Positions 1-64,000 of a stretch of 64,000 nt of DNA are shown piece after piece. A program made the position numbers and the translations under genes. Position 1 is the first letter of the stretch; every line of letters begins with the position of its first letter. Location of the stretch: positions 1 to 64,000 of the IMG/VR virus record IMGVR_UViG_3300017598_000263; one strand, 5' to 3'. This stretch comes from a virus. The notes under the pieces were generated by a model, which saw only the letters and a list, made by a program, of their open reading frames with translations, ran no database searches and was not told the DNA's origin.

Positions 1-2
1 CT

Positions 3-92
3 ACTGGATTCTTCTCTTACAACATGTGGTATGCCGGTCTTATTCTTCGTGAAGAACGTTTACTGAAGATACTGGTTTGTGCATCTGCATAA
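3..92 (+). CDS. C-terminal end of a cut gene, probably major capsid protein
   Basis: Only the last 29 codons are present; the reading frame is open from the window edge to a TAA. The tail contains NMWYAGLILREERLLKIL, which resembles the C-termini of podovirus capsid proteins. It is followed directly by a strong intrinsic terminator, as T7 gene 10 and other highly expressed capsid genes are, and the next genes are virion proteins. The identity is inferred from this short tail and the context only. Confidence 0.5.
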   Translation, partial: TGFFSYNMWYAGLILREERLLKILVCASA

Positions 93-112
93 TATTGCAA
101 CTGACTAAGTAG

Positions 113-134
113 AACCCCCGAAAGGGGGTTTTGC
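113..134 (+). terminator. Intrinsic terminator after the capsid gene
   Basis: A perfect 7-bp stem, AACCCCC and GGGGGTT, closes a GAAA tetraloop and is followed by a T-rich stretch. This is a textbook rho-independent terminator, and the strongest one in the window. Confidence 0.9.
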
Positions 135-160
135 TTTTATTTTAATTATCGGAAAATACT

Positions 161-700
161 ATGAATGACGAACGTAATGACCTATTAATTGAAGCGAATG
201 AACTAGGATTAGATTTTCCTTCAAATATTAAAACAACAAAATTAAAAGCTATGATTTCTGAAGCTAAAGGTGAACCACCCGCAGTAGATGAGATTGCACC
301 AAAAAGTCCAGCTGCAAAACCTGAAGCAGAATCAGAAGAAACTGAAAAAGAAATCTCTGACTCAAAACCTACTACTATGAGTAAGTTTGAAGCTAAACGT
401 AAAAAAGTTGCAGATTCAAAAGAACGAGCATACAAAACGCAGATTGTTACGATTACTAATAAAGATAATCGTGAAAATGACATAATGACTACTGTCTACT
501 TAAGTTTTGAAAATCAGTATTTTGGATTATCAAAAGTAGTACCATTAGACGTTCCCGTGCAATTAGAAAATTCTTTAATCAAGATTGCAGAGAGCACCAT
601 GATGACTCTTCATAAAGATGAAATCAAAAATGGTAAACGTACAGGTAATAAAATACCAACTCGTGTTAAAAAGTTTGCCATCAGTTATAGTAAACAATAG
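161..700 (+). CDS. HeH/SAP-like domain virion-region protein
   Basis: 179 residues. The first ~35 residues (LLIEANELGLDFPSNIKTTK and following) match the helix-extension-helix (HeH/LEM, SAP-like) pattern found in small phage proteins encoded next to capsid genes. An acidic, Pro/Ala/Glu-rich linker (about 36-85) leads to a compact C-terminal domain of about 90 residues that I do not recognise. The start follows a GGA-rich ribosome site (cggaaaatact). Its position directly after the capsid gene suggests a capsid-associated or head-completion role; function is inferred from context. Confidence 0.6.
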   Translation: MNDERNDLLIEANELGLDFPSNIKTTKLKAMISEAKGEPPAVDEIAPKSPAAKPEAESEETEKEISDSKPTTMSKFEAKRKKVADSKERAYKTQIVTITNKDNRENDIMTTVYLSFENQYFGLSKVVPLDVPVQLENSLIKIAESTMMTLHKDEIKNGKRTGNKIPTRVKKFAISYSKQ

Positions 701-709
701 AATGGGTGC

Positions 710-2950
710 ATGTACCTATTAAACGCAGAAACAGAAATATCTTGGGTTATAGGAAGAACAGATAGTGTAATAACATATGACGATTTGGATCTAGTAACAA
801 CTGATCCAAATGGTAATATAGTCTATCTAGATTCTCCTATAGCTGAAATTGACTTCGTAGCTCCTACACCGACTACTGAAGGTTCTGCGTCGTACTTATT
901 CACACCGACCATGGAAGGTTTGTGGAAAGTACAACTAGCAACAGGAATATCTACAAATTACAGCATACTCTCAAAAGTAGAGATGTTTGTTTTAGATAAC
1001 ACCACTGTTGTAAACCCAATCAAACATACTCCTGAAGGTAACAATGGCTCAATAGAAATAGCTAAAGATGCCGTACTCCTAACTTCAGAAGCTACAAAAT
1101 TAGTATTCCAGGGCAGTAACTTCAATCTATCAGAAGTAGCTGGAGTAGTTTCAATATCTCTTGGAGATTACCCTGATGTCATATATCAAAGCCAGGGTGA
1201 TTTAATATCAGCATTAGCAAATTCTCTTGGTGAAAGTGCTTTAATTGCATCTCTACGTGACAGACTTGATTTAATAGATCAAGCAGGACCAGGCTCTGTT
1301 AATGAAAGAGTATTAGCAGTAAGTGAACGAACAGACTCACTAGAAGCCAGTATTGAAGATCCATCAACAGGTCTATTAGCTTTATCAAGTGTAAATAACT
1401 CTCAAGCTACATGGATTACTGAAGTTAATGGAGAAATGCTTGCTCAAGCAGAAGACATAACCACTTATTTTGCACAAGTAGGTGAAAGCTATTCTGCAGT
1501 ACAAACACATACAAGTGTTATTTCAGGACTTTCAGCAAAGTACACAGTAAAAGTAGATGTAGGTGGTAATGTAGCTGGATTTGGATTAGCCAGTGAAGTT
1601 AATGAAGCAGGAGAAGCTACATCTGAATTTGCAATAGTAGCTGATAAATTTTCTATAGCTGCAGTAGCTACGGATCCTAATGCAGCAGAATCTGAAACAG
1701 CTCCATTTTTTCATTTAACTGAAGCAACAGTAGTTGACGGTGTAACAGTACCACCTGGTACTTACATGAAAGCTGCATTTATTGCAGATGCAACAATACA
1801 GAATGCTCACATCGGAAATGTAATCCAAAGTAATGATGGTGGAGCTACTTGGAGTATAAATAAAGAAGGTAATATAACAGCTACGTCTATAACACTTGCA
1901 GCAAGTACATCAAATTGGTCTGGTATCACTGATGATGATGGAAATAAGCCAGCTAATAATGCAGATGTTACTAATTATGGTGATTCAAGAATAGATAATG
2001 ATGAAGTTACGTTAGCTTGGTTAGGTACAGATGCATATACTACAGATCAAGACTTACAAACTTTGCATAGCTTAGTTAATGATTCTCCATCCGGTACAGG
2101 ATTTTTTTCAGATGCTACCCATTTAGGTTACTATAATGGAAGTGCATTTACTACGTATATGGATAGTTCAGGAAATTTTTATCTTAATGGTACAGGTGGA
2201 GGATTAGCTTGGGTTGCTGATTCTAACTCACTTATCATACAAGGTGAAATACTAACCATGGGAGATACCCCAGGTTCTACTGAACGTGTAGAAATAAATA
2301 AGGATAATGATAATCATGTAACTTGGTATGGAAATTTAGGTGGTGGTGTAGTACAAGTAGCTAAAATAGGTGTAGAAACCGATACTGATGACTACATAAT
2401 GACATTAGGAAGTAACTCATCTTCCAATAGTGCTATATGCCTAAGAGCACGTTCATACTCTAAATCAGCAATAATACTTCAGTGTAATGGTAGTGGTACT
2501 GCTTTAAACGTTACAAGTACTGGTACTGGTACTAGAGCAATATATGCTCATGATAGTACTTCTGGAACAACTGGACGAAGTGCTATATACGCTGGTAGTA
2601 CTAATAATCCAGGACTGCTTGCTGCTAGTACTTATGATTATGCAATTGATGGTGCAAGTATAGGAGAAGCAGGTGTAAATGGAGAAAGTGATGGGACAAA
2701 CAAAGCTGGTGTTCGAGGAGTTGCAACTGCTGGATACGGTGTATATGGTTTGGGTAAATACGGAGGTGTATTTGACAATTTAACCTTAAAATCAGGTTCC
2801 CAAATACATTTAGTTTATGATAATACAACAGATAATCCTACACACTCTGAAACTAAAGGGTGTATGTACATGAATAATAATTCAACAACTCCATTATGGG
2901 TTTGTATGGGTGGAACAACTTGGAGAGGAGTCTCTCTATTTACACCTTAG
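710..2950 (+). CDS. Fiber / host-specificity protein with DUF1983-like domain
   Basis: 746 residues. Residues 1-~110 form an Ig-like module starting MYLLNAETEISWVIG and holding EGLWKVQLATG; two genes nearby repeat this module. Residues ~190-260 look helical. Residues ~270-370 (YTVKVDVGGNVAGFGLASEV and following) match the DUF1983 region seen in lambda J-type host-specificity proteins. The C-terminal half is rich in Gly, Ser, Thr and Asn, as in beta-structured fiber shafts and tips. The likely role is an appendage contacting the host surface, with the N-terminal module as a docking domain (inference). No clear catalytic motif is visible. Confidence 0.7.
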   Translation: MYLLNAETEISWVIGRTDSVITYDDLDLVTTDPNGNIVYLDSPIAEIDFVAPTPTTEGSASYLFTPTMEGLWKVQLATGISTNYSILSKVEMFVLDNTTVVNPIKHTPEGNNGSIEIAKDAVLLTSEATKLVFQGSNFNLSEVAGVVSISLGDYPDVIYQSQGDLISALANSLGESALIASLRDRLDLIDQAGPGSVNERVLAVSERTDSLEASIEDPSTGLLALSSVNNSQATWITEVNGEMLAQAEDITTYFAQVGESYSAVQTHTSVISGLSAKYTVKVDVGGNVAGFGLASEVNEAGEATSEFAIVADKFSIAAVATDPNAAESETAPFFHLTEATVVDGVTVPPGTYMKAAFIADATIQNAHIGNVIQSNDGGATWSINKEGNITATSITLAASTSNWSGITDDDGNKPANNADVTNYGDSRIDNDEVTLAWLGTDAYTTDQDLQTLHSLVNDSPSGTGFFSDATHLGYYNGSAFTTYMDSSGNFYLNGTGGGLAWVADSNSLIIQGEILTMGDTPGSTERVEINKDNDNHVTWYGNLGGGVVQVAKIGVETDTDDYIMTLGSNSSSNSAICLRARSYSKSAIILQCNGSGTALNVTSTGTGTRAIYAHDSTSGTTGRSAIYAGSTNNPGLLAASTYDYAIDGASIGEAGVNGESDGTNKAGVRGVATAGYGVYGLGKYGGVFDNLTLKSGSQIHLVYDNTTDNPTHSETKGCMYMNNNSTTPLWVCMGGTTWRGVSLFTP

Positions 2951-2966
2951 TAATACAGGAAATACT

Positions 2967-3278
2967 ATGGCTTTACAAAAAACTAGAATAGAAGAACGCT
3001 TTGGATCAGTTATTCCAGATGCCTACATTAAATTTGTACATATGAGATGGTCACATGTAGATATGAAAGTAATAGCTACATTTTCTGTCTTTGCTTCAAA
3101 ACAAGCTTTATTAGATGGTAAAGAAGCTATTGAAAATATATCAGTAGAGATGCCAGGATTAACAGCTGGTAACATTCAAGCACAAGCTTACATAGCAATG
3201 AAGCAAAAGCCTGAGTATGTAGATGCAATAGATGTACTTGAAGAAGGTCAAACACTACCACCACAAGCTAATAGGTAA
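2967..3278 (+). CDS. Small virion-region protein, unknown
   Basis: 103 residues from the ATG at 2967, chosen because CAGGA lies 6-8 nt upstream; an ATG at 2910 lies inside the fiber gene and has no ribosome site. The protein is soluble and mixed alpha/beta, beginning MALQKTRIEERFGSVIPDAY, with no known motif. The tight spacing after the fiber gene points to co-expression and possibly a fiber-assembly or accessory role. Confidence 0.65.
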   Translation: MALQKTRIEERFGSVIPDAYIKFVHMRWSHVDMKVIATFSVFASKQALLDGKEAIENISVEMPGLTAGNIQAQAYIAMKQKPEYVDAIDVLEEGQTLPPQANR

Positions 3279-3286
3279 ATAATACA

Positions 3287-3472
3287 ATGTCGAATCCAGC
3301 TACAACGCAAGAATTAGAAGGTATACAACAAGAAGCAAAAGCACTAGCTTTAAGAATGTATAATATAAAATTAGAACACAAGGCTATTAAAAAACGTCTA
3401 AACGAATTATCTACAATCAGTAAAGTTATTAATGAAATTGCTGCAAAACAAGAAACTAAAGAAGATAAATAG
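3287..3472 (+). CDS. Small coiled-coil protein
   Basis: 61 residues, almost entirely helical and charged (heptad-like MYNIKLEHKAIKKRLNELST), without Cys or a membrane segment. It is packed between fiber-related genes with gaps of 8-10 nt. A virion linker or assembly factor is possible; the function is unknown. Confidence 0.6.
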   Translation: MSNPATTQELEGIQQEAKALALRMYNIKLEHKAIKKRLNELSTISKVINEIAAKQETKEDK

Positions 3473-3481
3473 ACTAGTAAA

Positions 3482-3814
3482 ATGTACTTATTAAATACAC
3501 AAGCAACGATAGATTGGGTACTAGGAACTACAGATAGTACTATTGTTACCGGTGATATTAATATTACAATTACTAATCCAGATGGAGATTTTAGTTTTAT
3601 ACCAAATCAGAGTTTCCAGGCTCCAACAGAAACTGAACAAGGTCTGGTAACACATTTGATAACACCAAATCTTGAAGGATTATGGGAAATCACACTGGTA
3701 AAGGGACCAGCTGAAACATATACTCCATTAAGTAAAGTAATGCTATATGTATTCGATAAAGAAACAGAGGCTTACCCTATAAGCTACAGTGACGGTACCT
3801 TGGATATTATATGA
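3482..3814 (+). CDS. Paralog of the fiber N-terminal Ig-like module (copy 2)
   Basis: 110 residues. It opens MYLLNTQATIDWVLGTTDS and has LEGLWEITLVKG and LSKVMLYVFD at the same spacing as the N-terminal module of the fiber encoded at 710-2950. It is therefore a stand-alone copy of that module. It ends in TGA eight bases before the next copy starts. A capsid or tail attachment adaptor is plausible; this is inferred from the shared module. Confidence 0.65.
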   Translation: MYLLNTQATIDWVLGTTDSTIVTGDINITITNPDGDFSFIPNQSFQAPTETEQGLVTHLITPNLEGLWEITLVKGPAETYTPLSKVMLYVFDKETEAYPISYSDGTLDII

Positions 3815-3821
3815 GTATAAA

Positions 3822-4154
3822 ATGTATTTAATTAACACTGAACTAACAGTAAATTGGTATTTGCTTACAGGAGATTCTCCTCCAGCATTAGCCGCTTTAG
3901 ACATACGAATTGTTCCTCCAAATGGAGAAGCTTCTTACGTATCAGGTGGAATATTAGCTGATGACTATACAGAATCTACTGCAGACACCAAGGGTTTGGT
4001 TGTGTATAGATTCACTCCTGACGAATTAGGGTTATGGACTATTGGTTTAAGTGAAGGTATTAGCAGTGATAACACTGATTTTTACACACACAGTATCATG
4101 GTAAGTACTAATGATATTTACACACAAAAATATGTTAAAAGCTCACTACTATGA
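3822..4154 (+). CDS. Paralog of the fiber N-terminal Ig-like module (copy 3)
   Basis: 110 residues. The start at 3822 was chosen because it aligns MYLINTELTVNWYLLTGDS with the starts of the two other copies; the in-frame ATG at 3789 overlaps the previous gene. It keeps the LGLWTIGLSEG core, while the remainder is the most diverged of the three. The module is probably all-beta and about 100 residues long. Confidence 0.6.
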   Translation: MYLINTELTVNWYLLTGDSPPALAALDIRIVPPNGEASYVSGGILADDYTESTADTKGLVVYRFTPDELGLWTIGLSEGISSDNTDFYTHSIMVSTNDIYTQKYVKSSLL

Positions 4155-4164
4155 GAAATAAATT

Positions 4165-5094
4165 ATGTCTTTAATAGCAAGTTCAGATCTAACTAATAAA
4201 ACCAATAACACAGATGGTACCGGTGTTTTTGATGTATTAATGGAAACTGTTGAACTCCATATTCAAGAACAGATGGGTGACGGTAGATTAACAGGTGCAG
4301 AGTTCGCTACCGTTTACCTGGGAGCTATGCAATCTGTAATGCAGCAATCAGTATCCTTCTTATTACAAAAGCAAGAATCAGATAAGAAAGCTGAACTACT
4401 TGATGCACAGATTAATGAAGTCAATGAACGAATAGACTTAGTTATTGCTCAAACTGCTCAAGCATACGAATCAATAAAAGCATCTCAAGACAAAACAATT
4501 AGAGAAAACTTACTTAACAATAGTAATCTTGAAAAAATTGCTGAAGAGGTTGATTTATTAGCTTCTAAAGATTTGGAAGAAATAGCTAATACTGTACGTC
4601 TTGATGCTCAATCTGCAGCTAAAGTTATGGACGTAAATTATGATATAGCTGTTAAAGCTCAACAAGAATTTAATCTTGCAGATAAAAACGGTGGAGTAGA
4701 ATTTACTTACACTTACTACTTAGATGGTACTGGAGATGATCCTGCTACAGGTACAACTACTGTTCTAGGAGATGTAGAAGGAAGTGTTATAAGCACAAGT
4801 ATTGATACCGATGGTACTTCAGCATCTACTGTTGCATTAGAAAAAGAAGTGACTATTGCCAAAGAAGAACTTGTAAATGCTCAAACATTAGGATTTGTTA
4901 GTGATACTAAGCAAAAAATTCTTAAACAGATGCATGATGCCTTTGCAGTTGTATTGTCAGTAGCTGGACGAGGTGATGTACCAGAAGCTGCTCAAGATGC
5001 TGCAATCGATGGTTTAACACAAGAACTATTAGATGATATTGGAAGTAATGTCACAATTGGTGCACAAGTTGTTCCTCCTTTACCAGATGCATAA
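4165..5094 (+). CDS. Virion-region protein with long coiled coil
   Basis: 309 residues. Residues ~65-185 are strongly helical and charged (LLQKQESDKKAELLDAQINE). A beta-rich insert lies at ~190-230, and an acidic helical tail ends VVPPLPDA. The organisation is typical of podovirus structural or internal proteins, but I do not recognise a named family. It sits between the Ig-like copies and the Calx-beta protein with short gaps, so it is probably part of the same late transcript. Confidence 0.6.
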   Translation: MSLIASSDLTNKTNNTDGTGVFDVLMETVELHIQEQMGDGRLTGAEFATVYLGAMQSVMQQSVSFLLQKQESDKKAELLDAQINEVNERIDLVIAQTAQAYESIKASQDKTIRENLLNNSNLEKIAEEVDLLASKDLEEIANTVRLDAQSAAKVMDVNYDIAVKAQQEFNLADKNGGVEFTYTYYLDGTGDDPATGTTTVLGDVEGSVISTSIDTDGTSASTVALEKEVTIAKEELVNAQTLGFVSDTKQKILKQMHDAFAVVLSVAGRGDVPEAAQDAAIDGLTQELLDDIGSNVTIGAQVVPPLPDA

Positions 5095-5106
5095 TAGGTA
5101 TAGATA

Positions 5107-7872
5107 ATGTCTTTTTTAGGTGACGTAGCCGATGGTTTAAGACAAGTTACTGGATATGATGCCTTTAGAAATATACTATCAAGTGCTCATAAATCTATCC
5201 TTGAAGAAGCATTTTCTTGGATAGGTATTGAAGGTGAAACTGTAGTCCTGGTTGAAAAAGTATCTACTGCTGTATTTGAAGATAATGATGATGACTTAAT
5301 ACAGGATGCTACCACTCGTGCAGCATTAACCCACGTAACACTAAATGTTCCATTCTTTGATAGCTATATATCTGAAATACATATGGCTAAAAAACAAATA
5401 AGAGAATATTTCAAATATGCTGAAAACGGTAGGTATTTACACAGCCTACCAACTATGGAAGTAACCGGTGGAAGAGTAGATGCAGATGCTGTTTCAGCAG
5501 CAGTAAATACTGCCCTGGGTGGAACATACACAGTAACAAGCTACAAAAATGAATATGTTCCAGCTGACATATACTTTAAGCATCAAATGCAATCATCTCC
5601 TTATTTCTATATACCAGAAACTAATACGCTTACATTTACGGATCCTAATGGGGTTGAAAGGACTGACTATAAATTTTCAGGTGTGGAATTTGATCCAGAA
5701 ACAAGAAAACACATCATAAACATCCGTAGATCAGTAGCTGTTGTTGTATTCTGGATTGAAGGAGCAACCAGTGTTGTTGAAGGTGACTCAACTACATACA
5801 CAGTTTACTGCAACACAGAAATACCTACTGGTGAATCAGTGGATATAACATTCTCTTACGCAGGATCTGCAGTAGATGGGGATGACTATATAAGTGTTGC
5901 TTCAGTAACTATGCTGCAAAATACAACAAGTATCGATGTAGTTATACCTACTAGTGAAGATGCAATAGCAGATGACTATAAGAATTACTATATAACTATT
6001 GATTCAGTAGATGACCATGGTGCTTTTAGTGATACACACATAGATGCCAAAGATCATATCAATACAGTTATAACTGACGATGATGCATTAATTTTAACCA
6101 TGACAGATGTCATAGTAGATGAAGATGCAGGTAACGTAGTTATCCCGGTAAAACTTGAACAAGGTACTGGAGCTGTATTTACTGTTGAATATGAATTAGA
6201 AGATATTACAGCTACTTCAGGTGTTGATTACACCAATGAACCGGAAACATTAAACTTCGTTGGTAATGCCCTGGAAGTTCAAAATATAACTATTCCGATT
6301 CTTACAGATAGTGAAGCAGATGATGATGAAAAATTTAGAGTATCCTTCACATCATGCTCTAATGGTTCAGTAGATATTTCATACAGTATTGTAGTTACAA
6401 TATCCGATGAAACTGAACCTACGATGCTTACAGCAAAGATAATACGTCCTAATTACATTCGTCAGCGTTCACTGCTAGTAACCTGTTACGAGACATCAGG
6501 ACCGTCTACAGATTGGGTTTATTGGATATACAACCATGAAAGTGCTACTTATGAAGGATTGAGTACACAACTGTATGTAATTGACGATGTACAGATGATG
6601 CCAACAGCTATTCTTAGACAAGATAAAGCTAATGTAAATGATGATAAAACTACCAGAGAATACCACTCTACTAAGATGCTATGCCAAAAATTAGGGTTAA
6701 GCGTAGATAGTATAATTGAAAATCTGGATGGTAATGAAAGCATTGATGATATTGATGATGTGTATATAAATTTTGCAGTAGCTCCAAAAGATACACACCA
6801 ATTAGTATCTAAATTACTGTACAACATGTTCTATAAAATTGTAGTAGACGAATTACTAACATCTACAACTGAATCATTTACTATGATGTTCAGAGAACAA
6901 GATGTTAATAACATACTTATGTGGACTGAACATTCATTTGATGAAACATTACCCGGCGTAGTTGCTGAAGTAGGAGAATATACACACACCATAGTTGCGA
7001 GAGTACCTGCAGTTATAGGCCAAGGAGAAGCTGATTTTGGTGAAATACTTACACCAGAAGTAGCATCTTACTTCAATATAAAATACCAGGTAGATTCAGT
7101 TTCATTCTCTCAATTGACTATAAGAAACTTGAGTGAAATGTCAGATGTAGAACATGGAGGATTTCACAATTCAGCTTTTACTAATATTGAAGATGATAGA
7201 TTCACTGTCCCATTATCCTGGGATGCAATAGACGCTTTAACAGCAAAAGAACAACTGCAAGTATATAAATACATACTGAGATTGGACATATTTGCTATTA
7301 GTGTAACTCACCTTGAATATTACGAAACTGAAGGGTTCATAACGCTGTTTACACTTACACTGAGGGCAATATCCATTTATTCACTTGGATCATCATCTAC
7401 GTGGACTGAAGCAGCTATAGCGGTGGTTTCAGCATATGCAGTTGGTGAGATAGTAATATATATAGCTGAACAGACAGGTAATCCTACTCTTGCAGCAGTA
7501 GTTGGGCTATTAGTTGCTGTTGCTTTAGTTAATCCAGGTCAAATAAACCTTTCTGAACTTGTTAACCCAGAACAGCTATTAGCTTTAAGTACTAAATTTG
7601 CTAATAGTTTAGCTACAGCATATGACACAGTATCTCAGCAGATGAGTGAGGATATAGCATATATCATCAAAACTACTGAAGAACGCTTAGAAGAACATGA
7701 GGAAAGTACACCTGATAGTGTAATTGACGTAGAGTTTATGGCTGCTTTAAAGACATTCGATTCAAGCATGTATGATGCCATACAAGGTCAATATGACTTC
7801 AACAGAATTTACGACTATGATAGTGTAGTAACAGATTTCTTTAACAATCGACTCTTAATAGGTGTTGTATAA
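5107..7872 (+). CDS. Large virion protein with two Calx-beta domains
   Basis: 921 residues. Two tandem Calx-beta-like domains at about 212-320 and 325-440 show the typical GDDYISVASVT and SGVDYTNEPETLNFVG strands plus acidic loops; Calx-beta domains often bind calcium. A helical N-terminal region and a large central domain flank them. Near residues 768-808 lie two hydrophobic segments (AAVVGLLVAVALV) that could insert into a membrane. A late virion component, perhaps involved in adsorption or DNA entry, is inferred from the domains and from lying just before the internal virion proteins. Confidence 0.6.
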   Translation: MSFLGDVADGLRQVTGYDAFRNILSSAHKSILEEAFSWIGIEGETVVLVEKVSTAVFEDNDDDLIQDATTRAALTHVTLNVPFFDSYISEIHMAKKQIREYFKYAENGRYLHSLPTMEVTGGRVDADAVSAAVNTALGGTYTVTSYKNEYVPADIYFKHQMQSSPYFYIPETNTLTFTDPNGVERTDYKFSGVEFDPETRKHIINIRRSVAVVVFWIEGATSVVEGDSTTYTVYCNTEIPTGESVDITFSYAGSAVDGDDYISVASVTMLQNTTSIDVVIPTSEDAIADDYKNYYITIDSVDDHGAFSDTHIDAKDHINTVITDDDALILTMTDVIVDEDAGNVVIPVKLEQGTGAVFTVEYELEDITATSGVDYTNEPETLNFVGNALEVQNITIPILTDSEADDDEKFRVSFTSCSNGSVDISYSIVVTISDETEPTMLTAKIIRPNYIRQRSLLVTCYETSGPSTDWVYWIYNHESATYEGLSTQLYVIDDVQMMPTAILRQDKANVNDDKTTREYHSTKMLCQKLGLSVDSIIENLDGNESIDDIDDVYINFAVAPKDTHQLVSKLLYNMFYKIVVDELLTSTTESFTMMFREQDVNNILMWTEHSFDETLPGVVAEVGEYTHTIVARVPAVIGQGEADFGEILTPEVASYFNIKYQVDSVSFSQLTIRNLSEMSDVEHGGFHNSAFTNIEDDRFTVPLSWDAIDALTAKEQLQVYKYILRLDIFAISVTHLEYYETEGFITLFTLTLRAISIYSLGSSSTWTEAAIAVVSAYAVGEIVIYIAEQTGNPTLAAVVGLLVAVALVNPGQINLSELVNPEQLLALSTKFANSLATAYDTVSQQMSEDIAYIIKTTEERLEEHEESTPDSVIDVEFMAALKTFDSSMYDAIQGQYDFNRIYDYDSVVTDFFNNRLLIGVV

Positions 7873-7922
7873 TACATAACGTAGTATGATATTGTAAATA
7901 CGTAAATTTTCGGAGAAATACC

Positions 7923-8408
7923 ATGTCGGATAGTTTAGCATTTAATTTTAAACCAGAACCAATTGATTTAGGTATAAATACTAGTAATTGGGAATTTATT
8001 AATGGTGAATTTGTAAATACAGCAAACAATGAAATAAATACTAATAACTCTAATCTTTCAGATGGATCAGCTATGAATGGTTGGCAAAAAGGTGCTTTAG
8101 GTATAAATGCTCTTACTGGTTTAGCTGGTATGTTCAATGCTTACAAAGACTATGGATTACGAAGTAAACAATTAGCTTTTAATAAAGCATTAGCAAATCG
8201 TAATTTAGCTAATTCAGCTGTTACAACAAATCAACAGTTGAAGAACCAGGCAATTATGGCTGCTCAGTTAGGTGGTGGACATGATTATGGTACGAATGCA
8301 ATGATTGAAGCTGCAGATCGTAACTATACTCCTGTCAGTGGTGCTCCAGTAGGACTAGCTGCACCAAAACAAGTATCTCTACGAGATGAGATTGTAAATC
8401 CAGTTTAG
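7923..8408 (+). CDS. Internal virion protein, T7 gp14-like organisation
   Basis: 161 residues. Residues 50-120 carry the WQKGALGINALTGLAGMF pattern, then Asn/Ala-rich helices (NRNLANSAVTTNQQLKNQ), as in the small internal virion (ejectosome) proteins of T7-like phages. The start has a strong cggagaaatacc ribosome site after a 50-nt gap. It begins a run of progressively larger internal proteins (161, 594, 994 and 2097 residues), the order expected for an ejectosome set. Confidence 0.6.
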   Translation: MSDSLAFNFKPEPIDLGINTSNWEFINGEFVNTANNEINTNNSNLSDGSAMNGWQKGALGINALTGLAGMFNAYKDYGLRSKQLAFNKALANRNLANSAVTTNQQLKNQAIMAAQLGGGHDYGTNAMIEAADRNYTPVSGAPVGLAAPKQVSLRDEIVNPV

Positions 8409-8417
8409 GAAAATACT

Positions 8418-10202
8418 ATGGCTAATAATATTGCTTGGCAACCTACTCAGTTTCAAAATATAAATGTTGATCCTACAAGAGGATTAGCTATTGCTAATGC
8501 AGCAGCCAAAAGTATGTCTGACACAATTGCTAAACAGCAAGAAGCTGAATCTTTAGCTGAATACCGTGGTAGTACACTGGATATTGCCAGACAAAAACAA
8601 GCTCATCTTGAAGGTGAAGAAGCTAGAAATATTGCTGCAGAAAAGAGAGCTATAGCTAATGCACGAGCAGAAGATGCTCACAACTTGAAATTGGCTAATG
8701 AGCAGGGATTACTTATCAGTGATATAGTTGCGTCATCAGGTGGTAGTAACTATGACAAAGTTATGCAAGATCCTAAACTACTAGATGATCCTAGATTTAA
8801 AAAAATGTTTGGTGGAAGATTAAATACACAAGATCCTATACTTCAAAACATTCAAGCTGATTTCAAAAAACAAGCAATAGCTCAAAATAAACGATTATTT
8901 TCAGATCCGACTGTTTACCATAATACTGTTTACAAGAAACTACTTGAATCTAAAAAATTCGGTAGAGAAGATGCTGCAGCTATTGCTACAGAAGAAACTA
9001 CTAAGTTATTCCCAACATTAGATAAAGAGTTTGCTCTAAAGATGATGATGCAACCAGGCAAAGCAACCTATAACATGATGGGTGGTAGCAGTGGTGGAGG
9101 TAGCGGAAGTAATAAATTACTATTCGGACAAACTAATCCGAATGATGAAAAACAACGTATTGAAGATTTTAAAAATCTACAAGGTATTACTGACGATCAA
9201 GCTGAACTTCAACTACCGGAATGGTTAGGTGGAGGAAGACCGTTAGATTTCTTTGGCGTAGATTTAAAAGGTAATGATATTGCAACATACCTTGCTGACA
9301 TGGCAAAAACAGATGATAAAGGTCGTCCAGGTACTAATGTTGCAGAATCCATAAAATACTTACAAACACTTACTAGAGGTGGTGTTACAGATTTTCGTAT
9401 CGATAAGCTATCTCCTGACCAATTAAAAGCTTTCCGTACTGGTGCTAGAAATATGCAAGCAGCACAGGAACGTACTTATAATTCTAAAGGTGGACAATCA
9501 GGAAGTATTTTTGAACAGCAAGCAGCAACTCAAAATATGATGAATGAGCATAATAAGGGTGTTGTAGCTACGCAAAAAATGGATCAGGGTACTAGGCAGC
9601 AACGCATCAACACAATCTTAAGTGGATTGCCTGGGGAACCTGCTAAAGCTAGTAGTAAAGTTCCTAATAAACTTTTAAATGACAGTATTATAGATATTGG
9701 TAAAACAAGTAATTCAACAGACCCAATACTAAATAATTTACGTGATGAGCCAATAAATGAAGTTTCAGCTAATAGTAAAATTATGGTAAATCCATCTACT
9801 ATTCCAGATGTTCCTGCACCACGTTATCCGGGAGATGTAGTAACAGACTTTATAGGTGACTCAGCAAGTGCTGCTGGTAATCTGTATAAAAAAGGTGTTG
9901 ATGATATTATTTCTGCACCAGGCAATGTTGCTAAAGTTCTTGGTAACATAGGTGCTTGGGGTGGTGCTAAACTTGCTCAAAAGCATATAAAAGAAGATAC
10001 AATTAAAGGTAAAAATATAAATACTGTATTAGATGCAGTGAATAGTGGTGATATATCTAAATTAGATAGTCGTCATGTTCGTTTAGCTATAGAAAATAGT
10101 GATTCAGAGAGTGATAAAAAGACACTAGAAAAAGTGTTTAATGCAGTAGTAAAAAAAGAACGTGAAGGACACAAAGGTTTTTATCCTTCAGTATTTAACT
10201 AA
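8418..10202 (+). CDS. Internal virion protein, mid-size
   Basis: 594 residues, Ala/Lys/Gln-rich and mostly helical. A coiled-coil region spans ~25-110 and is followed by a Gly/Ser-rich linker near 220-235 (GGSSGGGSGSNK). No enzyme motif is visible. The AGGA ribosome site overlaps the end of the previous gene. An ejected structural protein is inferred from composition and from its place in the internal-protein cluster. Confidence 0.6.
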   Translation: MANNIAWQPTQFQNINVDPTRGLAIANAAAKSMSDTIAKQQEAESLAEYRGSTLDIARQKQAHLEGEEARNIAAEKRAIANARAEDAHNLKLANEQGLLISDIVASSGGSNYDKVMQDPKLLDDPRFKKMFGGRLNTQDPILQNIQADFKKQAIAQNKRLFSDPTVYHNTVYKKLLESKKFGREDAAAIATEETTKLFPTLDKEFALKMMMQPGKATYNMMGGSSGGGSGSNKLLFGQTNPNDEKQRIEDFKNLQGITDDQAELQLPEWLGGGRPLDFFGVDLKGNDIATYLADMAKTDDKGRPGTNVAESIKYLQTLTRGGVTDFRIDKLSPDQLKAFRTGARNMQAAQERTYNSKGGQSGSIFEQQAATQNMMNEHNKGVVATQKMDQGTRQQRINTILSGLPGEPAKASSKVPNKLLNDSIIDIGKTSNSTDPILNNLRDEPINEVSANSKIMVNPSTIPDVPAPRYPGDVVTDFIGDSASAAGNLYKKGVDDIISAPGNVAKVLGNIGAWGGAKLAQKHIKEDTIKGKNINTVLDAVNSGDISKLDSRHVRLAIENSDSESDKKTLEKVFNAVVKKEREGHKGFYPSVFN

Positions 10203-10228
10203 TAGTTTTATGGAATAGATAAGTAAAA

Positions 10229-13213
10229 ATGCCTAATTATATATTTGATAAAGCTCCGGGTCCGTATGACTTACCTTCACTGGCTGATAGTAAGTCATTT
10301 AAGTTAAATAAAAAGTTAGCAGAAAAGCGTGAAAAACTTACACCTGCTCCATACCCAACTCCTGAAGAAGTAGCTGCAGCTGAATTATCCTTAGCTGGTG
10401 GAGCAAACTCTGGAAGCAATATTCTTGATATGATTGAATCAAGCTTATACCAGGGTGCAGGTAATATTGCAGATACATACGCAAATATTCAACAGAATGC
10501 ATTAGGTAACAAAGATTATGCCCTTTCTCCTGAAGTAGATGCATTATCCAATGAAGCTCATTCAGATAGCCTTGCAGGTTACACTGGACGAGGAGCTTAC
10601 CAACAAAATATTAAAAATTTAACTAACTCAGTATCTGAAGCAGATTCTATAGGTGACTACTGGGACGTAGCTAAACAAGGATTTGCACTTGGTCCTGAAG
10701 CATTAGCGGATTCTGCTGCAAGTGGTGTAGAACTTGGACTTGGTGCATTAGGAACTGCTGGTGTTACAGCTTTAGCTGGTCCAGTAGCTGGAGCTGTTAC
10801 AGGTGGATTACTATTTGGTAAAAAAGTTAAGAAAGCAAAAGAAGCTGCTGAAAAAGTAGTTAGTTTTACTGATCGTTTAGAAAAAGGTGTTAACGCAGTA
10901 CCAGGCATGATCGTTAAAAGTGCTGGAAGAACAAGTCTACTAACTGCAGATATTGTTGAACAAATGCGTCAGGAATATAAAGAAGCTAATAATGGTCAAG
11001 AACCTTCAGCAGCTTGGTATGGAACAAATGTACCAATAATAATGGCACTGAATGCTTTAGAATTTGGAATAATTTCAAAAGCTATACCTAAAGCTAGTAA
11101 GTCTTTTGTTAAAGACATGAAAAAATCAATGAAATTCATGCCTAAAGGACATGTTAAAGAAGCTGCAAAAAGAATACTTAGCGGTGCAAAAAAAGTTTTC
11201 ACAACAGCTGGACAAGAAGCCGGTCAAGAATACTTGCAAACTTGGCATGAAATACTAGCACCAAAAGTAGATGGAGATACATTAAATACATTAGTTAATT
11301 CTGCTGTAAAAGAATTAAATGTAGATAAAAATCAGACAGAAGCTATAGTAGGTTCAATACTAGGCTTTAGTGCTGGTGGTACTGCTAAAGGTATTGCTAC
11401 TGTTCCAACAACTGCCGTAGCTGCTACTGCAGACATAACTGCGGGTACTGTTAAAAAAGTAGCTAAAGTAGCAGGGAAAGGTATTCAAAAAGTTCAAACA
11501 GCTGCTAACTATAAGTTACTTAGTGAGAAAGATCGTCAAGCTGTATCTAACCTAAGTAAGGTTAAGAAAAAAGTGTATGACGAAAAAGTTGAAGTTTTAG
11601 ACAATCAGATAAATATTATTGAAAATTCTGAAACACATACAGATATGTTTGAAGATGAAGAATTATCTACAGTAATTAAAGAATACCAGAAAGCCGGTAG
11701 TTTTACTGATGAAGACATGAATGACCCAGGTAGATTAAAGAACTTAAAAGATAAGCTATTAAGTTCTTATCGTGCTGAAAAAGTATTGTTAAGAACAAAA
11801 CTTGAAACATCTAACATTGCAGCAATGGGTAAATTAGCAGGTAAAAATGTTAAAGATGCTACTGTCGAAGCTGCAGAAAAAACTTTAGCATTCGCTGAAG
11901 ACGTAATACCCGATGAAGTTGTAGAAAAGGCAATAGTAGCTGCACAAGTAACTAAGAAACAAGCTGCAAAAATGCTAAAAATTGCACAAGATGTAAAATC
12001 TAGTGCTGCATTAGGTGTTATAAATGCTGGACTTACAGCGTCTAAAGACCAATACAAAACTATTTTAACTGCAGCACGTAACCTTGAAGTAGGTGAACTA
12101 GAACGATCAATAGACATTATTAAAGATGCAAATCCAGATCTAGGTAAAAAATTAAATACATTATTAGAACAAAAGATATCTGTACTACCTAGTCTAGGAC
12201 AAAGTAACGATACACTTATTAATCAAAAAACAGTATCAAAAGTAATTAAAAACTTTGGTTCTAAATCAGTATCAGATGCAAATTTAGCATCAGCAATATT
12301 TGAATCTTTAGCAGGAAAAGTTGAAGATAACGAGACATTAGATCAAATATCTAAAGCACTTGAACACTATAAAAAATCTGATGCATATAAGAATACAGAT
12401 GCGGAAGGTCGTATTGATGAAACCAATATGGCTGCATTAGAAGGTAAAATAGAAAAAGCTTCTGCTAGAATTAATCGCAAGAAGAATGCCGTAGATAAAG
12501 TAAAAGATGTTAGTACTAAGGCAAAAGAAAAAGTAACAGAGTATTCTAAGCCTTTAAAGAAACTTATAAAGAAAGCTAAATTAATAACTGAGAAATTCTC
12601 AGAAGCTAATAATAAAGTTCAACTAGCTGCAGCAGCAAAAGAAGGACCGGAAGCTGTTAAAAAAGTACAAGCTAAAATTGATAAAGGTATAGCTGACGCT
12701 AAAGCTGCCCAGGAAGCAGCTCATAAGCTGGCTAAAGAACAGGAAATTACTGTACCTGAAGAAACATTTATTCAAAAAGTTAAACGTAATGTAGAAGACA
12801 TTAATGAAGCAGTTAAAGAAGGGATAGATACTGCTAATGAAGTTATTAAAGAATCAAAACGTGAACCTAAAGTTTTAGAAAAAGGTAGTATCAATGATCT
12901 TATAAAAAGTATTTCTAACGAGATTAGTAATACTCCAGAAGCTGCTAAAAATTACTATAACAAAACTAAAGCTTTAGCTAAAAAATTAAAGCTGATAGGA
13001 TATGAAAGTGTACAGGATATAGAAGACCTGTCTGTTCAGTTCCCTGGATTAGCAAAAGATCAGAAACTACTTAACCTATTAAAAGATAACTTTGAAGTAG
13101 ATGAAATGGTAGTAGAGCAAAAAGATACAAACGAAGATATTGATGAAGTAGTTAACCCGGTAACTGAAAGAAGTATTTTATCTAGACTAAAAAATAAATT
13201 TACAGGATGCTAA
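10229..13213 (+). CDS. Internal virion protein, long helical, pore-like segments
   Basis: 994 residues, Ala/Lys/Glu-rich. Residues ~155-200 contain a Gly/Ala-rich hydrophobic stretch (GTAGVTALAGPVAGAVTGG) and ~265-285 a second hydrophobic helix. The remainder is long charged helices and coiled coil. This layout suits a protein that forms a channel or sheath across the cell envelope during genome entry (inference). It lies directly before the virion RNA polymerase gene, which starts six bases after its stop. Confidence 0.6.
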   Translation: MPNYIFDKAPGPYDLPSLADSKSFKLNKKLAEKREKLTPAPYPTPEEVAAAELSLAGGANSGSNILDMIESSLYQGAGNIADTYANIQQNALGNKDYALSPEVDALSNEAHSDSLAGYTGRGAYQQNIKNLTNSVSEADSIGDYWDVAKQGFALGPEALADSAASGVELGLGALGTAGVTALAGPVAGAVTGGLLFGKKVKKAKEAAEKVVSFTDRLEKGVNAVPGMIVKSAGRTSLLTADIVEQMRQEYKEANNGQEPSAAWYGTNVPIIMALNALEFGIISKAIPKASKSFVKDMKKSMKFMPKGHVKEAAKRILSGAKKVFTTAGQEAGQEYLQTWHEILAPKVDGDTLNTLVNSAVKELNVDKNQTEAIVGSILGFSAGGTAKGIATVPTTAVAATADITAGTVKKVAKVAGKGIQKVQTAANYKLLSEKDRQAVSNLSKVKKKVYDEKVEVLDNQINIIENSETHTDMFEDEELSTVIKEYQKAGSFTDEDMNDPGRLKNLKDKLLSSYRAEKVLLRTKLETSNIAAMGKLAGKNVKDATVEAAEKTLAFAEDVIPDEVVEKAIVAAQVTKKQAAKMLKIAQDVKSSAALGVINAGLTASKDQYKTILTAARNLEVGELERSIDIIKDANPDLGKKLNTLLEQKISVLPSLGQSNDTLINQKTVSKVIKNFGSKSVSDANLASAIFESLAGKVEDNETLDQISKALEHYKKSDAYKNTDAEGRIDETNMAALEGKIEKASARINRKKNAVDKVKDVSTKAKEKVTEYSKPLKKLIKKAKLITEKFSEANNKVQLAAAAKEGPEAVKKVQAKIDKGIADAKAAQEAAHKLAKEQEITVPEETFIQKVKRNVEDINEAVKEGIDTANEVIKESKREPKVLEKGSINDLIKSISNEISNTPEAAKNYYNKTKALAKKLKLIGYESVQDIEDLSVQFPGLAKDQKLLNLLKDNFEVDEMVVEQKDTNEDIDEVVNPVTERSILSRLKNKFTGC

Positions 13214-13219
13214 AAGATA

Positions 13220-16200
13220 ATGGCTAAATTTTGTTCTATCATAAACAACATATTTGATAAGTACATTTATGCAGTTGACCAGATTGCTGAAATACAAAAG
13301 CTAAAGGATAAACCTTTACGTTTTAATGTATGGGCAACTGAACAAAGTCATGTCAAAAATCTATTTAAAAAGAATGGAATAAAAGACCTACCTGCTACTG
13401 AAGGTATGGATAATTCTCCACATGTAATAACAAAAATTAAAAATGCTGTTAGACGTGTAAATGAGTCAGAAGCCTTAGACTCTGCTGAAAAATTTATGGA
13501 AGATATTATAGGCAGTGATGACAATATAGAATTATCTATTGCTCTCCATGAAATTATGGAGTCTGTAAAAGGTGAATCTGATAAAGCTCGTAATCTTGGT
13601 ATTGATATAGTTGGTATTTCTAAAACATCAGTGCTACCAGTGGTCCCTATGTCTAGAGTAGCTGCTAGTATTGGTAGAAAAATAGTATTCCAAACAGGCC
13701 ATAGATTCAGAAGTAACAAGAAAAACAGAGTTACATCTGCAGATATTGAAACTCTATATTACACTGCAGGTAAAATGGCATTAGAGATGTTGGCAGAAAA
13801 GAAGTACATCAGCATCAACGATACGTTACCTTCTATAAAAGATTACTTAACTGAAGCAGAGCTTCGTAAAGAAAGTGCAAATATAAATGCTGTTACCAAA
13901 AAAGGTAAAGAAGTTAGAACAGTAGCTTTAAACGAAAAGAAACTTGGTATAAAAGCTGAAAGCACAGCTAACTACTTTTTAAATAGAACTGAATCAGATT
14001 TGGCAGATACTAAACTTGGTGTTATAGCAGATGCATTGAGAGCTGTACGAGAAATTACACAGCCATCAACAATTGTTAATCCACACACTGAAGGTAATAT
14101 TGCATCTGAAGAAGACTTAAGAGATTTGGACGACGACAATGTTAATCCAGATCCTATAAGTGATAGTGTGCGTCAAGAACTATACAAAAATCCTTTGTAC
14201 GTAAATAATTCAATTCACGGACTAATGGGTCTATTGAATCGAGAAGTCAAAAAGACAGGAGATTCTGGTTCAAAAATCATGAGATCACTGCTAGGAACTA
14301 ATAGCAAAGGCTTAATTGATTCTTTATTTGGAATCAAAAGATCTGATGATTTTTCTAAAGATAAAAAAGAAAGTATTGCTGGACAAAACTTATCCAAAAC
14401 TACGCCTCTTGATGACCTGGCGGAGAATTATGATGTTATCCAGGGGGATGGAGCAAATCCAGTAGGATTACATCTTCCTATGAAGCAAGGTCGTAACATA
14501 CGTTTTTACTATCACAACAGCGTATTAAATCCACATGGGTCCAAGCATAGTCGTTATACATTAACGTCTGGCAAGTACACAGTAGATATGAATTCCGCTG
14601 ACTTTAAAAAACTTGTACACGGTATTTCAGAAGCTATTGGTGACAGTAAACTGACATTAGATAATTTCGTAGGCAAAACCGATAGTAAATTAAATACTGC
14701 ATTAAAAGTTTATGAAGATTATAAAGCCTACATCAATAAAGGTAGTTTAAGCAGTGCAGTAGCTGAAGTAGGTAAATTAGCTAAGATTTTCCCAGGTACT
14801 GACTACGTTAGTCTTTTGACCGGGTTACAAGCAGTACAGGACATTCGTACTACACCTGTCAATGGAAAAATAACTACTGAATTCTTAGGTTCTTCAGATG
14901 CTACTGCGTCTGGAGGAACTCAAACATTTATGCAAGCTTTAGGTACCAAAGAATCAGTTACAAAATTCTTAAGAAAATTAGGAATGCTTAAGAATGCTGA
15001 TGGTAACGCTGAAGTAAAAATGAGAGATTTATATGCCATTATGGAAAATGGTATTAAAGATTTCATTGCTGGAAAAAGTATTGAAGGTTTATCAGGACAA
15101 GAACTTAAAGTTGATAAAGATGAAAAATTAACAGGTTCAAGATTGCTAATGGCTAAAACGGTAGAACTGTTATTTGATAATGGTGACAACCTTAGAAATT
15201 TAGCTAAAGATCCAACAATGGTTTTTGTATACAAACAAAGAGAGTTTGGCGCAGTAGATACAATGGCTCGTAACTTAGCTGATCGTATAGTAGATAATTT
15301 AAATAGTAAAAAAGTACGTAGCTACTTATCAACTCTTTTAGACGATACTGAATACGATACTGCTGACATAAAAGATTTAAATAGCAGAACTGGGCTGTAT
15401 CAAAAAATTGTTACTGCAGTGAAAGACACTGGTCTTACAAGTGACCTATATAACATTTTGAAAGCTACTGTAGATAACCAATACCTGGAACATTACAATA
15501 GTCGTTTGGAGTCTGTATGGAAATTTGTAGAAGATTTAGACTTAGATACTAACTTTAAAATTCTTCCTGCTGGAGCAGTATTATCTGGTAAAGAAAATAA
15601 CATTAATGATCTAAAGCAATTTGGTATGCCAATTTCAAAAGTGCATGAAATAGCACATGAAGTCGGGGATACTGGTGATGTGATATTAACTCGTGAACAA
15701 AAGTTAGCTAAGTCAGTGGCTGAAGTATCTACTGTGCACAGTATTGACTCAGCACAGCTTTACCATGCATTAGATAGAGTAATGAAGAAACCTGAGTTTA
15801 AAGGAATGGGAGCTGTAGTTGTACACGATGAAGTACGTGGTCCTGTATCTTTAGTGAGAGCTGTAGAAGTAGAGTATAGAAATATTACTAAAGAGATTAC
15901 TCAGAAATATGATATTCATCAACAGATCTTACTAGCAGTAGCTGCATATAATCCTGAAGTAGTTAACGATCCAAAATACAAAGCATTGATGACTGAGATC
16001 AATGGACATGTTGAAGAAAAAAATAAAATTATTAGTAATAGTTTTAATGAAGACACTGACGCTTTAATTGGTGATAATGCAAAAATTAAAGAATTCGCTG
16101 GTGAAGTAGAAGTTGAAACTAAAAAAGAAACAAAGCAGGAAACTAAGCCTGAGACTAAAAAAGAAAAGTCAACTCCGGCTAAGAAAGCTTTAAGCATATT

Positions 16201-19200
16201 AGAAGATCTTGCAGGTGAATCTGAAATAATAGCTAAATTCTTAAAGTCTGTTAATTCTAGTAAAATAGAAATGGGAGATGATAATAAGTTTTATTCTGGA
16301 GATGACCAAATAACTATATCTGGTACCGATATTGGTAGAGGTGCTGGTGAATCTTTAGATATGTCTAAGCCTGGTGACAGAAAGCTACAGAAAGAACTTA
16401 TTGAGCATGAGATTACACATGCAAATACAGTAGCTTTAATAGCTAAAGAATTAAGCAGAGTTGGTCAAAGTGAGACTAAGAGAGAATTACAATACTTTAA
16501 TAAAGCTATTGAAAATCTAAATAAGCTACTTCCTAATATTATAAAAAATAGTATAGAAGGTAATTTAAACGATGAGACTTATGATCGTGTTACTTACGTA
16601 TTAAATCAAAAGAATGAAGCTGATAAATTAGCTGAATTCATAGCTATAATGACAACAGAGCCTGAAGTGGCTGCTGATATATATAAAATGCTGTCTAAAG
16701 AAAATCCAAATCTACTGGAAAGGATTAAGGCTTTCATTAATAAAGTTAAAACTGAATACCTGGGTATCAGTGCCAAAGATCTTGATAATGAAATCGACGT
16801 AGAAAAGCTATACGGTGCTTTAGTTAATACAGTAGCTACCGGTGAAACTCAAAGAGAGCAGCAGTACGCTGAAGCTAAAGTGTGGTTGAGTGCGTATAAA
16901 AGAAATTATGGTGCAGGTAATACTGAACAAGTTAAAGCTAATGAAAAACGTAAAGGTAAACTAAATTACCTTAATTATACTGTAGCCAGTATGATGAATA
17001 GCAAACTTGAAAAGAATGGTCAAAGACTTATAGGAAAACTGCATGACACAATGAAATCAGTATTTCCTATGTACTTTGATGTTGCTAATAAAATTAATGG
17101 TATATACGACAGCTCAGAAGCTCTACAGCAGTTCTATAACACAGTAACTGGTGAAGGTTCTGACAAAGTACTTAAAGCAGACTTATTAGCACAAGCTCAT
17201 AAACTAATGGCTCAACAGACAGCAATTACTAATGACCAGATGGGTAAATTTAATGAGCTGTTAGGAAAGATGAGTGCTAAAGAAAAAGCTACTATAGGTC
17301 GTTTTGTAAATGAAATGCCATTGCATGACTATTTTGTTTTAGCTGATGAGTTTAAAACTGAAGAAGCGATAGCGACTGAAGTAACTAAACTAGAAAAGAA
17401 AATTAGAAAGCTTAAACAAAAAGAAGCTATTAACGACGTAGATTCTTTAATTGCCTGGAATGTTCTTCATGATGAAGACACAAAAGGTACAATTTATAAT
17501 TTAGAAACAAAATATCCTATAAGTGATGATTCTGATTTTGGTATTTTAGTACGTAAACTATTAGCTTTGAAATCTATACAGGCTATAGAAAAGACTGAGG
17601 AAGGTTCTGGTAACTTTGAAAAGCTACTAGAAAATACTGACCTGGTTAATTTACTTAAAGATACAAGTGTAGCTAATAAACTAAGCCTATTAGAAAATAA
17701 TGGTACCGGTAGATTAACAGATAGTGGTGTAGCTAATTACTGGAAGGAACCTTTTGTTACTGAGGTAATTGAACTTAGTGATTTAAAGAGATATGAAAAC
17801 GGAGAAAATACCGGGTGGAAAGTATTAAGGCATCCTACAACCAATAGCTTGGGTGTTGTATACAAATATATTATTGATTCTACAAATATTGGTGGTGCAT
17901 ACACAGATGTAAAATTAAAGTCTGCAGATATTACTGTGACCGGTACTAAAATGAAATATAAAGAACTAGTTGATGCTCCAGACAAAACTAGAAAACTAAG
18001 GTTAACTACAGAAGAGAAAACTGAATTAGGGTTGGTAGATGATTTTAGTCAGAATTTAGTACGTAGTACATCTCATAGTATGGCTATTCAAGATTCACAA
18101 ATATTACGTGATGGTATTTTAAGAAAAGAAACCAGAATGGTTATAGGAAAGAATGTTACTGAATTAGTAGATACTATTAAAGCAGAAAATGTTCATAGTC
18201 CCTGGTTCGTACAGTTTGAAGGTGGTGTTTCCTGGGAAGATATTGATCCTAGTAGACCTGATTTAGATGAAGCTACTAGAAAACAATACAAGATGATACG
18301 AGCTAAGTATAAGCCTGTAGGTAATAGAGCGTCTAATGTAAAAGGTTTTGATAAAGAAATACATTTAGTTAAAAAAGATATTGCTCATTGGTTGATGGGT
18401 GGTAGTTCTCAATCATTATTCAGCAATCCAAAATACAAATGGGCTGCACGAGTAGTGAAAGATTTAATTGCAGCATCTAAGATTAGTATGGTTGTACTAA
18501 ATCCATTGAAAATTATAAACGATAATATATCTAATATTGCTTACATTGGTGTAATGGGAGCATCTCCATTATTTATAGCTAAAAACTATAAGGATATTAC
18601 TCGTGATTTCCAAGAGTATTCAGATCTACAACGTCAAATTGTACAGTTAAAAGTACAGATGGTTGCTAGACCAAATAGTAAAAAGTTAGAAAAGAAAGTT
18701 GAAGCATTACGTAAACAAGTAGATAAAAATCCTTTAGCTGGATTACAGGATAGAGGTTTCATAAACTCTCTTGGTTCAGATTTGGTAGCTAAAAATGCAG
18801 ATACACTTTCTGGTTTACAGGCAGATATACATTCAGCATTAGAATACCTATTGGTAAATAAAAAAGGTAATAAACGATATATTTCTCACTTTATTGCACA
18901 ATTACATAGCATAGGCGGTAATGGTGAAGATTTCTTAAAATACTTAGGAAGTTTAGCCAAGAAAGCTGGCAAAGATGGGAAAGGAGCTGCTAAAGAGCTA
19001 GATCAAGTTTATGATCGATTAAAAGAGATTCGTACTGATGAAGATATTGTGAATTATGTATCTCAATATACAACAAGTCCTGGTGCTGAAACTGTTCGTA
19101 TTGGATCTTCTATAACTGATTTAACAGATGTGTTAGCTAAAGAAACTTTGTATCGTCATTTAATGGAAAATGAAAATATGAGTTCTGAAGATGCACGTAT

Positions 19201-19513
19201 AAAAGTTCTTGATTCATTCCCGGATTACAAAGAGAACATGCCTATTACTATAAAAGAATTAAGTAATAACGGTATCATTATGTTCCCATCGTTCTGGTTA
19301 AGAATTCAGAAAGTTATATACCATACAGTTAAAGACAAGCCAATTAACTTAGCTACTGAGATGTTGCTTCAAGATATGGTTGGTAGTAATTTGAATACAA
19401 TTATGGGAGCAAATGTAGTTAACAAGTACAATGAGTTTGGTGGAATATTCCATACACCATTTGAACCTATGAGTCTTGCTACGTTTGTACCTGTAAACTT
19501 ATTTAAGTGGTAG
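13220..19513 (+). CDS. Virion RNA polymerase (N4 type) fused to a zincin-like metalloprotease domain
   Basis: 2097 residues. Residues ~1-955 have all core motifs of T7/N4 single-subunit RNA polymerases: GRNIRFYYHNSVLNPHG with R425 (T7 WRGR motif); motif A GSSDATASGGTQTF with D560; motif B R659-x3-K663-x7-Y671 (RNLAKDPTMVFVYKQ); STVHSIDSAQLYHAL; and motif C VVVHDEV with H869-D870. A Lys/Glu/Thr linker (about 960-992) leads to a zincin-like domain with H1063-E-I-T-H1067 and a possible third ligand E1139. About 900 further residues are helical and end in a conserved-looking IIMFPSFWLRIQKVIYH region. In N4 the virion polymerase is packaged, injected and transcribes early genes. Here the polymerase is N-terminal rather than central. 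It is the last gene of the late block and its stop lies inside a terminator. Confidence 0.85.
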   Translation: MAKFCSIINNIFDKYIYAVDQIAEIQKLKDKPLRFNVWATEQSHVKNLFKKNGIKDLPATEGMDNSPHVITKIKNAVRRVNESEALDSAEKFMEDIIGSDDNIELSIALHEIMESVKGESDKARNLGIDIVGISKTSVLPVVPMSRVAASIGRKIVFQTGHRFRSNKKNRVTSADIETLYYTAGKMALEMLAEKKYISINDTLPSIKDYLTEAELRKESANINAVTKKGKEVRTVALNEKKLGIKAESTANYFLNRTESDLADTKLGVIADALRAVREITQPSTIVNPHTEGNIASEEDLRDLDDDNVNPDPISDSVRQELYKNPLYVNNSIHGLMGLLNREVKKTGDSGSKIMRSLLGTNSKGLIDSLFGIKRSDDFSKDKKESIAGQNLSKTTPLDDLAENYDVIQGDGANPVGLHLPMKQGRNIRFYYHNSVLNPHGSKHSRYTLTSGKYTVDMNSADFKKLVHGISEAIGDSKLTLDNFVGKTDSKLNTALKVYEDYKAYINKGSLSSAVAEVGKLAKIFPGTDYVSLLTGLQAVQDIRTTPVNGKITTEFLGSSDATASGGTQTFMQALGTKESVTKFLRKLGMLKNADGNAEVKMRDLYAIMENGIKDFIAGKSIEGLSGQELKVDKDEKLTGSRLLMAKTVELLFDNGDNLRNLAKDPTMVFVYKQREFGAVDTMARNLADRIVDNLNSKKVRSYLSTLLDDTEYDTADIKDLNSRTGLYQKIVTAVKDTGLTSDLYNILKATVDNQYLEHYNSRLESVWKFVEDLDLDTNFKILPAGAVLSGKENNINDLKQFGMPISKVHEIAHEVGDTGDVILTREQKLAKSVAEVSTVHSIDSAQLYHALDRVMKKPEFKGMGAVVVHDEVRGPVSLVRAVEVEYRNITKEITQKYDIHQQILLAVAAYNPEVVNDPKYKALMTEINGHVEEKNKIISNSFNEDTDALIGDNAKIKEFAGEVEVETKKETKQETKPETKKEKSTPAKKALSILEDLAGESEIIAKFLKSVNSSKIEMGDDNKFYSGDDQITISGTDIGRGAGESLDMSKPGDRKLQKELIEHEITHANTVALIAKELSRVGQSETKRELQYFNKAIENLNKLLPNIIKNSIEGNLNDETYDRVTYVLNQKNEADKLAEFIAIMTTEPEVAADIYKMLSKENPNLLERIKAFINKVKTEYLGISAKDLDNEIDVEKLYGALVNTVATGETQREQQYAEAKVWLSAYKRNYGAGNTEQVKANEKRKGKLNYLNYTVASMMNSKLEKNGQRLIGKLHDTMKSVFPMYFDVANKINGIYDSSEALQQFYNTVTGEGSDKVLKADLLAQAHKLMAQQTAITNDQMGKFNELLGKMSAKEKATIGRFVNEMPLHDYFVLADEFKTEEAIATEVTKLEKKIRKLKQKEAINDVDSLIAWNVLHDEDTKGTIYNLETKYPISDDSDFGILVRKLLALKSIQAIEKTEEGSGNFEKLLENTDLVNLLKDTSVANKLSLLENNGTGRLTDSGVANYWKEPFVTEVIELSDLKRYENGENTGWKVLRHPTTNSLGVVYKYIIDSTNIGGAYTDVKLKSADITVTGTKMKYKELVDAPDKTRKLRLTTEEKTELGLVDDFSQNLVRSTSHSMAIQDSQILRDGILRKETRMVIGKNVTELVDTIKAENVHSPWFVQFEGGVSWEDIDPSRPDLDEATRKQYKMIRAKYKPVGNRASNVKGFDKEIHLVKKDIAHWLMGGSSQSLFSNPKYKWAARVVKDLIAASKISMVVLNPLKIINDNISNIAYIGVMGASPLFIAKNYKDITRDFQEYSDLQRQIVQLKVQMVARPNSKKLEKKVEALRKQVDKNPLAGLQDRGFINSLGSDLVAKNADTLSGLQADIHSALEYLLVNKKGNKRYISHFIAQLHSIGGNGEDFLKYLGSLAKKAGKDGKGAAKELDQVYDRLKEIRTDEDIVNYVSQYTTSPGAETVRIGSSITDLTDVLAKETLYRHLMENENMSSEDARIKVLDSFPDYKENMPITIKELSNNGIIMFPSFWLRIQKVIYHTVKDKPINLATEMLLQDMVGSNLNTIMGANVVNKYNEFGGIFHTPFEPMSLATFVPVNLFKW

Positions 19514-19528
19514 AAAAATTTCTACCAC
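19507..19528. terminator. Bidirectional hairpin between convergent blocks
   Basis: A perfect 10-bp stem GTGGTAGAAA / TTTCTACCAC with an AA loop overlaps the virion polymerase stop codon. It lies where the rightward late block meets the leftward middle block. The T-runs are partly inside the stem, so efficiency is uncertain, but the position suits a shared terminator. Confidence 0.65.
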
Positions 19529-19536
19529 CTTGTAAG

Positions 19537-19719
19537 TTAATCTCGATATTCTTTGTCTTTGAATAGTTCATCATAATTGAAGAAGAGGTAGGCAATAAAG
19601 CCTACCCCTCCTAGTACAACTAAAAGAAGTAATACATAGGCAAAGTAGAAAGAAGCAATCAACATACCACCAGCTAGTATAGCGGTAATAATTGATTTAG
19701 AGACAGCTTCTACTGCCAT
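19537..19719 (-). CDS. Small membrane protein
   Basis: 60 residues with two adjoining hydrophobic segments (SIITAILAGGMLIASFYFAY and LLLVVLGGVGFIAYLFF) and a charged C-terminus (DELFKDKEYRD). It is the last gene of the leftward middle block, just after the SSB-like gene. It could be a holin-like or envelope-modifying protein, but nothing in it is diagnostic. Confidence 0.55.
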   Translation of the reverse strand: MAVEAVSKSIITAILAGGMLIASFYFAYVLLLLVVLGGVGFIAYLFFNYDELFKDKEYRD

Positions 19720-19721
19720 TG

Positions 19722-20417
19722 TTACTCTGCTTCTTTATTCTTACCGAAACGCTTTTTACCGAAAGCTGGAGCTTTCTTACCACTATCACCACCATCTGTT
19801 GGTGTATCACCAGCAGTACCTTCAGGACGACCAGCAGCAATCCAGGCAGCGATTTGTTCAGGTGTAACACCATTTTTATACGTAATGTTATTTACATACT
19901 TTTGATCACCTTCGTAGCCTTTACCAACATCAGACTCATTAACAATTTCTTCAGCAGTAGCTTTATCTTCTGCACGATAGAAACCTTTAATAATTTTCTT
20001 TTCTTTGATATCACCATTGAAAGCGTCATATTCCATTTGAATACGTATTAATACGTCAATGTCAGCCAGGTCTTCAAGAACTGCACAATCCTTCATCTTT
20101 TCTTTCTTACCAATAGGTAATTCAGTATCGATAGGATCAGCTACATCGTCAACACCTGCAATAATCATTAACTGATTAAAGATTTTTGCACCAATTTTAT
20201 TAGGTGAATCATCGTTATTAGTAACACGAAGATTTCCATAAACTATTTGATTCTGACCATTGTGTTCAACGAACATATCTACTGAAGTAGAACCACCGTT
20301 AGATACACTAACAACAGGAGCGATAATATTTACTGGATAAATACCTGAACCGTTGATGTAGTTTCCACCTGATTGTTTAACGTCTTCAGCTTTCTTACTT
20401 GCTTTTGCGAATGCCAT
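19722..20417 (-). CDS. Single-stranded DNA-binding protein (putative)
   Basis: 231 residues. The N-terminal ~150 residues look like an OB-type core with YINGSGIYPVNIIAPVVSVS, then FVEHNGQNQIVYGNLRV and LPIGKKEKMKDCAVLED. A basic flexible tail (KKAPAFGKKRFGKNKEAE) with an acidic end follows, typical of phage SSBs. I recognise the family style from N4-like and Vibrio phage SSB annotations. In N4 the SSB works in replication and activates host polymerase at late promoters. It has the longest structured leader of the middle block and lies downstream of the Sak4-like gene. Confidence 0.6.
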   Translation of the reverse strand: MAFAKASKKAEDVKQSGGNYINGSGIYPVNIIAPVVSVSNGGSTSVDMFVEHNGQNQIVYGNLRVTNNDDSPNKIGAKIFNQLMIIAGVDDVADPIDTELPIGKKEKMKDCAVLEDLADIDVLIRIQMEYDAFNGDIKEKKIIKGFYRAEDKATAEEIVNESDVGKGYEGDQKYVNNITYKNGVTPEQIAAWIAAGRPEGTAGDTPTDGGDSGKKAPAFGKKRFGKNKEAE

Positions 20418-20606
20418 GTTTTTTACCTCACAGAGATTATTAGGGTTGGCACCCTATGGTTTAAAACGTAATAGCCAAATTACTATTACGAACATTAGAT
20501 AGCTTACTCAATGGCAAGTAGACATTTTGTGTCGCTTTTCCTGATGAGTGAAGCTGGAATTAAGTACTAGTCTGTTCCTAGCAGTCAGGGTCTGTAATCG
20601 GAGAAA
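20418..20606 (-). other. Structured leader of the SSB-like gene
   Basis: A 189-nt non-coding stretch. On the minus strand it can fold a nested stem (CCTGA/TCAGG enclosing GCT-A-GGAA/TTCCAGC), then GACA/TGTC, TAATAG/CTATTA and AGGGT/ACCCT hairpins before the start codon. No convincing sigma70 promoter is visible. A promoter for a phage polymerase or a regulatory leader is plausible. Confidence 0.35.
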
Positions 20607-21269
20607 TTATAAAGACCATTTTTCAGCTTTACTTTGTTTTTCCATTAAATGTTCAATATGCTCTTGTAGATTAAATTCTTCAACAGGCATACTGTCTGGA
20701 AGATCTGCAGTAGTTGTTCTAGAAACCATTTTAGAATTGCGGAAATGAACAATACGCTTTTTACTTTTCAATTCAACAAATATTGCTTCATCAACTTCAG
20801 ATAACATACCGCCTTTCTTACCGTAGCTTCCACCTGCATTAACCAGGGAGTAACCAGCTACATCTTCATTATAGATAGCATGAGATACTAAAACGATATT
20901 AAAGTTAGGAGCCATATCACGTTCAATGAAATCTACTACTTTTTTAATTTCAGTATTAACTTTACCATAAGGAAATGACTTAACCTGTTCCAGTGTATAA
21001 CCTTCTATATCAAGTAATACTTTAGAGATAGAATCTATAGCAATGGTCTTAGGTAATTTATCAAATTTTTCTTCATAAGCTTCAACTTTTTCAACAATTA
21101 TATTTGTGAATTGATCAGCTGAAGTAAAGTCAGGTACGTTTACATGAGGTTGTTCAAATGGATATTGTTTACCATCTCTGGCAATGACTAAAGTATCAGT
21201 CAATGTTTGTAGTAATGTTGTCTTACCAATATTAGGTAAGCTACTTAATAGTAGTTTTACATTGCTCAT
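20607..21269 (-). CDS. Sak4-like RecA-fold ATPase
   Basis: 220 residues. P-loop SSLPNIGKTTLL (K16, T17), Walker B TIAIDSIS (D79) and a compact RecA core without N- or C-terminal additions match the phage Sak4 / AAA_24 single-strand-annealing ATPases that assist recombination and replication. The Walker A lacks the usual first Gly. Its neighbours, SSB-like protein and PD-(D/E)XK nuclease, make a plausible recombination set (inference). Confidence 0.75.
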   Translation of the reverse strand: MSNVKLLLSSLPNIGKTTLLQTLTDTLVIARDGKQYPFEQPHVNVPDFTSADQFTNIIVEKVEAYEEKFDKLPKTIAIDSISKVLLDIEGYTLEQVKSFPYGKVNTEIKKVVDFIERDMAPNFNIVLVSHAIYNEDVAGYSLVNAGGSYGKKGGMLSEVDEAIFVELKSKKRIVHFRNSKMVSRTTTADLPDSMPVEEFNLQEHIEHLMEKQSKAEKWSL

Positions 21270-21285
21270 TTTTTATTCCTCTTAT

Positions 21286-21489
21286 TTATGTATTAGCAAC
21301 ATTAGATATTAATGTAGCAACTGTATCGCAATCTGTTGTAGTAATAATTACTTCACCATCAGTTAACTTAATAACTGTAGAACCTAAATCTGGTTCAAAA
21401 GTTTGAATACTAGCTACATTAATAAAAATACAAATATTACGTTCATTTTCACTAAGGTCTACTTTAATAAAACTTACAGGTTTTGACAT
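21286..21489 (-). CDS. Small hypothetical protein
   Basis: 67 residues, beta-rich (SFIKVDLSENERNICIFINV) and ending VATLISNVANT. A ribosome site (gaggaacaaaaa) precedes the ATG. It shows no membrane segment and no Cys pair. It is encoded between the Sak4-like gene and a small membrane protein gene. Unknown function. Confidence 0.55.
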   Translation of the reverse strand: MSKPVSFIKVDLSENERNICIFINVASIQTFEPDLGSTVIKLTDGEVIITTTDCDTVATLISNVANT

Positions 21490-21499
21490 TTTTTGTTCC

Positions 21500-21733
21500 T
21501 CAAATAGGTTGAATGATAATTCTTGAAATGTATAAGAATATACTTATAAAAATTCCAGCGGTAAGAGCAGTAACCATTCCTTGGAAAGTTCCAAAGAAAA
21601 GAAAAGTAAGACCTGCTGAAATAATAATGTCTGCTTGCCAATGATATTTGGCAAAGAACTCAAGATTTATCTTAAACATTATTATACCAAATGCTAGTGC
21701 TGTTAAAAAGCCAATTCCTAAAGTTTCAAGCAT
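21500..21733 (-). CDS. Small membrane protein with about three helices
   Basis: 77 residues. Hydrophobic segments lie near 5-22 (LGIGFLTALAFGIIMF), 35-55 and 55-75, separated by short polar turns (FAKYHWQADI). The gene follows the 59-residue gene at 21735 at once, with GGAG of that gene's end serving as ribosome site. Unknown role; it may affect the host membrane. Confidence 0.55.
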   Translation of the reverse strand: MLETLGIGFLTALAFGIIMFKINLEFFAKYHWQADIIISAGLTFLFFGTFQGMVTALTAGIFISIFLYISRIIIQPI

Positions 21734-21734
21734 A

Positions 21735-21914
21735 TTATGCTCCAGATTTATCAGTTAAATCTACTGGTTTTACTTGACGAGTAGCTTGTTCAGTTACTTC
21801 AAAAAATCCTGCTTCTGAATTAGGATCTCGTTGAATTTTCATAGCTTCTATTGCAGCTTCTTCATGTGAATCAGCTTCAATATCTATAGTCCAACTTACA
21901 AGGTAACTTGTCAT
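21735..21914 (-). CDS. Small acidic protein (59 residues)
   Basis: Reading the gap gives an ATG at 21914 with GGAG six bases upstream and a stop at 21735. The product begins MTSYLVSWTIDIEADSHEEA and continues with AIEAMKIQRDPNSEAGFFEV, a beta-alpha-beta pattern commonly seen in small phage proteins of unknown function. Start and stop fit tightly between its neighbours, which supports it as a real gene. Confidence 0.75.
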   Translation of the reverse strand: MTSYLVSWTIDIEADSHEEAAIEAMKIQRDPNSEAGFFEVTEQATRQVKPVDLTDKSGA

Positions 21915-21915
21915 A

Positions 21916-22713
21916 TCATTCTCCAGTTCTTAAACGAGGATCATGCCAAATTATATGAGTTAATTCAGGATGCTTCTTAGTAGCTTTTAAACTATCTACA
22001 CACAGTTCTAATAAGCCTTCAATAAAATCAAAGTCTTCATCCGTAACAGTTTCAGTAAGTATAGTAACTTCCGGTGGATATGACTTTAAAGGTTTACCAG
22101 TTTTTTCACTAATACCGCCATCAATATGACGATTAACATAAGCCAATCGAATACGAGTTGGATTGTATCCTTTAGATTTAAGAATATAACCATACACCAA
22201 TAGCTGATACTTATAGTAAATAGGAATTGATTTAGGTTTAGTTTTAGAATTATATGTTTTGTAATCAACAATCATACAATCAGACTTAATACCTTCTATA
22301 CGATCCAGTGTACCACCAGCGTAATAATCATCTACTAGTTCAACTACATGTTGAGTTTCAGCTTCAAGCATTTCATGCTCTAAAACATAGTAGTTAACTA
22401 AACATTCAGCCATTAAAGGATACTGATGACGAACTACATCAGGATCATAATCATCATGAATATCTAATGAATCAATATATTCTTCAATAATTTTCTTATT
22501 TACTTCCTGTTCTTTAGAAACCATCTCTGCACAGTAATGCACAATAGTCCCAATCACAGTAGATGTATTATGTGTGAAAGGATCTTCCTTTAACACTTCA
22601 GAACGGTACCAAGAATGCGGAGTTTGAATAAATTTAGAAAAAGCACTAGGACTTATTTTAAATACTGCATTATCAGGCACAGTAGCTGGTACATAAACTA
22701 ATGGATTAGTCAT
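21916..22713 (-). CDS. PD-(D/E)XK exonuclease, Cas4/RecB-like
   Basis: 265 residues with the motif order of the Cas4/RecB nuclease family: GTIVHY (H59), GGTLDRIEG (D137), CMIVDYKTY (D150, K152) and YKYQLLVYGYIL (Q170, Y174). I see no Fe-S cysteine cluster, so it is the simpler phage exonuclease type. It probably degrades or processes DNA ends beside the Sak4-like ATPase and DNA polymerase. The C-terminal tail reads IIWHDPRLRTGE, resembling the end of the gene upstream. Confidence 0.8.
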   Translation of the reverse strand: MTNPLVYVPATVPDNAVFKISPSAFSKFIQTPHSWYRSEVLKEDPFTHNTSTVIGTIVHYCAEMVSKEQEVNKKIIEEYIDSLDIHDDYDPDVVRHQYPLMAECLVNYYVLEHEMLEAETQHVVELVDDYYAGGTLDRIEGIKSDCMIVDYKTYNSKTKPKSIPIYYKYQLLVYGYILKSKGYNPTRIRLAYVNRHIDGGISEKTGKPLKSYPPEVTILTETVTDEDFDFIEGLLELCVDSLKATKKHPELTHIIWHDPRLRTGE

Positions 22714-22988
22714 TTCGTTTTATATCCTTTATCAGTATGAACTCTCGGATCATGAAAAATTTGATTCATTTCTTTAGGAGTTACGTTTTTACGAAACATT
22801 TGCGTATTACCTTGTTTAGGATGATCCATACAAGTAGCAACTGTCATTTTTGTAATGTAAATATTAATACGATTATCTTTACGTTCACCATTAGGCTTAG
22901 TAAAACTAGCCATACCAATATTTTCTTGGAAAGTTAAAAATTTCCAATCATGTTTTTCAGCTAATTCTTTTATTTCATCAATATCCAT
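22710..22988 (-). CDS. Conserved-style small phage protein, unknown
   Basis: 92 residues. The pattern IKELAEKHDWKFLTFQENIG, then RINIYITKMTVATCMDHPKQ and FRKNVTPKEMNQIFHDPRVH, is one I associate with a small family of uncharacterised phage proteins. It overlaps the nuclease gene by four bases (ATGA), so the two are translationally coupled. No catalytic motif was identified. Confidence 0.65.
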   Translation of the reverse strand: MDIDEIKELAEKHDWKFLTFQENIGMASFTKPNGERKDNRINIYITKMTVATCMDHPKQGNTQMFRKNVTPKEMNQIFHDPRVHTDKGYKTK

Positions 22989-23248
22989 TAAAAACTCCTT
23001 AACAAATTTTTTACATAACGAGTATCAACGGATATATCGTATTTTTCTTTAAACTGTTCAGCATGATCACGCAATACACCAGCTACACCAGTTGCTTTAG
23101 TAGTTTTAATGATATGCCAACCGTTAGGACTCCGAGTGTTAACTTGATAAGTCATTTGACCATTAATTATTCTATCTTCAACAACAGTTTGTACGCCAAT
23201 AGGAAAACGTTGGTCATAAGGTACTTCAGGATCACTTGTAGTAGTCAT
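22988..23248 (-). CDS. Small hypothetical protein
   Basis: 86 residues, start ATG overlapping the DNA polymerase stop by four bases (ATGA). It contains GVQTVVEDRIINGQMTYQVN followed by a basic helical C-terminus (EKYDISVDTRYVKNLLRSF). The coupling to polymerase expression suggests a replication-linked role, but no family is recognised. Confidence 0.6.
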   Translation of the reverse strand: MTTTSDPEVPYDQRFPIGVQTVVEDRIINGQMTYQVNTRSPNGWHIIKTTKATGVAGVLRDHAEQFKEKYDISVDTRYVKNLLRSF

Positions 23249-25041
23249 AATGTCTCCAGAATAGCCTGTATCTCATCAGTTGAAGCGTTATTTTTAACTT
23301 TATGCAGATCTGCCCAATTAAGACCAATCTCGCCTTCAGCTGTATTGTGAATAGTCTCAGACTCAAGGTATTGCACACACATAAGCTCAATCAGATTATC
23401 ATTTACCCACTTAATTATTTCAGAATCTCTATAACACAAGGTATAAATACTATCGTAAATAGTGGAATTAACTTTAACCACATCTTGAAGATTTTCTTCA
23501 CGAATACGATAGTTAAATTCATTAATAGCAATAAGAGTTAAAATGCTCCAAAATTGGACAGTTGCATTATTTAGAGTACGTATCTGCTGACCAGCATTCC
23601 CACAATACAACCTGCAACCCAACCCAAGATGAATATAACCATTACGGTTTGCCGTTGGAAGAACGTACTTCTCCCGATACTCCGTAATACCTGGGTAAAG
23701 TACATTATGATAGTTATCAAAAACTTCTTGAGTAATAACACCACCTTTGTCTGCATCAGGATACCCTCCATAAGCTAGTTTAAATGTTGGACCTTTGGAT
23801 TTCTGACGTAAATCACCTAGTACAGCGTGTTTGTCGTCCACCAGACGCTTAAATTCCTTAACGTATGACACATTATCCGTATTATCACCCATAACGACTC
23901 TAATCAGCTCAGGATAGTAGCCACAGGCATTTAATGAGTGTCCATCCAACCCTTTAAGGAAGATATTACATTTGTTCTCATCACCAGATAGATTAGCAAT
24001 TACCCGGTCTTCTAGAGCACCCAGGTCAGCTGTATAAACAATATGGTTATCAGGAGCCACAAAACACTTTTTAAGTGGTTTAGCGTACACAGATTTAGTA
24101 CTAGGGGCATTCAGTAGATTAGGACTATTTGACGTATTTCTAAAACTCTTAGCACCAAATAGCTTAATGTTTCCATGTAATACACCATCTATTGTGAATT
24201 TATCAAAAGCTTTAAGGAAATTGGTTTTAATAATGCTACTTGAAGAATAATCAATAAATGCATTAAGGGCATTTAACAAATCACCTTCAGGAGTTTGTCT
24301 TTGTACAATTTCTAGTTGATCTCTTCCCCAAGAAGCTTCTCCAGTATCTTTACTATGAGCTAATGGTTCAATTTCCTGCATTTCAAAAAATTCTTTCATC
24401 TGTTTATTACTGCCTGGATTAAATGCATCCAGAACTACAGGTATTTCAGCTTTCTCATATCTAGGACGATTCCATAGATCTAGCTTATATTCAGCTAAAG
24501 CAACCATGGCATCTTTTACATACTTATTGTCTTTTAATATTCTCTTATTGCATAATGCATCAAGAAAAGAATCTTTAAGAAAAATATTATAAGTTTTTAA
24601 ACTTTTCAAAGTCCATTTATCAGAAATATCTTCTGTTTTTCGAATAACCTTTAAATAGGTATTAACTACCCAAGTACGATGTAAAACATCTTTATCGTTA
24701 AAGTCTTTTAAATAGTATTCAATTGTTCGTACAGATTGTGTACATTTTTCAGCATAAGCTTTTTGAGCATACGGTAAACGTTTAAGTTGAAATGCTTTAA
24801 TAGTTGGATTAGATTCTAATCGTTCAGAAACACTAGCCAATACTTTTTCAACAGTAATTCGTAAGTCTTCAACAGCTTTTTGATCAATACATAAACCAGT
24901 ATCCATCATCTGAATCATGTCAGGAATAAAGTGTTTAGCAAAATTATTATAGAAAAAATCAGGTTCATCTACACTAGGATCAAAATCCTTTGGCATAGGC
25001 ATTGGAAGACGATTCCAAGGGCGTATAAATTCATTACTCAC
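23245..25041 (-). CDS. Family A DNA polymerase, polymerase domain only
   Basis: 598 residues from a GTG at 25041 that has CGGAG eight bases upstream. The longer frame to 25131 runs into the preceding HNH gene and has no ribosome site. Motif A is [11 protein letters not shown] (D339), motif [16 protein letters not shown] (R412, K416, F420, Y424) and motif [12 protein letters not shown] (D530), with Tyr-Asp-Ser in place of the usual His-Asp-Glu. No 3'-5' exonuclease motifs are present; these are in the separate gene at 26326-26982. Phe at the position of E. coli Pol I Phe762 predicts discrimination against dideoxynucleotides. Confidence 0.9.
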
Positions 25042-25573
25042 TTTTAAATCTCCGGTTGTTTGCCTGTTCTTTCCAAGTAGCCCATCTGCAATTATCTGGT
25101 GAGTACCCTTTATCATTATTGATACGATCAATTGTTAAATGTTCTTCATAACCATTAGCTAAAGCCCATTGATAAAATTTTTCTGAATCATGTCTCCATT
25201 CATCACAAACTGTAATACCACGATCTTTATAAATACTTGCTTTATATTCTTCACAATTTTCATTGTGACAACGATTTTTCATTGAAGCTAATGTACGTTT
25301 TAGTCTAGGATACTTAAACCCTGTATTTCTTCGTCTTATACCTTCTATTTCATGCGAACAAGGTTTACAACTATTTATGCTTTTTAAATGCCTAACAGGA
25401 GTTTGAAAATTTTGTTCACATACAGGACATTTAACTGATACATATCGTCTTTTACTTTTTCCATTAGGTTCTAGCATTCCTAAATCTTCAATTATTTGTA
25501 ATTGAAAATCATCTTGATTAAGTGGTTTAAATTTTTTATTAAAAAGTAAATTATGAGAAATTTTAATTGTCAT
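25034..25573 (-). CDS. HNH endonuclease, homing type, inside the DNA polymerase locus
   Basis: 179 residues. A zinc-ribbon (VKCPVC and SCKPC) precedes a classical HNH core: [31 protein letters not shown]. The gene overlaps the start of the polymerase gene by eight bases and supplies its Shine-Dalgarno sequence. It starts with AAGGA upstream of the ATG at 25573. Phage homing nucleases of this kind often sit at conserved sites of DNA polymerase genes. It probably inserted between the two polymerase parts. Confidence 0.85.
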
Positions 25574-25656
25574 TACATATCCTTAAATAGTTCATATGGA
25601 CATATATTAACATATTAAATAAACATGTCAAATCTTTCATATGGACGCATAATTAC

Positions 25657-25839
25657 TCACTCTAATTTAAACTCTTCATTTTTGTTGTGCAAAGTATCAA
25701 CAGAGCACCCAATAGTTTTCTTAATATTGTTTAACTGTTTATCAGTGATAACAGCATTATCAATATTCCGTTGTAAAGTTTCTAATTCTAATAGAATTGT
25801 TACAACTCTTTTTTCAACTCTTTCTAGAGGACCTCTCAT
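25657..25839 (-). CDS. Small coiled-coil protein between polymerase parts
   Basis: 60 residues, helical and charged (ERVEKRVVTILLELETLQRN). A perfect AGGAGG lies four bases before the ATG, the strongest ribosome site nearby. It lies between the exonuclease and polymerase genes. A short 83-nt gap with two copies of TTCATATGGAC separates it from the HNH gene. Confidence 0.6.
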   Translation of the reverse strand: MRGPLERVEKRVVTILLELETLQRNIDNAVITDKQLNNIKKTIGCSVDTLHNKNEEFKLE

Positions 25840-25848
25840 AGAACCTCC

Positions 25849-26139
25849 TCACTTATCCCTTCCATCAGGTTCACCATAAAAGCTAATAAGTGCATCGTTT
25901 AATGTAGGATAAACACATGCAGATGGTTGTCTATCAAATGATCCACCAAAAGTATAAGGCCATGCAATATGTCCTTCCCATCTAATGGTAGGAAAGCTAA
26001 GTGGAGAAAGAGATATAGTTAAATGTTTATCTTCTAAACTTCGTAAACAAATGTGATAACTTTTAGCACAAGTTACTACCCATTCACCTATAATACCGTC
26101 AAAAATATCACCAACAGATAAACTAGTTGTATCAATCAT
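25849..26139 (-). CDS. Hypothetical protein between polymerase parts
   Basis: 96 residues, beta-rich with several Trp (IRWEGHIAWPYTFGGSFD) and two Cys. GGAGA precedes the ATG. The start overlaps the upstream gene. No family recognised. It is one of three small genes inserted between the 3'-5' exonuclease and polymerase genes. Confidence 0.6.
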   Translation of the reverse strand: MIDTTSLSVGDIFDGIIGEWVVTCAKSYHICLRSLEDKHLTISLSPLSFPTIRWEGHIAWPYTFGGSFDRQPSACVYPTLNDALISFYGEPDGRDK

Positions 26140-26323
26140 TTTTGTTCTCCGTTATTGTGTAAAATTGATTATTATATTCACCATAAATATCAATTTGTCT
26201 TAATACTTGCATACGATCATAGTTATCCATAAATCGTCTAAATTGAATATCAGTTTCAATTATCTCTTGATGTTTAGAACCTTTATAAAAAACTTTTAAA
26301 GGAACTTTAAGATTAATATTCAT
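26132..26323 (-). CDS. Small hypothetical protein
   Basis: 63 residues (NINLKVPLKVFYKGSKHQEI and on), basic N-terminal half and aromatic C-terminal half. It starts two bases after the exonuclease gene ends and overlaps the next gene by eight bases, so it is co-translated. Unknown function. Confidence 0.55.
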   Translation of the reverse strand: MNINLKVPLKVFYKGSKHQEIIETDIQFRRFMDNYDRMQVLRQIDIYGEYNNQFYTITENKND

Positions 26324-26325
26324 TA

Positions 26326-26982
26326 TTACTCTACTCCCATATAACCTTTAATGTCATACCAAAGTTTAAATGTTGCAGCTCCATCAATACCTGCATATTG
26401 CAAGAATTTAGGATCTTTTAAATTATCAGGTTCATATTCATCTACCAGAACCCACATAGGATCATAGTAAGATCCCATTAAATCTTTCAAACCAACTTTA
26501 GATTTCCATACATCAGCATTATTAGTTAAACACTTAGCTAATAGCTGTGTATCTTCATAGTTAATTGGAAGTGTTCCAACACGGTTATACATAATTTTTA
26601 AATCAAATAATGTATTATGGATAAGAAGTAAACCTTTATAGTTAGCTACCCATTTCCATATCATCATTTCTAATACAGGATCATTACAAATAAGTATTAC
26701 ACTCTCATGATCTGATATACCAAATACAAAATGCGTAACATTAACTAATGATGGAAAACTTAATCCACTATTAGCTTCTATTTGTAAAGCAATAGCTTTT
26801 TTATCTACTGGTATATTTTCTTTTTTCAAGTATTCTCTAGCTTCTTTACGTTCAGTTTTAGAATAAACACCAGCAGTTTCAGTATCGAAACTCAATGTAT
26901 AATACGTAGCTAATCTGGCTAATGCTTTACGTATATGCCATTTATTTGCATATACTTTATGGGTAACTTTAATTATAGACAC
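26326..26982 (-). CDS. 3'-5' proofreading exonuclease domain of family A DNA polymerase, separate gene
   Basis: 218 residues from a GTG at 26982 with GAGAGG eight bases upstream. ExoI is LSFDTETAGVY (D33, E35), ExoII LLIHNTLFDLKIMY (N123, D127) and ExoIII QYAGIDGAATF (Y196, D200), so all DEDDy residues are present. The frame ends cleanly before three small genes, an HNH gene and the polymerase-domain gene. In N4 and T7 these domains form one chain. The intact active site suggests a working enzyme that pairs with the polymerase protein (inference). Confidence 0.85.
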   Translation of the reverse strand: MSIIKVTHKVYANKWHIRKALARLATYYTLSFDTETAGVYSKTERKEAREYLKKENIPVDKKAIALQIEANSGLSFPSLVNVTHFVFGISDHESVILICNDPVLEMMIWKWVANYKGLLLIHNTLFDLKIMYNRVGTLPINYEDTQLLAKCLTNNADVWKSKVGLKDLMGSYYDPMWVLVDEYEPDNLKDPKFLQYAGIDGAATFKLWYDIKGYMGVE

Positions 26983-27120
26983 TACTTATGCCTCTCGATT
27001 TCTTGAATATGATATACCTCAGTACAGTAGTACTAACGAGGATACTTAAGAACAAGGCTTCTCACCCATACGAAGGTTTCGGTTTAGATCATGTTCTTAA
27101 CTTTTAAGAGAACACTCTTT
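26983..27120 (-). other. Structured leader upstream of the exonuclease gene
   Basis: A non-coding gap of 138 nt. It holds a perfect 9-bp inverted repeat TTAAGAACA (27046-27054) / TGTTCTTAA (27092-27100) and a separate hairpin AGTAC-AGTA-GTACT (27021-27034). A small stem at 27106-27119 follows the GIY-YIG stop but lacks a T-run on the minus strand. A promoter or processing site for the polymerase operon is plausible. Confidence 0.35.
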
Positions 27121-27519
27121 TTATTCTAATAAGCCATCAAGGGAATTATCATAAAATGTTCCACTAATGTTTTCATTTAAATACAACGGATCAAATATAG
27201 CATCATGATGAAACATTAAAGCAGCTTCTAAATACGTAGCAGCTTTCTTAGTACTACATTGATAAAGAATTTCTTTAACTTTAATGGTTAACCCACTTGT
27301 AGTCTCATGACTACCTTCATATTTCACAAAAGGTAAACGTGTCATTATTCTTCGACAACGTTTCTTGCCTTTCAAAGGGGGCTTCTTGCGTTTAGATGCT
27401 ATACATTTTTTACCAATATATTTTTGTCCATTAGTATATTCAATCATGTAAACAAAATCAGTGCACTTAGATAAAAGATCATCGTGACATAATATTTCTT
27501 TACCTTTGTAAATCCACAT
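27121..27519 (-). CDS. SegE-like GIY-YIG endonuclease
   Basis: 132 residues from the ATG at 27519, chosen because GGA lies eight bases upstream; the longer frame overlaps the preceding gene. FVYMIEYTNGQKYIGKK is the GIY-YIG signature, followed by basic KRKKPPLKGKKRCRR, a conserved-looking KYEGSHETTSG and ATYLEAALMFHH with the metal-binding Glu. Layout matches the T4 SegE-like free-standing endonuclease domain. It probably acts as a homing or DNA-modifying nuclease near the replication genes. Confidence 0.75.
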   Translation of the reverse strand: MWIYKGKEILCHDDLLSKCTDFVYMIEYTNGQKYIGKKCIASKRKKPPLKGKKRCRRIMTRLPFVKYEGSHETTSGLTIKVKEILYQCSTKKAATYLEAALMFHHDAIFDPLYLNENISGTFYDNSLDGLLE

Positions 27520-27520
27520 A

Positions 27521-27760
27521 TTATGCATCCAAAAATGTTGAACTATAAGTATCATCAATAGGAGTAAAAGATAATTCTTCATCAGGAGTAATGCCATAAC
27601 CAGATAGTTGATTAAGAATATCTCTATGATCATACATTACTTGATCAGAAGAACCTTGAAAGTATTCACTAAGATAAACATACTGATTTAATCTAGTATT
27701 TTTAACTATATAAGTACCTTCAAGTTTTACTGTAGCAACAGGATGTTGAAAAGTTGGCAT
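27521..27760 (-). CDS. Small hypothetical protein
   Basis: 79 residues, beginning MPTFQHPVATVKLEGTYIVK. Its ATG overlaps the stop of the primase-like gene as TAATG, with AAGGAG just upstream inside that gene, so it is translationally coupled. It is acidic and soluble with no motif. A replication accessory is possible from context only. Confidence 0.6.
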   Translation of the reverse strand: MPTFQHPVATVKLEGTYIVKNTRLNQYVYLSEYFQGSSDQVMYDHRDILNQLSGYGITPDEELSFTPIDDTYSSTFLDA

Positions 27761-29964
27761 TATAATCTCCTTAATGCTGGAGTTACTAAGGTACGTTCAA
27801 GACGATTTTCGTCCATTGGTTCAACGTAATAACTATTAATATCTTTAGCAAGATTCAGAATGTATTCTTCATCAGCTCCCAGGTCGATAGCATAAGCTAA
27901 TGCCCGGTAGATTTTAACAGAGCGTTCACCCTTATCAGCTTCAAACGCAAAACTAAATGTTTCACGAGGATCTTCAAGTTTAAGACTCTTGTCTTTAGCA
28001 GGTAGATTTGCAGCAGGTTTAGGTTTATCTTTCATCCGTAAAGCAGCATTCTCAAGAATGTATTTAGTCTTAATAGTTTTACCTTCCATTTGCATCAAAA
28101 TATTTCTATCAGCAAATGATAAGAATATTTGACTCTGTGGAAGTATATCAATAACTAAACCTAACTCATTAGCAAGTTCTTCAATAAATGCTTTCCATAA
28201 ACGTTCATCGATATCAATAATAGAATCTAATTCTAGAATAACTCTAAATTTAAATTCATTATCAGGATCACTAGTACGAACTACGTAATGATTATACTCA
28301 TTCAACAAATGATGAGCTTCAACATCTGTAAGCATAGATTTATCAATATCTAAAATAACAAACTTAGTACCACCATATAGATTTTCTTTTTTACGTTCAC
28401 CATAAGTAAACGCAAATGAACAATAGACAGCATTCTCTTTTAACAGAAACTCAATCTCTTCGAAATTAGTTTCATAAAAGTCATAACCATCACTACAGTT
28501 ACGAGTCATATAATCTTTTATTTCAGAACCTTTAGTTTCTTTAAGTTCAAATATTTTATATGACACACCAACAGTATCAGTCTTAACTAATTCCTTATAC
28601 TGAATACCACCTTCATACATTGTATATGAACCGTTTTCATCATAACTATTAGCTAAAGTAATCATTTCTTCAACTTTACTTTTAGATGCACCAGTTCCAG
28701 TGATATAAGATAGTTTACGTAATTCATGAAGAGATAAGAAAAATTCACCATCATCTGCTTTGTATTTACACATATCAGATAATTGTTCATATGGTTCTTT
28801 AACTAATTCCCTTTCAAATTCTGTCATATCAGGAGATAAGAATTCTACTGTATTAATAGCATAGGCATAAAGTTCTTCTGTAATACTATCGCTATTACAT
28901 AAAATTGCATAGGTACCAGCAAGTTTTAAAGCCAACCATTGTTTATGTTTACGACTTAATTTAGATATTTGGTACTTACCTGATTCTTCATCAGAAAGAA
29001 TAGAGTTATATTCTAAATACACATCAAATAGCTTATTAGCTTCAGAAGTAATAGCCAAAGGTGTTTGAGTAGTTTCCTGAACTAAATCAGATGTTAAAGC
29101 ATTCAGTTTAATTTGAGCACTTAATACTCTTTTACGTTCAGCTTCTTTTTTAACATAAAGTTCATCAATAGAACTAATATCCAATTTTTGAGGAGCTTCA
29201 GGTGTAAACGTAAAAATACTTCTACGAGCTAACTGTGTATTAAATACTAAACGAAATTTATTCTTAATTTCATTATTAAACAGAATAGCTTCTTGTGATC
29301 CAAAGAACAAAGCATTTACCGGTAGATTCCTAACTGCACCGGTTTGGTTTTCAGTAGATTTAACAATCTTTGGAGGAATATTACCAAGGTCATAAGCTAC
29401 AGCAATGATTTTAATAATATCTACAATAGCACCATTAGTTTGTAATTCTGAACCAATTTCAGAACTCAGTATAGATCCAGCACCCATAGGATTCTGAGCT
29501 ATATCTGCAAAGTGATGCATTAATCCCTCAACTGTACCAAGACCAGCTTGTAATGGTTTAGGAGCTACATAGTGTTTCTGCCAATCCTCTGGTCCTTCAC
29601 CTTCCAGTATTGCTACTTTCTCAGCTTTCTCCCTGGCGTATTCTTTACGTTGATCTTCAAGTTGATCATAGCCAGTAGCTAATGATTTACGTAAAGTGTT
29701 AAGAGATTTATCTTTAGACGTACCTGAAGCACTCAATGCAAATACAATAGCATTTGTAGGCACTAAAGTTCCGTCATAAAGTTCAATGGGTTTACGTAGA
29801 TGAGATGAAAATGTAATTAACTCAGCTAATGTAATAGCTAATTTTAATTTAAATGGAACTTCTCCAGATATAGTATTAATACCATTATCAACTATGTCAG
29901 GATAAGGACCGAGATTTTTAGTTCTCTTATCAATATAATCTTTTAAAAGTTTTTTGGTTTCCAT
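27760..29964 (-). CDS. Primase/helicase-like replication protein (N4-type)
   Basis: 734 residues. The N-terminal half resembles DUF3987-type phage ATPases: a P-loop-like FALSASGTSKDKSL near residues 80-93 and a conserved-style GSILSSEIGSEL segment. The C-terminal half has a primase-like pattern, FVILDIDKSMLT with two Asp, then HYVVRTSDPDNEFKFRVILE, as in archaeo-eukaryotic-type primases. It is coupled to the gene upstream through TAATG. It probably unwinds or primes DNA with the polymerase; exact enzyme activity cannot be decided by eye. Confidence 0.6.
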   Translation of the reverse strand: METKKLLKDYIDKRTKNLGPYPDIVDNGINTISGEVPFKLKLAITLAELITFSSHLRKPIELYDGTLVPTNAIVFALSASGTSKDKSLNTLRKSLATGYDQLEDQRKEYAREKAEKVAILEGEGPEDWQKHYVAPKPLQAGLGTVEGLMHHFADIAQNPMGAGSILSSEIGSELQTNGAIVDIIKIIAVAYDLGNIPPKIVKSTENQTGAVRNLPVNALFFGSQEAILFNNEIKNKFRLVFNTQLARRSIFTFTPEAPQKLDISSIDELYVKKEAERKRVLSAQIKLNALTSDLVQETTQTPLAITSEANKLFDVYLEYNSILSDEESGKYQISKLSRKHKQWLALKLAGTYAILCNSDSITEELYAYAINTVEFLSPDMTEFERELVKEPYEQLSDMCKYKADDGEFFLSLHELRKLSYITGTGASKSKVEEMITLANSYDENGSYTMYEGGIQYKELVKTDTVGVSYKIFELKETKGSEIKDYMTRNCSDGYDFYETNFEEIEFLLKENAVYCSFAFTYGERKKENLYGGTKFVILDIDKSMLTDVEAHHLLNEYNHYVVRTSDPDNEFKFRVILELDSIIDIDERLWKAFIEELANELGLVIDILPQSQIFLSFADRNILMQMEGKTIKTKYILENAALRMKDKPKPAANLPAKDKSLKLEDPRETFSFAFEADKGERSVKIYRALAYAIDLGADEEYILNLAKDINSYYVEPMDENRLERTLVTPALRRL

Positions 29965-30785
29965 TACGCACCTACAGCTTTAGTAATATTCTCAAAGAAT
30001 TCTATTTCATTAAATTCATTACCAATATTCATTGCACCTTCAAGTTCAGTAGCTTGACCATAGGTATACGATAAATCACTTCCATACTCTTTTTCTAAAA
30101 CAGCAAAGAAGAATTTACGCAATAAACGATCATTAACTACACTGGACATGATAGATACAGACTTACAATCCTTATGTGAAAATAAAGGAATTGAAGCAAA
30201 GTAATTACTACGTGATCTAGTGGATGTAACATTTTTAATAGGAAGTACTAAAGTAATCTTAATAAAAATATGTTGACGTTCAAGTTCTTCAATAGTTGCT
30301 AGTAATTTAGCTACATTCTTACGAACTTTTTTATTAGTTACGTAATGAGGATAGCTAACGCTAATGTATAACTCATAGAAGAAATCAATATATTGACGAG
30401 AAGGAGTCATTACACAATCAGGTTCACCATTTGCGTATTTACCAACATCTACGTCTACTTTAGTTCCATCAGTACTGTAACGAAAGTTTTCATAAACTTC
30501 TTCAGTAATTAATCCACGTTTATGTAGATTAGAACGAACTAAGTTACGAATTGATTGTTGTTCCTTCTTAGGAAAATCAGTTTCACCACGTAAAAGCATA
30601 CCTAGTGCTTTCTCGTAAGTCATACCGCAATTCTCATCTTCCTTTTGTTTGATTTGTGACACTTCATGTTGAAAATGATCCAAATTACGGAACATCATAA
30701 AGTCTCTTGGACCCATGAATTCAGACCATTCATTTAGAAAAATATCTGGAAAAGGAAGGTCTAAATTAAAATCAGAAATACTCAT
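29964..30785 (-). CDS. DUF7192-like / VWA-type partner of the MoxR ATPase
   Basis: 273 residues. The patterns FFYELYISVSYPHYV, IFIKITLVLPIKN and VVNDRLLRKFFFAVLE resemble phage proteins (DUF7192-like) encoded next to MoxR ATPases. N4 likewise pairs an AAA ATPase with a VWA-like protein. It lies between the ATPase gene (24-nt gap) and the primase-like gene (TAATG overlap). A complex with the ATPase that remodels a protein target is the likely role (inference). Confidence 0.55.
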   Translation of the reverse strand: MSISDFNLDLPFPDIFLNEWSEFMGPRDFMMFRNLDHFQHEVSQIKQKEDENCGMTYEKALGMLLRGETDFPKKEQQSIRNLVRSNLHKRGLITEEVYENFRYSTDGTKVDVDVGKYANGEPDCVMTPSRQYIDFFYELYISVSYPHYVTNKKVRKNVAKLLATIEELERQHIFIKITLVLPIKNVTSTRSRSNYFASIPLFSHKDCKSVSIMSSVVNDRLLRKFFFAVLEKEYGSDLSYTYGQATELEGAMNIGNEFNEIEFFENITKAVGA

Positions 30786-30809
30786 TATTAATCTCCGTTA
30801 AAATGGTTG

Positions 30810-31583
30810 TTATTGACTGTCTCTTTCAAGCTCTAATAATGAAAATAGATCTTCTAAAGTTTCACAGTCTGCTTGATCAGCAAATTTAGGTATTTTAGCA
30901 ACAGCATCTAAATACTTTTCATAAGCTAAATCATTTTTGTTTGTTAATCGGTAAACATAATTATCTAATAAATTAAGTTCTTTTCTTTTTTGGTAACGTA
31001 TAGCATCACGCATAGAAATTACTATTGAAGAATTAAGACTCTTCATAACATCACGTAATGCATTAACGTGAGAAAATACATCTAAATCTATTAGTGATTT
31101 TTCTAGATTATTATCATGATCTACATCGATTTGATCAAATCTATCTAGAGTAGCTGCATCTAATTTACTACGACCTACATAATGATCATGTTGGTCTTGA
31201 GGATTGGAAGTAGCCATTAAACGAAAATCTTCGTGAAGTTCTATTATAGCATCAGGAAAGGATATAAATCCGTTCTCAATAGTATTAAGGCATAGCATTA
31301 CATTTGCATCACCAGCATCTATTTCATCTAGTAGAAACGCTCCACCATTCTCAGCCACTTCACGTAGTTGAGATGGAACATAGGTACCATTAACACTCAT
31401 AAATCCCAGTAAATGAGATAGCGTTGTTTGACGAGTCATAGATATACTAAAAAATGGAATATCCAAATGTTCTGCAACTTGTTTAGCCAGGGTGGTTTTA
31501 CCACTACCTTTTTCACCAGTTAGTAAAACAGGAATATTAGCGTTAACTATTATAGAAACTTCTTCAAATTTATGATGTAGCAT
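30810..31583 (-). CDS. MoxR-type AAA+ ATPase
   Basis: 257 residues. Walker A GEKGSGKT (23-30), Walker B FLLDEIDAGD (about 84-91), sensor-like MATSNPQ and a DAATLDRFDQIDVDHD segment are all as in MoxR/dynein-related AAA+ ATPases. These act as chaperones with VWA-domain partners. The next gene downstream is the probable partner. N4-like phages keep such a pair, although its target is unknown. Confidence 0.8.
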   Translation of the reverse strand: MLHHKFEEVSIIVNANIPVLLTGEKGSGKTTLAKQVAEHLDIPFFSISMTRQTTLSHLLGFMSVNGTYVPSQLREVAENGGAFLLDEIDAGDANVMLCLNTIENGFISFPDAIIELHEDFRLMATSNPQDQHDHYVGRSKLDAATLDRFDQIDVDHDNNLEKSLIDLDVFSHVNALRDVMKSLNSSIVISMRDAIRYQKRKELNLLDNYVYRLTNKNDLAYEKYLDAVAKIPKFADQADCETLEDLFSLLELERDSQ

Positions 31584-31585
31584 AA

Positions 31586-32203
31586 TTAATTACCTTGCTT
31601 ATCAAATTTAGATTTAGTATCAGTGATTAGTATTGCTTTTACAGGTAAAGGTTTTTCTTGTGTAAAGACAAGCGTGAAAAAATGTACATAGGCAGCTAAG
31701 TCATTTTTAGATGTAAAGTTTTTTACAGATCCAGTGTTAGAAAATAACTTATACTTTTTAATGTTATTTTCAATTTCTTTAGTCTTATCTTTGAAAAGAT
31801 CTTCAACAGTAAGAAGTGTAAATTCTTTTGCATTTCCAACATGAAGACATATAACTAATAAAAAACTCATAATATCTGCAATTTCAAAATCTTTTAATTC
31901 TTCAGATAAACTTTCATAAGCATGTTTTTTAAACAAATGCCGTATACTTTGAATTCTTTGATAAAATTTATTTGAAACACGACAATCCTCATATTTAGCT
32001 ATTAAGTTTTCATAAAGTTTATCAGTTGGTTGATCAGGTAATTCTTCTGCTGTTTTACGTACAGCAGTAATACCTTTACTTAACACCAAGAAAAATATTG
32101 ATGTTACAAGTAAGTTATTCAAACCTTTACTACGAGAGATTAAGGTCTGATATATATAAATAGGGGTAGATTTTTCTACGATAAAAGGTAAAAATTTAGC
32201 CAT
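31586..32203 (-). CDS. Hypothetical helical protein
   Basis: 205 residues, predominantly helical with a hydrophobic segment near 28-45 (LNNLLVTSIFFLVLSKGI) and another at 108-120 (MSFLLVICLHVG). It ends two bases before the MoxR gene begins, so they are co-transcribed. I do not recognise it; membrane association is possible. Confidence 0.55.
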   Translation of the reverse strand: MAKFLPFIVEKSTPIYIYQTLISRSKGLNNLLVTSIFFLVLSKGITAVRKTAEELPDQPTDKLYENLIAKYEDCRVSNKFYQRIQSIRHLFKKHAYESLSEELKDFEIADIMSFLLVICLHVGNAKEFTLLTVEDLFKDKTKEIENNIKKYKLFSNTGSVKNFTSKNDLAAYVHFFTLVFTQEKPLPVKAILITDTKSKFDKQGN

Positions 32204-32225
32204 GACAGTTTCTCTTTACTGAAAT

Positions 32226-32257
32226 AAAAGCCCCTATCTAAATTGACAGGGGCTTTT
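32226..32257 (-). terminator. Intrinsic terminator
   Basis: A perfect 10-bp stem AAAAGCCCCT / AGGGGCTTTT with a 12-nt loop lies 20 bases after the 114-residue gene. Its symmetrical A/T ends allow termination in both directions. On the minus strand it separates that gene from the MoxR operon. Confidence 0.85.
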
Positions 32258-32276
32258 AAGATACACCTAGGAAAAC

Positions 32277-32621
32277 TTAGATGTATTCGAACTTAGTACC
32301 AGGTGCAACATTAACGAAGAAAGCGTTAGTAGATAACAACTCTTCAATTTTCTTGTTAATGATTGTGCCAGGATTCTGTTCACAGTACTCAACTGCCTGA
32401 GCTTTAAGTGAAGCAACTTCAGAACGAAGAACAGCTACTTTACCATCATCTTCAAGCATGTTAAAAGGCATAGAGCCTTGAGCAGTTGAAACACGAGGTA
32501 CTTCGATTTCTGCTTCACCGTTACCGTACTTCTCACGAGCACCAGCAACAACTTCAGCAACAGCAGCTAATTTATCTTCAGCTGACATTTTTTCGTCAGA
32601 TAGAGTTTTAGTAATAGACAT
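32277..32621 (-). CDS. Small acidic protein, independently transcribed
   Basis: 114 residues, helical N-terminus (EDKLAAVAEVVAGAREKYGN) and VNVAPGTKFEYI at the end. The gene is framed by hairpins on both sides (32226-32257 and 32662-32683), so it can be a one-gene unit. Codon choice is more GC-rich than in its neighbours, which with the strong terminator suggests high expression (inference). Function unknown. Confidence 0.6.
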   Translation of the reverse strand: MSITKTLSDEKMSAEDKLAAVAEVVAGAREKYGNGEAEIEVPRVSTAQGSMPFNMLEDDGKVAVLRSEVASLKAQAVEYCEQNPGTIINKKIEELLSTNAFFVNVAPGTKFEYI

Positions 32622-32661
32622 TTATATTGTCTCCATTAATGGTTATTCACAATTTATTTTA

Positions 32662-32683
32662 AAGCAGTGTGAAAAATCTGCTT
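32662..32683 (-). terminator. Possible weak terminator
   Basis: A 6-bp stem AAGCAG / CTGCTT with a 10-nt loop, followed on the minus strand by TTAAAAT. It lies just after the 76-residue gene. The T-run is short, so it may be an attenuator or a structural element instead. Confidence 0.4.
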
Positions 32684-32699
32684 ATAGAACTCAACAGCA

Positions 32700-32930
32700 C
32701 TAAAGCTGTTTTCGTTTAATTCTTTCAATTATTGAATCAAGAAATGACTCACCTTTTATAAATTCTGTAAACTTTTTACGCATTTTAAAATCAATACAAG
32801 CAATTTTTGCTTTTTCACGTTTTTCAAGTTCTGCATCCATTACACCAATAACATACAATTTTAATTTATCATCGATAGTAGTATTGGTAATTTTATCAAT
32901 ACCTAACCATCTTCGTAAAAATTTTCTCAT
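32700..32930 (-). CDS. Small basic helical protein
   Basis: 76 residues, Lys/Arg-rich (RKFLRRWLGIDKITN, EKREKAKIACIDFKMRKKF). It overlaps the helicase gene by four bases (ATGA) and is coupled to it. An amphipathic basic N-terminus could bind nucleic acid or membrane. Not recognised. Confidence 0.55.
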   Translation of the reverse strand: MRKFLRRWLGIDKITNTTIDDKLKLYVIGVMDAELEKREKAKIACIDFKMRKKFTEFIKGESFLDSIIERIKRKQL

Positions 32931-34336
32931 GAGGATTTCCTTAACATTCTAGCATTATATAAATTTCTACCAGCTCGACTACAAGCAACATAGTAACAAC
33001 GATACGCTACTAAATCTTCTTCATCCTTAATACCACCATTATCTCGTATAGATGTAATCTTAGTATTGAGATCATCAGCAATAGTTACAGTTTCATACTC
33101 AAGACCTTTAGAAGTAAACACAGTAGCTATTGTATAACTTGGATCAGACTTAGTATCTTTTGCTCTCTTGTAGATATCAAATAAATTAATATTTCGTTTA
33201 CCGAATGACATTAATAATCTAACGGCATTTTGTATTTCAACATCATCTACATGTTCAAGTAGATAATGGAAAAATCCAGATTTACTTTTAGGTTGTTCTT
33301 GATAGTTTTGATATTCATCCATCAAAAACTTATACTTTTTCTGATAAGGTTCTTTACCATTTTTAACTGCCATAAGAGCTAATGGACAAGCAAATATATC
33401 AGCTGGTTTACGTAATAACTGAAAACTCTTACCAACAGATAATCGTTCACAAATTTCATTAATAATTAAAGCATTAGTCATTGTACAATATAATGATTTA
33501 CCATTTTCAACTGGTTCATCAGTACCTACGAATTTAAAATCCTTAGATACTTCTTTCTGCATAAATGATTGGATATTTTCTGCAATCTCTTCACTACAAC
33601 GGAATGATTGAGTTAAATTAAGTAACGGAACATCAGATAACTCTTCAAATCCATCCACTAAATTTAAAAATTGATATATTGCCTGGTTAGTTTCACCAAG
33701 TCCTAATTTCTTAGGAGCATCAATCAATTTAAATATCTCTAAAGCTACAGCAGTTGTATCATTTATTTCATCAAGTATAACTAAATCATATTTACAAGAA
33801 ACACTTTCTTCTACCAGCATTAGATGAAAATACTTTAGCAAGAAATTGAAAGTAGGATTAATCTCTCTATTAACCATTTTTTCGATGTACTTTATTGATA
33901 AATCAATTATTTGTTGTCCTTGATCATCACCAGCATATCTAAGTTCCATGAATGTATGCATATCAGTAGATGCCGATACATAAAACATATCAATAGCTTT
34001 AATAATTTCATATTTCTTTTTATAGGAAATATTTTCAGTAATACAAGTATATGTTAAGTCTTCAATCTGTTGACCGGGTTTAACAAATTTATAGGCTAAT
34101 GCATGTAAAGTTTTACATTCTACATTTGTACCTTTAAATCTATCTATACCTTCAGTAACAATAGCTTTATTGAAAGCAGTGTACAAAGCTTTCTTTGGTT
34201 GCAATAATTTTGTTACACGTTCAGACATAAAAGACTTACCTGTACCAGCACCAGCGGATACTAAGAGTATTCCATCATGTTCAGGAATGTAATCCAGAAT
34301 ATCATGCTGTTCTGGTGTGTATTTTACAATAGTCAT
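32927..34336 (-). CDS. Superfamily 1 DNA helicase (UvrD/Dda-like)
   Basis: 469 residues. Motif I VSAGAGTGKSF (about 26-36), motif II VILDEIND, motif III LGLGETNQAIYQFLN, motif IV LTQSFRCSEEIA, motif V ATVFTSKGLEYETV and motif VI YVACSRAGRNLYN are all present in order. The protein is short compared with UvrD, lacking large 1B/2B insertions, and is similar in size to T4 Dda and the N4 helicase. It likely works at the replication fork. A terminator at 34394-34416 and a 93-nt gap precede it. Confidence 0.88.
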   Translation of the reverse strand: MTIVKYTPEQHDILDYIPEHDGILLVSAGAGTGKSFMSERVTKLLQPKKALYTAFNKAIVTEGIDRFKGTNVECKTLHALAYKFVKPGQQIEDLTYTCITENISYKKKYEIIKAIDMFYVSASTDMHTFMELRYAGDDQGQQIIDLSIKYIEKMVNREINPTFNFLLKYFHLMLVEESVSCKYDLVILDEINDTTAVALEIFKLIDAPKKLGLGETNQAIYQFLNLVDGFEELSDVPLLNLTQSFRCSEEIAENIQSFMQKEVSKDFKFVGTDEPVENGKSLYCTMTNALIINEICERLSVGKSFQLLRKPADIFACPLALMAVKNGKEPYQKKYKFLMDEYQNYQEQPKSKSGFFHYLLEHVDDVEIQNAVRLLMSFGKRNINLFDIYKRAKDTKSDPSYTIATVFTSKGLEYETVTIADDLNTKITSIRDNGGIKDEEDLVAYRCYYVACSRAGRNLYNARMLRKSS

Positions 34337-34393
34337 TATATTTCCTAAATTTAAAATTTGAATCCCATTCGACCAGAGCAGGGAATGACTCTG

Positions 34394-34416
34394 AGAAAAC
34401 CTGTATGAAATCAGGT
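34394..34416 (-). terminator. Intrinsic terminator upstream of the helicase operon
   Basis: On the minus strand ACCTG and CAGGT form a stem with an 8-nt loop followed by TTTTCTC. It lies 14 bases after the 72-residue gene. A second weaker inverted repeat (CATTC / GAATG) follows before the helicase start. Confidence 0.6.
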
Positions 34417-34429
34417 GGGTCTTGGCATA

Positions 34430-34648
34430 TTACAAAGTTTTATTATCAATCCATCCATGTCTTTGAAATTTTCGTTTTTGATGTTCTTCAGCAGCTTTCT
34501 CAAGTTCTGCTTCAGCTTTATTCAATACAGCATTTATTGCATCATAGTACTCACGATCAATTGTCATTTGATCACGAGTATATATAGTGTGTAAATCATT
34601 TAAGTTAGCTCGAATATCTTGCAATATAAATTCAGTTTCAACAGACAT
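34430..34648 (-). CDS. Small helical protein
   Basis: 72 residues, charged helices (LNDLHTIYTRDQMTIDREYY; NAVLNKAEAELEKAAEEHQK). AGAGG precedes the ATG. It is a monocistronic gene between a structured gap and a terminator. Unknown function. Confidence 0.55.
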   Translation of the reverse strand: MSVETEFILQDIRANLNDLHTIYTRDQMTIDREYYDAINAVLNKAEAELEKAAEEHQKRKFQRHGWIDNKTL

Positions 34649-34766
34649 AACACACCTCTTATCTTAGTCAGGGTTATCGGAACTACCAACTGCATGTACT
34701 AACGTATGTTATAGCTACTTCAACTACTAGTTACGTGTCAATACACCATGCCGCACCTACCTTATT

Positions 34767-34940
34767 TTATTTACGTTTAGCAGTTTTTAAAATATTAGCT
34801 ACGGTGCCTTCAGATACACCAGTAGTTTTAGCTACCTGGGCTTGATTCTGATCAGTATGGTAATAATAAAAATGAACATTTTGTACAAGCTGTTCTCTTG
34901 TAGGATATTTACCTGTTTGAGGTTTTCTACCTTTGCTCAT
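34767..34940 (-). CDS. Small helix-turn-helix DNA-binding protein
   Basis: 57 residues from the ATG at 34940, which overlaps the stop of the gene upstream (TAAAATG); a longer frame exists but reads through that gene. The segment QNQAQVAKTTGVSEGTVANI is a clear HTH, and the N-terminus is basic (MSKGRKPQTGK). It is probably a small transcription regulator. The following 118-nt gap has inverted repeats that might be operators. Confidence 0.65.
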   Translation of the reverse strand: MSKGRKPQTGKYPTREQLVQNVHFYYYHTDQNQAQVAKTTGVSEGTVANILKTAKRK

Positions 34941-34941
34941 T

Positions 34942-35160
34942 TTAAATACCAATTTGTTCTTTAATTTGTGGCAGAACTTCAAGCTCTAGTTCACCCAAAG
35001 TAATATCTGGTGGAATATTAGATAATGCTCCGCAGTATAAACTAGCTGATTTATCTAAACTCATATTATGTTTTTTAGCAGAATAAATAGCATTTTCTAC
35101 ATCAGTTATCCAATTACGCACCATAGATTCTAAGGTTGCTTCAACTTTTGTTACACTCAT
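34942..35160 (-). CDS. Small hypothetical protein
   Basis: 72 residues (SVTKVEATLESMVRNWITDV; DITLGELELEVLPQIKEQIG). It overlaps the gene before it by 20 bases and is tightly linked to the HTH gene after it. No motif identified. Confidence 0.5.
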   Translation of the reverse strand: MSVTKVEATLESMVRNWITDVENAIYSAKKHNMSLDKSASLYCGALSNIPPDITLGELELEVLPQIKEQIGI

Positions 35161-35326
35161 CTTCTTTACCTAGCTTATTATTTAAAGCATTTTTATGGTG
35201 TTTTAAATACTCATTTAACTTAAAAGGTTTACCATCTTTAGTTGAGACATAGGTGTGTGAAGAATCTGACCAACGAACAACACCTTGGTCTTCAAGTTCA
35301 ATAAGTAAATTTTTCATTGCACCCAT
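35141..35326 (-). CDS. Small hypothetical protein
   Basis: 61 residues. AGGAGA is correctly spaced before the first ATG (35326), so MGAMKNLLIELEDQG is the start. It is acidic then basic, with a possible small winged fold (VVRWSDSSHTYVSTKDGKPF). Unknown. Confidence 0.5.
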   Translation of the reverse strand: MGAMKNLLIELEDQGVVRWSDSSHTYVSTKDGKPFKLNEYLKHHKNALNNKLGKEDECNKS

Positions 35327-35335
35327 AAGTTTCTC

Positions 35336-35881
35336 CTATGAAATTAAGTACATTAAATCATTCCATCTTTTACGAAGTAAATCTATATCACCATCATTAA
35401 TAATAACGTAATCAATAAGTTCTTCATCAAGAGCATTCTCACTTATATGTGTTCCTGCATCACGACATTCACTTGAAGGTCTATCAATGTAGATAACTTT
35501 ACCACCCATATTATGAATAAGTTCTGCTTCATTATTGAAACGAACATCTGTCATAATAGTAGCAACTTTGTGATTATCAATAATTCTACCTTTTGCTAAT
35601 AAAGTCCATATATCAGAATTAATTAAATTTCTTCCCCATTCAGTACCAAGAGTTTGTAGTATTTCACGGTAACTTTTATCTAAACTAGGATGTACAGCAT
35701 TTTCATTTTTTAATTCTTCTAATTCATCTACCGTAATACAAAGCATTGCAGCTATTGCTGACTTAATAGGAGCAGCAAATGAATCTTGTCGATACATTTC
35801 AGAATAAAAACTTTCAATATAATTTGCTAACTCATTTTTACCACTACCAGCTTTACCAGCTAATCCAATTAATTTAAACAC
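35336..35881 (-). CDS. Deoxynucleoside monophosphate kinase
   Basis: 181 residues from a GTG at 35881 with AAGGA seven bases upstream; the longer frame has a meaningless hydrophobic extension. The P-loop GLAGKAGSGKNELA lies at residues 6-19, and LQTLGTEWGRNLINSDIW and MTDVRFNNEAELI are typical of T4 gp1/T5-type dNMP kinases. It supplies dNDPs for DNA synthesis, in line with the thymidylate synthase gene nearby. Confidence 0.8.
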   Translation of the reverse strand: MFKLIGLAGKAGSGKNELANYIESFYSEMYRQDSFAAPIKSAIAAMLCITVDELEELKNENAVHPSLDKSYREILQTLGTEWGRNLINSDIWTLLAKGRIIDNHKVATIMTDVRFNNEAELIHNMGGKVIYIDRPSSECRDAGTHISENALDEELIDYVIINDGDIDLLRKRWNDLMYLIS

Positions 35882-35891
35882 TACAATTTCC

Positions 35892-36050
35892 TTAATAATT
35901 ATAATTACCAGAACATACCAATGTACTGTATTCAAGATTAAGAATACGACGTATTAAAGTATCTGGTACAGGTTTACCTTCATTATATTCATACATGTTA
36001 AATAGCTTAATAGCCACATTTACATTTTCTGAAGGTTTTACTTTTTTCAT
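35892..36050 (-). CDS. Very small protein (52 residues)
   Basis: An ATG at 36050 with AGGAG six bases upstream opens a 52-codon frame (MKKVKPSENVNVAIKLFNMY, then PDTLIRRILNLEY) ending at 35892, just before the kinase ribosome site. The strong ribosome site and gap-free packing support it. It could bind nucleic acid; unknown. Confidence 0.65.
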   Translation of the reverse strand: MKKVKPSENVNVAIKLFNMYEYNEGKPVPDTLIRRILNLEYSTLVCSGNYNY

Positions 36051-36059
36051 AAGTTACTC

Positions 36060-36224
36060 CTAATACATATATTCAGTAATGAATGACTCTAGTTCTTCAC
36101 GTTCTTCCATAGGTACGTACATTGGTTCAATATGAATACCAGATTTAATGATATAAAAGTGATAACCATTACTGCAAATGTCTATACCAAATATACCTTT
36201 TTCAGATTCAATTTGAATAGACAT
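36060..36224 (-). CDS. Very small protein (54 residues)
   Basis: ATG at 36224 with AGGAG six bases upstream; begins MSIQIESEKGIFGIDICSNG and ends EERE-ELESFITEYMY. Its stop overlaps the ribosome site of the next small gene. Acidic C-terminus, beta-rich N-terminus. Unknown. Confidence 0.65.
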   Translation of the reverse strand: MSIQIESEKGIFGIDICSNGYHFYIIKSGIHIEPMYVPMEEREELESFITEYMY

Positions 36225-36233
36225 AAATTTCTC

Positions 36234-36551
36234 CTAAAATGTAGTCCATACATCAGAAGGTAGTTGCGGTAAAGATATATAATTACCTTCTTCACCATAA
36301 CGAATACCATTACAACAATGTCTATCATTAGCAGATGCTACACCTATACCTAATACATAAGCTACTGCTGGTTCAGTATATTCTTCTAATATACAAGCTA
36401 AAATAGTTTGTTTAACAAAGAAGTATTGTTTAGGGTTATGTTCTTTATGTAACCACATTAACTCTTCTAAACTTACAAATACAACATCTTTATATTGTTC
36501 TAACACAATAGTTTGATAACGTTGTTTCTTATTTAATGAAGTATCTAACAT
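36234..36551 (-). CDS. Hypothetical protein
   Basis: 105 residues (QRYQTIVLEQYKDVVFVSLE; VAYVLGIGVASANDRHCCNG). Helical N-terminal two thirds. It starts within three bases of the next upstream gene. Not recognised. Confidence 0.5.
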   Translation of the reverse strand: MLDTSLNKKQRYQTIVLEQYKDVVFVSLEELMWLHKEHNPKQYFFVKQTILACILEEYTEPAVAYVLGIGVASANDRHCCNGIRYGEEGNYISLPQLPSDVWTTF

Positions 36552-36553
36552 AA

Positions 36554-36886
36554 TTATTCCTTTTCTGGTTTAATTACTACTTGAACAATTTTATCTCGTT
36601 CAATAACAACACAACCACCATCTGCATATTCAATAGTAAATTTTGGAGTTGTACCACTAAAATACCATTTAGCGAATCTACGTACATGATGATGTCCACC
36701 AAAATTAGGTTCACCTTCATATGTTAAATTTTGTGAAGATTGTCCTTTCAATACAATCGTCAATATAGATATTTGTGGTGGTTCTTTTTTAGGTTCTTTA
36801 TTTTTAAATGGATTACCATAAAAAGAAACATAACCATATATAATAAGTACAAAAAATAAAACAGTTAAAAAATAGTAATCATACAT
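36554..36886 (-). CDS. Membrane-anchored small protein
   Basis: 110 residues. An N-terminal membrane segment (YFLTVLFFVLIIYGYVSF) is followed by a basic linker and a soluble beta-rich domain with GGHHHVRRFAKWYF. One helix anchors a cytoplasmic or periplasmic domain. Unknown role at the envelope. Confidence 0.55.
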   Translation of the reverse strand: MYDYYFLTVLFFVLIIYGYVSFYGNPFKNKEPKKEPPQISILTIVLKGQSSQNLTYEGEPNFGGHHHVRRFAKWYFSGTTPKFTIEYADGGCVVIERDKIVQVVIKPEKE

Positions 36887-36897
36887 ATATCACCTAA

Positions 36898-37161
36898 TTA
36901 ATGTTTGTAGTTAGTTTTAACAACTTCAGATAGTTCGTCTTTACTGATATACCAAAATGGTCTTATACCATTTGAATACTTCATACGACCAAAGTCTGCA
37001 GGACGTACAGCAATATGTGCTAATACTCTGAATATGTTTGTTATATTTGAATCATCCCATTCTTTAGATCTACGTGCTCTTAAGAATAATAAAAATGGGA
37101 AACTAATTAATCCAATAATAAAAACTGATACTACTAAAATAAGTAATAATAAATATTCCAT
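36898..37161 (-). CDS. Membrane-anchored small protein
   Basis: 87 residues: a long hydrophobic N-terminus (LLLLILVVSVFIIGLISFPF), basic RARRSK, then VRPADFGRMKYSNGIRPFWY, a pattern I have seen in small phage membrane proteins. It starts after a 250-nt control region and pairs with the next membrane protein gene. Confidence 0.55.
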   Translation of the reverse strand: MEYLLLLILVVSVFIIGLISFPFLLFLRARRSKEWDDSNITNIFRVLAHIAVRPADFGRMKYSNGIRPFWYISKDELSEVVKTNYKH

Positions 37162-37280
37162 GCTATTTCCTAGTTTAATTTAAATAACTAATAATTTGAA
37201 AAGCACACTACATACGCTTCGGACTTTACAGGTCGTAGGTTATCACTTGGGGAACCTTCCCCTACAGTAATGTACTTTTT

Positions 37281-37330
37281 AAATAAAACTGAGCCAGGGA
37301 AGAAATCAGTTAAAAATCTACCTGGCCCAG
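37281..37330 (-). terminator. Intrinsic terminator in the 37162-37410 gap
   Basis: On the minus strand a 10-bp stem CTGGGCCAGG / CCTGGCTCAG (one G-T pair) is followed by TTTTATTT. It ends transcripts from the HNH gene upstream. The rest of the 249-nt gap holds a GGGGA/TCCCC hairpin near 37245-37260 and short inverted repeats with TAGCTAT, possibly a promoter for the membrane-protein operon. Confidence 0.8.
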
Positions 37331-37410
37331 TAATGCTATTTTGGGTGATAAGGTATAGCTACCTCACCGACACTTACGCAGCCATAGCTACTGGTTGGAA
37401 ATAACTCTCG

Positions 37411-37860
37411 TCATTTTACGTGTTTCCAGCTTCTGCGCTTTACAATGTATTGCACAGCTGAGCCGGTTAAATTGTATTTTTCACCTAACGCTTTATACGT
37501 TATTTTTCCTTTGGCATGTTCTTCACGAATATCCTTTACTTGCTGTTCAGTAATTTTATTGTTTGTAATTACTCGACCTTTATCAGCATTATTTTCTGCT
37601 TGAGTACCTATTTTTAGATGTTCGGGGTTGCCACATTTTCTGTTGTTGCACATGTGTCTAACAACTTCACCTGGTTCAATTTTACGAATAAATAATTCAG
37701 CCATGGCTCTATGTATCAATATTCCTTTTTTATCAGCATCTCGTGAATGCCCATATCCATCTTTATTACAATGACCGGTCCATTCTCTACAGCCTGTAAT
37801 TTCATTAGTTTCCAGTTTAGCCAGAAGTCTTTCTTCTAACGTTCTTGATGGTCGTCCCAT
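37411..37860 (-). CDS. HNH endonuclease (HNH_3 type) with C-terminal HTH
   Basis: 149 residues. CREWTGHCNKDGYGH, ILIHRAMAELF, VRHMCNNRKCGNPEHLKIGT and NNADKG form the HNH_3 core of free-standing phage endonucleases. The C-terminal ~45 residues (TYKALGEKYNLTGSAVQYIV) form a helix-turn-helix for DNA recognition. It is transcribed alone, with a gap on each side, which suits a mobile homing gene. Confidence 0.85.
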   Translation of the reverse strand: MGRPSRTLEERLLAKLETNEITGCREWTGHCNKDGYGHSRDADKKGILIHRAMAELFIRKIEPGEVVRHMCNNRKCGNPEHLKIGTQAENNADKGRVITNNKITEQQVKDIREEHAKGKITYKALGEKYNLTGSAVQYIVKRRSWKHVK

Positions 37861-37936
37861 ACATTACCCCTAAAGTTAATAGTAAGGGCAAGTATATGCT
37901 TTTACTTTTATACTGTCAACTACGCACCACTGGTAA

Positions 37937-38035
37937 TTAAAACCCCAATGCCAACGCTAGTAAAACAAAGGGGATAAGGATTATATCCTTTTTCTTTTTA
38001 TCTACAAAGGTTTTTGACCAGGTTCGAGATACCAA
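37937..38035 (-). CDS. Possible 32-residue membrane peptide
   Basis: A TTG at 38035 would open a frame that overlaps the zinc-ribbon gene and reads VSRTWSKTFVDKKKKD then IILIPFVLLALALGF before the stop. A basic stretch followed by a single hydrophobic helix is typical of small membrane peptides. The start codon is weak and the ribosome site poor, so this is tentative. Confidence 0.3.
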   Translation of the reverse strand: MVSRTWSKTFVDKKKKDIILIPFVLLALALGF

Positions 38036-38139
38036 GGTATTTCTAATTGGCAATCAGTGCAGATTTTAATATTTTGAGTAGCTATATGTACAAGATGAGT
38101 ATTACCACATTTAGGACATATTTTAGTAGTTTGTTTCAT
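38002..38139 (-). CDS. Small zinc-ribbon protein (45 residues)
   Basis: ATG at 38139 overlaps the stop of the preceding gene as ATGA. The product MKQTTKICPKCGNTHLV and KICTDCQLEIPWYLEPGQKP has two CxxC knuckles, a zinc ribbon that I recognise as a frequent small phage protein. It may bind nucleic acid or a host protein. Confidence 0.75.
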   Translation of the reverse strand: MKQTTKICPKCGNTHLVHIATQNIKICTDCQLEIPWYLEPGQKPL

Positions 38140-38441
38140 TTGTTAAGATGCTCATATGCCCAATTAATAAATTCTTGTTGGTTAAATATAAATACTTCAC
38201 GTTTTTGATATGAAAGAGCTTCACGAATAGATTCTCTTGTAGTTGGACATTCAAAATACAATCTATCATTAGTTAAACAATCTAAATATTTAAATCCAGC
38301 TTGTTTATTAGCTTGATTAACAACAAGTATTGCTACTGAAGCTTCTGTCTTATACGCAATAATTTGCTTATCTCCAGGAGAATAGCTATTTAAGTACATA
38401 ACTTCAGATTCGGGTATTGGCTCTTTAAGAATTCTTTTCAT
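38136..38441 (-). CDS. Hypothetical protein
   Basis: 101 residues from the ATG at 38441 (GGAG upstream); the longer frame reads through the preceding gene. It begins MKRILKEPIPESEVMYLNSY. The C-terminal part is mixed helix/strand with AVAIL-like core segments. No family recognised. Confidence 0.55.
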   Translation of the reverse strand: MKRILKEPIPESEVMYLNSYSPGDKQIIAYKTEASVAILVVNQANKQAGFKYLDCLTNDRLYFECPTTRESIREALSYQKREVFIFNQQEFINWAYEHLNK

Positions 38442-38640
38442 TATTTGCTCCCAGTAGATTAGTAGGTGGAATAATATAACCACCACTACTTCTAGAATAA
38501 GCAATGGCATCAGATTCATGCGTATACCTACATACACACATTTGTTTACCGGGACTGTCATTTACAACAGTAAATTTATACTTATGTCCTAAATTTGTAG
38601 AATCCCTAGATAATGCTTTTTCTTGATGCCATGTTGCCAT
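38425..38640 (-). CDS. Small hypothetical protein
   Basis: 71 residues from the ATG at 38640 with AAGGA upstream. It starts MATWHQEKALSRDS and has VCRYTHESDAIAYSRSSGGY. It overlaps the next gene by 17 bases and follows thymidylate synthase by 10 bases, so it is in the same operon. Unknown. Confidence 0.5.
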   Translation of the reverse strand: MATWHQEKALSRDSTNLGHKYKFTVVNDSPGKQMCVCRYTHESDAIAYSRSSGGYIIPPTNLLGANNEKNS

Positions 38641-38650
38641 TAGTTTTTCC

Positions 38651-39502
38651 TTATACAGAGAATGGAAAATTAATAGGATCGTGATGAGTATACCCAACTA
38701 CTTCAAAATCATCCAAAGTAACCCAAGTTTCTAAATCCTTTAATGATTTAATATCAGGGTTAATCTTTAGCTTTGGTAATGGATATGGTTCACGTTCCAT
38801 CTGTACATCCCGTAGAAGCTCTAATTGATCTTCGTAGATATGCGCATTAACAATCTTCTGGTAAGCGATACCAGGCTTATTACCTGTAATCTGAGCCATA
38901 ATAGCCAGGAAGAAATATATCTGAACTTGGTTAAAATTCTGTCCTAAAGGTACATCACAAGAACGTTGGTAACTTGTTAAATACAAAGTACCATCAAGCA
39001 ATGAAAATGTATGTGTATGAACACAAGGACGTAAACAACCCATATGAAATTCACCTGGGTTATAAAAACTCAATATTTCAGCACGATCATCGATACCATT
39101 AGAAAGGTTATCAACAATTTTTTGTAATTGATCAATTGCACCACCATCAGCTTTAATCCATGAACGACCTTGGACACCATATACTCGTCCCATATCATCT
39201 TCACCTTTACGATGAGGGTTATTCAGCCAGGCTTCATTATCATTAGCATTAGCATTCCAAGTATTGGTACCTAATCTACGGAAGTCTGCAGCATTGTCAT
39301 ATCCACGAATATAGCCCAGAAATTCAGCTATAGCCGACTTCCAGTAGCTTTTACGGGTAGTTATGAGTGGAAACTCATTAGCACCAACGTCATACTCCAT
39401 ATCAGCGTTAATGACCGTTAAACAGCGTTTACCGGTACGTTTATTCTCTATCCAATGACCTTCATTAATAATACGGTGACATAAGTCTAAATACTGTTTC
39501 AT
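38651..39502 (-). CDS. thyA: Thymidylate synthase
   Basis: 283 residues, near full length for ThyA. The catalytic Cys160 lies in [11 protein letters not shown]. The dUMP and folate segments [26 protein letters not shown] and [10 protein letters not shown] are present, and the protein ends FPFSV like other ThyA chains. It makes dTMP from dUMP for phage DNA synthesis. Its start overlaps the TSCPD gene stop by one base. Together with the dNMP kinase it forms the nucleotide-supply set. Confidence 0.96.
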
Positions 39503-39939
39503 TATAGTTTCTCAAAAAGTTCAAGTTGTTCTTCAGCATAGGTAGAAGCATCAAGATGATTCATACCTTTATCAATTCCTGCGTTATACATAGTTAACAG
39601 AAATTCACGATTTTTTAATTCATCCATATGTTTTTCTAAAATCAATCCCAGGTGATGAACAATACTATTAGCTTCACGTCCAGATCCATCAGGAATAATA
39701 TACTTACCCTTTGGATCAAAGGTATTCTTCATATCATCAATAATACTAGCTACAGGGGCACCATTACTGACCTGTCTTGAAAAAGAAGTCATTAAAGCAG
39801 TGATCCATTGAAAATTACTCATTTCTTTACTATTAACAAAGAAAGCTGTTGGATTAGTATCACCAACAATAGTGAAATAAGCAGTTTGTTCCTCTTCACC
39901 TGGAACTTTTAATTTATATGTTCTACTAGATACACGCAT
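39502..39939 (-). CDS. TSCPD-domain protein (NrdJb-like)
   Basis: 145 residues. [40 protein letters not shown] and [14 protein letters not shown] match the TSCPD domain, found at the C-terminus of B12-dependent ribonucleotide reductases and as a free phage protein. It directly precedes thymidylate synthase. A role in ribonucleotide reduction is likely, although no reductase gene lies in the window. Confidence 0.65.
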
Positions 39940-39943
39940 TGTT

Positions 39944-40072
39944 TTATACCGATTGTGTTTGAAAATAATTAATTATATTAATGCACTTAACACAATGATC
40001 GAAAGTATCATTATGAGAAATAATGCATGAAAGGCATGGATTTTGATTTTCTAAATAAGAAGGTTTCTTCAT
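39944..40072 (-). CDS. Very small zinc-finger-like protein (42 residues)
   Basis: The frame from ATG 40072 reads MKKPSYLENQNPCLSC, then HNDTFDHCVKCINIIN, with two CxxC pairs spaced for one zinc. It ends just before the TSCPD gene. The ribosome site is weak (AAGT), so confidence rests on the motif and on filling an otherwise empty gap. Confidence 0.5.
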   Translation of the reverse strand: MKKPSYLENQNPCLSCIISHNDTFDHCVKCINIINYFQTQSV

Positions 40073-40098
40073 ATACTTAGTATTTTTAGGATATGTCT

Positions 40099-40332
40099 TC
40101 AAGAGTCATCCCTAGCTTTATCAATAGATTTGATAGTAGCTTCCATATCAGCAAAAGCATCATCCAAAACTGAATTAATACCGTTTAATACTGCTATAGG
40201 ATCATGTTTAGTATGATCAAAGCTATTTATAAATTCTTTTACAAATCCAGCTACAATTCCCCAATCTTGACCTCTTTTAGCTGCTTTATTATATTCCTCA
40301 ACGGAATAAGCTATTTTATGTACTTTACCCAT
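40099..40332 (-). CDS. Small hypothetical protein
   Basis: 77 residues from the ATG at 40332 (AGGGA upstream): MGKVHKIAYSVEEYNKAA. Helical, with FADMEATIKSIDKARDDS at the end. No motif found. It overlaps no gene and is followed by a 26-nt gap. Confidence 0.5.
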   Translation of the reverse strand: MGKVHKIAYSVEEYNKAAKRGQDWGIVAGFVKEFINSFDHTKHDPIAVLNGINSVLDDAFADMEATIKSIDKARDDS

Positions 40333-40334
40333 AA

Positions 40335-40484
40335 TCAATCCCTACCACCAAGTTTTCTACTTAATCTATGAAGTAATTGTTTGCTACGTTTATGTTCAAT
40401 GTCCATAACACCATTAGCTATCCAAATCTTTTTCCACATAGTTTGAATAATTTGTAAATATTCACGACAATACTGAATTTGCAT
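40335..40484 (-). CDS. Very small basic protein (49 residues)
   Basis: The ATG at 40484 has GGAG five bases upstream. The product is aromatic and basic (MQIQYCREYLQIIQTMWKKI; HKRSKQLLHRLSRKLGGRD). The arginine-rich tail could bind nucleic acid. It overlaps the membrane peptide gene before it by 23 bases. Confidence 0.5.
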   Translation of the reverse strand: MQIQYCREYLQIIQTMWKKIWIANGVMDIEHKRSKQLLHRLSRKLGGRD

Positions 40485-40584
40485 AACTACTCCATATAAA
40501 ATACATAATCTGCCCAATAACCCCGATAGCGAATAAGAACGCTATACCAAGGTGTATTAAAAAGCTGGTTTGTTTGTCAGTCAT
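40462..40584 (-). CDS. Very small membrane protein (40 residues)
   Basis: ATG at 40584 overlaps the stop of the gene upstream as ATGA. The product MTDKQTSFLIHLGIAFLF and AIGVIGQIMYFIWSSYANS has one long membrane helix. Translational coupling supports expression. Unknown role. Confidence 0.5.
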   Translation of the reverse strand: MTDKQTSFLIHLGIAFLFAIGVIGQIMYFIWSSYANSVLS

Positions 40585-40805
40585 TTTTCATCATCCAAAT
40601 CCAACTTAGCGGCTAACATTGCGTCAGCATAAGCATAAGCAAATTTAGCACTATACTTTTCATCGCCAATGTTTTCATGTATTAGTGCAGTTGATGCCGC
40701 CATAGCAAACTGATCTCTTAGAGATACTCGATAAACATCAACTGCTTCACGTAGCATTTTATTTTCTTTGATTAATTCATCTCTTGATGGTGATTTGCCG
40801 CTCAT
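40581..40805 (-). CDS. Small helical protein
   Basis: 74 residues: a coiled coil (SRDELIKENKMLREAVDVYR) followed by FAMAASTALIHENIGDEKYS and FAYAYADAMLAAKLDLDDEK. The overall pattern is common among small phage proteins of unknown function. It overlaps the next upstream gene by four bases. Confidence 0.55.
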   Translation of the reverse strand: MSGKSPSRDELIKENKMLREAVDVYRVSLRDQFAMAASTALIHENIGDEKYSAKFAYAYADAMLAAKLDLDDEK

Positions 40806-41005
40806 TTCATTTCTCCTAAATCTATACGAGCATTGCGGATTGCATCTAAGGTAAAGTCACTGTAGTTATAATCGCTCTCTTCATCGCAATACGCTTCGGA
40901 ACATTTATCAACCTGCTTATCAATAATTGCCTGAACTTCTGCGCGGGTGTATTCTTTCTGATTTATGCCTTGATAAGCATCTTTACCTTCTTCGCCTATA
41001 TACAT
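40802..41005 (-). CDS. Small acidic protein
   Basis: 67 residues (YTRAEVQAIIDKQVDKCSEA; NYSDFTLDAIRNARIDLGEM). Acidic and helical, coupled to both neighbours. No motif found. Confidence 0.5.
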   Translation of the reverse strand: MYIGEEGKDAYQGINQKEYTRAEVQAIIDKQVDKCSEAYCDEESDYNYSDFTLDAIRNARIDLGEMK

Positions 41006-41206
41006 TCACTCACCCTCCTTAATTAAGGTACATCCGATATTTACACGCTCTATACCTTCATCGTAAACAAAAACAATTAAGTAAACTCTGTAACATACTT
41101 CCTCTTGAAAACGCAATTCATCATCAACACGCGGGACAATAGTAATATCTTTTATACTTATTATTTTGTCGTCATCATCTTCTATAAAATGCGCTCTTAT
41201 ACTCAT
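41006..41206 (-). CDS. Small beta-rich protein
   Basis: 66 residues from the ATG at 41206 with GGAGAT upstream (MSIRAHFIEDDDDKIISIKD). It overlaps the preceding gene by 32 bases. Its start lies inside the duplicated junction sequence described among the findings. Confidence 0.5.
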   Translation of the reverse strand: MSIRAHFIEDDDDKIISIKDITIVPRVDDELRFQEEVCYRVYLIVFVYDEGIERVNIGCTLIKEGE

Positions 41207-41450
41207 TGCTATCTCCAAATGCTGCTTTGATTGCATGAATTATTGCATTGCCTGCACTAACAGTAATATCTACTTCAACGAAATCGCCTATCAATTCAAT
41301 AACTTCTTCCCTCTGCTCCTTCATCAGCTTTTCATGTTCTTCAATTGAGATGCTGGCGCGGGTGTCAATATGCTGCTTCATCTGAGTAAATACTTGCGCA
41401 GCACTTAGCTCATTACAGGCAATCTTATTTTCTATTTCGTTAATTTCCAT
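41175..41450 (-). CDS. Small hypothetical protein with AIKAAFG tail
   Basis: 91 residues from the ATG at 41450 with GGAG upstream. The body is helical (MEINEIENKIACNELSAAQV), and near the end HAIKAAFGDSNEY repeats the tail of the preceding gene product. The duplicated tail and junction suggest unequal recombination between neighbouring small genes. Confidence 0.5.
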   Translation of the reverse strand: MEINEIENKIACNELSAAQVFTQMKQHIDTRASISIEEHEKLMKEQREEVIELIGDFVEVDITVSAGNAIIHAIKAAFGDSNEYKSAFYRR

Positions 41451-41721
41451 CGCCCTCTCCAAAGGCTGCCTTGATTGCTCTTTCGACAGATTCAAATATA
41501 TTGCAATCTCCATCCCATCCCCAGCTATGCCTATCTATAGCTTCCTCAACCTCACTCAAAACCTTTTCTTTGCGCTCAACCTTCTCAGCATCAACCTTAG
41601 ACTTGAGGATGTATTCAGTTACAGGCATTGCAGGGTGATCTATTGGTTTATTAAAATAAATACCACCATCTGTACGACCTTGCCAGGGTTTTGCATAAAT
41701 AACACCAGATTTATTGTCCAT
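41440..41721 (-). CDS. Small hypothetical protein with AIKAAFG tail
   Basis: 93 residues from the ATG at 41721 (AAGGA upstream). It begins MDNKSGVIYAKPWQGRTDGG, has a charged middle (KVERKEKVLSEVEEAIDR) and ends ERAIKAAFGEGDGN. The tail is shared with the next gene downstream. Unknown function. Confidence 0.5.
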   Translation of the reverse strand: MDNKSGVIYAKPWQGRTDGGIYFNKPIDHPAMPVTEYILKSKVDAEKVERKEKVLSEVEEAIDRHSWGWDGDCNIFESVERAIKAAFGEGDGN

Positions 41722-41731
41722 ACATAGTTCC

Positions 41732-41929
41732 TTAAGATAGAGTAATAACAGAACTTTTAGATTCAAGTTCCTGTCTTACTTCTTCTAAAAAATCATCAGA
41801 ACATATTGGTAATACATCAATACCACATGTAAATATTCCAAGTATGTCAAATTGTTTGGTATCACGAATGTAACTAAAGGCAATTGTAAAAGAGATATCT
41901 TTAATAACTAATTCTTTAAGTTTACTCAT
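41732..41929 (-). CDS. Small hypothetical protein
   Basis: 65 residues, beta-rich with a basic start (MSKLKELVIKDISFTIAFSY) and an acidic C-terminal helix. It overlaps the gene before it by four bases. Not recognised. Confidence 0.5.
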   Translation of the reverse strand: MSKLKELVIKDISFTIAFSYIRDTKQFDILGIFTCGIDVLPICSDDFLEEVRQELESKSSVITLS

Positions 41930-42108
41930 ATTTCATCCCACACTTCTTTAAATTCAGCTTCAAGTTCTTTATCTTCTTGAATACGATCATAAGCATCTCT
42001 AGCTTCTTTAGGCGTAGGTGAATAACACTCACTTCTTTTGATATTAGGTAGTTCATTAACAGCATTTTCAGGAATTACTAAATTCTCTTCTTCATATGAT
42101 TTGGGCAT
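41926..42108 (-). CDS. Small acidic protein
   Basis: 60 residues (YEEENLVIPENAVNELPNIK; EARDAYDRIQEDKELEAEFK). Strongly acidic and helical at the end; an inhibitor or DNA-mimic role is conceivable but unsupported. Coupled to both neighbours. Confidence 0.5.
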   Translation of the reverse strand: MPKSYEEENLVIPENAVNELPNIKRSECYSPTPKEARDAYDRIQEDKELEAEFKEVWDEI

Positions 42109-42280
42109 ATTGTTTCCTCAAAGCTTCAACAACTAAGAACTTTAATTTTTTCATTTGATAAGGTCTTAACATCTTCTCAGCCATCTGAATAACATACACT
42201 AAATGAATAGAATTTAGCTTAGTTTGTTCAATAATATTATCAGAAATCTGTTCAATTATCCTCAATTCGGTATGTTTCAT
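42092..42280 (-). CDS. Small helical protein
   Basis: 62 residues from the ATG at 42280 (GAGG upstream), MKHTELRIIEQISDNIIEQT, with a basic C-terminal half (YQMKKLKFLVVEALRKQYAQ). Overlaps the downstream gene by 17 bases. Unknown. Confidence 0.5.
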   Translation of the reverse strand: MKHTELRIIEQISDNIIEQTKLNSIHLVYVIQMAEKMLRPYQMKKLKFLVVEALRKQYAQII

Positions 42281-42353
42281 GTTACTAACCTCATGTGTAC
42301 ACAGAGTATACAAAAATAGACTAAATAAAGAAGTTAAAGTGTAGACATTTAAT

Positions 42354-42509
42354 TTATGGCCAAGTTTGCTGTATTGGATGTATCAGTAGATATTGCTGAA
42401 TACAAAAATTCATTTCTGCTACAGATAAATCAAACATAGTTGATAGTACAAATAAGGTACCTACTTCAGCTTGATCCCAGGCAGTTCCTACAGTCATATA
42501 AAATGGCAT
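42354..42509 (-). CDS. Very small protein (51 residues)
   Basis: ATG at 42509 overlaps the upstream stop as TAATG with AAGGA six bases before. The product begins MPFYMTVGTAWDQAEVGTLF and ends YLLIHPIQQTWP. It is moderately hydrophobic. The coupling supports a real gene in this otherwise unexplained gap. Confidence 0.6.
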   Translation of the reverse strand: MPFYMTVGTAWDQAEVGTLFVLSTMFDLSVAEMNFCIQQYLLIHPIQQTWP

Positions 42510-42718
42510 TAGAAATCCTTTGTTAAAAATTTATAAGGAGCTACTGGATAACCAGTAGTTTCCCATTTTGTAACAAGAAGTTCATATCCAAGTTTTTTAG
42601 TAAAATGCTTAGATAACTCTGCATATACTACGTGTAATACAGTTTCATTTGTAATACTACGTTTTGCTGTAGCAAAGAAATGAATACCTTTATAAGTAAC
42701 CGTAATTGAATAATTCAT
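42509..42718 (-). CDS. Small basic protein
   Basis: 69 residues, beta-rich and basic (NYSITVTYKGIHFFATAKRS). It overlaps the preceding gene by four bases. No family recognised. Confidence 0.5.
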   Translation of the reverse strand: MNYSITVTYKGIHFFATAKRSITNETVLHVVYAELSKHFTKKLGYELLVTKWETTGYPVAPYKFLTKDF

Positions 42719-43053
42719 AATGATAATGTCTCAATATACTTAACTTTAGCTTTTTGAAGAAAATCCAGCATATTCAATGATTCTGTAACGATATCAAAAT
42801 CAGATACATCAGTTGGAAAATATACAGATGATAATTTTCTCCATTCATAATAAGGTGTTCCATGGCATTGAGATCGTCCTGAATACATTCTTACAGGACA
42901 ACCGAAACAGTCATCTACGTCCTCAGCATTATCATTCATATGATCTACAGTTACGCATAATGGACAGTGTTCGTATCGAACACCTTCATTAAGTGCTGTT
43001 TTTTTCCAATACTCAATAGATAGAGTCAAGGAATCTAATAATCGTTTACTCAT
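42715..43053 (-). CDS. Cys-rich small protein, probable zinc binder
   Basis: 112 residues with CPLC, DDCFGCPV and SQCHGTPYYEW, giving at least five conserved-looking Cys in a pattern frequent in phage accessory proteins of unknown function. Helices flank the Cys cluster. It is coupled by a one-base overlap to the gene upstream. Confidence 0.6.
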   Translation of the reverse strand: MSKRLLDSLTLSIEYWKKTALNEGVRYEHCPLCVTVDHMNDNAEDVDDCFGCPVRMYSGRSQCHGTPYYEWRKLSSVYFPTDVSDFDIVTESLNMLDFLQKAKVKYIETLSL

Positions 43054-43274
43054 TAGTTTAAATCCTTCATATAATTAATATCATCTTTACGACGGATATA
43101 AATACCCCACATAGGTATACGTATAAATACCCAACCTTCAGGTAATTCTGCTTCTGGAACTGGATAAGGTGATGCAGAATCATGCCATCTACCTTTGTAT
43201 GGATGCTTAATACCGTACCCATCTTCATGACGGATCTGAGTAGCTTCACATTCTTTAATAGTTAAAGTAATCAT
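43053..43274 (-). CDS. Small hypothetical protein
   Basis: 73 residues with several Trp and Pro (YKGRWHDSASPYPVPEAELP; GWVFIRIPMWGIYIRRKDD). The first gene after the structured RNA segment at 43286-43365. Unknown. Confidence 0.5.
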   Translation of the reverse strand: MITLTIKECEATQIRHEDGYGIKHPYKGRWHDSASPYPVPEAELPEGWVFIRIPMWGIYIRRKDDINYMKDLN

Positions 43275-43285
43275 TAATTGTGTAC

Positions 43286-43365
43286 CTCATAGTCTCTCCC
43301 CAAAGGGTTGTAGAGCGTGTACTGACGCCTCGTTGTTCATTATACAAAGATAACTACACTATGAG
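43286..43365 (-). other. Structured non-coding segment next to the tRNA-like gene
   Basis: Closed by a perfect 8-bp inverted repeat CTCATAGT / ACTATGAG, with inner pairings TGTAG/CTACA and a CCC-TTT-GGG hairpin. It begins two bases after the tRNA-like 3' end. It may direct processing of the tRNA-like transcript or be the leader of the 73-residue gene. Confidence 0.35.
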
Positions 43366-43367
43366 CA

Positions 43368-43516
43368 GCGAACAGGAGGGGTCGAACCTCCGATAGTCAG
43401 GTACCTTAGACCTCTACTGAATAGCTCTTTCAATAAAGTTAACCGGTATTTAACTAAGGTAAATTCCTAATGCACCTGAGTATCAGTCAGGCCGCTATGC
43501 CACCGCGTATGTTCGC
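43368..43516 (-). tRNA. tRNA-like gene, Ile(GAT)-like, with a long insert
   Basis: On the minus strand a perfect 7-bp acceptor GCGAACA / TGTTCGC, a D-arm-like segment (CGC/GCG stem, GGTGG loop), an anticodon arm CCTGA-CTGATAC-TCAGG with anticodon GAT, and a perfect T-arm GGAGG-TTCGACC-CCTCC are present. Between anticodon arm and T-arm lie 83 nt where 4-20 are normal. The insert has its own 8-bp stem TACCTTAG / CTAAGGTA. No CCA is encoded. It is either an intron-bearing tRNA, a decayed gene, or a tRNA mimic; the D-stem has only three pairs. The alternative anticodon loop CTAAGGT (AAG) in the insert is less convincing. Confidence 0.5.
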
Positions 43517-43520
43517 ACAA

Positions 43521-43706
43521 TTAACCTATGTTCAAACCCATAAGTTCAAATAAAGCTTTATCACGTTCAGCTATTGTAGCTTTACGCCATTTAGTCCAAA
43601 CAAAATCACCTGGACCCATAGCAGGTACAGATTTACGTACATAAAGTACATGCTTACCGGTAAAGGTAGTTTTGAGGGTATATTGAATACCAATTGAGCT
43701 AGGCAT
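43521..43706 (-). CDS. Small hypothetical protein
   Basis: 61 residues (SSIGIQYTLKTTFTGKHVLY; SVPAMGPGDFVWTKWRKATI), small beta-rich fold ending with a helix. It ends four bases before the tRNA-like gene and follows the 182-residue gene by eight bases. Confidence 0.5.
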   Translation of the reverse strand: MPSSIGIQYTLKTTFTGKHVLYVRKSVPAMGPGDFVWTKWRKATIAERDKALFELMGLNIG

Positions 43707-43714
43707 AAAGACTC

Positions 43715-44263
43715 CTACTTAAGTTTTTTATTTACTAATTTAATCATGGCATCACGTACACCACGGCGACCTTTAGGATGGAATGACATGCCATAATTTA
43801 CTAAGTGCAAATCAAACATATCTGCTTCTTTCTCAGGCAAACTGAATGTATAAGCACGATCACCACCTTCAGCACCTTCGCCTTTAGCAGGATTCTTACT
43901 AGTAAAGTCTTTATATCGTTTAATAAAGGTTTTTACAGATAATTTACGTGTCATATCCAGCAAGCCAAATCGGAAATCTTTCCAGCTAATAGCAGCCAGG
44001 ATTTCTTTACACTGAATTTTTGTATAGCCAAATTTCTCAATAGCATTAACAACAGCAGTGTAGCTATACACAGTAGATATATTCATTTTTACATGAGTTC
44101 TACAGAAGCCTTTCCAGCCACGATATTTAGTCAATTTCCAAACAATTACATTCTTTGCACGATGCAAAGTAAATGCAGCTGCTAATTTAGCATTAGACAG
44201 GTTTGTTACAGATACAGTCACTTCAGCAATTATTTCCTGTATCAATTTTTCTTCTTTAGTCAT
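43715..44263 (-). CDS. Hypothetical protein, possible DNA-binding
   Basis: 182 residues, basic. The central region (WKGFCRTHVKMNISTVYSYT; AVVNAIEKFGYTKIQCKEIL) resembles helix-turn-helix segments of plasmid/phage DUF3102-like regulators, and the C-terminus (GMSFHPKGRRGVRDAMIKLV) is arginine-rich. It has a 140-nt structured leader. It could be a regulator; no firm family. Confidence 0.5.
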   Translation of the reverse strand: MTKEEKLIQEIIAEVTVSVTNLSNAKLAAAFTLHRAKNVIVWKLTKYRGWKGFCRTHVKMNISTVYSYTAVVNAIEKFGYTKIQCKEILAAISWKDFRFGLLDMTRKLSVKTFIKRYKDFTSKNPAKGEGAEGGDRAYTFSLPEKEADMFDLHLVNYGMSFHPKGRRGVRDAMIKLVNKKLK

Positions 44264-44403
44264 ACCTTTTCTCCGGTATTGGTTAATGAAAACTAATATA
44301 AAAGCATACTAGCGGGAAATCGTTCTCTCCAAGAGGCGGTCTGTTTCTCGACTACCTACGATTCTCGTCAGCCAAAAGGCAAGTTTTTACTACTAGTATA
44401 CTT

Positions 44404-44432
44404 TTAAATTAGCCCTGGTATTTCAACCAGGG
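44404..44432 (-). terminator. Hairpin, probable weak terminator
   Basis: Perfect 6-bp stem CCCTGG / CCAGGG with an 8-nt loop, followed on the minus strand by CTAATTTAAAAG. The T-run is imperfect. It lies in the 446-nt non-coding stretch 44264-44709, which also carries the terminator at 44497-44528 and the structured element at 44586-44700. Between 44264 and 44403, stems AATCGT/ACGATT and CTCT/AGAG precede the 182-residue gene. Confidence 0.5.
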
Positions 44433-44496
44433 TCGTCTGTGGACTAAGGTGGTCTACCATCGGAATATAGTGAATCTCCTTAATTAAGTTACATTT

Positions 44497-44528
44497 TTAA
44501 AACTACCGGAGGAGAATCCAGTAGCTTT
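44497..44528. terminator. Intrinsic terminator, bidirectional
   Basis: A 7-bp stem CTACTGG / CCGGTAG (minus strand, one T-G pair) with an 8-nt loop is flanked by TTTAAAAA on one side and CTTTAAAAG on the other. It follows the structured element and probably ends the early leftward transcript. Confidence 0.6.
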
Positions 44529-44585
44529 AAAAGTGACTCTCATTGGATATAGGGAAAGAGTGGCCCTAATTCGATTCTTTAAAGT

Positions 44586-44700
44586 TATTGAGGTGGTCAT
44601 ACTGCATCACTTGCGGTCCATAAAATGGTTATCCGTTTTAGTGAATTAAGTATGATCGGTGCCTTTTGCCAGGGTTTACTGGTGCACACACACCTCAATA
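44586..44700 (-). ncRNA. Candidate structured RNA, three-way junction
   Basis: On the minus strand a perfect 10-bp closing stem TATTGAGGTG / CACCTCAATA encloses two arms. Arm one is GTGC/GCAC stacked on CCAG/CTGG. Arm two is CATACT/AGTATG, CACT/AGTG, CGG/CCG and CCAT-TTT-ATGG in register. The nesting of seven helices in about 115 nt, with no reading frame, suggests a defined RNA. It lies ten bases after the stop of the early gene at 44710 and before a terminator, the usual place for a 3'-UTR-derived RNA. Confidence 0.45.
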
Positions 44701-44709
44701 CCAATACAA

Positions 44710-45036
44710 CTATGCCGCCATAGCTTTAAGAGCCTGATGCATTTCATCTTCAGACGCATTATCAGCAAAGGCATCGTTGTATTCTTGCTCAAGTTGATCT
44801 TCAGGCTCAAGAGCACTGAACTTAACCAACCCTTCAACGTACCAGCGTTGACCTTTAACATGATCAGACATAGCTGAATCATCTTCAGCAGCTTTAGCAA
44901 CAGCTAACTGCTCAATCAACGCTTCAATGGCATCTTCATCCATTTCAGGTGTTATTGCTAACTCCTTAATCTTCAGAATTTTGCCTTTACACTTCTTAAA
45001 AGCCAGTGCTAGTGCTTGTGGATTTTTATCCATCAT
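44710..45036 (-). CDS. Small acidic helical early protein
   Basis: 108 residues from the ATG at 45036 with GGAGG upstream; a longer frame to 45234 exists but lacks a better start. Strongly acidic (EMDEDAIEALIEQLAVAKAA; LEPEDQLEQEYNDAFADNAS), starting MMDKNPQALALAFKKCKG. It is the last gene of the early leftward block, so an early host-takeover role is possible. No family. Confidence 0.55.
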   Translation of the reverse strand: MMDKNPQALALAFKKCKGKILKIKELAITPEMDEDAIEALIEQLAVAKAAEDDSAMSDHVKGQRWYVEGLVKFSALEPEDQLEQEYNDAFADNASEDEMHQALKAMAA

Positions 45037-45258
45037 ATGAATTTTCCCTCCATATAAGATCCTCTGATAGGGCGGATCGATACCCTTGGTTTTTTCACTC
45101 AAGCGAGTGTATCGAGCAAGAAAAAAACGTCGGATCTGGGGTCTTAAAATATGGTTTAAAAAGTCATCTAAAACACCTATACAACAACCTAACATAGCAA
45201 ACTCACCAACTGGGATGAGCATATTTAATTGCATAGTTAGACTGATTATGTACAGATA
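45037..45258 (-). other. Leader region with nested hairpins
   Basis: 222 nt between the endonuclease-like gene and the acidic early gene. On the minus strand CGATAC / GTATCG encloses CACTC-GCTT-GAGTG followed by six A residues. A frame that continues the acidic protein upstream runs through part of it but without a good ribosome site. It may be a processing site or a promoter. Confidence 0.3.
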
Positions 45259-45840
45259 CTACTTAGACAACAAATTATCTGCTCTGAGAACCAAAGCAGA
45301 ATACAACGCAGGATTTGATTGCTGATACTCAGCAGCCACTTCCATTACAACACCGTACTTAAACTCACAATACGCAATATGAGCCAACTCAGGTGTGGCA
45401 TATAAACCAAGGTACACAGACTCACCTGTATTATTACAGCAAGCAGCTCTGTATTTATCGCCTGTGTGAGGTTTATTAACACCTAAAGGATACTTGCCAC
45501 GAGTTTTGCCACTAAGAGTAAAAAGGTTATTCACCCTAGCAGAAACAAATACACAAAACTTAGGTGAGTAATGTTTATTGCCTTCTACTAAAATATCCTT
45601 ATCCAGATGCATACCTTCCCAATCCTGATCTTGCATCCAGGCTCTATAAACAGAAAAGGTAAGCCACTCATCACACATAGTAGTACCTATGTAATGAGGG
45701 TGTTTAGCATGAAATTTAGCGTCATAACAACGTTTAAGCATACCTTGCCACGAGACATAATAAGGACATTTAACGCCATTAACTGAAACAGGTGTAGTAC
45801 TATCATTAATACCAACACCACATACAATATTACTCGGCAT
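45259..45840 (-). CDS. HNH/AP2-type endonuclease-like protein, copy downstream of RNA polymerase
   Basis: 193 residues from the ATG at 45840 (GGAGG five bases upstream). It has CPYYVSWQGMLKRCYDA, CDEWLTFSVYRAWM, MHLDKDILVEGNKHYSPKFC and a C-terminal GLYATPELAHIAYCEFK, the layout of phage HNH-like homing proteins with an AP2-like DNA-binding tail. About half its residues match the gene at 47897-48508. The two paralogs bracket the RNA polymerase gene, as homing genes often bracket essential phage genes. Confidence 0.7.
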   Translation of the reverse strand: MPSNIVCGVGINDSTTPVSVNGVKCPYYVSWQGMLKRCYDAKFHAKHPHYIGTTMCDEWLTFSVYRAWMQDQDWEGMHLDKDILVEGNKHYSPKFCVFVSARVNNLFTLSGKTRGKYPLGVNKPHTGDKYRAACCNNTGESVYLGLYATPELAHIAYCEFKYGVVMEVAAEYQQSNPALYSALVLRADNLLSK

Positions 45841-45908
45841 AATTGCCTCCAGTTTTAAATTAAAAGAATGCCATCCTTGGCAATAAATCCTTAGAAAACA
45901 ACACCTCC

Positions 45909-47864
45909 TCAAGGCATAAGAAAATTAAAAGAATCATTGATAGTATTAGGACCATCCCCTATTACTAACTTAAATGGTGGGATGTCATAAGGTGAACGTT
46001 CAATTATTTCATCTATAATAGATTGATAAAAGTTAGTTTCAAACATCTCATTAAATACTCCTCTAGCTGCTTCAGTAACTACAGGTAGAGCACTAGGACC
46101 ACTAATAAAATCATCGTGTTTAAGAAGTATTGGCCTACCACTATCAAGAATAGCTGTAGTTACTTTACGTAACATGTATGCGTCAATCGAGTGAGTTGCG
46201 TTAGCAAACAGACCACGTTTCTTCTGCTCAACATGGTAAATAACACCACCAACATTAACTTCCTTGCCAAAGTAAGGAAATCCATTCTTATCCTCTAACC
46301 AAGGCATATCACTAATGATTACATGGCTTGTATAGTCTCCCTTGTAACTTGCAGAGGCAACATATACTAATACCGGTACAGACTTGTAATAAGCCCGTGA
46401 ACAAGCTGAGAATCCGTCAGGCATAGTCCAACGAAGGTCTACCTGTTCATTACCAATAACCTTAGTACCCCAATCAGCAATCCTGGGAATATTCTCCACA
46501 GGTTTACCATAGGCATTCTCGTTATAGGCATGAACATCAGCTTCAGTCACATCATCACCCACAGTCTCTGAAATAGTCTTAGCAATGCTACTAATAGCAG
46601 AGCCATGCATCAGCCCCATATGAATCTTCTTGATGTCACTACGCTCAAGAGGAAGATCATAAGCACTACCAAAGGCAGTATGAGAGTCAACGACATCATG
46701 TTCAGCACCAATATTGCCAGCTTTCATCATCTTCTCAGACCTGAATGACACACCACTCATCAACAACCCAGAGTTAGTGAAATCATAGCCAAACATAAAC
46801 TTACTAAGCTTACCTTCACGAGAATCCTTCAACGCTTGAGCAGCCTTATTCAGCAATATAGTTTCACCAAATGCTTCCTCAGTCTCCTGAACCATAGGAT
46901 CTCTATACTGGGCAATAAGCAAGTCTTCAGCACTAATCCTTGCAACAGCCTCATCAACAGATACACGACCATGCAAAGTAACGTAGATTATGTGCTGTAA
47001 CACCCTAGAATCGTCCTCAGTCAATTCAAACGGTACAGCAGCATCAATCATCAAAGTCTCCCACAACTTGCCGTGTGGCTTAATACCTTCAAGCCTAGCA
47101 GCCTCGTAGTAAACACGATCACGACCACAATACTTAGCCGGTAAATAAAATACAGGCATAGCCTTAACCTGATCAACAGCTACATCTGCATACTTTTCGA
47201 AACGCTTTCTACGAACAATAGGATCTTCAGGCAATGTCTTACCATGCTTATCTACCTTTCTACCCCAATCAGTCTTCAAGCTATATCCCTTAAGCAACAG
47301 CTCCTTAGTACACATCTCAGTAATACAAAACGGTACTGAAGACACCTTACGAAGAAATGATTTCTCAGTTGAACTCAACTTCCAACCATTAACCTCTTTC
47401 TGATTAACAACACCAGGCTTATTTTCATAACCCTTAAGCAGATTCTTCTCATGAGATCCACCAAGCTGTAAATACAGACGAGTATGAAACTTCTTCTGAT
47501 GATTAACAGTCACTGATTCGACACGCTTATCTACTGTAAGCGAACCATTATCTATCATCACCTGAGTAATCAATGAACTAGCAATAAGTCTTGCTCGTTT
47601 CTTATCATACTCATGCAATTTAAGACCCATATGAAGGTTTGGCAGCTTATTAACAAGCTTACCAATGAAAGTCTGAACCAACAGCTCATCATTACGATCA
47701 ACAATGGAATTGACAGCCTTAAGCACACGCTTACCGTGTGTTTCCAAGAACCCAGACTCAAGCAGATACTTGTGCACCTGCATAGTCAGAAACTCCATCT
47801 TGTTACCCATCTTTTCTTCAAGTTTAACGAATGCAGCTAGTGTTTTAGTAGTTTCGATGTTCAT
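45909..47864 (-). CDS. Second single-subunit RNA polymerase (N4 RNAPII type, one chain)
   Basis: 651 residues. KYCGRDRVYYEAARLEG (R248), motif A FGYDFTNSGLLMSG (D361), motif B R408-x3-K412-x7-H420-G (RSDIKKIHMGLMHGS), THSIDAYMLRKV and motif C LLKHDDFISG (H583, D584) place it in the T7/N4 polymerase family. N4 RNAPII is a heterodimer of two smaller proteins whose summed size is similar; here everything is in one frame. T7 has Tyr where this protein has His420. It probably transcribes middle genes. Codon use is more GC-rich than in the middle block. Confidence 0.88.
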   Translation of the reverse strand: MNIETTKTLAAFVKLEEKMGNKMEFLTMQVHKYLLESGFLETHGKRVLKAVNSIVDRNDELLVQTFIGKLVNKLPNLHMGLKLHEYDKKRARLIASSLITQVMIDNGSLTVDKRVESVTVNHQKKFHTRLYLQLGGSHEKNLLKGYENKPGVVNQKEVNGWKLSSTEKSFLRKVSSVPFCITEMCTKELLLKGYSLKTDWGRKVDKHGKTLPEDPIVRRKRFEKYADVAVDQVKAMPVFYLPAKYCGRDRVYYEAARLEGIKPHGKLWETLMIDAAVPFELTEDDSRVLQHIIYVTLHGRVSVDEAVARISAEDLLIAQYRDPMVQETEEAFGETILLNKAAQALKDSREGKLSKFMFGYDFTNSGLLMSGVSFRSEKMMKAGNIGAEHDVVDSHTAFGSAYDLPLERSDIKKIHMGLMHGSAISSIAKTISETVGDDVTEADVHAYNENAYGKPVENIPRIADWGTKVIGNEQVDLRWTMPDGFSACSRAYYKSVPVLVYVASASYKGDYTSHVIISDMPWLEDKNGFPYFGKEVNVGGVIYHVEQKKRGLFANATHSIDAYMLRKVTTAILDSGRPILLKHDDFISGPSALPVVTEAARGVFNEMFETNFYQSIIDEIIERSPYDIPPFKLVIGDGPNTINDSFNFLMP

Positions 47865-47896
47865 ATCATATTCTCCTATGATAATTAGTGATTAAA

Positions 47897-48508
47897 TTAA
47901 ATTAAATTATCTGCTCTTAAAATTAGAGCAGAATACAGCTTTGGATTAGTATGCTCATAAGACTGAGCAGCTTTCTTAATAAGATTTCCCTTAAAAGAAC
48001 AATAAGCAATGTGTGCTTCTTCAGGTGTATCAAATAACCCAACATGCTTGGGTGATCCACCATCACGACACTTAGCTAAAAACCTACCACTAGGAGCTTT
48101 AGTAACACCTAATGGATAGCCCGTAGTATTACTACGCCCAGTAGCTAACAGTAAATTCAAACTACTAGGGATATACACACATGTTTCAGGTGAATAAACT
48201 TTATTACCTTCAACAAGTGCATCCTTATCAAGATGCATACCCTGCCAGTTTTGAGACTTCATCCATTCTCTAAATACTGAAAATGTCAGCCACTCGTCAC
48301 ACACAATACAGTCTAAATAAGCCTTATTAGTACCTGCATAGCAACGATTTATCATACTTTTCCAAGTAACATAGTAAGGACATTGCAGACTCTTGCCATC
48401 AACCTTACGCCTAGTGGAATAAGAAACATCATTAATGCCAACACCCTGAATAGGTCGTCTTTGAGCTAAAGCTTTCACCGTAGCTGGTACCTCGATAAAA
48501 TTTTCCAT
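47897..48508 (-). CDS. HNH/AP2-type endonuclease-like protein, copy upstream of RNA polymerase
   Basis: 203 residues from the ATG at 48508, seven bases after AGGAG (an ATG three bases earlier is also possible). It has CPYYVTWKSMINRCYAG, VCDEWLTFSVFREWMK, MHLDKDALVEGNKVYSPETC and GLFDTPEEAHIAYCSFK, all shared with the copy at 45259-45840. Both end in LRADNL. The leader contains two strong hairpins. It is probably a homing-type nuclease; the exact catalytic His and Asn are not certain by eye. Confidence 0.7.
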   Translation of the reverse strand: MENFIEVPATVKALAQRRPIQGVGINDVSYSTRRKVDGKSLQCPYYVTWKSMINRCYAGTNKAYLDCIVCDEWLTFSVFREWMKSQNWQGMHLDKDALVEGNKVYSPETCVYIPSSLNLLLATGRSNTTGYPLGVTKAPSGRFLAKCRDGGSPKHVGLFDTPEEAHIAYCSFKGNLIKKAAQSYEHTNPKLYSALILRADNLI

Positions 48509-48586
48509 CATTATTCTCCTAATTTGAACAGTTAATATGCGAGAACATGCCTCCGAGTAATACGGAAATCTACTGTCCTCTGTTGC

Positions 48587-48627
48587 GGTAAATGAGTATT
48601 TACCCGGTAACACTCTCCTCAAGAGTG
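48587..48627 (-). other. Two strong hairpins in the leader of the endonuclease-like gene
   Basis: CACTCT-TGAGG-AGAGTG and GGTAAAT-ACTC-ATTTACC (minus strand) lie side by side about 80-120 nt before the start at 48508. Neither has a T-run. They may be a processing site or control expression of the gene. Confidence 0.4.
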
Positions 48628-48641
48628 CTACAAGTTAAATA

Positions 48642-48983
48642 CTAAATAGATAATCTGATACCAGTTTCTTCAGCCCACTGTCGAGCTTCATTCTTAGCAC
48701 CTTTATCCGTTGGATAACGACCAAAGCCAGTATCATAAGGCTCCCAGAACCCACCAAACTCTTCATTCCACTGCATATGAACAGCAAAGTAGCCACTCAT
48801 ACCGTTTGTTACAGTAATGTAATCAGTACGATCAGGTGATACATCAACAACAGCTCCACAATCAGGACAGCAAAGCATATCTATAAAGCCTTGCTCATGC
48901 TTCCATCCCGATTGATGGTTTGTATCAGTAGCCCAAGCTACCAATTTAGTTATTGGTGGATTTGGATGTGTACATATAGTCAT
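48642..48983 (-). CDS. Small early protein with CxxC motif
   Basis: 113 residues. CTHPNPPITK, MLCCPDCGAVVD and a Trp-rich segment (MQWNEEFGGFWEPYDTGFGR) suggest a small zinc site. It precedes the RNA polymerase cluster in the early leftward block. Likely an early accessory protein; unknown. Confidence 0.55.
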   Translation of the reverse strand: MTICTHPNPPITKLVAWATDTNHQSGWKHEQGFIDMLCCPDCGAVVDVSPDRTDYITVTNGMSGYFAVHMQWNEEFGGFWEPYDTGFGRYPTDKGAKNEARQWAEETGIRLSI

Positions 48984-48992
48984 AGTATTCTC

Positions 48993-49142
48993 CTATGGTG
49001 TAATAAAACCTACCATTACAATAGTAAATGGAATAGCTGCTAATGCTGTCAACAACAGTTGAAGCAATACTTTCTTACGTGCTTTAAACTTCCTACGCTT
49101 ATAAAAAGACATAGGTTTAAAAGTTCTAGTTGCCTGAATCAT
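48993..49142 (-). CDS. Very small membrane protein (49 residues)
   Basis: ATG at 49142 overlaps the previous stop as TAATG. A basic N-terminus (MIQATRTFKPMSFYKRRKFK) is followed by one membrane helix (LLLTALAAIPFTIVMVGFI). Its stop overlaps the AGGAG of the next gene. Translational coupling supports it. Confidence 0.6.
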   Translation of the reverse strand: MIQATRTFKPMSFYKRRKFKARKKVLLQLLLTALAAIPFTIVMVGFITP

Positions 49143-49447
49143 TAGCTGTGTCCTATTGAGTATTTAAGTTGCATAGTTTCACAATAGTTCATCAGGAATA
49201 CTAAGAATGTCCTTGAACAATCAAACACAAACTTGTCTCCTTCAACAGCTACTACAAACTTACCCTCAATACCTGGAAAACCTACCATCATAGTAGGACG
49301 CAACAGCTCCTGTACCCACTCAAGGTCAGGATGAGCTGAACGCAATTCTTTAACAACACTGCGAATAGACCCATTAAACTCACTTGTGAGTGTTACACCT
49401 TTAAGAGGCAACAACCCCTTCATACCAACTCGTAGCTTAGTAGTCAT
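49142..49447 (-). CDS. Hypothetical early protein
   Basis: 101 residues (LRVGMKGLLPLKGVTLTSEF; FVVAVEGDKFVFDCSRTFLV). Beta-rich. Its ATG overlaps the stop of an 18-codon frame, which would couple its translation to that leader. Unknown function. Confidence 0.55.
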   Translation of the reverse strand: MTTKLRVGMKGLLPLKGVTLTSEFNGSIRSVVKELRSAHPDLEWVQELLRPTMMVGFPGIEGKFVVAVEGDKFVFDCSRTFLVFLMNYCETMQLKYSIGHS

Positions 49448-49500
49448 TTCACACCACCTTCGAGGACTATCTCCTCTGGATATATAATTTCAAGTTCCAT
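49444..49500 (-). CDS. Possible 18-residue leader peptide
   Basis: An ATG at 49500 with GGAG upstream opens MELEIIYPEEIVLEGGVK and ends with TGA overlapping the next ATG (ATGA). Too short to judge by composition. The overlap and the ribosome site suggest translational coupling of the 101-residue gene. Confidence 0.35.
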   Translation of the reverse strand: MELEIIYPEEIVLEGGVK

Positions 49501-49573
49501 AGTATTTCTCCACTTATACGTGAGCAGTATTACCCACAAGTCAGCACCCTGTTACCAAGGCACTGAGTTGTAG

Positions 49574-49714
49574 TTAATAAATGTCAAAGGTTGCCCATGA
49601 CACCCATGCAGTCCATACATCAGGATCATCATCAAGAAGCCATTCCGTAAATACGCATAGAATGACAGGTAGGAAACACACCCAGGCAAAGATAAATCTG
49701 AATAAACTCTTCAT
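49574..49714 (-). CDS. Very small membrane or exported protein (46 residues)
   Basis: ATG at 49714 after GGAG. The N-terminus MKSLFRFIFAWVCFLPVILC is a basic start plus hydrophobic helix (signal-anchor), followed by acidic EWLLDDDPDVWTAW. It lies between early genes in an otherwise uncovered gap. Unknown. Confidence 0.6.
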   Translation of the reverse strand: MKSLFRFIFAWVCFLPVILCVFTEWLLDDDPDVWTAWVSWATFDIY

Positions 49715-49756
49715 TTAATTCTCCAATAGTTATGCACATCCTTGTGCAGGTAGTCC

Positions 49757-50161
49757 TTACTTATTAAGTTCAGCTTCTAGCTCTGCTATATAAGCTGCTT
49801 GCTCCTTTTCAAGGTCTGATCTGTCGTCAGTGTCATCATCATCTTCGAGTAGTGTGTGGATACCTGCACCACCTAATAATGCTATTTGTCGAACCGTTAC
49901 GCTTACTTCCTGCTCTACGATACGGAAAGCCTTGTCGTGTGCCTCCTGTGGATCTACGCCATCTGCCACGTAGTAGCCCTCACCTGCTGTGAATGGTGAG
50001 GCTAACAATTCCTTTGCTACCTCTGGAGTGGCTACCACACCTTTAGCCAATAACTGCAAGCCATCAGCTATGAGTTTTGTGCTCACTGCTACTGTGCCAG
50101 TTGTTGCTGATACTGTGCTGCCTACTGCTTCTTTGATGTTTTTAAGGTTACTATTGCTCAT
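49757..50161 (-). CDS. First gene of the leftward early block
   Basis: 134 residues with Ala/Val-rich helices (TGTVAVSTKLIADGLQLLAK) and a strongly acidic C-terminal half (LLEDDDDTDDRSDLEKEQAA). GGAG precedes the ATG. As the promoter-proximal gene it is likely expressed at once after infection. Function unknown; acidic tails are frequent in host-inhibiting phage proteins, but no evidence here. Confidence 0.55.
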   Translation of the reverse strand: MSNSNLKNIKEAVGSTVSATTGTVAVSTKLIADGLQLLAKGVVATPEVAKELLASPFTAGEGYYVADGVDPQEAHDKAFRIVEQEVSVTVRQIALLGGAGIHTLLEDDDDTDDRSDLEKEQAAYIAELEAELNK

Positions 50162-50336
50162 TGTATTTCTCCGATTTAATGGGTCCCATCCGCGAAAGTG
50201 CGGGGGGTACTCCAGTTGATATAGCCAAGTTGCTATATACTGCGTCTACACAAAATTTTTAAAAATTGCACATGGCTTTTGGTATATTATTTGATACTAT
50301 GATAAAGTAACTTTTATTTAACCAAAGGAGATACCC
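50162..50336. promoter_or_regulatory. Divergent early control region
   Basis: 175 nt between the two early blocks. It has a 7-bp inverted repeat ATATAGC-CAAGTT-GCTATAT (about 50218-50238), a GC-rich hairpin CCGC-GAAAGT-GCGG (about 50190-50203) and an AT-rich stretch with TTAAAA and TATATT elements before the rightward gene. Both outward genes have GGAG sites. Which polymerase uses it cannot be decided by eye. Confidence 0.5.
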
Positions 50337-50552
50337 ATGACAGGTCCATGTAACAGTGAAATTATGAAGTTTTTCGAATATGAGCATTTGCCTATAGAAT
50401 TACAAAAAATTTCAGCAACCCTTTGTGAAGCTGCAGTAGATTTGAATAATAAGCTTCCAGATGGTGAAGAAAAATATGCTGGATTGAGAAAGTTGCTAGA
50501 AGCCAAAGATTGCTTTGTTCGAGCTGCTTACCTTAAAAGTTCTGGAGAATAA
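50337..50552 (+). CDS. Small early protein, possibly Acb2/Tad1-hairpin-like
   Basis: 71 residues. FFEYEHLPIELQKIS, then LPDGEEKYAGLRKLLEAKD and CFVRAAYLK, form two helices joined by a turn. The pattern of conserved Leu-Pro, Glu-Lys, Leu-x-Glu-Ala-Lys and Arg-Ala resembles the alpha-hairpin domain of the Acb2/Tad1 phage proteins that sequester cyclic nucleotide signals of CBASS and Thoeris defenses. It is the first rightward early gene, where anti-defense genes are expected. The assignment is by pattern memory only. Confidence 0.55.
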   Translation: MTGPCNSEIMKFFEYEHLPIELQKISATLCEAAVDLNNKLPDGEEKYAGLRKLLEAKDCFVRAAYLKSSGE

Positions 50553-50553
50553 T

Positions 50554-50745
50554 ATGGACAATAGATCTGAATTGAAATCGATGGAATTAATGATTTTAGG
50601 TCATATATCAAAAATGCCAGAGGAAGAAAAACAGGCAGTAATGGATATGGTAAAAGAATTAAAAGAAGTACACAGTAGATATAAGGAAAATACCGCTAAT
50701 ACAGCTTTGGCTTTATATCAGTGTGAAGTGGGTCTTGCACAATAG
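50554..50745 (+). CDS. Small helical early protein
   Basis: 63 residues from the ATG at 50554 with GGAG upstream, starting just after the preceding stop. It is helical and charged (KSMELMILGHISKMPEEEKQ; MDMVKELKEVHSRYKENTAN). Co-transcribed with the preceding gene. Unknown. Confidence 0.55.
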   Translation: MDNRSELKSMELMILGHISKMPEEEKQAVMDMVKELKEVHSRYKENTANTALALYQCEVGLAQ

Positions 50746-50819
50746 GCTAAGAATACCCAGTAGATTTCGGTAATACGAAGTTTGGTGCTTATATAGTTAA
50801 ATATTTTATTCGAAGGAAG

Positions 50820-50881
50820 TTTAGTTCACCGTACAGCCTGGAGTTCCGGCTTTGCCGGGACGTAGGGATGTGTGAACTAAA
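50820..50881 (+). promoter_or_regulatory. Structured element 1 in the 523-nt gap
   Basis: A perfect 10-bp inverted repeat TTTAGTTCAC / GTGAACTAAA encloses a GC-rich hairpin CCGGC-TTT-GCCGG followed by GGGACGT. The gap 50746-51268 has no gene. Three-base-loop hairpins of this kind are what the N4 virion polymerase recognises as promoters on single-stranded DNA, so a promoter role is one hypothesis; an RNA element is another. Confidence 0.45.
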
Positions 50882-50931
50882 GTTACAAGAATAAATATAT
50901 TTACGTAGGTAGTTATACAAAGTAAATCCTG

Positions 50932-50993
50932 AGTAACGACACCACCGGTGTCGGGACGTGTGTTTCGGCGAAACACCAGGAGTTACGGTTACT
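50932..50993 (+). promoter_or_regulatory. Structured element 2 in the 523-nt gap
   Basis: AGTAAC / GTTACT encloses two perfect hairpins with three-base loops: GACACC-ACC-GGTGTC and GTGTTTC-GGC-GAAACAC. CGGGACGT links them, the same string that follows the hairpin of element 1; GGAGTT is also shared. The two elements therefore look related. Possible virion polymerase promoters or a replication-linked structure. Confidence 0.45.
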
Positions 50994-51107
50994 GCTTAAC
51001 TTATATTGCTTGTAGTAATTATGCTCACTGCGTTCGCCCCTATATACATAGTTAATAATACAAAAGTTGTAAGTTACTGATTTTAAAGAGTTTATTTTTT
51101 CAATCTA

Positions 51108-51168
51108 TATACAAATAGCTAACGGTAGAAGTAGCTATTTATATATAGCGCAGTTAGCTATTTGTATA
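51108..51168. repeat. 16-bp perfect inverted repeat, candidate replication origin
   Basis: TATACAAATAGCTAAC and its exact complement are separated by 29 nt that hold a further GCTAT / ATAGC hairpin. Five TAGCTA strings lie within about 80 bp, and the next 80 bp are almost pure A/T. The RepL-like gene begins 100 bp downstream. Cruciform, iteron-like repeats, AT-rich segment and adjacent initiator gene are the parts of a plasmid-type origin. Confidence 0.5.
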
Positions 51169-51268
51169 CATGTAGTAATATAGCTAATAGCTAATTAGCA
51201 TATTGATAACTAAAATATATACGTTTATAATTAATGCTTAATAATTTATTAATAGAGGAATAACCGAC

Positions 51269-51715
51269 ATGCAGAATCATTTTATTGCGTATTACCAACA
51301 TATAGCTAAATTAGCGCAAGTAGCTAATAAACAAACAATTTTCCTGGCTTATGTGCTTTATCACATGGAATTTGATAGTGATAAAAAACAGTATTATGCA
51401 GATCTTAGTACCGCTAAAAAAATAGAAATAATGAAGAAAGTAAGTCCTGAAGTAGATTCAGATAAATTACTTAATCTATCAAATCAGTATATTAATAAGT
51501 TAAAGAAAGCAGATTTAATAAAAAGTTGGGGCAGAGGAGTTTGGGGAGTTAATCCTATATGCTATGGTGCTCAAAGACCTATTAGTAAAAGTCTTAGAGA
51601 AGAAAATGTAAAAGTGTATTCTACTGCAGTATTTACAAAAAATGGACTAGAAACAGTTGATACAAAAGTAGTAGATGAAGAAGGAAAAATTTTAAATGAC
51701 ATAGAAAATACTTAA
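51269..51715 (+). CDS. RepL-like winged-helix replication initiator
   Basis: 148 residues. IFLAYVLYHMEFDSDKK, LSTAKKIEIMKKVSPEVDSD and LSNQYINKLKKADLIKSWG with GVWGVNPICYGAQ match the winged helix-turn-helix of RepL-type plasmid replication proteins, including the C-terminal V-x-x-NP wing. GAGGA lies upstream of the ATG. It directly follows the inverted-repeat and AT-rich segment, so it may initiate replication or repress its own operon. Confidence 0.65.
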   Translation: MQNHFIAYYQHIAKLAQVANKQTIFLAYVLYHMEFDSDKKQYYADLSTAKKIEIMKKVSPEVDSDKLLNLSNQYINKLKKADLIKSWGRGVWGVNPICYGAQRPISKSLREENVKVYSTAVFTKNGLETVDTKVVDEEGKILNDIENT

Positions 51716-51753
51716 TAAGATTTCTGTAAACACTAAATAAAATGGAAAATAAT

Positions 51754-51975
51754 ATGACTATATGCAACAAAATGTGGTTTGACAGAAGGAAAGATGCAGA
51801 AGCATATATTGCTACAACTAAAGCAGGTAGAAAAAAGGTACCGAAAGCTTATGCAAATAAGAAATTAAAAGTTTATACCTGCAGTGTATGTGGAAAATAC
51901 CACATCACTTCTAAGGAAAGGCAGAAAGGTAAGAGGTTGAAAATACGTAAAAAGGAAATTCAGAAGAGTAAATAA
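51754..51975 (+). CDS. Small basic zinc-finger protein
   Basis: 73 residues from the ATG at 51754 (GGA eight bases upstream; an in-frame ATG at 51742 has no ribosome site). VYTCSVCGKYHITSK is a CxxC plus His element seen in small phage DNA-binding proteins, followed by a very basic tail (RQKGKRLKIRKKEIQKSK). Probably nucleic-acid binding. Confidence 0.6.
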   Translation: MTICNKMWFDRRKDAEAYIATTKAGRKKVPKAYANKKLKVYTCSVCGKYHITSKERQKGKRLKIRKKEIQKSK

Positions 51976-51988
51976 GAATATTACATAT

Positions 51989-52018
51989 TTGACACTGAAA
52001 GGTAACACAGACTATACT
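51989..52018 (+). promoter_or_regulatory. Host sigma70 promoter
   Basis: TTGACA (51989-51994), an 18-bp spacer and TATACT (52013-52018): a perfect -35 and near-perfect -10 box. The predicted start point falls at or within a base or two of the ATG at 52026. It is the best sigma70 promoter I see in the window and would express the second winged-helix gene and the Tad2-like gene with host polymerase. Confidence 0.75.
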
Positions 52019-52025
52019 GCCGAAC

Positions 52026-52262
52026 ATGCAAAACTCAAATATTGAAGAATACCTACAAATCTCAGAATCTAAAGCAGTAGATGTGCTGCTTTGGTTACTG
52101 AAGAATCGTGACAAAGACAATAAGATTTATACGACCCTGGATACAATAGCCCTAGAATGTAAAGTTACTAAGGTTACTGTAAACAGGGTTTTTCAACGCC
52201 TATACGAAAAAGAATTTTTAACTAAGATCAGAAATGGTCAATATAAGTTAAATAAGGTATGA
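52026..52262 (+). CDS. Second RepL-like winged-helix protein
   Basis: 78 residues. DVLLWLLKNRDKDNKIYTT, LDTIALECKVTKVTVNRVFQ and LTKIRNGQYKLNKV form a winged helix like RepL. No ribosome site is visible before the ATG, which lies directly at the predicted transcription start, so the mRNA may be leaderless. It could be a regulator paired with the initiator at 51269. Confidence 0.65.
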   Translation: MQNSNIEEYLQISESKAVDVLLWLLKNRDKDNKIYTTLDTIALECKVTKVTVNRVFQRLYEKEFLTKIRNGQYKLNKV

Positions 52263-52342
52263 GTAATATACGCGGAATAATAAGGTCTGATAAATGGAGA
52301 CCGAAACCTTTCATAATTATTGATGACTTAGAGGAAAATATA

Positions 52343-52543
52343 ATGACGAGTACAGTAACTGTTACTGCCCATTGTGCAGAAGATAAAGAAGTTGTTATTA
52401 ACGTAGCTGAACAAAGTGAAACCAGTGGAAGTAATGGAGTTTACATTCTTCAAGATGGTGAAACCTGGGAAGATGTCGTATATGACAATCGTGAAATAAC
52501 TGTAAAAGAACGAGTTCAAGAAACAGGCAAAGTAGACGTATAA
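52343..52543 (+). CDS. Small early protein
   Basis: 66 residues from the ATG at 52343 with AGAGGA upstream (MTSTVTVTAHCAEDKEVVIN), ending RVQETGKVDV. The frame is open to an ATG at 52259 that overlaps the previous stop and would add 28 residues. Beta-rich with GVYILQDGETWEDVVYDNRE, a pattern common in small phage proteins. Unknown. Confidence 0.6.
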   Translation: MTSTVTVTAHCAEDKEVVINVAEQSETSGSNGVYILQDGETWEDVVYDNREITVKERVQETGKVDV

Positions 52544-52568
52544 TTTAAATAGAGTACAGGAAAATACC

Positions 52569-53129
52569 ATGGTAAAAAGTAAAGCAGTTAAACGAGTAGC
52601 TAAAGCAATTGCACGTAAAAAATCTAAAACAGTAGATATTTGGGTTAAAGCTAAATCTTATGTAGGTCTTAAAGAAATTTCAGCAGTTCCTATGACTCGT
52701 GGAAACTATTGCAAATTTAAAGGCTGGAATATTCCTGCTGAAGAAAATTCGAAAGATAAAGGCTATATTGTAAAATATCCCGACGGTTATATTAGCTGGA
52801 GTCCTACTGAACAATTTGAACTTGCTTATCAAGAATCTGGCAATATGAGTTTCTCTGCTGCAGTTTTCTTAATGAAAAAAGGTTATAAATTAGCACGAGC
52901 AGGTTGGAACGGTAAAGGTATGTGGTGCATGTATGTACCGGGCACTAAAAAAGCTGAGTTACGTCCTGGTACTCCATATGCAACTGCATTACCTAAGCGT
53001 AAATCGATTGAGATTTTGCCTCATTTCGATATGTTCACTGTAAATGCATCTGGTCGTCGTGCGATGTTGCCAGGCTGGTTAGCATCTCAAAGTGATTTAG
53101 ATAGCTCTGACTGGATGGTTGTAAAGTAA
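52569..53129 (+). CDS. Tad2-like (DUF2829) protein with N-terminal extension
   Basis: 186 residues. The C-terminal ~85 (MSFSAAVFLMKKGYKLARAG, then GKGMWCMYVPG and a SSDWMVVK end) match DUF2829, the family of the Thoeris inhibitor Tad2, which binds the TIR-derived signal molecule. Residues ~30-90 (MTRGNYCKFKGWNIPAEENS; GYIVKYPDGYISWSP) are a separate domain often fused to DUF2829 in phages. A basic N-terminus precedes it. Anti-defense activity is inferred from the family and not from residues checked here. Confidence 0.75.
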   Translation: MVKSKAVKRVAKAIARKKSKTVDIWVKAKSYVGLKEISAVPMTRGNYCKFKGWNIPAEENSKDKGYIVKYPDGYISWSPTEQFELAYQESGNMSFSAAVFLMKKGYKLARAGWNGKGMWCMYVPGTKKAELRPGTPYATALPKRKSIEILPHFDMFTVNASGRRAMLPGWLASQSDLDSSDWMVVK

Positions 53130-53142
53130 CCTTTACACAATT

Positions 53143-53178
53143 ACCAACCTTCTGTTAACATATTAGCAGGAGGTTGGT
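53143..53178 (+). terminator. Terminator hairpin that contains the next gene's ribosome site
   Basis: A 12-bp stem ACCAACCTTCTG / CAGGAGGTTGGT (one T-G pair) with a 12-nt loop is followed by TTT. AGGAGG, the ribosome site of the HNH gene at 53182, lies in its 3' arm. It should end the early Tad2 transcript and hide the ribosome site in any read-through RNA. Confidence 0.8.
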
Positions 53179-53181
53179 TTT

Positions 53182-53763
53182 ATGAATTACGATCAAATTG
53201 AAGTTACGGTAAATAGTACTACTTTAAAATGGTATATAGAAAAAGGATATGAAATACCTACGTACACAAGACAGTTATGGGCTAATTTAAAACGTGGTAG
53301 AGTAAAAAATGGTGTAAAGGTAGGAGTAAAAAGAGGAACTAAAATTACTGTAAAAATAAAAGATTTACCTCCAGAATCAGGTGAACAAATAACAAGGTTA
53401 TGTACCTCTTGCAGTAATGAATTTAGTACAACTTATGGAGCATGGCTAAAAAAAGAACAATCAGATAGATGTGTAACATGTGCAAAGAAAAAAGTTAAAG
53501 GTGATGGGTCACATGGTTATTGGGTTAATAAGTTAATAGCAAATAACACAAACGCTAAATGTGACATATCAAATGAAACTGATAAAAGATTTTTAGTGCT
53601 CCACCACCTAGACTCACGTACAGGAGGTGGAAGAAATACGCCAGATAATTATGTTGTGTTATCTGCTAACTACCATTTAGCCTTTCATAACTGGAATGGT
53701 GGAATGAATATACGATGTACAAAGGAACAATATAATGAATTTAAAAAACAAGAACTTGGATAA
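53182..53763 (+). CDS. HNH endonuclease, homing type
   Basis: 193 residues. A zinc-ribbon (RLCTSCSNEF and DRCVTCAKK) precedes an HNH core FLVLHHLDSRTGGGRNTPDN, YVVLSANYHLAFHNW. The N-terminal ~70 residues are basic with a possible DNA-binding helix. It sits just before the packaging genes behind its own control hairpin. The gene is a likely mobile element. Confidence 0.82.
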   Translation: MNYDQIEVTVNSTTLKWYIEKGYEIPTYTRQLWANLKRGRVKNGVKVGVKRGTKITVKIKDLPPESGEQITRLCTSCSNEFSTTYGAWLKKEQSDRCVTCAKKKVKGDGSHGYWVNKLIANNTNAKCDISNETDKRFLVLHHLDSRTGGGRNTPDNYVVLSANYHLAFHNWNGGMNIRCTKEQYNEFKKQELG

Positions 53764-53809
53764 ATCTCAATCAGATATGGCTGCAGAAGATTGGTGTATT
53801 GTAGAATAA
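53735..53809 (+). CDS. Possible 24-residue peptide
   Basis: A frame overlapping the HNH gene end: AAGGA eight bases before an ATG, product MNLKNKNLDKSQSDMAAED ending WCIVE. The ribosome site is good but the length is too short for certainty. It could couple translation to the next gene. Confidence 0.25.
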   Translation: MNLKNKNLDKSQSDMAAEDWCIVE

Positions 53810-53812
53810 TAA

Positions 53813-54226
53813 ATGTCCTTTTTTAAACGACAAGATATAGGCCGGGTATATGTCATTAAAATGATATTGCCCGGTAATGTCGTTATTCACAAGATTGGGA
53901 TGTGTAATTCCAGTAGATCGACGGATCGCATGATGGAAATTTTACGGTCCTGGTTTACTAAATTCAGATTTGTACCTTATACTGAATTGAAATTAGATAT
54001 GGAAACTGGGTATCCAAAAGAAATTGAAGAACATATGCATAAATGCTTAGAACATAAGCAATTTATACCTAATGAAAAAGTTAGTGGTGGTACAGAAATG
54101 TTTACAGATATTGATGAATTTAGAATCATACAGTATTTAAAACAATGCAATGATAATCTATTTGCAGAACCACTAAATCTGTCTAAAAAAGATTATAAAA
54201 ATTTAGGGCAATTTTTGTCCCCATAG
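53813..54226 (+). CDS. T5orf172-like (GIY-YIG-related) protein
   Basis: 137 residues. GRVYVIKMILPGNVVIHKIG, RMMEILRSWFTKFRFVP and GGTEMFTDIDEF match the T5orf172/MUG113 nuclease-like domain related to GIY-YIG. It precedes the small terminase gene. Such genes are common beside phage terminases, although the target is unknown; some are regulators rather than nucleases. Confidence 0.65.
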   Translation: MSFFKRQDIGRVYVIKMILPGNVVIHKIGMCNSSRSTDRMMEILRSWFTKFRFVPYTELKLDMETGYPKEIEEHMHKCLEHKQFIPNEKVSGGTEMFTDIDEFRIIQYLKQCNDNLFAEPLNLSKKDYKNLGQFLSP

Positions 54227-54235
54227 GTAAGCAGA

Positions 54236-54949
54236 ATGCCCAAAGAATTAACACTTGAATTAGTACAGTCACAACTAAAGCCAAATCAACGGCTAACAAT
54301 AAGTGAAGATACAGTAGCTGAAATACAAAAATTAGCTGAAGATCCTGACTATGGTGAAGAATTTCTTGATTGCTACTTAGATCACCTAAATATCTTTAAA
54401 GAAAATCCACGTAGATCTCATAACCAATATTTGAGTGCTATTAAATTTTTTAGCCTGGTTGAATCAGATAATAGTCTGACTGACGCTTATATAAAAACAT
54501 TCCCAGAAAGATTTAATGCTCGGTGTAAAACAAAATTTGGAGAACCTCCTGCAGACAAATCTATCATGCGAGGTGAGGCCAGTAGATATAACGCTTCAGT
54601 GATGGTTTCTGAAATACGCAGGGTAGCTGGAGTACCTGTACAACTTGTCCATAGACATTTATTGCATGAAGCAATATTGGCACAAGCTGATTTAATGCGT
54701 AATGCAAGAAGTGAAATGGTACGTCAGAAAGCTGGTCAAACATTAATACAAGAATTGAAACCTGCTGAAGACCAGGTACTTAAAGTGGAAGTTGATGATG
54801 GTACAACATCTGTTATCAGTGAATTACACAAAGCAGCAGAAGCATTAGCTGCAGCTGAACATCGAACTGTTATGGCTGGTACTCCGTTGAAAGATGTAGC
54901 AGAATCAAAAGTAATAGAAGCAGAAGTGATAGAAGATGACGACGACTAA
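54236..54949 (+). CDS. Terminase small subunit
   Basis: 237 residues. Helical, with the pattern SHNQYLSAIKFFSLVESDNS, SDAYIK-like turn and PPADKSIMRGEASRYNASVM used by many podovirus small terminases for DNA recognition, and an acidic C-terminus. It overlaps the large subunit gene by 14 bases, the usual pair arrangement. Assigned by position and general pattern. Confidence 0.75.
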   Translation: MPKELTLELVQSQLKPNQRLTISEDTVAEIQKLAEDPDYGEEFLDCYLDHLNIFKENPRRSHNQYLSAIKFFSLVESDNSLTDAYIKTFPERFNARCKTKFGEPPADKSIMRGEASRYNASVMVSEIRRVAGVPVQLVHRHLLHEAILAQADLMRNARSEMVRQKAGQTLIQELKPAEDQVLKVEVDDGTTSVISELHKAAEALAAAEHRTVMAGTPLKDVAESKVIEAEVIEDDDD

Positions 54950-56612
54950 TAAAAAAATGGATCTAGATGAAAGGCTTAATCACGTAGATTATAGCTACTT
55001 TGGTGACAAATATGTTCCTACTACATTTGCCTTCAAATTTATCGCATTCATAAAATTAGTTAACGGGGCTGAAGGAGAAGAGAATAAATCTCCAATAATT
55101 CACTATGACATGTTGGATCAAGTAGTAAAAGCTGCAGAAGAATCCAAAGGTGACAATAAACGCTTTATTCAGAATCTATATGTATCATTTCGTGGATCAG
55201 CAAAAACTACTGCATTACATGAGTATATGTTTTTGTATATTGCTGTTTATGGTGAGGTACCTGGGTTTGGCCGAGTAGATGTAGCTATGTATATAAGTGA
55301 CACCATTGATAACGGTGTTAAATCTATGAGAACTAACCTGGAATACAGATGGAATAATAGTGAATTCCTGCAGAAGTATGTTCCTAAAATGCTTATGACA
55401 TCTACCGATAGACTAGAAGGTAAAGGAAAAGCAGAAACAAAATTTACAGATGTAAGATGGGAATTTGTTAACCTTGATGGTAAAAAATTCTGTGTACGAG
55501 GATTTGGTGCAAGTACAGGTGTTCGTGGATTTAAAGAATACGGAAAAAGACCAAATTGGTTAGGCTTAGACGATTTGATGTCTGATAAAAATGCAGAATC
55601 TGCAACAATTGTTAGAGACATCAAACACATTATTTACAAAGCTGCTCGTCAGGCAATGCATCCCAAAAAACGTATGACTATTTGGACCGGTACACCATTC
55701 AATAAATCTGATCCATTATACGAAGCCGCTGGAAGTAGATCTTGGAATACCAGAGTGTATCCTATATGTGAAAAATTCCCATGTGAGAAAAAAGATTTCG
55801 TTGGTGCCTGGGAAGATCGATTCGATTATGATTTTGTGAAACATGAGTATGATAGTCTTTTAGAAGATGGTGAAATATCTTCATTCAACCAGGAGCTTAT
55901 GTTGAGAATTACAAGTGACGATGATCGTCTGGTACAAGATACTGACATAGTTTGGTATTCAAGAGATAAAGTTATTCAGAACCGCAGTAGATATAATTTC
56001 TACATAACTACGGATTTTGCTACTTCAGATAAAGCTAAAGCTGATTACAGTGTCATATCTGTATGGGCTTATACAAATAATAAAGATTGGCTGCTTGTTG
56101 ATGGTGTATGTAGACGACAATTAATGGATGCTAATATAAATGATCTATTCCGTTTTGTTTCTATATATAAACCTTTAAGTGTTGGTATAGAAATTAATGG
56201 TCAACAAGGCGGATTTATACAATGGCTGAAAGACCAAATGATCACCAGAAACGTATTCTTTAACCTGGCTGGTAAAGGTAAAACTGAAGGTATTCGCAGA
56301 ACAGGTAGCAAAATTGAGCATTTTAAACTATTTGTGCCTACAATTAAGGCTAAGAAGATGTGGCTACCTGAAGAACTTAAGGAAAAACCATTAGTTGCAG
56401 AATTTACTGAAGAGTTGAGATTTGCTACAGAAGAAGGATTTAAATCGAAACATGACGACGTTTGTGATACAGCATCTATGCTATTAGAGATACCAGCATT
56501 TGCTCCTAGCCAGGAAGCTACACCTGAATACGTAGAAAATGAAGCAGGTACATTCGGTTTTATGCATGAAGAAGAAGATAACGATAGCTATAATGGCAGT
56601 ACAATTTTTTAA
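54936..56612 (+). CDS. Terminase large subunit
   Basis: 558 residues. ATPase: Walker A SFRGSAKTTALH (K90, T91) and Walker B NWLGLDDLMSD (D212, D213). Nuclease: ITTDFATSDKAKADYS (D360), GIEINGQQGGF and KHDDVCDTASMLL (D507, D508), as in RNase H-fold terminases of N4-like phages. It packages DNA into the prohead. The ATG at 54936 overlaps the small subunit gene; an internal ATG at 54957 is also possible. Confidence 0.93.
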   Translation: MTTTNKKMDLDERLNHVDYSYFGDKYVPTTFAFKFIAFIKLVNGAEGEENKSPIIHYDMLDQVVKAAEESKGDNKRFIQNLYVSFRGSAKTTALHEYMFLYIAVYGEVPGFGRVDVAMYISDTIDNGVKSMRTNLEYRWNNSEFLQKYVPKMLMTSTDRLEGKGKAETKFTDVRWEFVNLDGKKFCVRGFGASTGVRGFKEYGKRPNWLGLDDLMSDKNAESATIVRDIKHIIYKAARQAMHPKKRMTIWTGTPFNKSDPLYEAAGSRSWNTRVYPICEKFPCEKKDFVGAWEDRFDYDFVKHEYDSLLEDGEISSFNQELMLRITSDDDRLVQDTDIVWYSRDKVIQNRSRYNFYITTDFATSDKAKADYSVISVWAYTNNKDWLLVDGVCRRQLMDANINDLFRFVSIYKPLSVGIEINGQQGGFIQWLKDQMITRNVFFNLAGKGKTEGIRRTGSKIEHFKLFVPTIKAKKMWLPEELKEKPLVAEFTEELRFATEEGFKSKHDDVCDTASMLLEIPAFAPSQEATPEYVENEAGTFGFMHEEEDNDSYNGSTIF

Positions 56613-56652
56613 AGACCCATGTTAGTATTACCAAAATTTGACGGAGTTCTCC

Positions 56653-57273
56653 ATGATTGTCAGTGAAGCAATTGATTTACTTCAAAAAGGTGAGTTAAAA
56701 CAGCTCAACATAAAAGACGATACTGCTGCGATTATAGGATTTATAAATTTAGGTATCCTAGAATTGTATAAACGTTTTCCTTTGTGGGAAGCTGAAGCAA
56801 CTATTACACAAGCTACTGGTGTGTCTACTTACACACTAGAAGAAGCAGATGCTAATGTAGATATTGACCTTAGTGATCACAGCTTGATAAAAATTCAGAA
56901 AGTATATGATGAAGACGATCTTCCATACGTTATAAACAACGAAAAAGATGAAGATAGTATAAGTACTCCAAAATACAATCAGATAAAAGTAGCTACTATA
57001 GTTCCTGATTATGAGATGAATGTTATTTACCGGGCTTCTCCTATATTCCTTACAACAGTACGACAAACCATTCCATTACCATCACAATTCTATGAAGCAC
57101 TATTTCTGTACGTAGCATTCAAAGGTCAATTATCTGTAAAATCTGGGATAAAAGAGGAAAACAATACTCACTATATCCGGTTTGAAGCTAGTTGTGACAG
57201 AATTAAAATGGAAGGACTTGGTGTAGAAAATGACATGGAATCTTCTAAATTTGAACAAAGAGGATTTGTATAA
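56653..57273 (+). CDS. Head-tail adaptor protein (putative)
   Basis: 206 residues from the ATG at 56653 (GGAG six bases upstream). GFINLGILELYKRFPLWE, IKIQKVYDEDDLPYVIN, MNVIYRASPIFL and YEALFLYVAFKGQLSVKSG fit the helical-bundle adaptor proteins of podoviruses (DUF6682-like), which attach to the portal and bind the tail. It follows the terminase directly. Identity by pattern, not by alignment. Confidence 0.6.
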   Translation: MIVSEAIDLLQKGELKQLNIKDDTAAIIGFINLGILELYKRFPLWEAEATITQATGVSTYTLEEADANVDIDLSDHSLIKIQKVYDEDDLPYVINNEKDEDSISTPKYNQIKVATIVPDYEMNVIYRASPIFLTTVRQTIPLPSQFYEALFLYVAFKGQLSVKSGIKEENNTHYIRFEASCDRIKMEGLGVENDMESSKFEQRGFV

Positions 57274-57635
57274 TGGCTAAAGAACTACCAGCTATAGCAG
57301 GTGAATGTGACTTAATAACAAATGCTGCTACTGATAGAACAATACAATTTACTCAAAAGATAAATGATGTTGGTATAGATTTTACACACGCTGACTACAC
57401 AGAATTTACTTTTGTAGTTAAAGCAACTGCTACCTCTGGTACAGCAATACTTACAAAAACACTAACTGATAGTGGTGGTATTGAAGTAGATGCACTTGGA
57501 AATATTAACGTAACTTTCACTGATGAAGATTTAGATTTAGATGATGTTAGTTATGAATACAGCTTAACGTATGTACTGAGAGGATTAGTTATTCCTTTAA
57601 TGATCGGTGCATTTATACTTAAGGCTAGAGCATGA
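57273..57635 (+). CDS. Small beta-rich structural protein
   Basis: 120 residues. TDRTIQFTQKINDVGIDFTH, TFVVKATATSGTAILTKTLT and DEDLDLDDVSYEYSLTYVL suggest a BppU-like N-terminal beta domain found in phage tail and fiber proteins. Its start overlaps the adaptor stop. Probably an attachment module for the next fiber gene. Confidence 0.55.
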   Translation: MAKELPAIAGECDLITNAATDRTIQFTQKINDVGIDFTHADYTEFTFVVKATATSGTAILTKTLTDSGGIEVDALGNINVTFTDEDLDLDDVSYEYSLTYVLRGLVIPLMIGAFILKARA

Positions 57636-59890
57636 GTGTAACTGTAGAAATTATTGAATCCACCGTAGATGTTACTATTGGAAATTCAACAACTTCAGTA
57701 GTTGTAGCTAATGCTACATCAGCAGTAAGTGTCAGTAGTGTTTCTTCATATGACTCCAGTATTTTAGGTGATCTATCTGCAGCAGAAGCTAATGCTGAAG
57801 CACAAGCTGGATACGCTGAAGAATGGGCATCTTCTGATAGTGATGTTTCAGTAGAAGCTGGTGGTGGAGTTGGAATTAATTCAGCCAAAACAGAAGCTGA
57901 AGCAGCAGCTGCAGATGCCGTTTTAACAGCCGCAGATGTTGTGTCTACCGGATTAGATGTAGTTGCTACAAATGCTGACGTAGTTTCTACTAACGCTGAC
58001 GTTGTACTGACAAATGCTGATGTAGTTGCTACCGGTAATGACCTTACAGCAACCAACCAAGACACAGTAGATACAGCAGCTGATGTGGTATTAACAAATG
58101 CTGATGCTGTATCAACAGGAAATGATGTTACTTCCTGTAGTAATTCAGCTTCTGCAGCAACAACAGCCCAAGGTTTAGCAGAAGATGCTCAAGGATTTGC
58201 CGAAGACGCACAGACAGCAGCTGAAGCAGCTCAAGCAGCAGCAGAAGACGCAGCAGATTCTACAGGTACATCTGTTTCAAGTGTTCTAATTGGTACAGGT
58301 GCTAAATCATTTGAAACCCAAGCAGATAAATATTGGGTAACTGGGCATTCATTAAAAATAGTAAGTGATGCTGACCCAACCGTAGATTATATGATCTGTG
58401 TAGTTACTAGTTATTCTGGTACTACTTTAAATGTAACAGTATCAGATGCATATGGTTCTGGGACTCATACTGATTGGACAATATCGATGGGGGCATCTGA
58501 TCACAATCATGATACTGATTATTTAGCCCTTTCTGGTGGTACTTTAACTGGTGATTTAGACGTACCTAATGTTTCAGTTTCTGGTGTCGTTAATGCAGCA
58601 GGTGGTGTTGATGTCGGGGACCCTGGGTTTGAAGCATCTGGTATTAATATTAATGGTGTTACATACACTACTGGATTACGCGTAAATGATATTGGTGGTT
58701 CTAACGCTGCCCAAATGGTTATACACCGTCATAGCACAACATTACAGCCATTATTACTTGGTGCAAGATCGAATACTAATGATAATACACATGCAGCAGT
58801 GACAACTGGACAAAGTTTATTTACAACTTTTGCATCAGGATGGACTGCCAGTCATTATGATTTATTTGGTTCTTCTGACTTTAAAGTAGGTACAGGTACT
58901 GTAAGTGCAACTTCAAGCCCAGGTAAATGGGTATTAAGTTTGACCCCTGATGGGAGTAATTTACCCACAGCATGTATAACTGTTGACTCAGATAAATCAG
59001 CAGTATTTGCTGGAGATATTAGTGGTACTAACTTATCTGGTACAAATACTGGTGACCAGGATAAAGCTAATATTGATGCATTAGGAATAGAAGCTTCCTC
59101 ATTATCTGGATTAAACTCTACTGTAGCTGATTTAAATGTGTTTACTGAACTAGCTCCGTATGCTTCAGCTACCCCAGATACGTACATAAATGTTACTGCA
59201 GGTTCAGTACTTTCAGCAGGTTCTGGTCAAATAACTACTGTAGCAGAAGGTACTCAGGTTGCTGGCAAAACAGGTTTTGTAGCGGATACCTACAGTGCTT
59301 TAAATGTTATATACATGGATACTGATGGGGATTTGTATCTATTCCCTGGTGCAAGTACAACTGGCACACCAGTAATACCTAGAATACCCTACGGAACTAT
59401 AGCTATATGCGCCATTCTTGAAACTGGCCCTAGTGATACTATAGTTGAAACAGCTGATATAACAGATTTGAGAAAGTACAATTTCTCATCTCTTATGGAA
59501 CGACAAATATTAACTACTAATATTGAAAACTTAGATGCAACTGCTTCAGAATTAAACGTAAAAGAGTACATAATAGATGTAACATTAGGTACTTCTAAAA
59601 CAGAGTATGTAAAAATTCTTTGGCCCTGTACAGTTACTAGAATTGATAGCGTTATAGACGGTGCTCTTTCAGGTACAGACGAAACACTAACATTTAAAGA
59701 TGATAGTAATAACGATATGGACTCAGTTATGACAATAGCTGTAGCCTCATCTACTGGTGGTACAGATGATACAGTTTTGCCATCTACAAATAACACTTTT
59801 TCTGCTAATGACATACTTAAAATAGCTATTGGTGGTGAAAATAGTAACGCAGTAAAAGCACGAATTACTATAAGAATGGATCTTGGATAG
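57632..59890 (+). CDS. Tail fiber with heptad-repeat shaft
   Basis: 752 residues. A beta-rich N-terminus (about 1-60) is followed by an Ala-rich helical region with ten 7-residue repeats of the form VVSTNAD (about 97-166). Then AEDAQ repeats, GTSVSSVLIGTGAKSFETQ with ALSGGTLTGDLDV fiber motif (about 298-310) and a C-terminal beta domain ending ITIRMDLG. Trimeric coiled coil and beta shaft are expected. It probably forms a receptor-contacting tail fiber. Overlaps the preceding gene by four bases. Confidence 0.75.
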   Translation: MSVTVEIIESTVDVTIGNSTTSVVVANATSAVSVSSVSSYDSSILGDLSAAEANAEAQAGYAEEWASSDSDVSVEAGGGVGINSAKTEAEAAAADAVLTAADVVSTGLDVVATNADVVSTNADVVLTNADVVATGNDLTATNQDTVDTAADVVLTNADAVSTGNDVTSCSNSASAATTAQGLAEDAQGFAEDAQTAAEAAQAAAEDAADSTGTSVSSVLIGTGAKSFETQADKYWVTGHSLKIVSDADPTVDYMICVVTSYSGTTLNVTVSDAYGSGTHTDWTISMGASDHNHDTDYLALSGGTLTGDLDVPNVSVSGVVNAAGGVDVGDPGFEASGININGVTYTTGLRVNDIGGSNAAQMVIHRHSTTLQPLLLGARSNTNDNTHAAVTTGQSLFTTFASGWTASHYDLFGSSDFKVGTGTVSATSSPGKWVLSLTPDGSNLPTACITVDSDKSAVFAGDISGTNLSGTNTGDQDKANIDALGIEASSLSGLNSTVADLNVFTELAPYASATPDTYINVTAGSVLSAGSGQITTVAEGTQVAGKTGFVADTYSALNVIYMDTDGDLYLFPGASTTGTPVIPRIPYGTIAICAILETGPSDTIVETADITDLRKYNFSSLMERQILTTNIENLDATASELNVKEYIIDVTLGTSKTEYVKILWPCTVTRIDSVIDGALSGTDETLTFKDDSNNDMDSVMTIAVASSTGGTDDTVLPSTNNTFSANDILKIAIGGENSNAVKARITIRMDLG
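57920..58129 (+). repeat. Ten 21-bp repeats coding for heptads in the tail fiber
   Basis: Ten consecutive 21-bp units encode degenerate heptads centred on xTNADVV (VLTAADV, VATNADV, VSTNADV, VLTNADV and others). Third positions have diverged, so the array is old or under selection at the protein level. It predicts a trimeric coiled coil; copy-number change would alter shaft length. Confidence 0.8.
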
Positions 59891-59955
59891 GAATAAAATT
59901 GTTTATATACTAATAACACTATAGACTTAACACAAATAAATAATTGAGGTGATGT

Positions 59956-60168
59956 ATGGCTGGTAAAGGTGATGGTATATATGTTTGGGCAGGTGCTGGT
60001 ACTGACGGTGGTGATGAACATAAAAAAACTGGTGAAAAATCTCTTGGTATACCGATAGGCACTATTGGATTTAATAATGATGGTGCTTCTACAGCTAATG
60101 TATATATATGGACCGGTGTAATTTGGGCTGATACTACTCAAACAGTTGCTGGATTTTTTGGAGTATAA
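59956..60168 (+). CDS. Small Gly-rich structural protein
   Basis: 70 residues (MAGKGDGIYVWAGAGTDGGD; ASTANVYIWTGVIWADTTQT), beta-rich with a GAGGTG ribosome site. It could be a fiber cap or attachment piece. The 65-nt gap before it contains TAATAACACTATAGA, a weak promoter-like string. Confidence 0.5.
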   Translation: MAGKGDGIYVWAGAGTDGGDEHKKTGEKSLGIPIGTIGFNNDGASTANVYIWTGVIWADTTQTVAGFFGV

Positions 60169-60171
60169 GAT

Positions 60172-61935
60172 ATGCCCTCTGCTGCATTAGCTCATTTGCT
60201 GAAAAGAAAAGGTATCATAGTTCCTACAGGAGCTAGTGCAATAGATTTCTATGCTCCTTTAATAAACTCATTAATACCTAATAAAGGTATTGGTTCATAT
60301 ACAAATACTCGTAATGATGCAGATGCTACTTTTGTTGACTATGAAGATAAAATAATTCAAGTAGCTGCCAATGAAGCAAGATTTCCTGGATTGCGTAGAG
60401 TATCTAACCATATACCTGACAGTTCTGATGTATCACCAACTAATACTGCATTCAGTTGGTTATTCTCTATTGATGGTGGAGCAGTAGCAGCACCTGATAG
60501 TTCTTTAACAGCTAGACGTATTACACCTCACACAATCGGTATACTTGGTTGGACATGTAGTAGCTTACATCCTATTGGATCTACTGCATTAAATAGTCTA
60601 TGGGTAAGAACTAATATGTCTTCTCTTGGATTTATTAATGGTCATAATGGAGGAATAGCAGATAATATAACTGTGACTCCTAATGTATGGCAAAGAATAA
60701 CAGCTGATTACGCTATTGTAACTGCTACAGGTGCTTTTGGTTTATCTATGTCAGGTCTAAATCCTGCTTCTGACTGGATTGAAGTATGGCATCCACAAGC
60801 TGAAACTATATCAGGTGCTATAAATGATAATCCTAGTGAGTATGTTGATACTAATATAGACCATGGTACAGGTACTAATCACTCTAAGTATTTTACAGTT
60901 ACTAATCCAAATGAAGTAACAGATAATATTATTACTGAAACAGTATCATCAACAGCTATTACAGGTGCTCCAGGCTATCTAACAGAAGCCAATAGTGAGA
61001 ATATGGTTCTTCAATCAGAAGACTTTACTACTACTTGGGTAGATACTTGGGGTAGTGGTGTTACGGTCACTGCTGATGATACTACTGCACCGAACGGTGA
61101 AACTACTGCAGATAAAATTGCTAGAGATGGATCTTCTGGAGATGCCGTTAATCAAATTATAAGCTTAGCTACAGACACAAAATATTTTTTAAGCCTTTAT
61201 GTAAAGAATGTCGATGCTAACCAGAGCAGATTGCATCTATGGGATAATACTGCAGCTGCTTCAGCAGGATATGTACAAATAAACTGGTCCGGTACAACTC
61301 CAACATTACCTGGCGGTTCTCCTGCTGGAGCAAGGATTGTTGCTTTAATAGATGACTGGTATAGAGTAGAAGTTCCTTTTACTACTACTAATACTGGCGA
61401 TCACAGATTCTTGTTTATGCCTCAGTCTACAGGTGGAGCAGGTTGGAATGGTTCTAGTGTATATGTATGGGGTGCACAACTAGAAACTGAAGCAGTTTCA
61501 TCTTACATACCTACTACAACAGCTTCTGTTGTTAGAGCCAGAGATTACACAGGATACGATTTTGCTAATCTTAATGTAAACGAAGGTAGTATGACATTAA
61601 CAGTTACACCTCACGTAGATGTAACTGACTTTAGTGGTAATTGCAGAGTTATAAAAGGTGATAGTGCTGAATATGAAGCAATTATAGGACTTAGTAATAC
61701 TACAGGTAAATATTTTATAGACTCTGATGATACTCTTAATGCTTCATCAACAGTAGATGCTACTCCGCATATAACAGTATCCATAGCAGTAACTTGGTCA
61801 GTTACAGCTGGTACAATAAGTATTAGTGTAGATGGTGAAACACCTGTTGAAGTTTCAGGATTCATCGGTTTTGACTACACTGAATTTAATATTGGTGATG
61901 GTCTATTCAGTGGAACTGTTAGAGGAATCGATTAG
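60172..61935 (+). CDS. Tail spike / fiber with carbohydrate-binding-like modules
   Basis: 587 residues. N-terminal ~80 residues look like a head/tail-binding part (PSAALAHLLKRKGIIVPTGA). A module at ~275-455 (NMVLQSEDFTTTWV; IARDGSSGDAVNQI; VKNVDANQSRLHLWDNT; SSVYVWGAQLE) matches the CBM-like domains of phage head-spike fibers that bind polysaccharide, and a shorter related module lies near 95-215. The C-terminus (about 490-587) resembles ConA-like lectin strands. Likely receptor binding; no hydrolase motif is obvious. Confidence 0.65.
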   Translation: MPSAALAHLLKRKGIIVPTGASAIDFYAPLINSLIPNKGIGSYTNTRNDADATFVDYEDKIIQVAANEARFPGLRRVSNHIPDSSDVSPTNTAFSWLFSIDGGAVAAPDSSLTARRITPHTIGILGWTCSSLHPIGSTALNSLWVRTNMSSLGFINGHNGGIADNITVTPNVWQRITADYAIVTATGAFGLSMSGLNPASDWIEVWHPQAETISGAINDNPSEYVDTNIDHGTGTNHSKYFTVTNPNEVTDNIITETVSSTAITGAPGYLTEANSENMVLQSEDFTTTWVDTWGSGVTVTADDTTAPNGETTADKIARDGSSGDAVNQIISLATDTKYFLSLYVKNVDANQSRLHLWDNTAAASAGYVQINWSGTTPTLPGGSPAGARIVALIDDWYRVEVPFTTTNTGDHRFLFMPQSTGGAGWNGSSVYVWGAQLETEAVSSYIPTTTASVVRARDYTGYDFANLNVNEGSMTLTVTPHVDVTDFSGNCRVIKGDSAEYEAIIGLSNTTGKYFIDSDDTLNASSTVDATPHITVSIAVTWSVTAGTISISVDGETPVEVSGFIGFDYTEFNIGDGLFSGTVRGID

Positions 61936-62951
61936 TGAAAATATACAATAAAACATTCTCCGAGGATTCGTTAAGAACTTTATCAGGATGGGATGGTACT
62001 CCAGATCCTGCACAATTTTGTACATACTTTCCAAGTCTAATACACTGTGATGATTTTAATGGATTAACTACAGGTGAACTGGATGATGAAACTGCTTATG
62101 ACAGTTTTTACACTAACTTAAGTGGAGCAGAAGTTAAAGGCTCATTATGGAAAGAAGACACAGGTGGTTATTCTAATAGTACTTATGCTGACACAGGATG
62201 TCTTAAGTACTTATTAAACTCGGTAGATAGAAATGAATATCCAATGGAAACTATGCACCCACACCCAGGGTTAGATAGTACAGAAGACGTACTTTACTTT
62301 GGTTGTATGATTTATATATCAGCAGACATACTGTCTAAAATTTCTGGTCCTGATGGAGGTTTGCTTGGAGCTGGTTCTAAGCTAATGGCATTTCCTGCTT
62401 TAAATGGACAAGAAGCACGACCTATTGTATTTATGCAAACTATTCCTGACACAAGAGATGAACATCCAAATAGTGTTGTAACAACTAATCCAACAGATAC
62501 TACACCAGTTTATTGGATACCAATGCTATCTCCCACAGCATCTCAAACTAATGCCAGGGACGAAGAGAACAATTTTGAAAGAAGTGGTGCTGTTGGTTAT
62601 TACAATGGTGGAGATTTGCATGGATTTACGTTTAATGACTATGTAGATCAATGGATCTATGTAGAAATGCGAGTAGCTAAGACTGTTGCTGCTAACTCTA
62701 ACCATGAGCTATATATATACACACAAGATGGTGTATATCAAGGTGCTCATTTCGCTACTTATGGTGCAGATACACCAATGATTGAATGCGCTAGTGAAAC
62801 AATATCAGCATCTCACGGAAATTGGGATAGGCCGAGTTTCATGTATTGGATAGAGTATCATAGAGGTGCTACTGCAGAAACTTATACAAAACTTGATAAT
62901 GTAAGAATATCAACTACGTTTATGGGACCACCTGAAGGATTTGTAGTATGA
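61935..62951 (+). CDS. ConA-like beta-jelly-roll protein, possible receptor-binding or lyase
   Basis: 338 residues from a GTG at 61935 overlapping the previous stop (TAGTG). It starts MKIYNKTFSEDSLRTLSGWD, like the gene at 63433. The body has strands with YFGCMIYISADIL, WIPMLSP and YVDQWIYVEMRVAK and a C-terminal SFMYWIEYHRG, fitting a jelly-roll fold used by lectins and polysaccharide lyases. No catalytic residues could be assigned. Encoded in the receptor-binding cluster. Confidence 0.5.
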   Translation: MKIYNKTFSEDSLRTLSGWDGTPDPAQFCTYFPSLIHCDDFNGLTTGELDDETAYDSFYTNLSGAEVKGSLWKEDTGGYSNSTYADTGCLKYLLNSVDRNEYPMETMHPHPGLDSTEDVLYFGCMIYISADILSKISGPDGGLLGAGSKLMAFPALNGQEARPIVFMQTIPDTRDEHPNSVVTTNPTDTTPVYWIPMLSPTASQTNARDEENNFERSGAVGYYNGGDLHGFTFNDYVDQWIYVEMRVAKTVAANSNHELYIYTQDGVYQGAHFATYGADTPMIECASETISASHGNWDRPSFMYWIEYHRGATAETYTKLDNVRISTTFMGPPEGFVV

Positions 62952-63436
62952 GTATATATAGTGCAATAGTAGCAGTTCATCCAGATGTTGAATCAGAATT
63001 CGTAGATGAGAATGCTTTAAATGAAATGCCTGTTGAAATGAGACAAGCAGTTGAAGGTAGAAATAAAGCAGGATTAACCGGGCTAGCAGTACATAGTATT
63101 ACTTACCCGTGTTATTTAGTTTGGGGTTCTATTGAAGGTCTAGGAGCTGCTCAACTAAGATGGGGTGATAACCTCATAGTTATGGATACCTGGACAAAAA
63201 ATGGTACAAGAGCTGGTACTTACTACGAAAACGAAATTGATACTTCAGATCCAATGAATCCTATTGTAAATAGGGTACTGGTAGGTGAGCCGGTAAGAGA
63301 ACGTCATCCACAATTAATGAATATTCTTCCTGATGTTATTCTATATGATGCCGATGGTAATGAATTTGGAAGAAGTAGACCAACAGACTTTTCTACATTA
63401 CCTACTATATTAGGTCATGGAATAAGAGAAGTATGA
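62948..63436 (+). CDS. Hypothetical tail-cluster protein
   Basis: 162 residues (SIYSAIVAVHPDVESEFVDE; GTRAGTYYENEIDTSDPMNP). It overlaps the genes on both sides by four bases (ATGA). Mixed fold; no family. Possibly a fiber partner or assembly factor, from context. Confidence 0.5.
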   Translation: MSIYSAIVAVHPDVESEFVDENALNEMPVEMRQAVEGRNKAGLTGLAVHSITYPCYLVWGSIEGLGAAQLRWGDNLIVMDTWTKNGTRAGTYYENEIDTSDPMNPIVNRVLVGEPVRERHPQLMNILPDVILYDADGNEFGRSRPTDFSTLPTILGHGIREV

Positions 63437-64000
63437 AAGTTTATAATAAAGCTTTGGAAGGAACTTTTTTACAGTATGCTTCTGTTGTTGGAGGTAGACC
63501 AACATCCGGGGCTACTATAATACATGATACTTTTACTGATGATGATGCAACAATTCTAGACGGAAGAAAACCAGACATAATAAATTTACTAAATTCTGCC
63601 TGGATAAAAGCAAATACTTACGATATGGAAATTAGTGGAAATGAGTTAGTGTACATTCCTGCGGCAGAAACAGCTGAATATAAAGATAATGACCATATTA
63701 TTGACACTACGCTAACTGCTTTAACAATTGAAGTTGATGTAAGAGTTAGCAATATGGATGAAATTATTTACCATAGTGTTGTTATTAGGTATATCGATAA
63801 TTTAAACTCAACAGTTGTTCAATGGCAGTCAGCTGCTGGTATTGCTCATAGTTTACAAATCAAAGAACAAGTAGATGCTGAAGGATCTAGTGATATAGGT
63901 GGAGAAGGTGGAGGTCACACATTTGCTAATACAGATAATCTCGGTGAAAAGCACACTATGAGAATAGTAGATGATGGAAATACAATTACAGCTACGTTGT
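63433..64000 (+). CDS. ConA-like tail protein, cut by the window end
   Basis: An ATG overlapping the previous stop opens MKVYNKALEGTFLQYASVVG and stays open for 189 codons to the edge. The N-terminus repeats the MK-(I/V)-YNK start of the gene at 61935. The body has strands DTFTDDDATILDGRKP, ANTYDMEISGNELVYIP and IEVDVRVSNMDEIIYHSVVI, a lectin-like jelly-roll pattern. It is truncated here, so size and function are unknown. Confidence 0.65.
   Translation, partial: MKVYNKALEGTFLQYASVVGGRPTSGATIIHDTFTDDDATILDGRKPDIINLLNSAWIKANTYDMEISGNELVYIPAAETAEYKDNDHIIDTTLTALTIEVDVRVSNMDEIIYHSVVIRYIDNLNSTVVQWQSAAGIAHSLQIKEQVDAEGSSDIGGEGGGHTFANTDNLGEKHTMRIVDDGNTITATL

Follow-up and report, generated by a model that had tools for sequence, protein, structure and literature searches.

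The gene at 13220-19513 (+) raises the question of why a virion RNA polymerase (vRNAP) of the coliphage N4 type should stand at the head of its chain, and of what the protease-like piece that follows it might do. The window, meaning the whole stretch of 64,000 nucleotides that was analysed, belongs to a virus record of 71,046 bases whose replication and packaging genes are Schitoviridae-like. The open reading frame (ORF) is intact, its product of 2097 aa corresponds to PHROG 2206 (phrog_2206, virion RNA polymerase; E 4.8e-32), and the sequenced phages with relatives along its full length are the Alteromonas phages R22Y and PT11-V19, whose vRNAPs are about 30% identical to it (29-30% across 96-99% of the length). 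Single-sequence searches (phmmer against the PDB, Pfam, and a single-protein scan of viral contigs) were uninformative, and no relatives in bacterial genomes were found with the patterns used.

Our profile searches bore out the proposal of an earlier note, made from the sequence, that an RNA polymerase (RNAP) lies in residues 1-955 (13220-16084, +). A 14-sequence profile of residues 1 to about 955 matched T7 RNAP at E 6e-6, and in profile-profile comparison it matched the polymerase domain of the N4 group with 95.6% probability and the N-terminal domain (NTD), C1 and C2 of that group with under 1% each, revealing a T7-like single-subunit domain homologous to residues 998-2103 of N4, with motifs TxxGR, A, B and C. 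Throughout the complete relatives in the clade, residues R428, D560, K663, Y671 and D870 were conserved in the alignment, and they align with residues of N4 and T7 RNAP that we take, from established family knowledge, to be the catalytic ones. The motif set had been called complete, which holds for these catalytic residues, all of them retained, but not for the wording of TxxGR and motif A, both of which are variant in sequence (motif A reads SSDATASGG, against EADGVTNG in N4). A charged low-complexity linker follows in the translation (residues 956-984; 16085-16171, +), in the same place as the unresolved linker of N4 vRNAP at residues 2102-2123 (PMC12633501). Beyond the linker lie the zincin-like metallopeptidase domain C1 (residues 985-1228; 16172-16903, +) and the C2 domain (residues 1229-2097; 16904-19510, +; placed by profile alignment to the N4-group C2), which in profile-profile comparison matched their N4-group counterparts at 90.6% and at 96.6% over about 600 columns, respectively. 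Together with the polymerase domain and the match to phrog_2206, this C-terminal homology identifies 13220-19513 as the gene of an N4-type vRNAP.

The polymerase heads the 2097-aa chain because the N4-type NTD is a separate gene immediately upstream, a 994-aa ORF at 10229-13213 (+) that was recognized by synteny and profile-profile comparison. The locus is thus not the new fusion of polymerase and protease that had been proposed; its order is that of N4, NTD-RNAP-C1-C2, with the NTD in a gene of its own. A 13-sequence NTD profile matched the NTDs of fused vRNAPs at 93.8% (LIT1/LUZ7 group), 83%, 77%, 67% and 55% (N4 group), compared with 0.1% for four control proteins; a profile built from 4 sequences had been too weak (5-7% against N4), and the larger set resolved the homology. 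The matched positions were collinear for the LIT1/LUZ7, VCO139 and D497 groups, while the match to N4 was a short N-terminal stretch and that to Vibrio VBP47 was offset. The NTD ORF kept the same place and size across the complete loci of the clade, and wherever both ORFs were complete, an NTD ORF of 911-1248 aa preceded an RNAP ORF of 1884-2142 aa, with the exception of one locus (L035) that was omitted from the split count for its irregular ORFs. In a tree of C2 domains, the split clade formed one group with 100/100 support and with 2.79 changes per column on the branch that parts it from other vRNAPs. These observations show that the window lineage encodes its giant vRNAP as two polypeptides, NTD and RNAP-C1-C2. 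Standard members of the family join the NTD to the other domains in a single giant chain of about 2,800-3,800 aa; because the 994 and 2097 aa lie in separate ORFs here, we filed the window vRNAP as a split variant. L064, a single contig that falls in a different clade on the C2 tree, represents a second, separate case of the split layout.

Within C1, HEITH at residues 1063-1067 (16406-16420, +) is predicted to supply two zinc ligands and the general base, and E1139 (16634-16636, +) is the predicted third zinc ligand; both are present where the earlier note had seen them. Among 24 vRNAPs that were chosen by polymerase similarity, with the motif not required, HExxH directly followed the polymerase in every one, and the third Glu (E1139 in the window, E2310 in N4) was likewise invariant when placed from a C1-only alignment, since full-length MAFFT misplaces it outside the window clade. 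In a set of 33 C1 sequences, the sole invariant columns were H1063, E1064, H1067 and E1139, of which only the last is an independent result because the rows had been selected for having HExxH. The C1 profile also matched the N4 chain 11fw at E 5e-4. An AlphaFold2 model of C1 (pLDDT 88.9, pTM 0.87) displayed N-terminal helices, three strands, a long HExxH helix (model residues 67-95) and a later helix with E1139 (149-162), an element order that, with the sequence homology, reproduces the core fold of zincin-like metallopeptidases and places the candidate ligands in the expected helices of the model. A structural search for gluzincins, which had been suggested alongside the prediction, was less rewarding, as Foldseek returned no significant match for the model in the PDB, and in BFVD no match reached E<0.001. 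Conservation and the model support a gluzincin-type site in C1, and the idea of a zincin-like domain after the charged linker gains from them as well as from the homology to N4 C1. Judging by its sequence, C1 would bind zinc, act catalytically and cleave a substrate.

The presence of a zincin in N4 vRNAP had been described before, and the claim that none was known there was wrong. Iyer et al. (2017) assigned residues 2130-2448 of N4 gp50 to a zincin-like metallopeptidase (MPTase) domain, with a core consisting of an N-terminal helix, a three-stranded sheet, the HExxH helix and a Glu helix; a 2021 review of Pectobacterium phages repeated the assignment, and a 2025 cryo-EM preprint (PMC12633501) named the N4 domain C1. 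What appears to be new is the two-gene vRNAP of a whole lineage, along with the loss or doubling of the protease-like piece in relatives. No report of the split layout of this clade was found in the N4-type vRNAP literature searched, and the R22Y paper reports its 2,083-aa vRNAP in passages that mention neither a split nor a zincin. Zheng et al. (2023) recorded separated vRNAPs in two other phages, for which miscalling or read-through was suspected; their filters demanded ExDGxxxG and a length of 2,500 aa or more, and this clade would therefore be missed.

The occurrence of C1-type domains varied among relatives. In one close relative, known from one metagenomic contig (L034:8007-13661), the whole of C1 was replaced by low-complexity sequence, and the C1 profile found no match in its 50-kb record; its RNAP and C2 were 47% and 52% identical to those of the window, with the polymerase residues intact. 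The vRNAP of Vibrio phage phi 1 (L073) carried two tandem C1-type domains, at residues 1942 and 2177, and the closely related VCO139 carried one. An extra C1-type zincin preceded the polymerase in L064:9764-13042 and L069:3620-17215, giving two C1-type domains each, and in L064 it was located close to where the separate NTD ORF ends. Outside the vRNAPs, the C1 profile matched the internal virion protein 9sfn of phiKMV/LUZ19-like phages at E 6e-7, and the zincin-like segment of 9sfn matched Schitoviridae vRNAPs directly (32% identity to that of phage CB1, E 2e-8) as well as 155 phage records, mostly of phiKMV/LUZ19-like Pseudomonas phages. The annotations of the phiKMV/LUZ19-like records sharing the segment read, in several cases, internal virion protein, exotransglycosylase or endolysin. 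Other metallopeptidase-like motifs were also encountered: L063:6260-16450, a member of a fused clade that also lacks C1, had HELGH at residue 992 before the polymerase, with a weak Peptidase_M48 match (E 0.04), and L044:7779-13904 and L045:6189-12224 carried HEYAHHYI at the place of C1, possibly a different zincin type. The C1 profile had no match in the L044 and L045 records, and the model of the HEYAH region was poor (pLDDT 42).

The neighbourhood of the two genes follows that of N4. By gene order only, a 594-aa ORF at 8418-10202 (+) occupies the place of the ejection protein gp51, and its sequence showed no detectable resemblance to N4 gp51. A 161-aa ORF at 7923-8408 (+) occupies that of the ejection protein gp52 and a 921-aa ORF at 5107-7872 (+) that of the tail plug gp53, both again placed by gene order; they matched families of unknown function, phrog_2646 (E 5.9e-7) and phrog_2220 (E 1.2e-28), respectively, and the gp53-place protein contains a Calx-beta domain (Pfam E 6.7e-13). 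Elsewhere in the window, a 651-aa RNA polymerase ORF at 45909-47864 (-) matched the N4 RNAP II subunit gp16 in residues 324-568, and its first 323 residues had no detectable match to gp15. The sequence suggests that RNAP II may be one chain in this phage, versus two in N4. HNH endonuclease-like genes, both of phrog_953, flank the RNAP II-like gene at 45259-45912 (-) and 47897-48622 (-).

In this split N4-type vRNAP, C1 is probably a metallopeptidase that enters the cell with the polymerase and does its work once ejected. Judging by homology and gene position, the NTD and RNAP-C1-C2 proteins would be packaged in the virion and ejected together with the proteins in the gp51 and gp52 places. The NTD would anchor at the inner membrane, the polymerase would transcribe early genes in the cytoplasm, and C1 would be carried along as an active zinc metallopeptidase that acts on a host or ejectosome protein. 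The target might lie in the envelope or the cytoplasm, and C1 would not be needed to make the polymerase. An injected peptidase is favoured over polymerase maturation because C1 appears dispensable in L034 and is also found on phiKMV-type proteins. A bolder version, in which a deep N4-type lineage delivers a two-protein vRNAP and the zincin figures as an exchangeable effector that is injected and works on a host target independently of transcription, seems possible to us, although we lean slightly against it. Release of the enzyme itself and cleavage of a host protein, the two roles suggested in the earlier note, had already been listed as alternatives by Iyer et al. (2017).

A rival reading is self-processing, in which C1, after ejection, would cut the linker that joins RNAP to the C-terminal part and thereby lift autoinhibition, or would trim the chain. 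We regard this as unlikely, even though autoprocessing has been proposed, with the cleaved P1 DdrB cited (Iyer et al. 2017), and transcription by N4 vRNAP is inhibited by its C-terminal domain, which follows a flexible linker (PMC12633501) just as a linker precedes C1 in the window vRNAP. N4 vRNAP is, however, packaged unprocessed (Iyer et al. 2017) and showed no degradation when purified (PMC12633501). In addition, the clade retains C1 although its NTD comes from a gene of its own, so that severing the NTD from the polymerase cannot be what preserves C1 there; L034 retains RNAP and C2 without C1, and the C1-type domain recurs in phiKMV-type ejection proteins.

A non-catalytic role, in which C1 is a folding or regulatory module stabilised by zinc and serves as a clasp on the polymerase, appears a little less likely again. 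The N4 structure lends it some substance, as C1 touches RNAP via a salt bridge and the C-terminal domain shifts polymerase loops allosterically (PMC12633501). Nevertheless, most columns of the C1 alignments vary and the general-base Glu of HExxH does not, and a catalytic site is favoured because a purely structural zinc would not require this residue; moreover, L034 lacks C1 and phi 1 has two copies of it.

That the two ORFs are one gene, broken by a sequencing error or read through, is very improbable. In its favour, the NTD and RNAP ORFs of the window share a frame and are separated by one TAA and 6 nt, and AD45-P1, which we set aside as an earlier split case, has a record that marks its vRNAP as a potential frameshift. 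Sequencing error or read-through nonetheless explains poorly why the spacing ranged from -13 to +16 nt with all three frame relations across 18 loci of the clade, including two isolate genomes, and some of these loci have AAGGAG-like ribosome-binding sites ahead of the second start. That HEITH is a chance motif and E1139 unrelated is scarcely credible: shuffling the 2097-aa protein yields one HExxH or more in 4.8% of cases, and a second copy at residue 809 is common to no relative, yet the motif at 1063 is judged real because HExxH and the third Glu are conserved at one place in all 24 vRNAPs, in a domain with N4 homology and a predicted zincin-like fold.

N4 vRNAP serves as a model for how so large a protein passes the narrow tail of a phage. 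The natural split suggests that no covalent bond is required between the membrane-anchoring NTD and the polymerase, and the roles of the two can be tested separately because this lineage already splits them. That C1 is gained and lost, and that ejection proteins of the phiKMV type also have it, speaks for a zincin whose role lies in entry or host takeover and not with the polymerase.

Among the known systems closest to the window vRNAP, those of Alteromonas phages vB_AmeP-R22Y and vB_AmeP_PT11-V19 share the two-gene arrangement (1008 or 1000 aa followed by 2083 or 2082 aa) and conserve HExxH and the Glu at about 30% identity. The gp50 vRNAP of coliphage N4 (Schitoviridae; NTD-RNAP-C1-C2; PDB 11fw, 9pnq, 9pnr) has a homologous RNAP, C1 with HExxH and Glu, and C2 in the same order, within the same neighbourhood of gp53-gp52-gp51-vRNAP; it differs in its fused NTD, which has its own gene in the window, and in motif A. 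The zincin-like MPTases of polyvalent proteins, for which Iyer et al. (2017) described 12 clades, have the same core order and are likewise borne by injected proteins. The internal virion protein of phiKMV/LUZ19-like phages (PDB 9sfn, 1337 aa) contains a homologous zincin-like segment with HExxH and Glu, whereas proteins of this type are annotated as internal core or peptidoglycan-lytic ejection proteins, with no polymerase annotation under the match.
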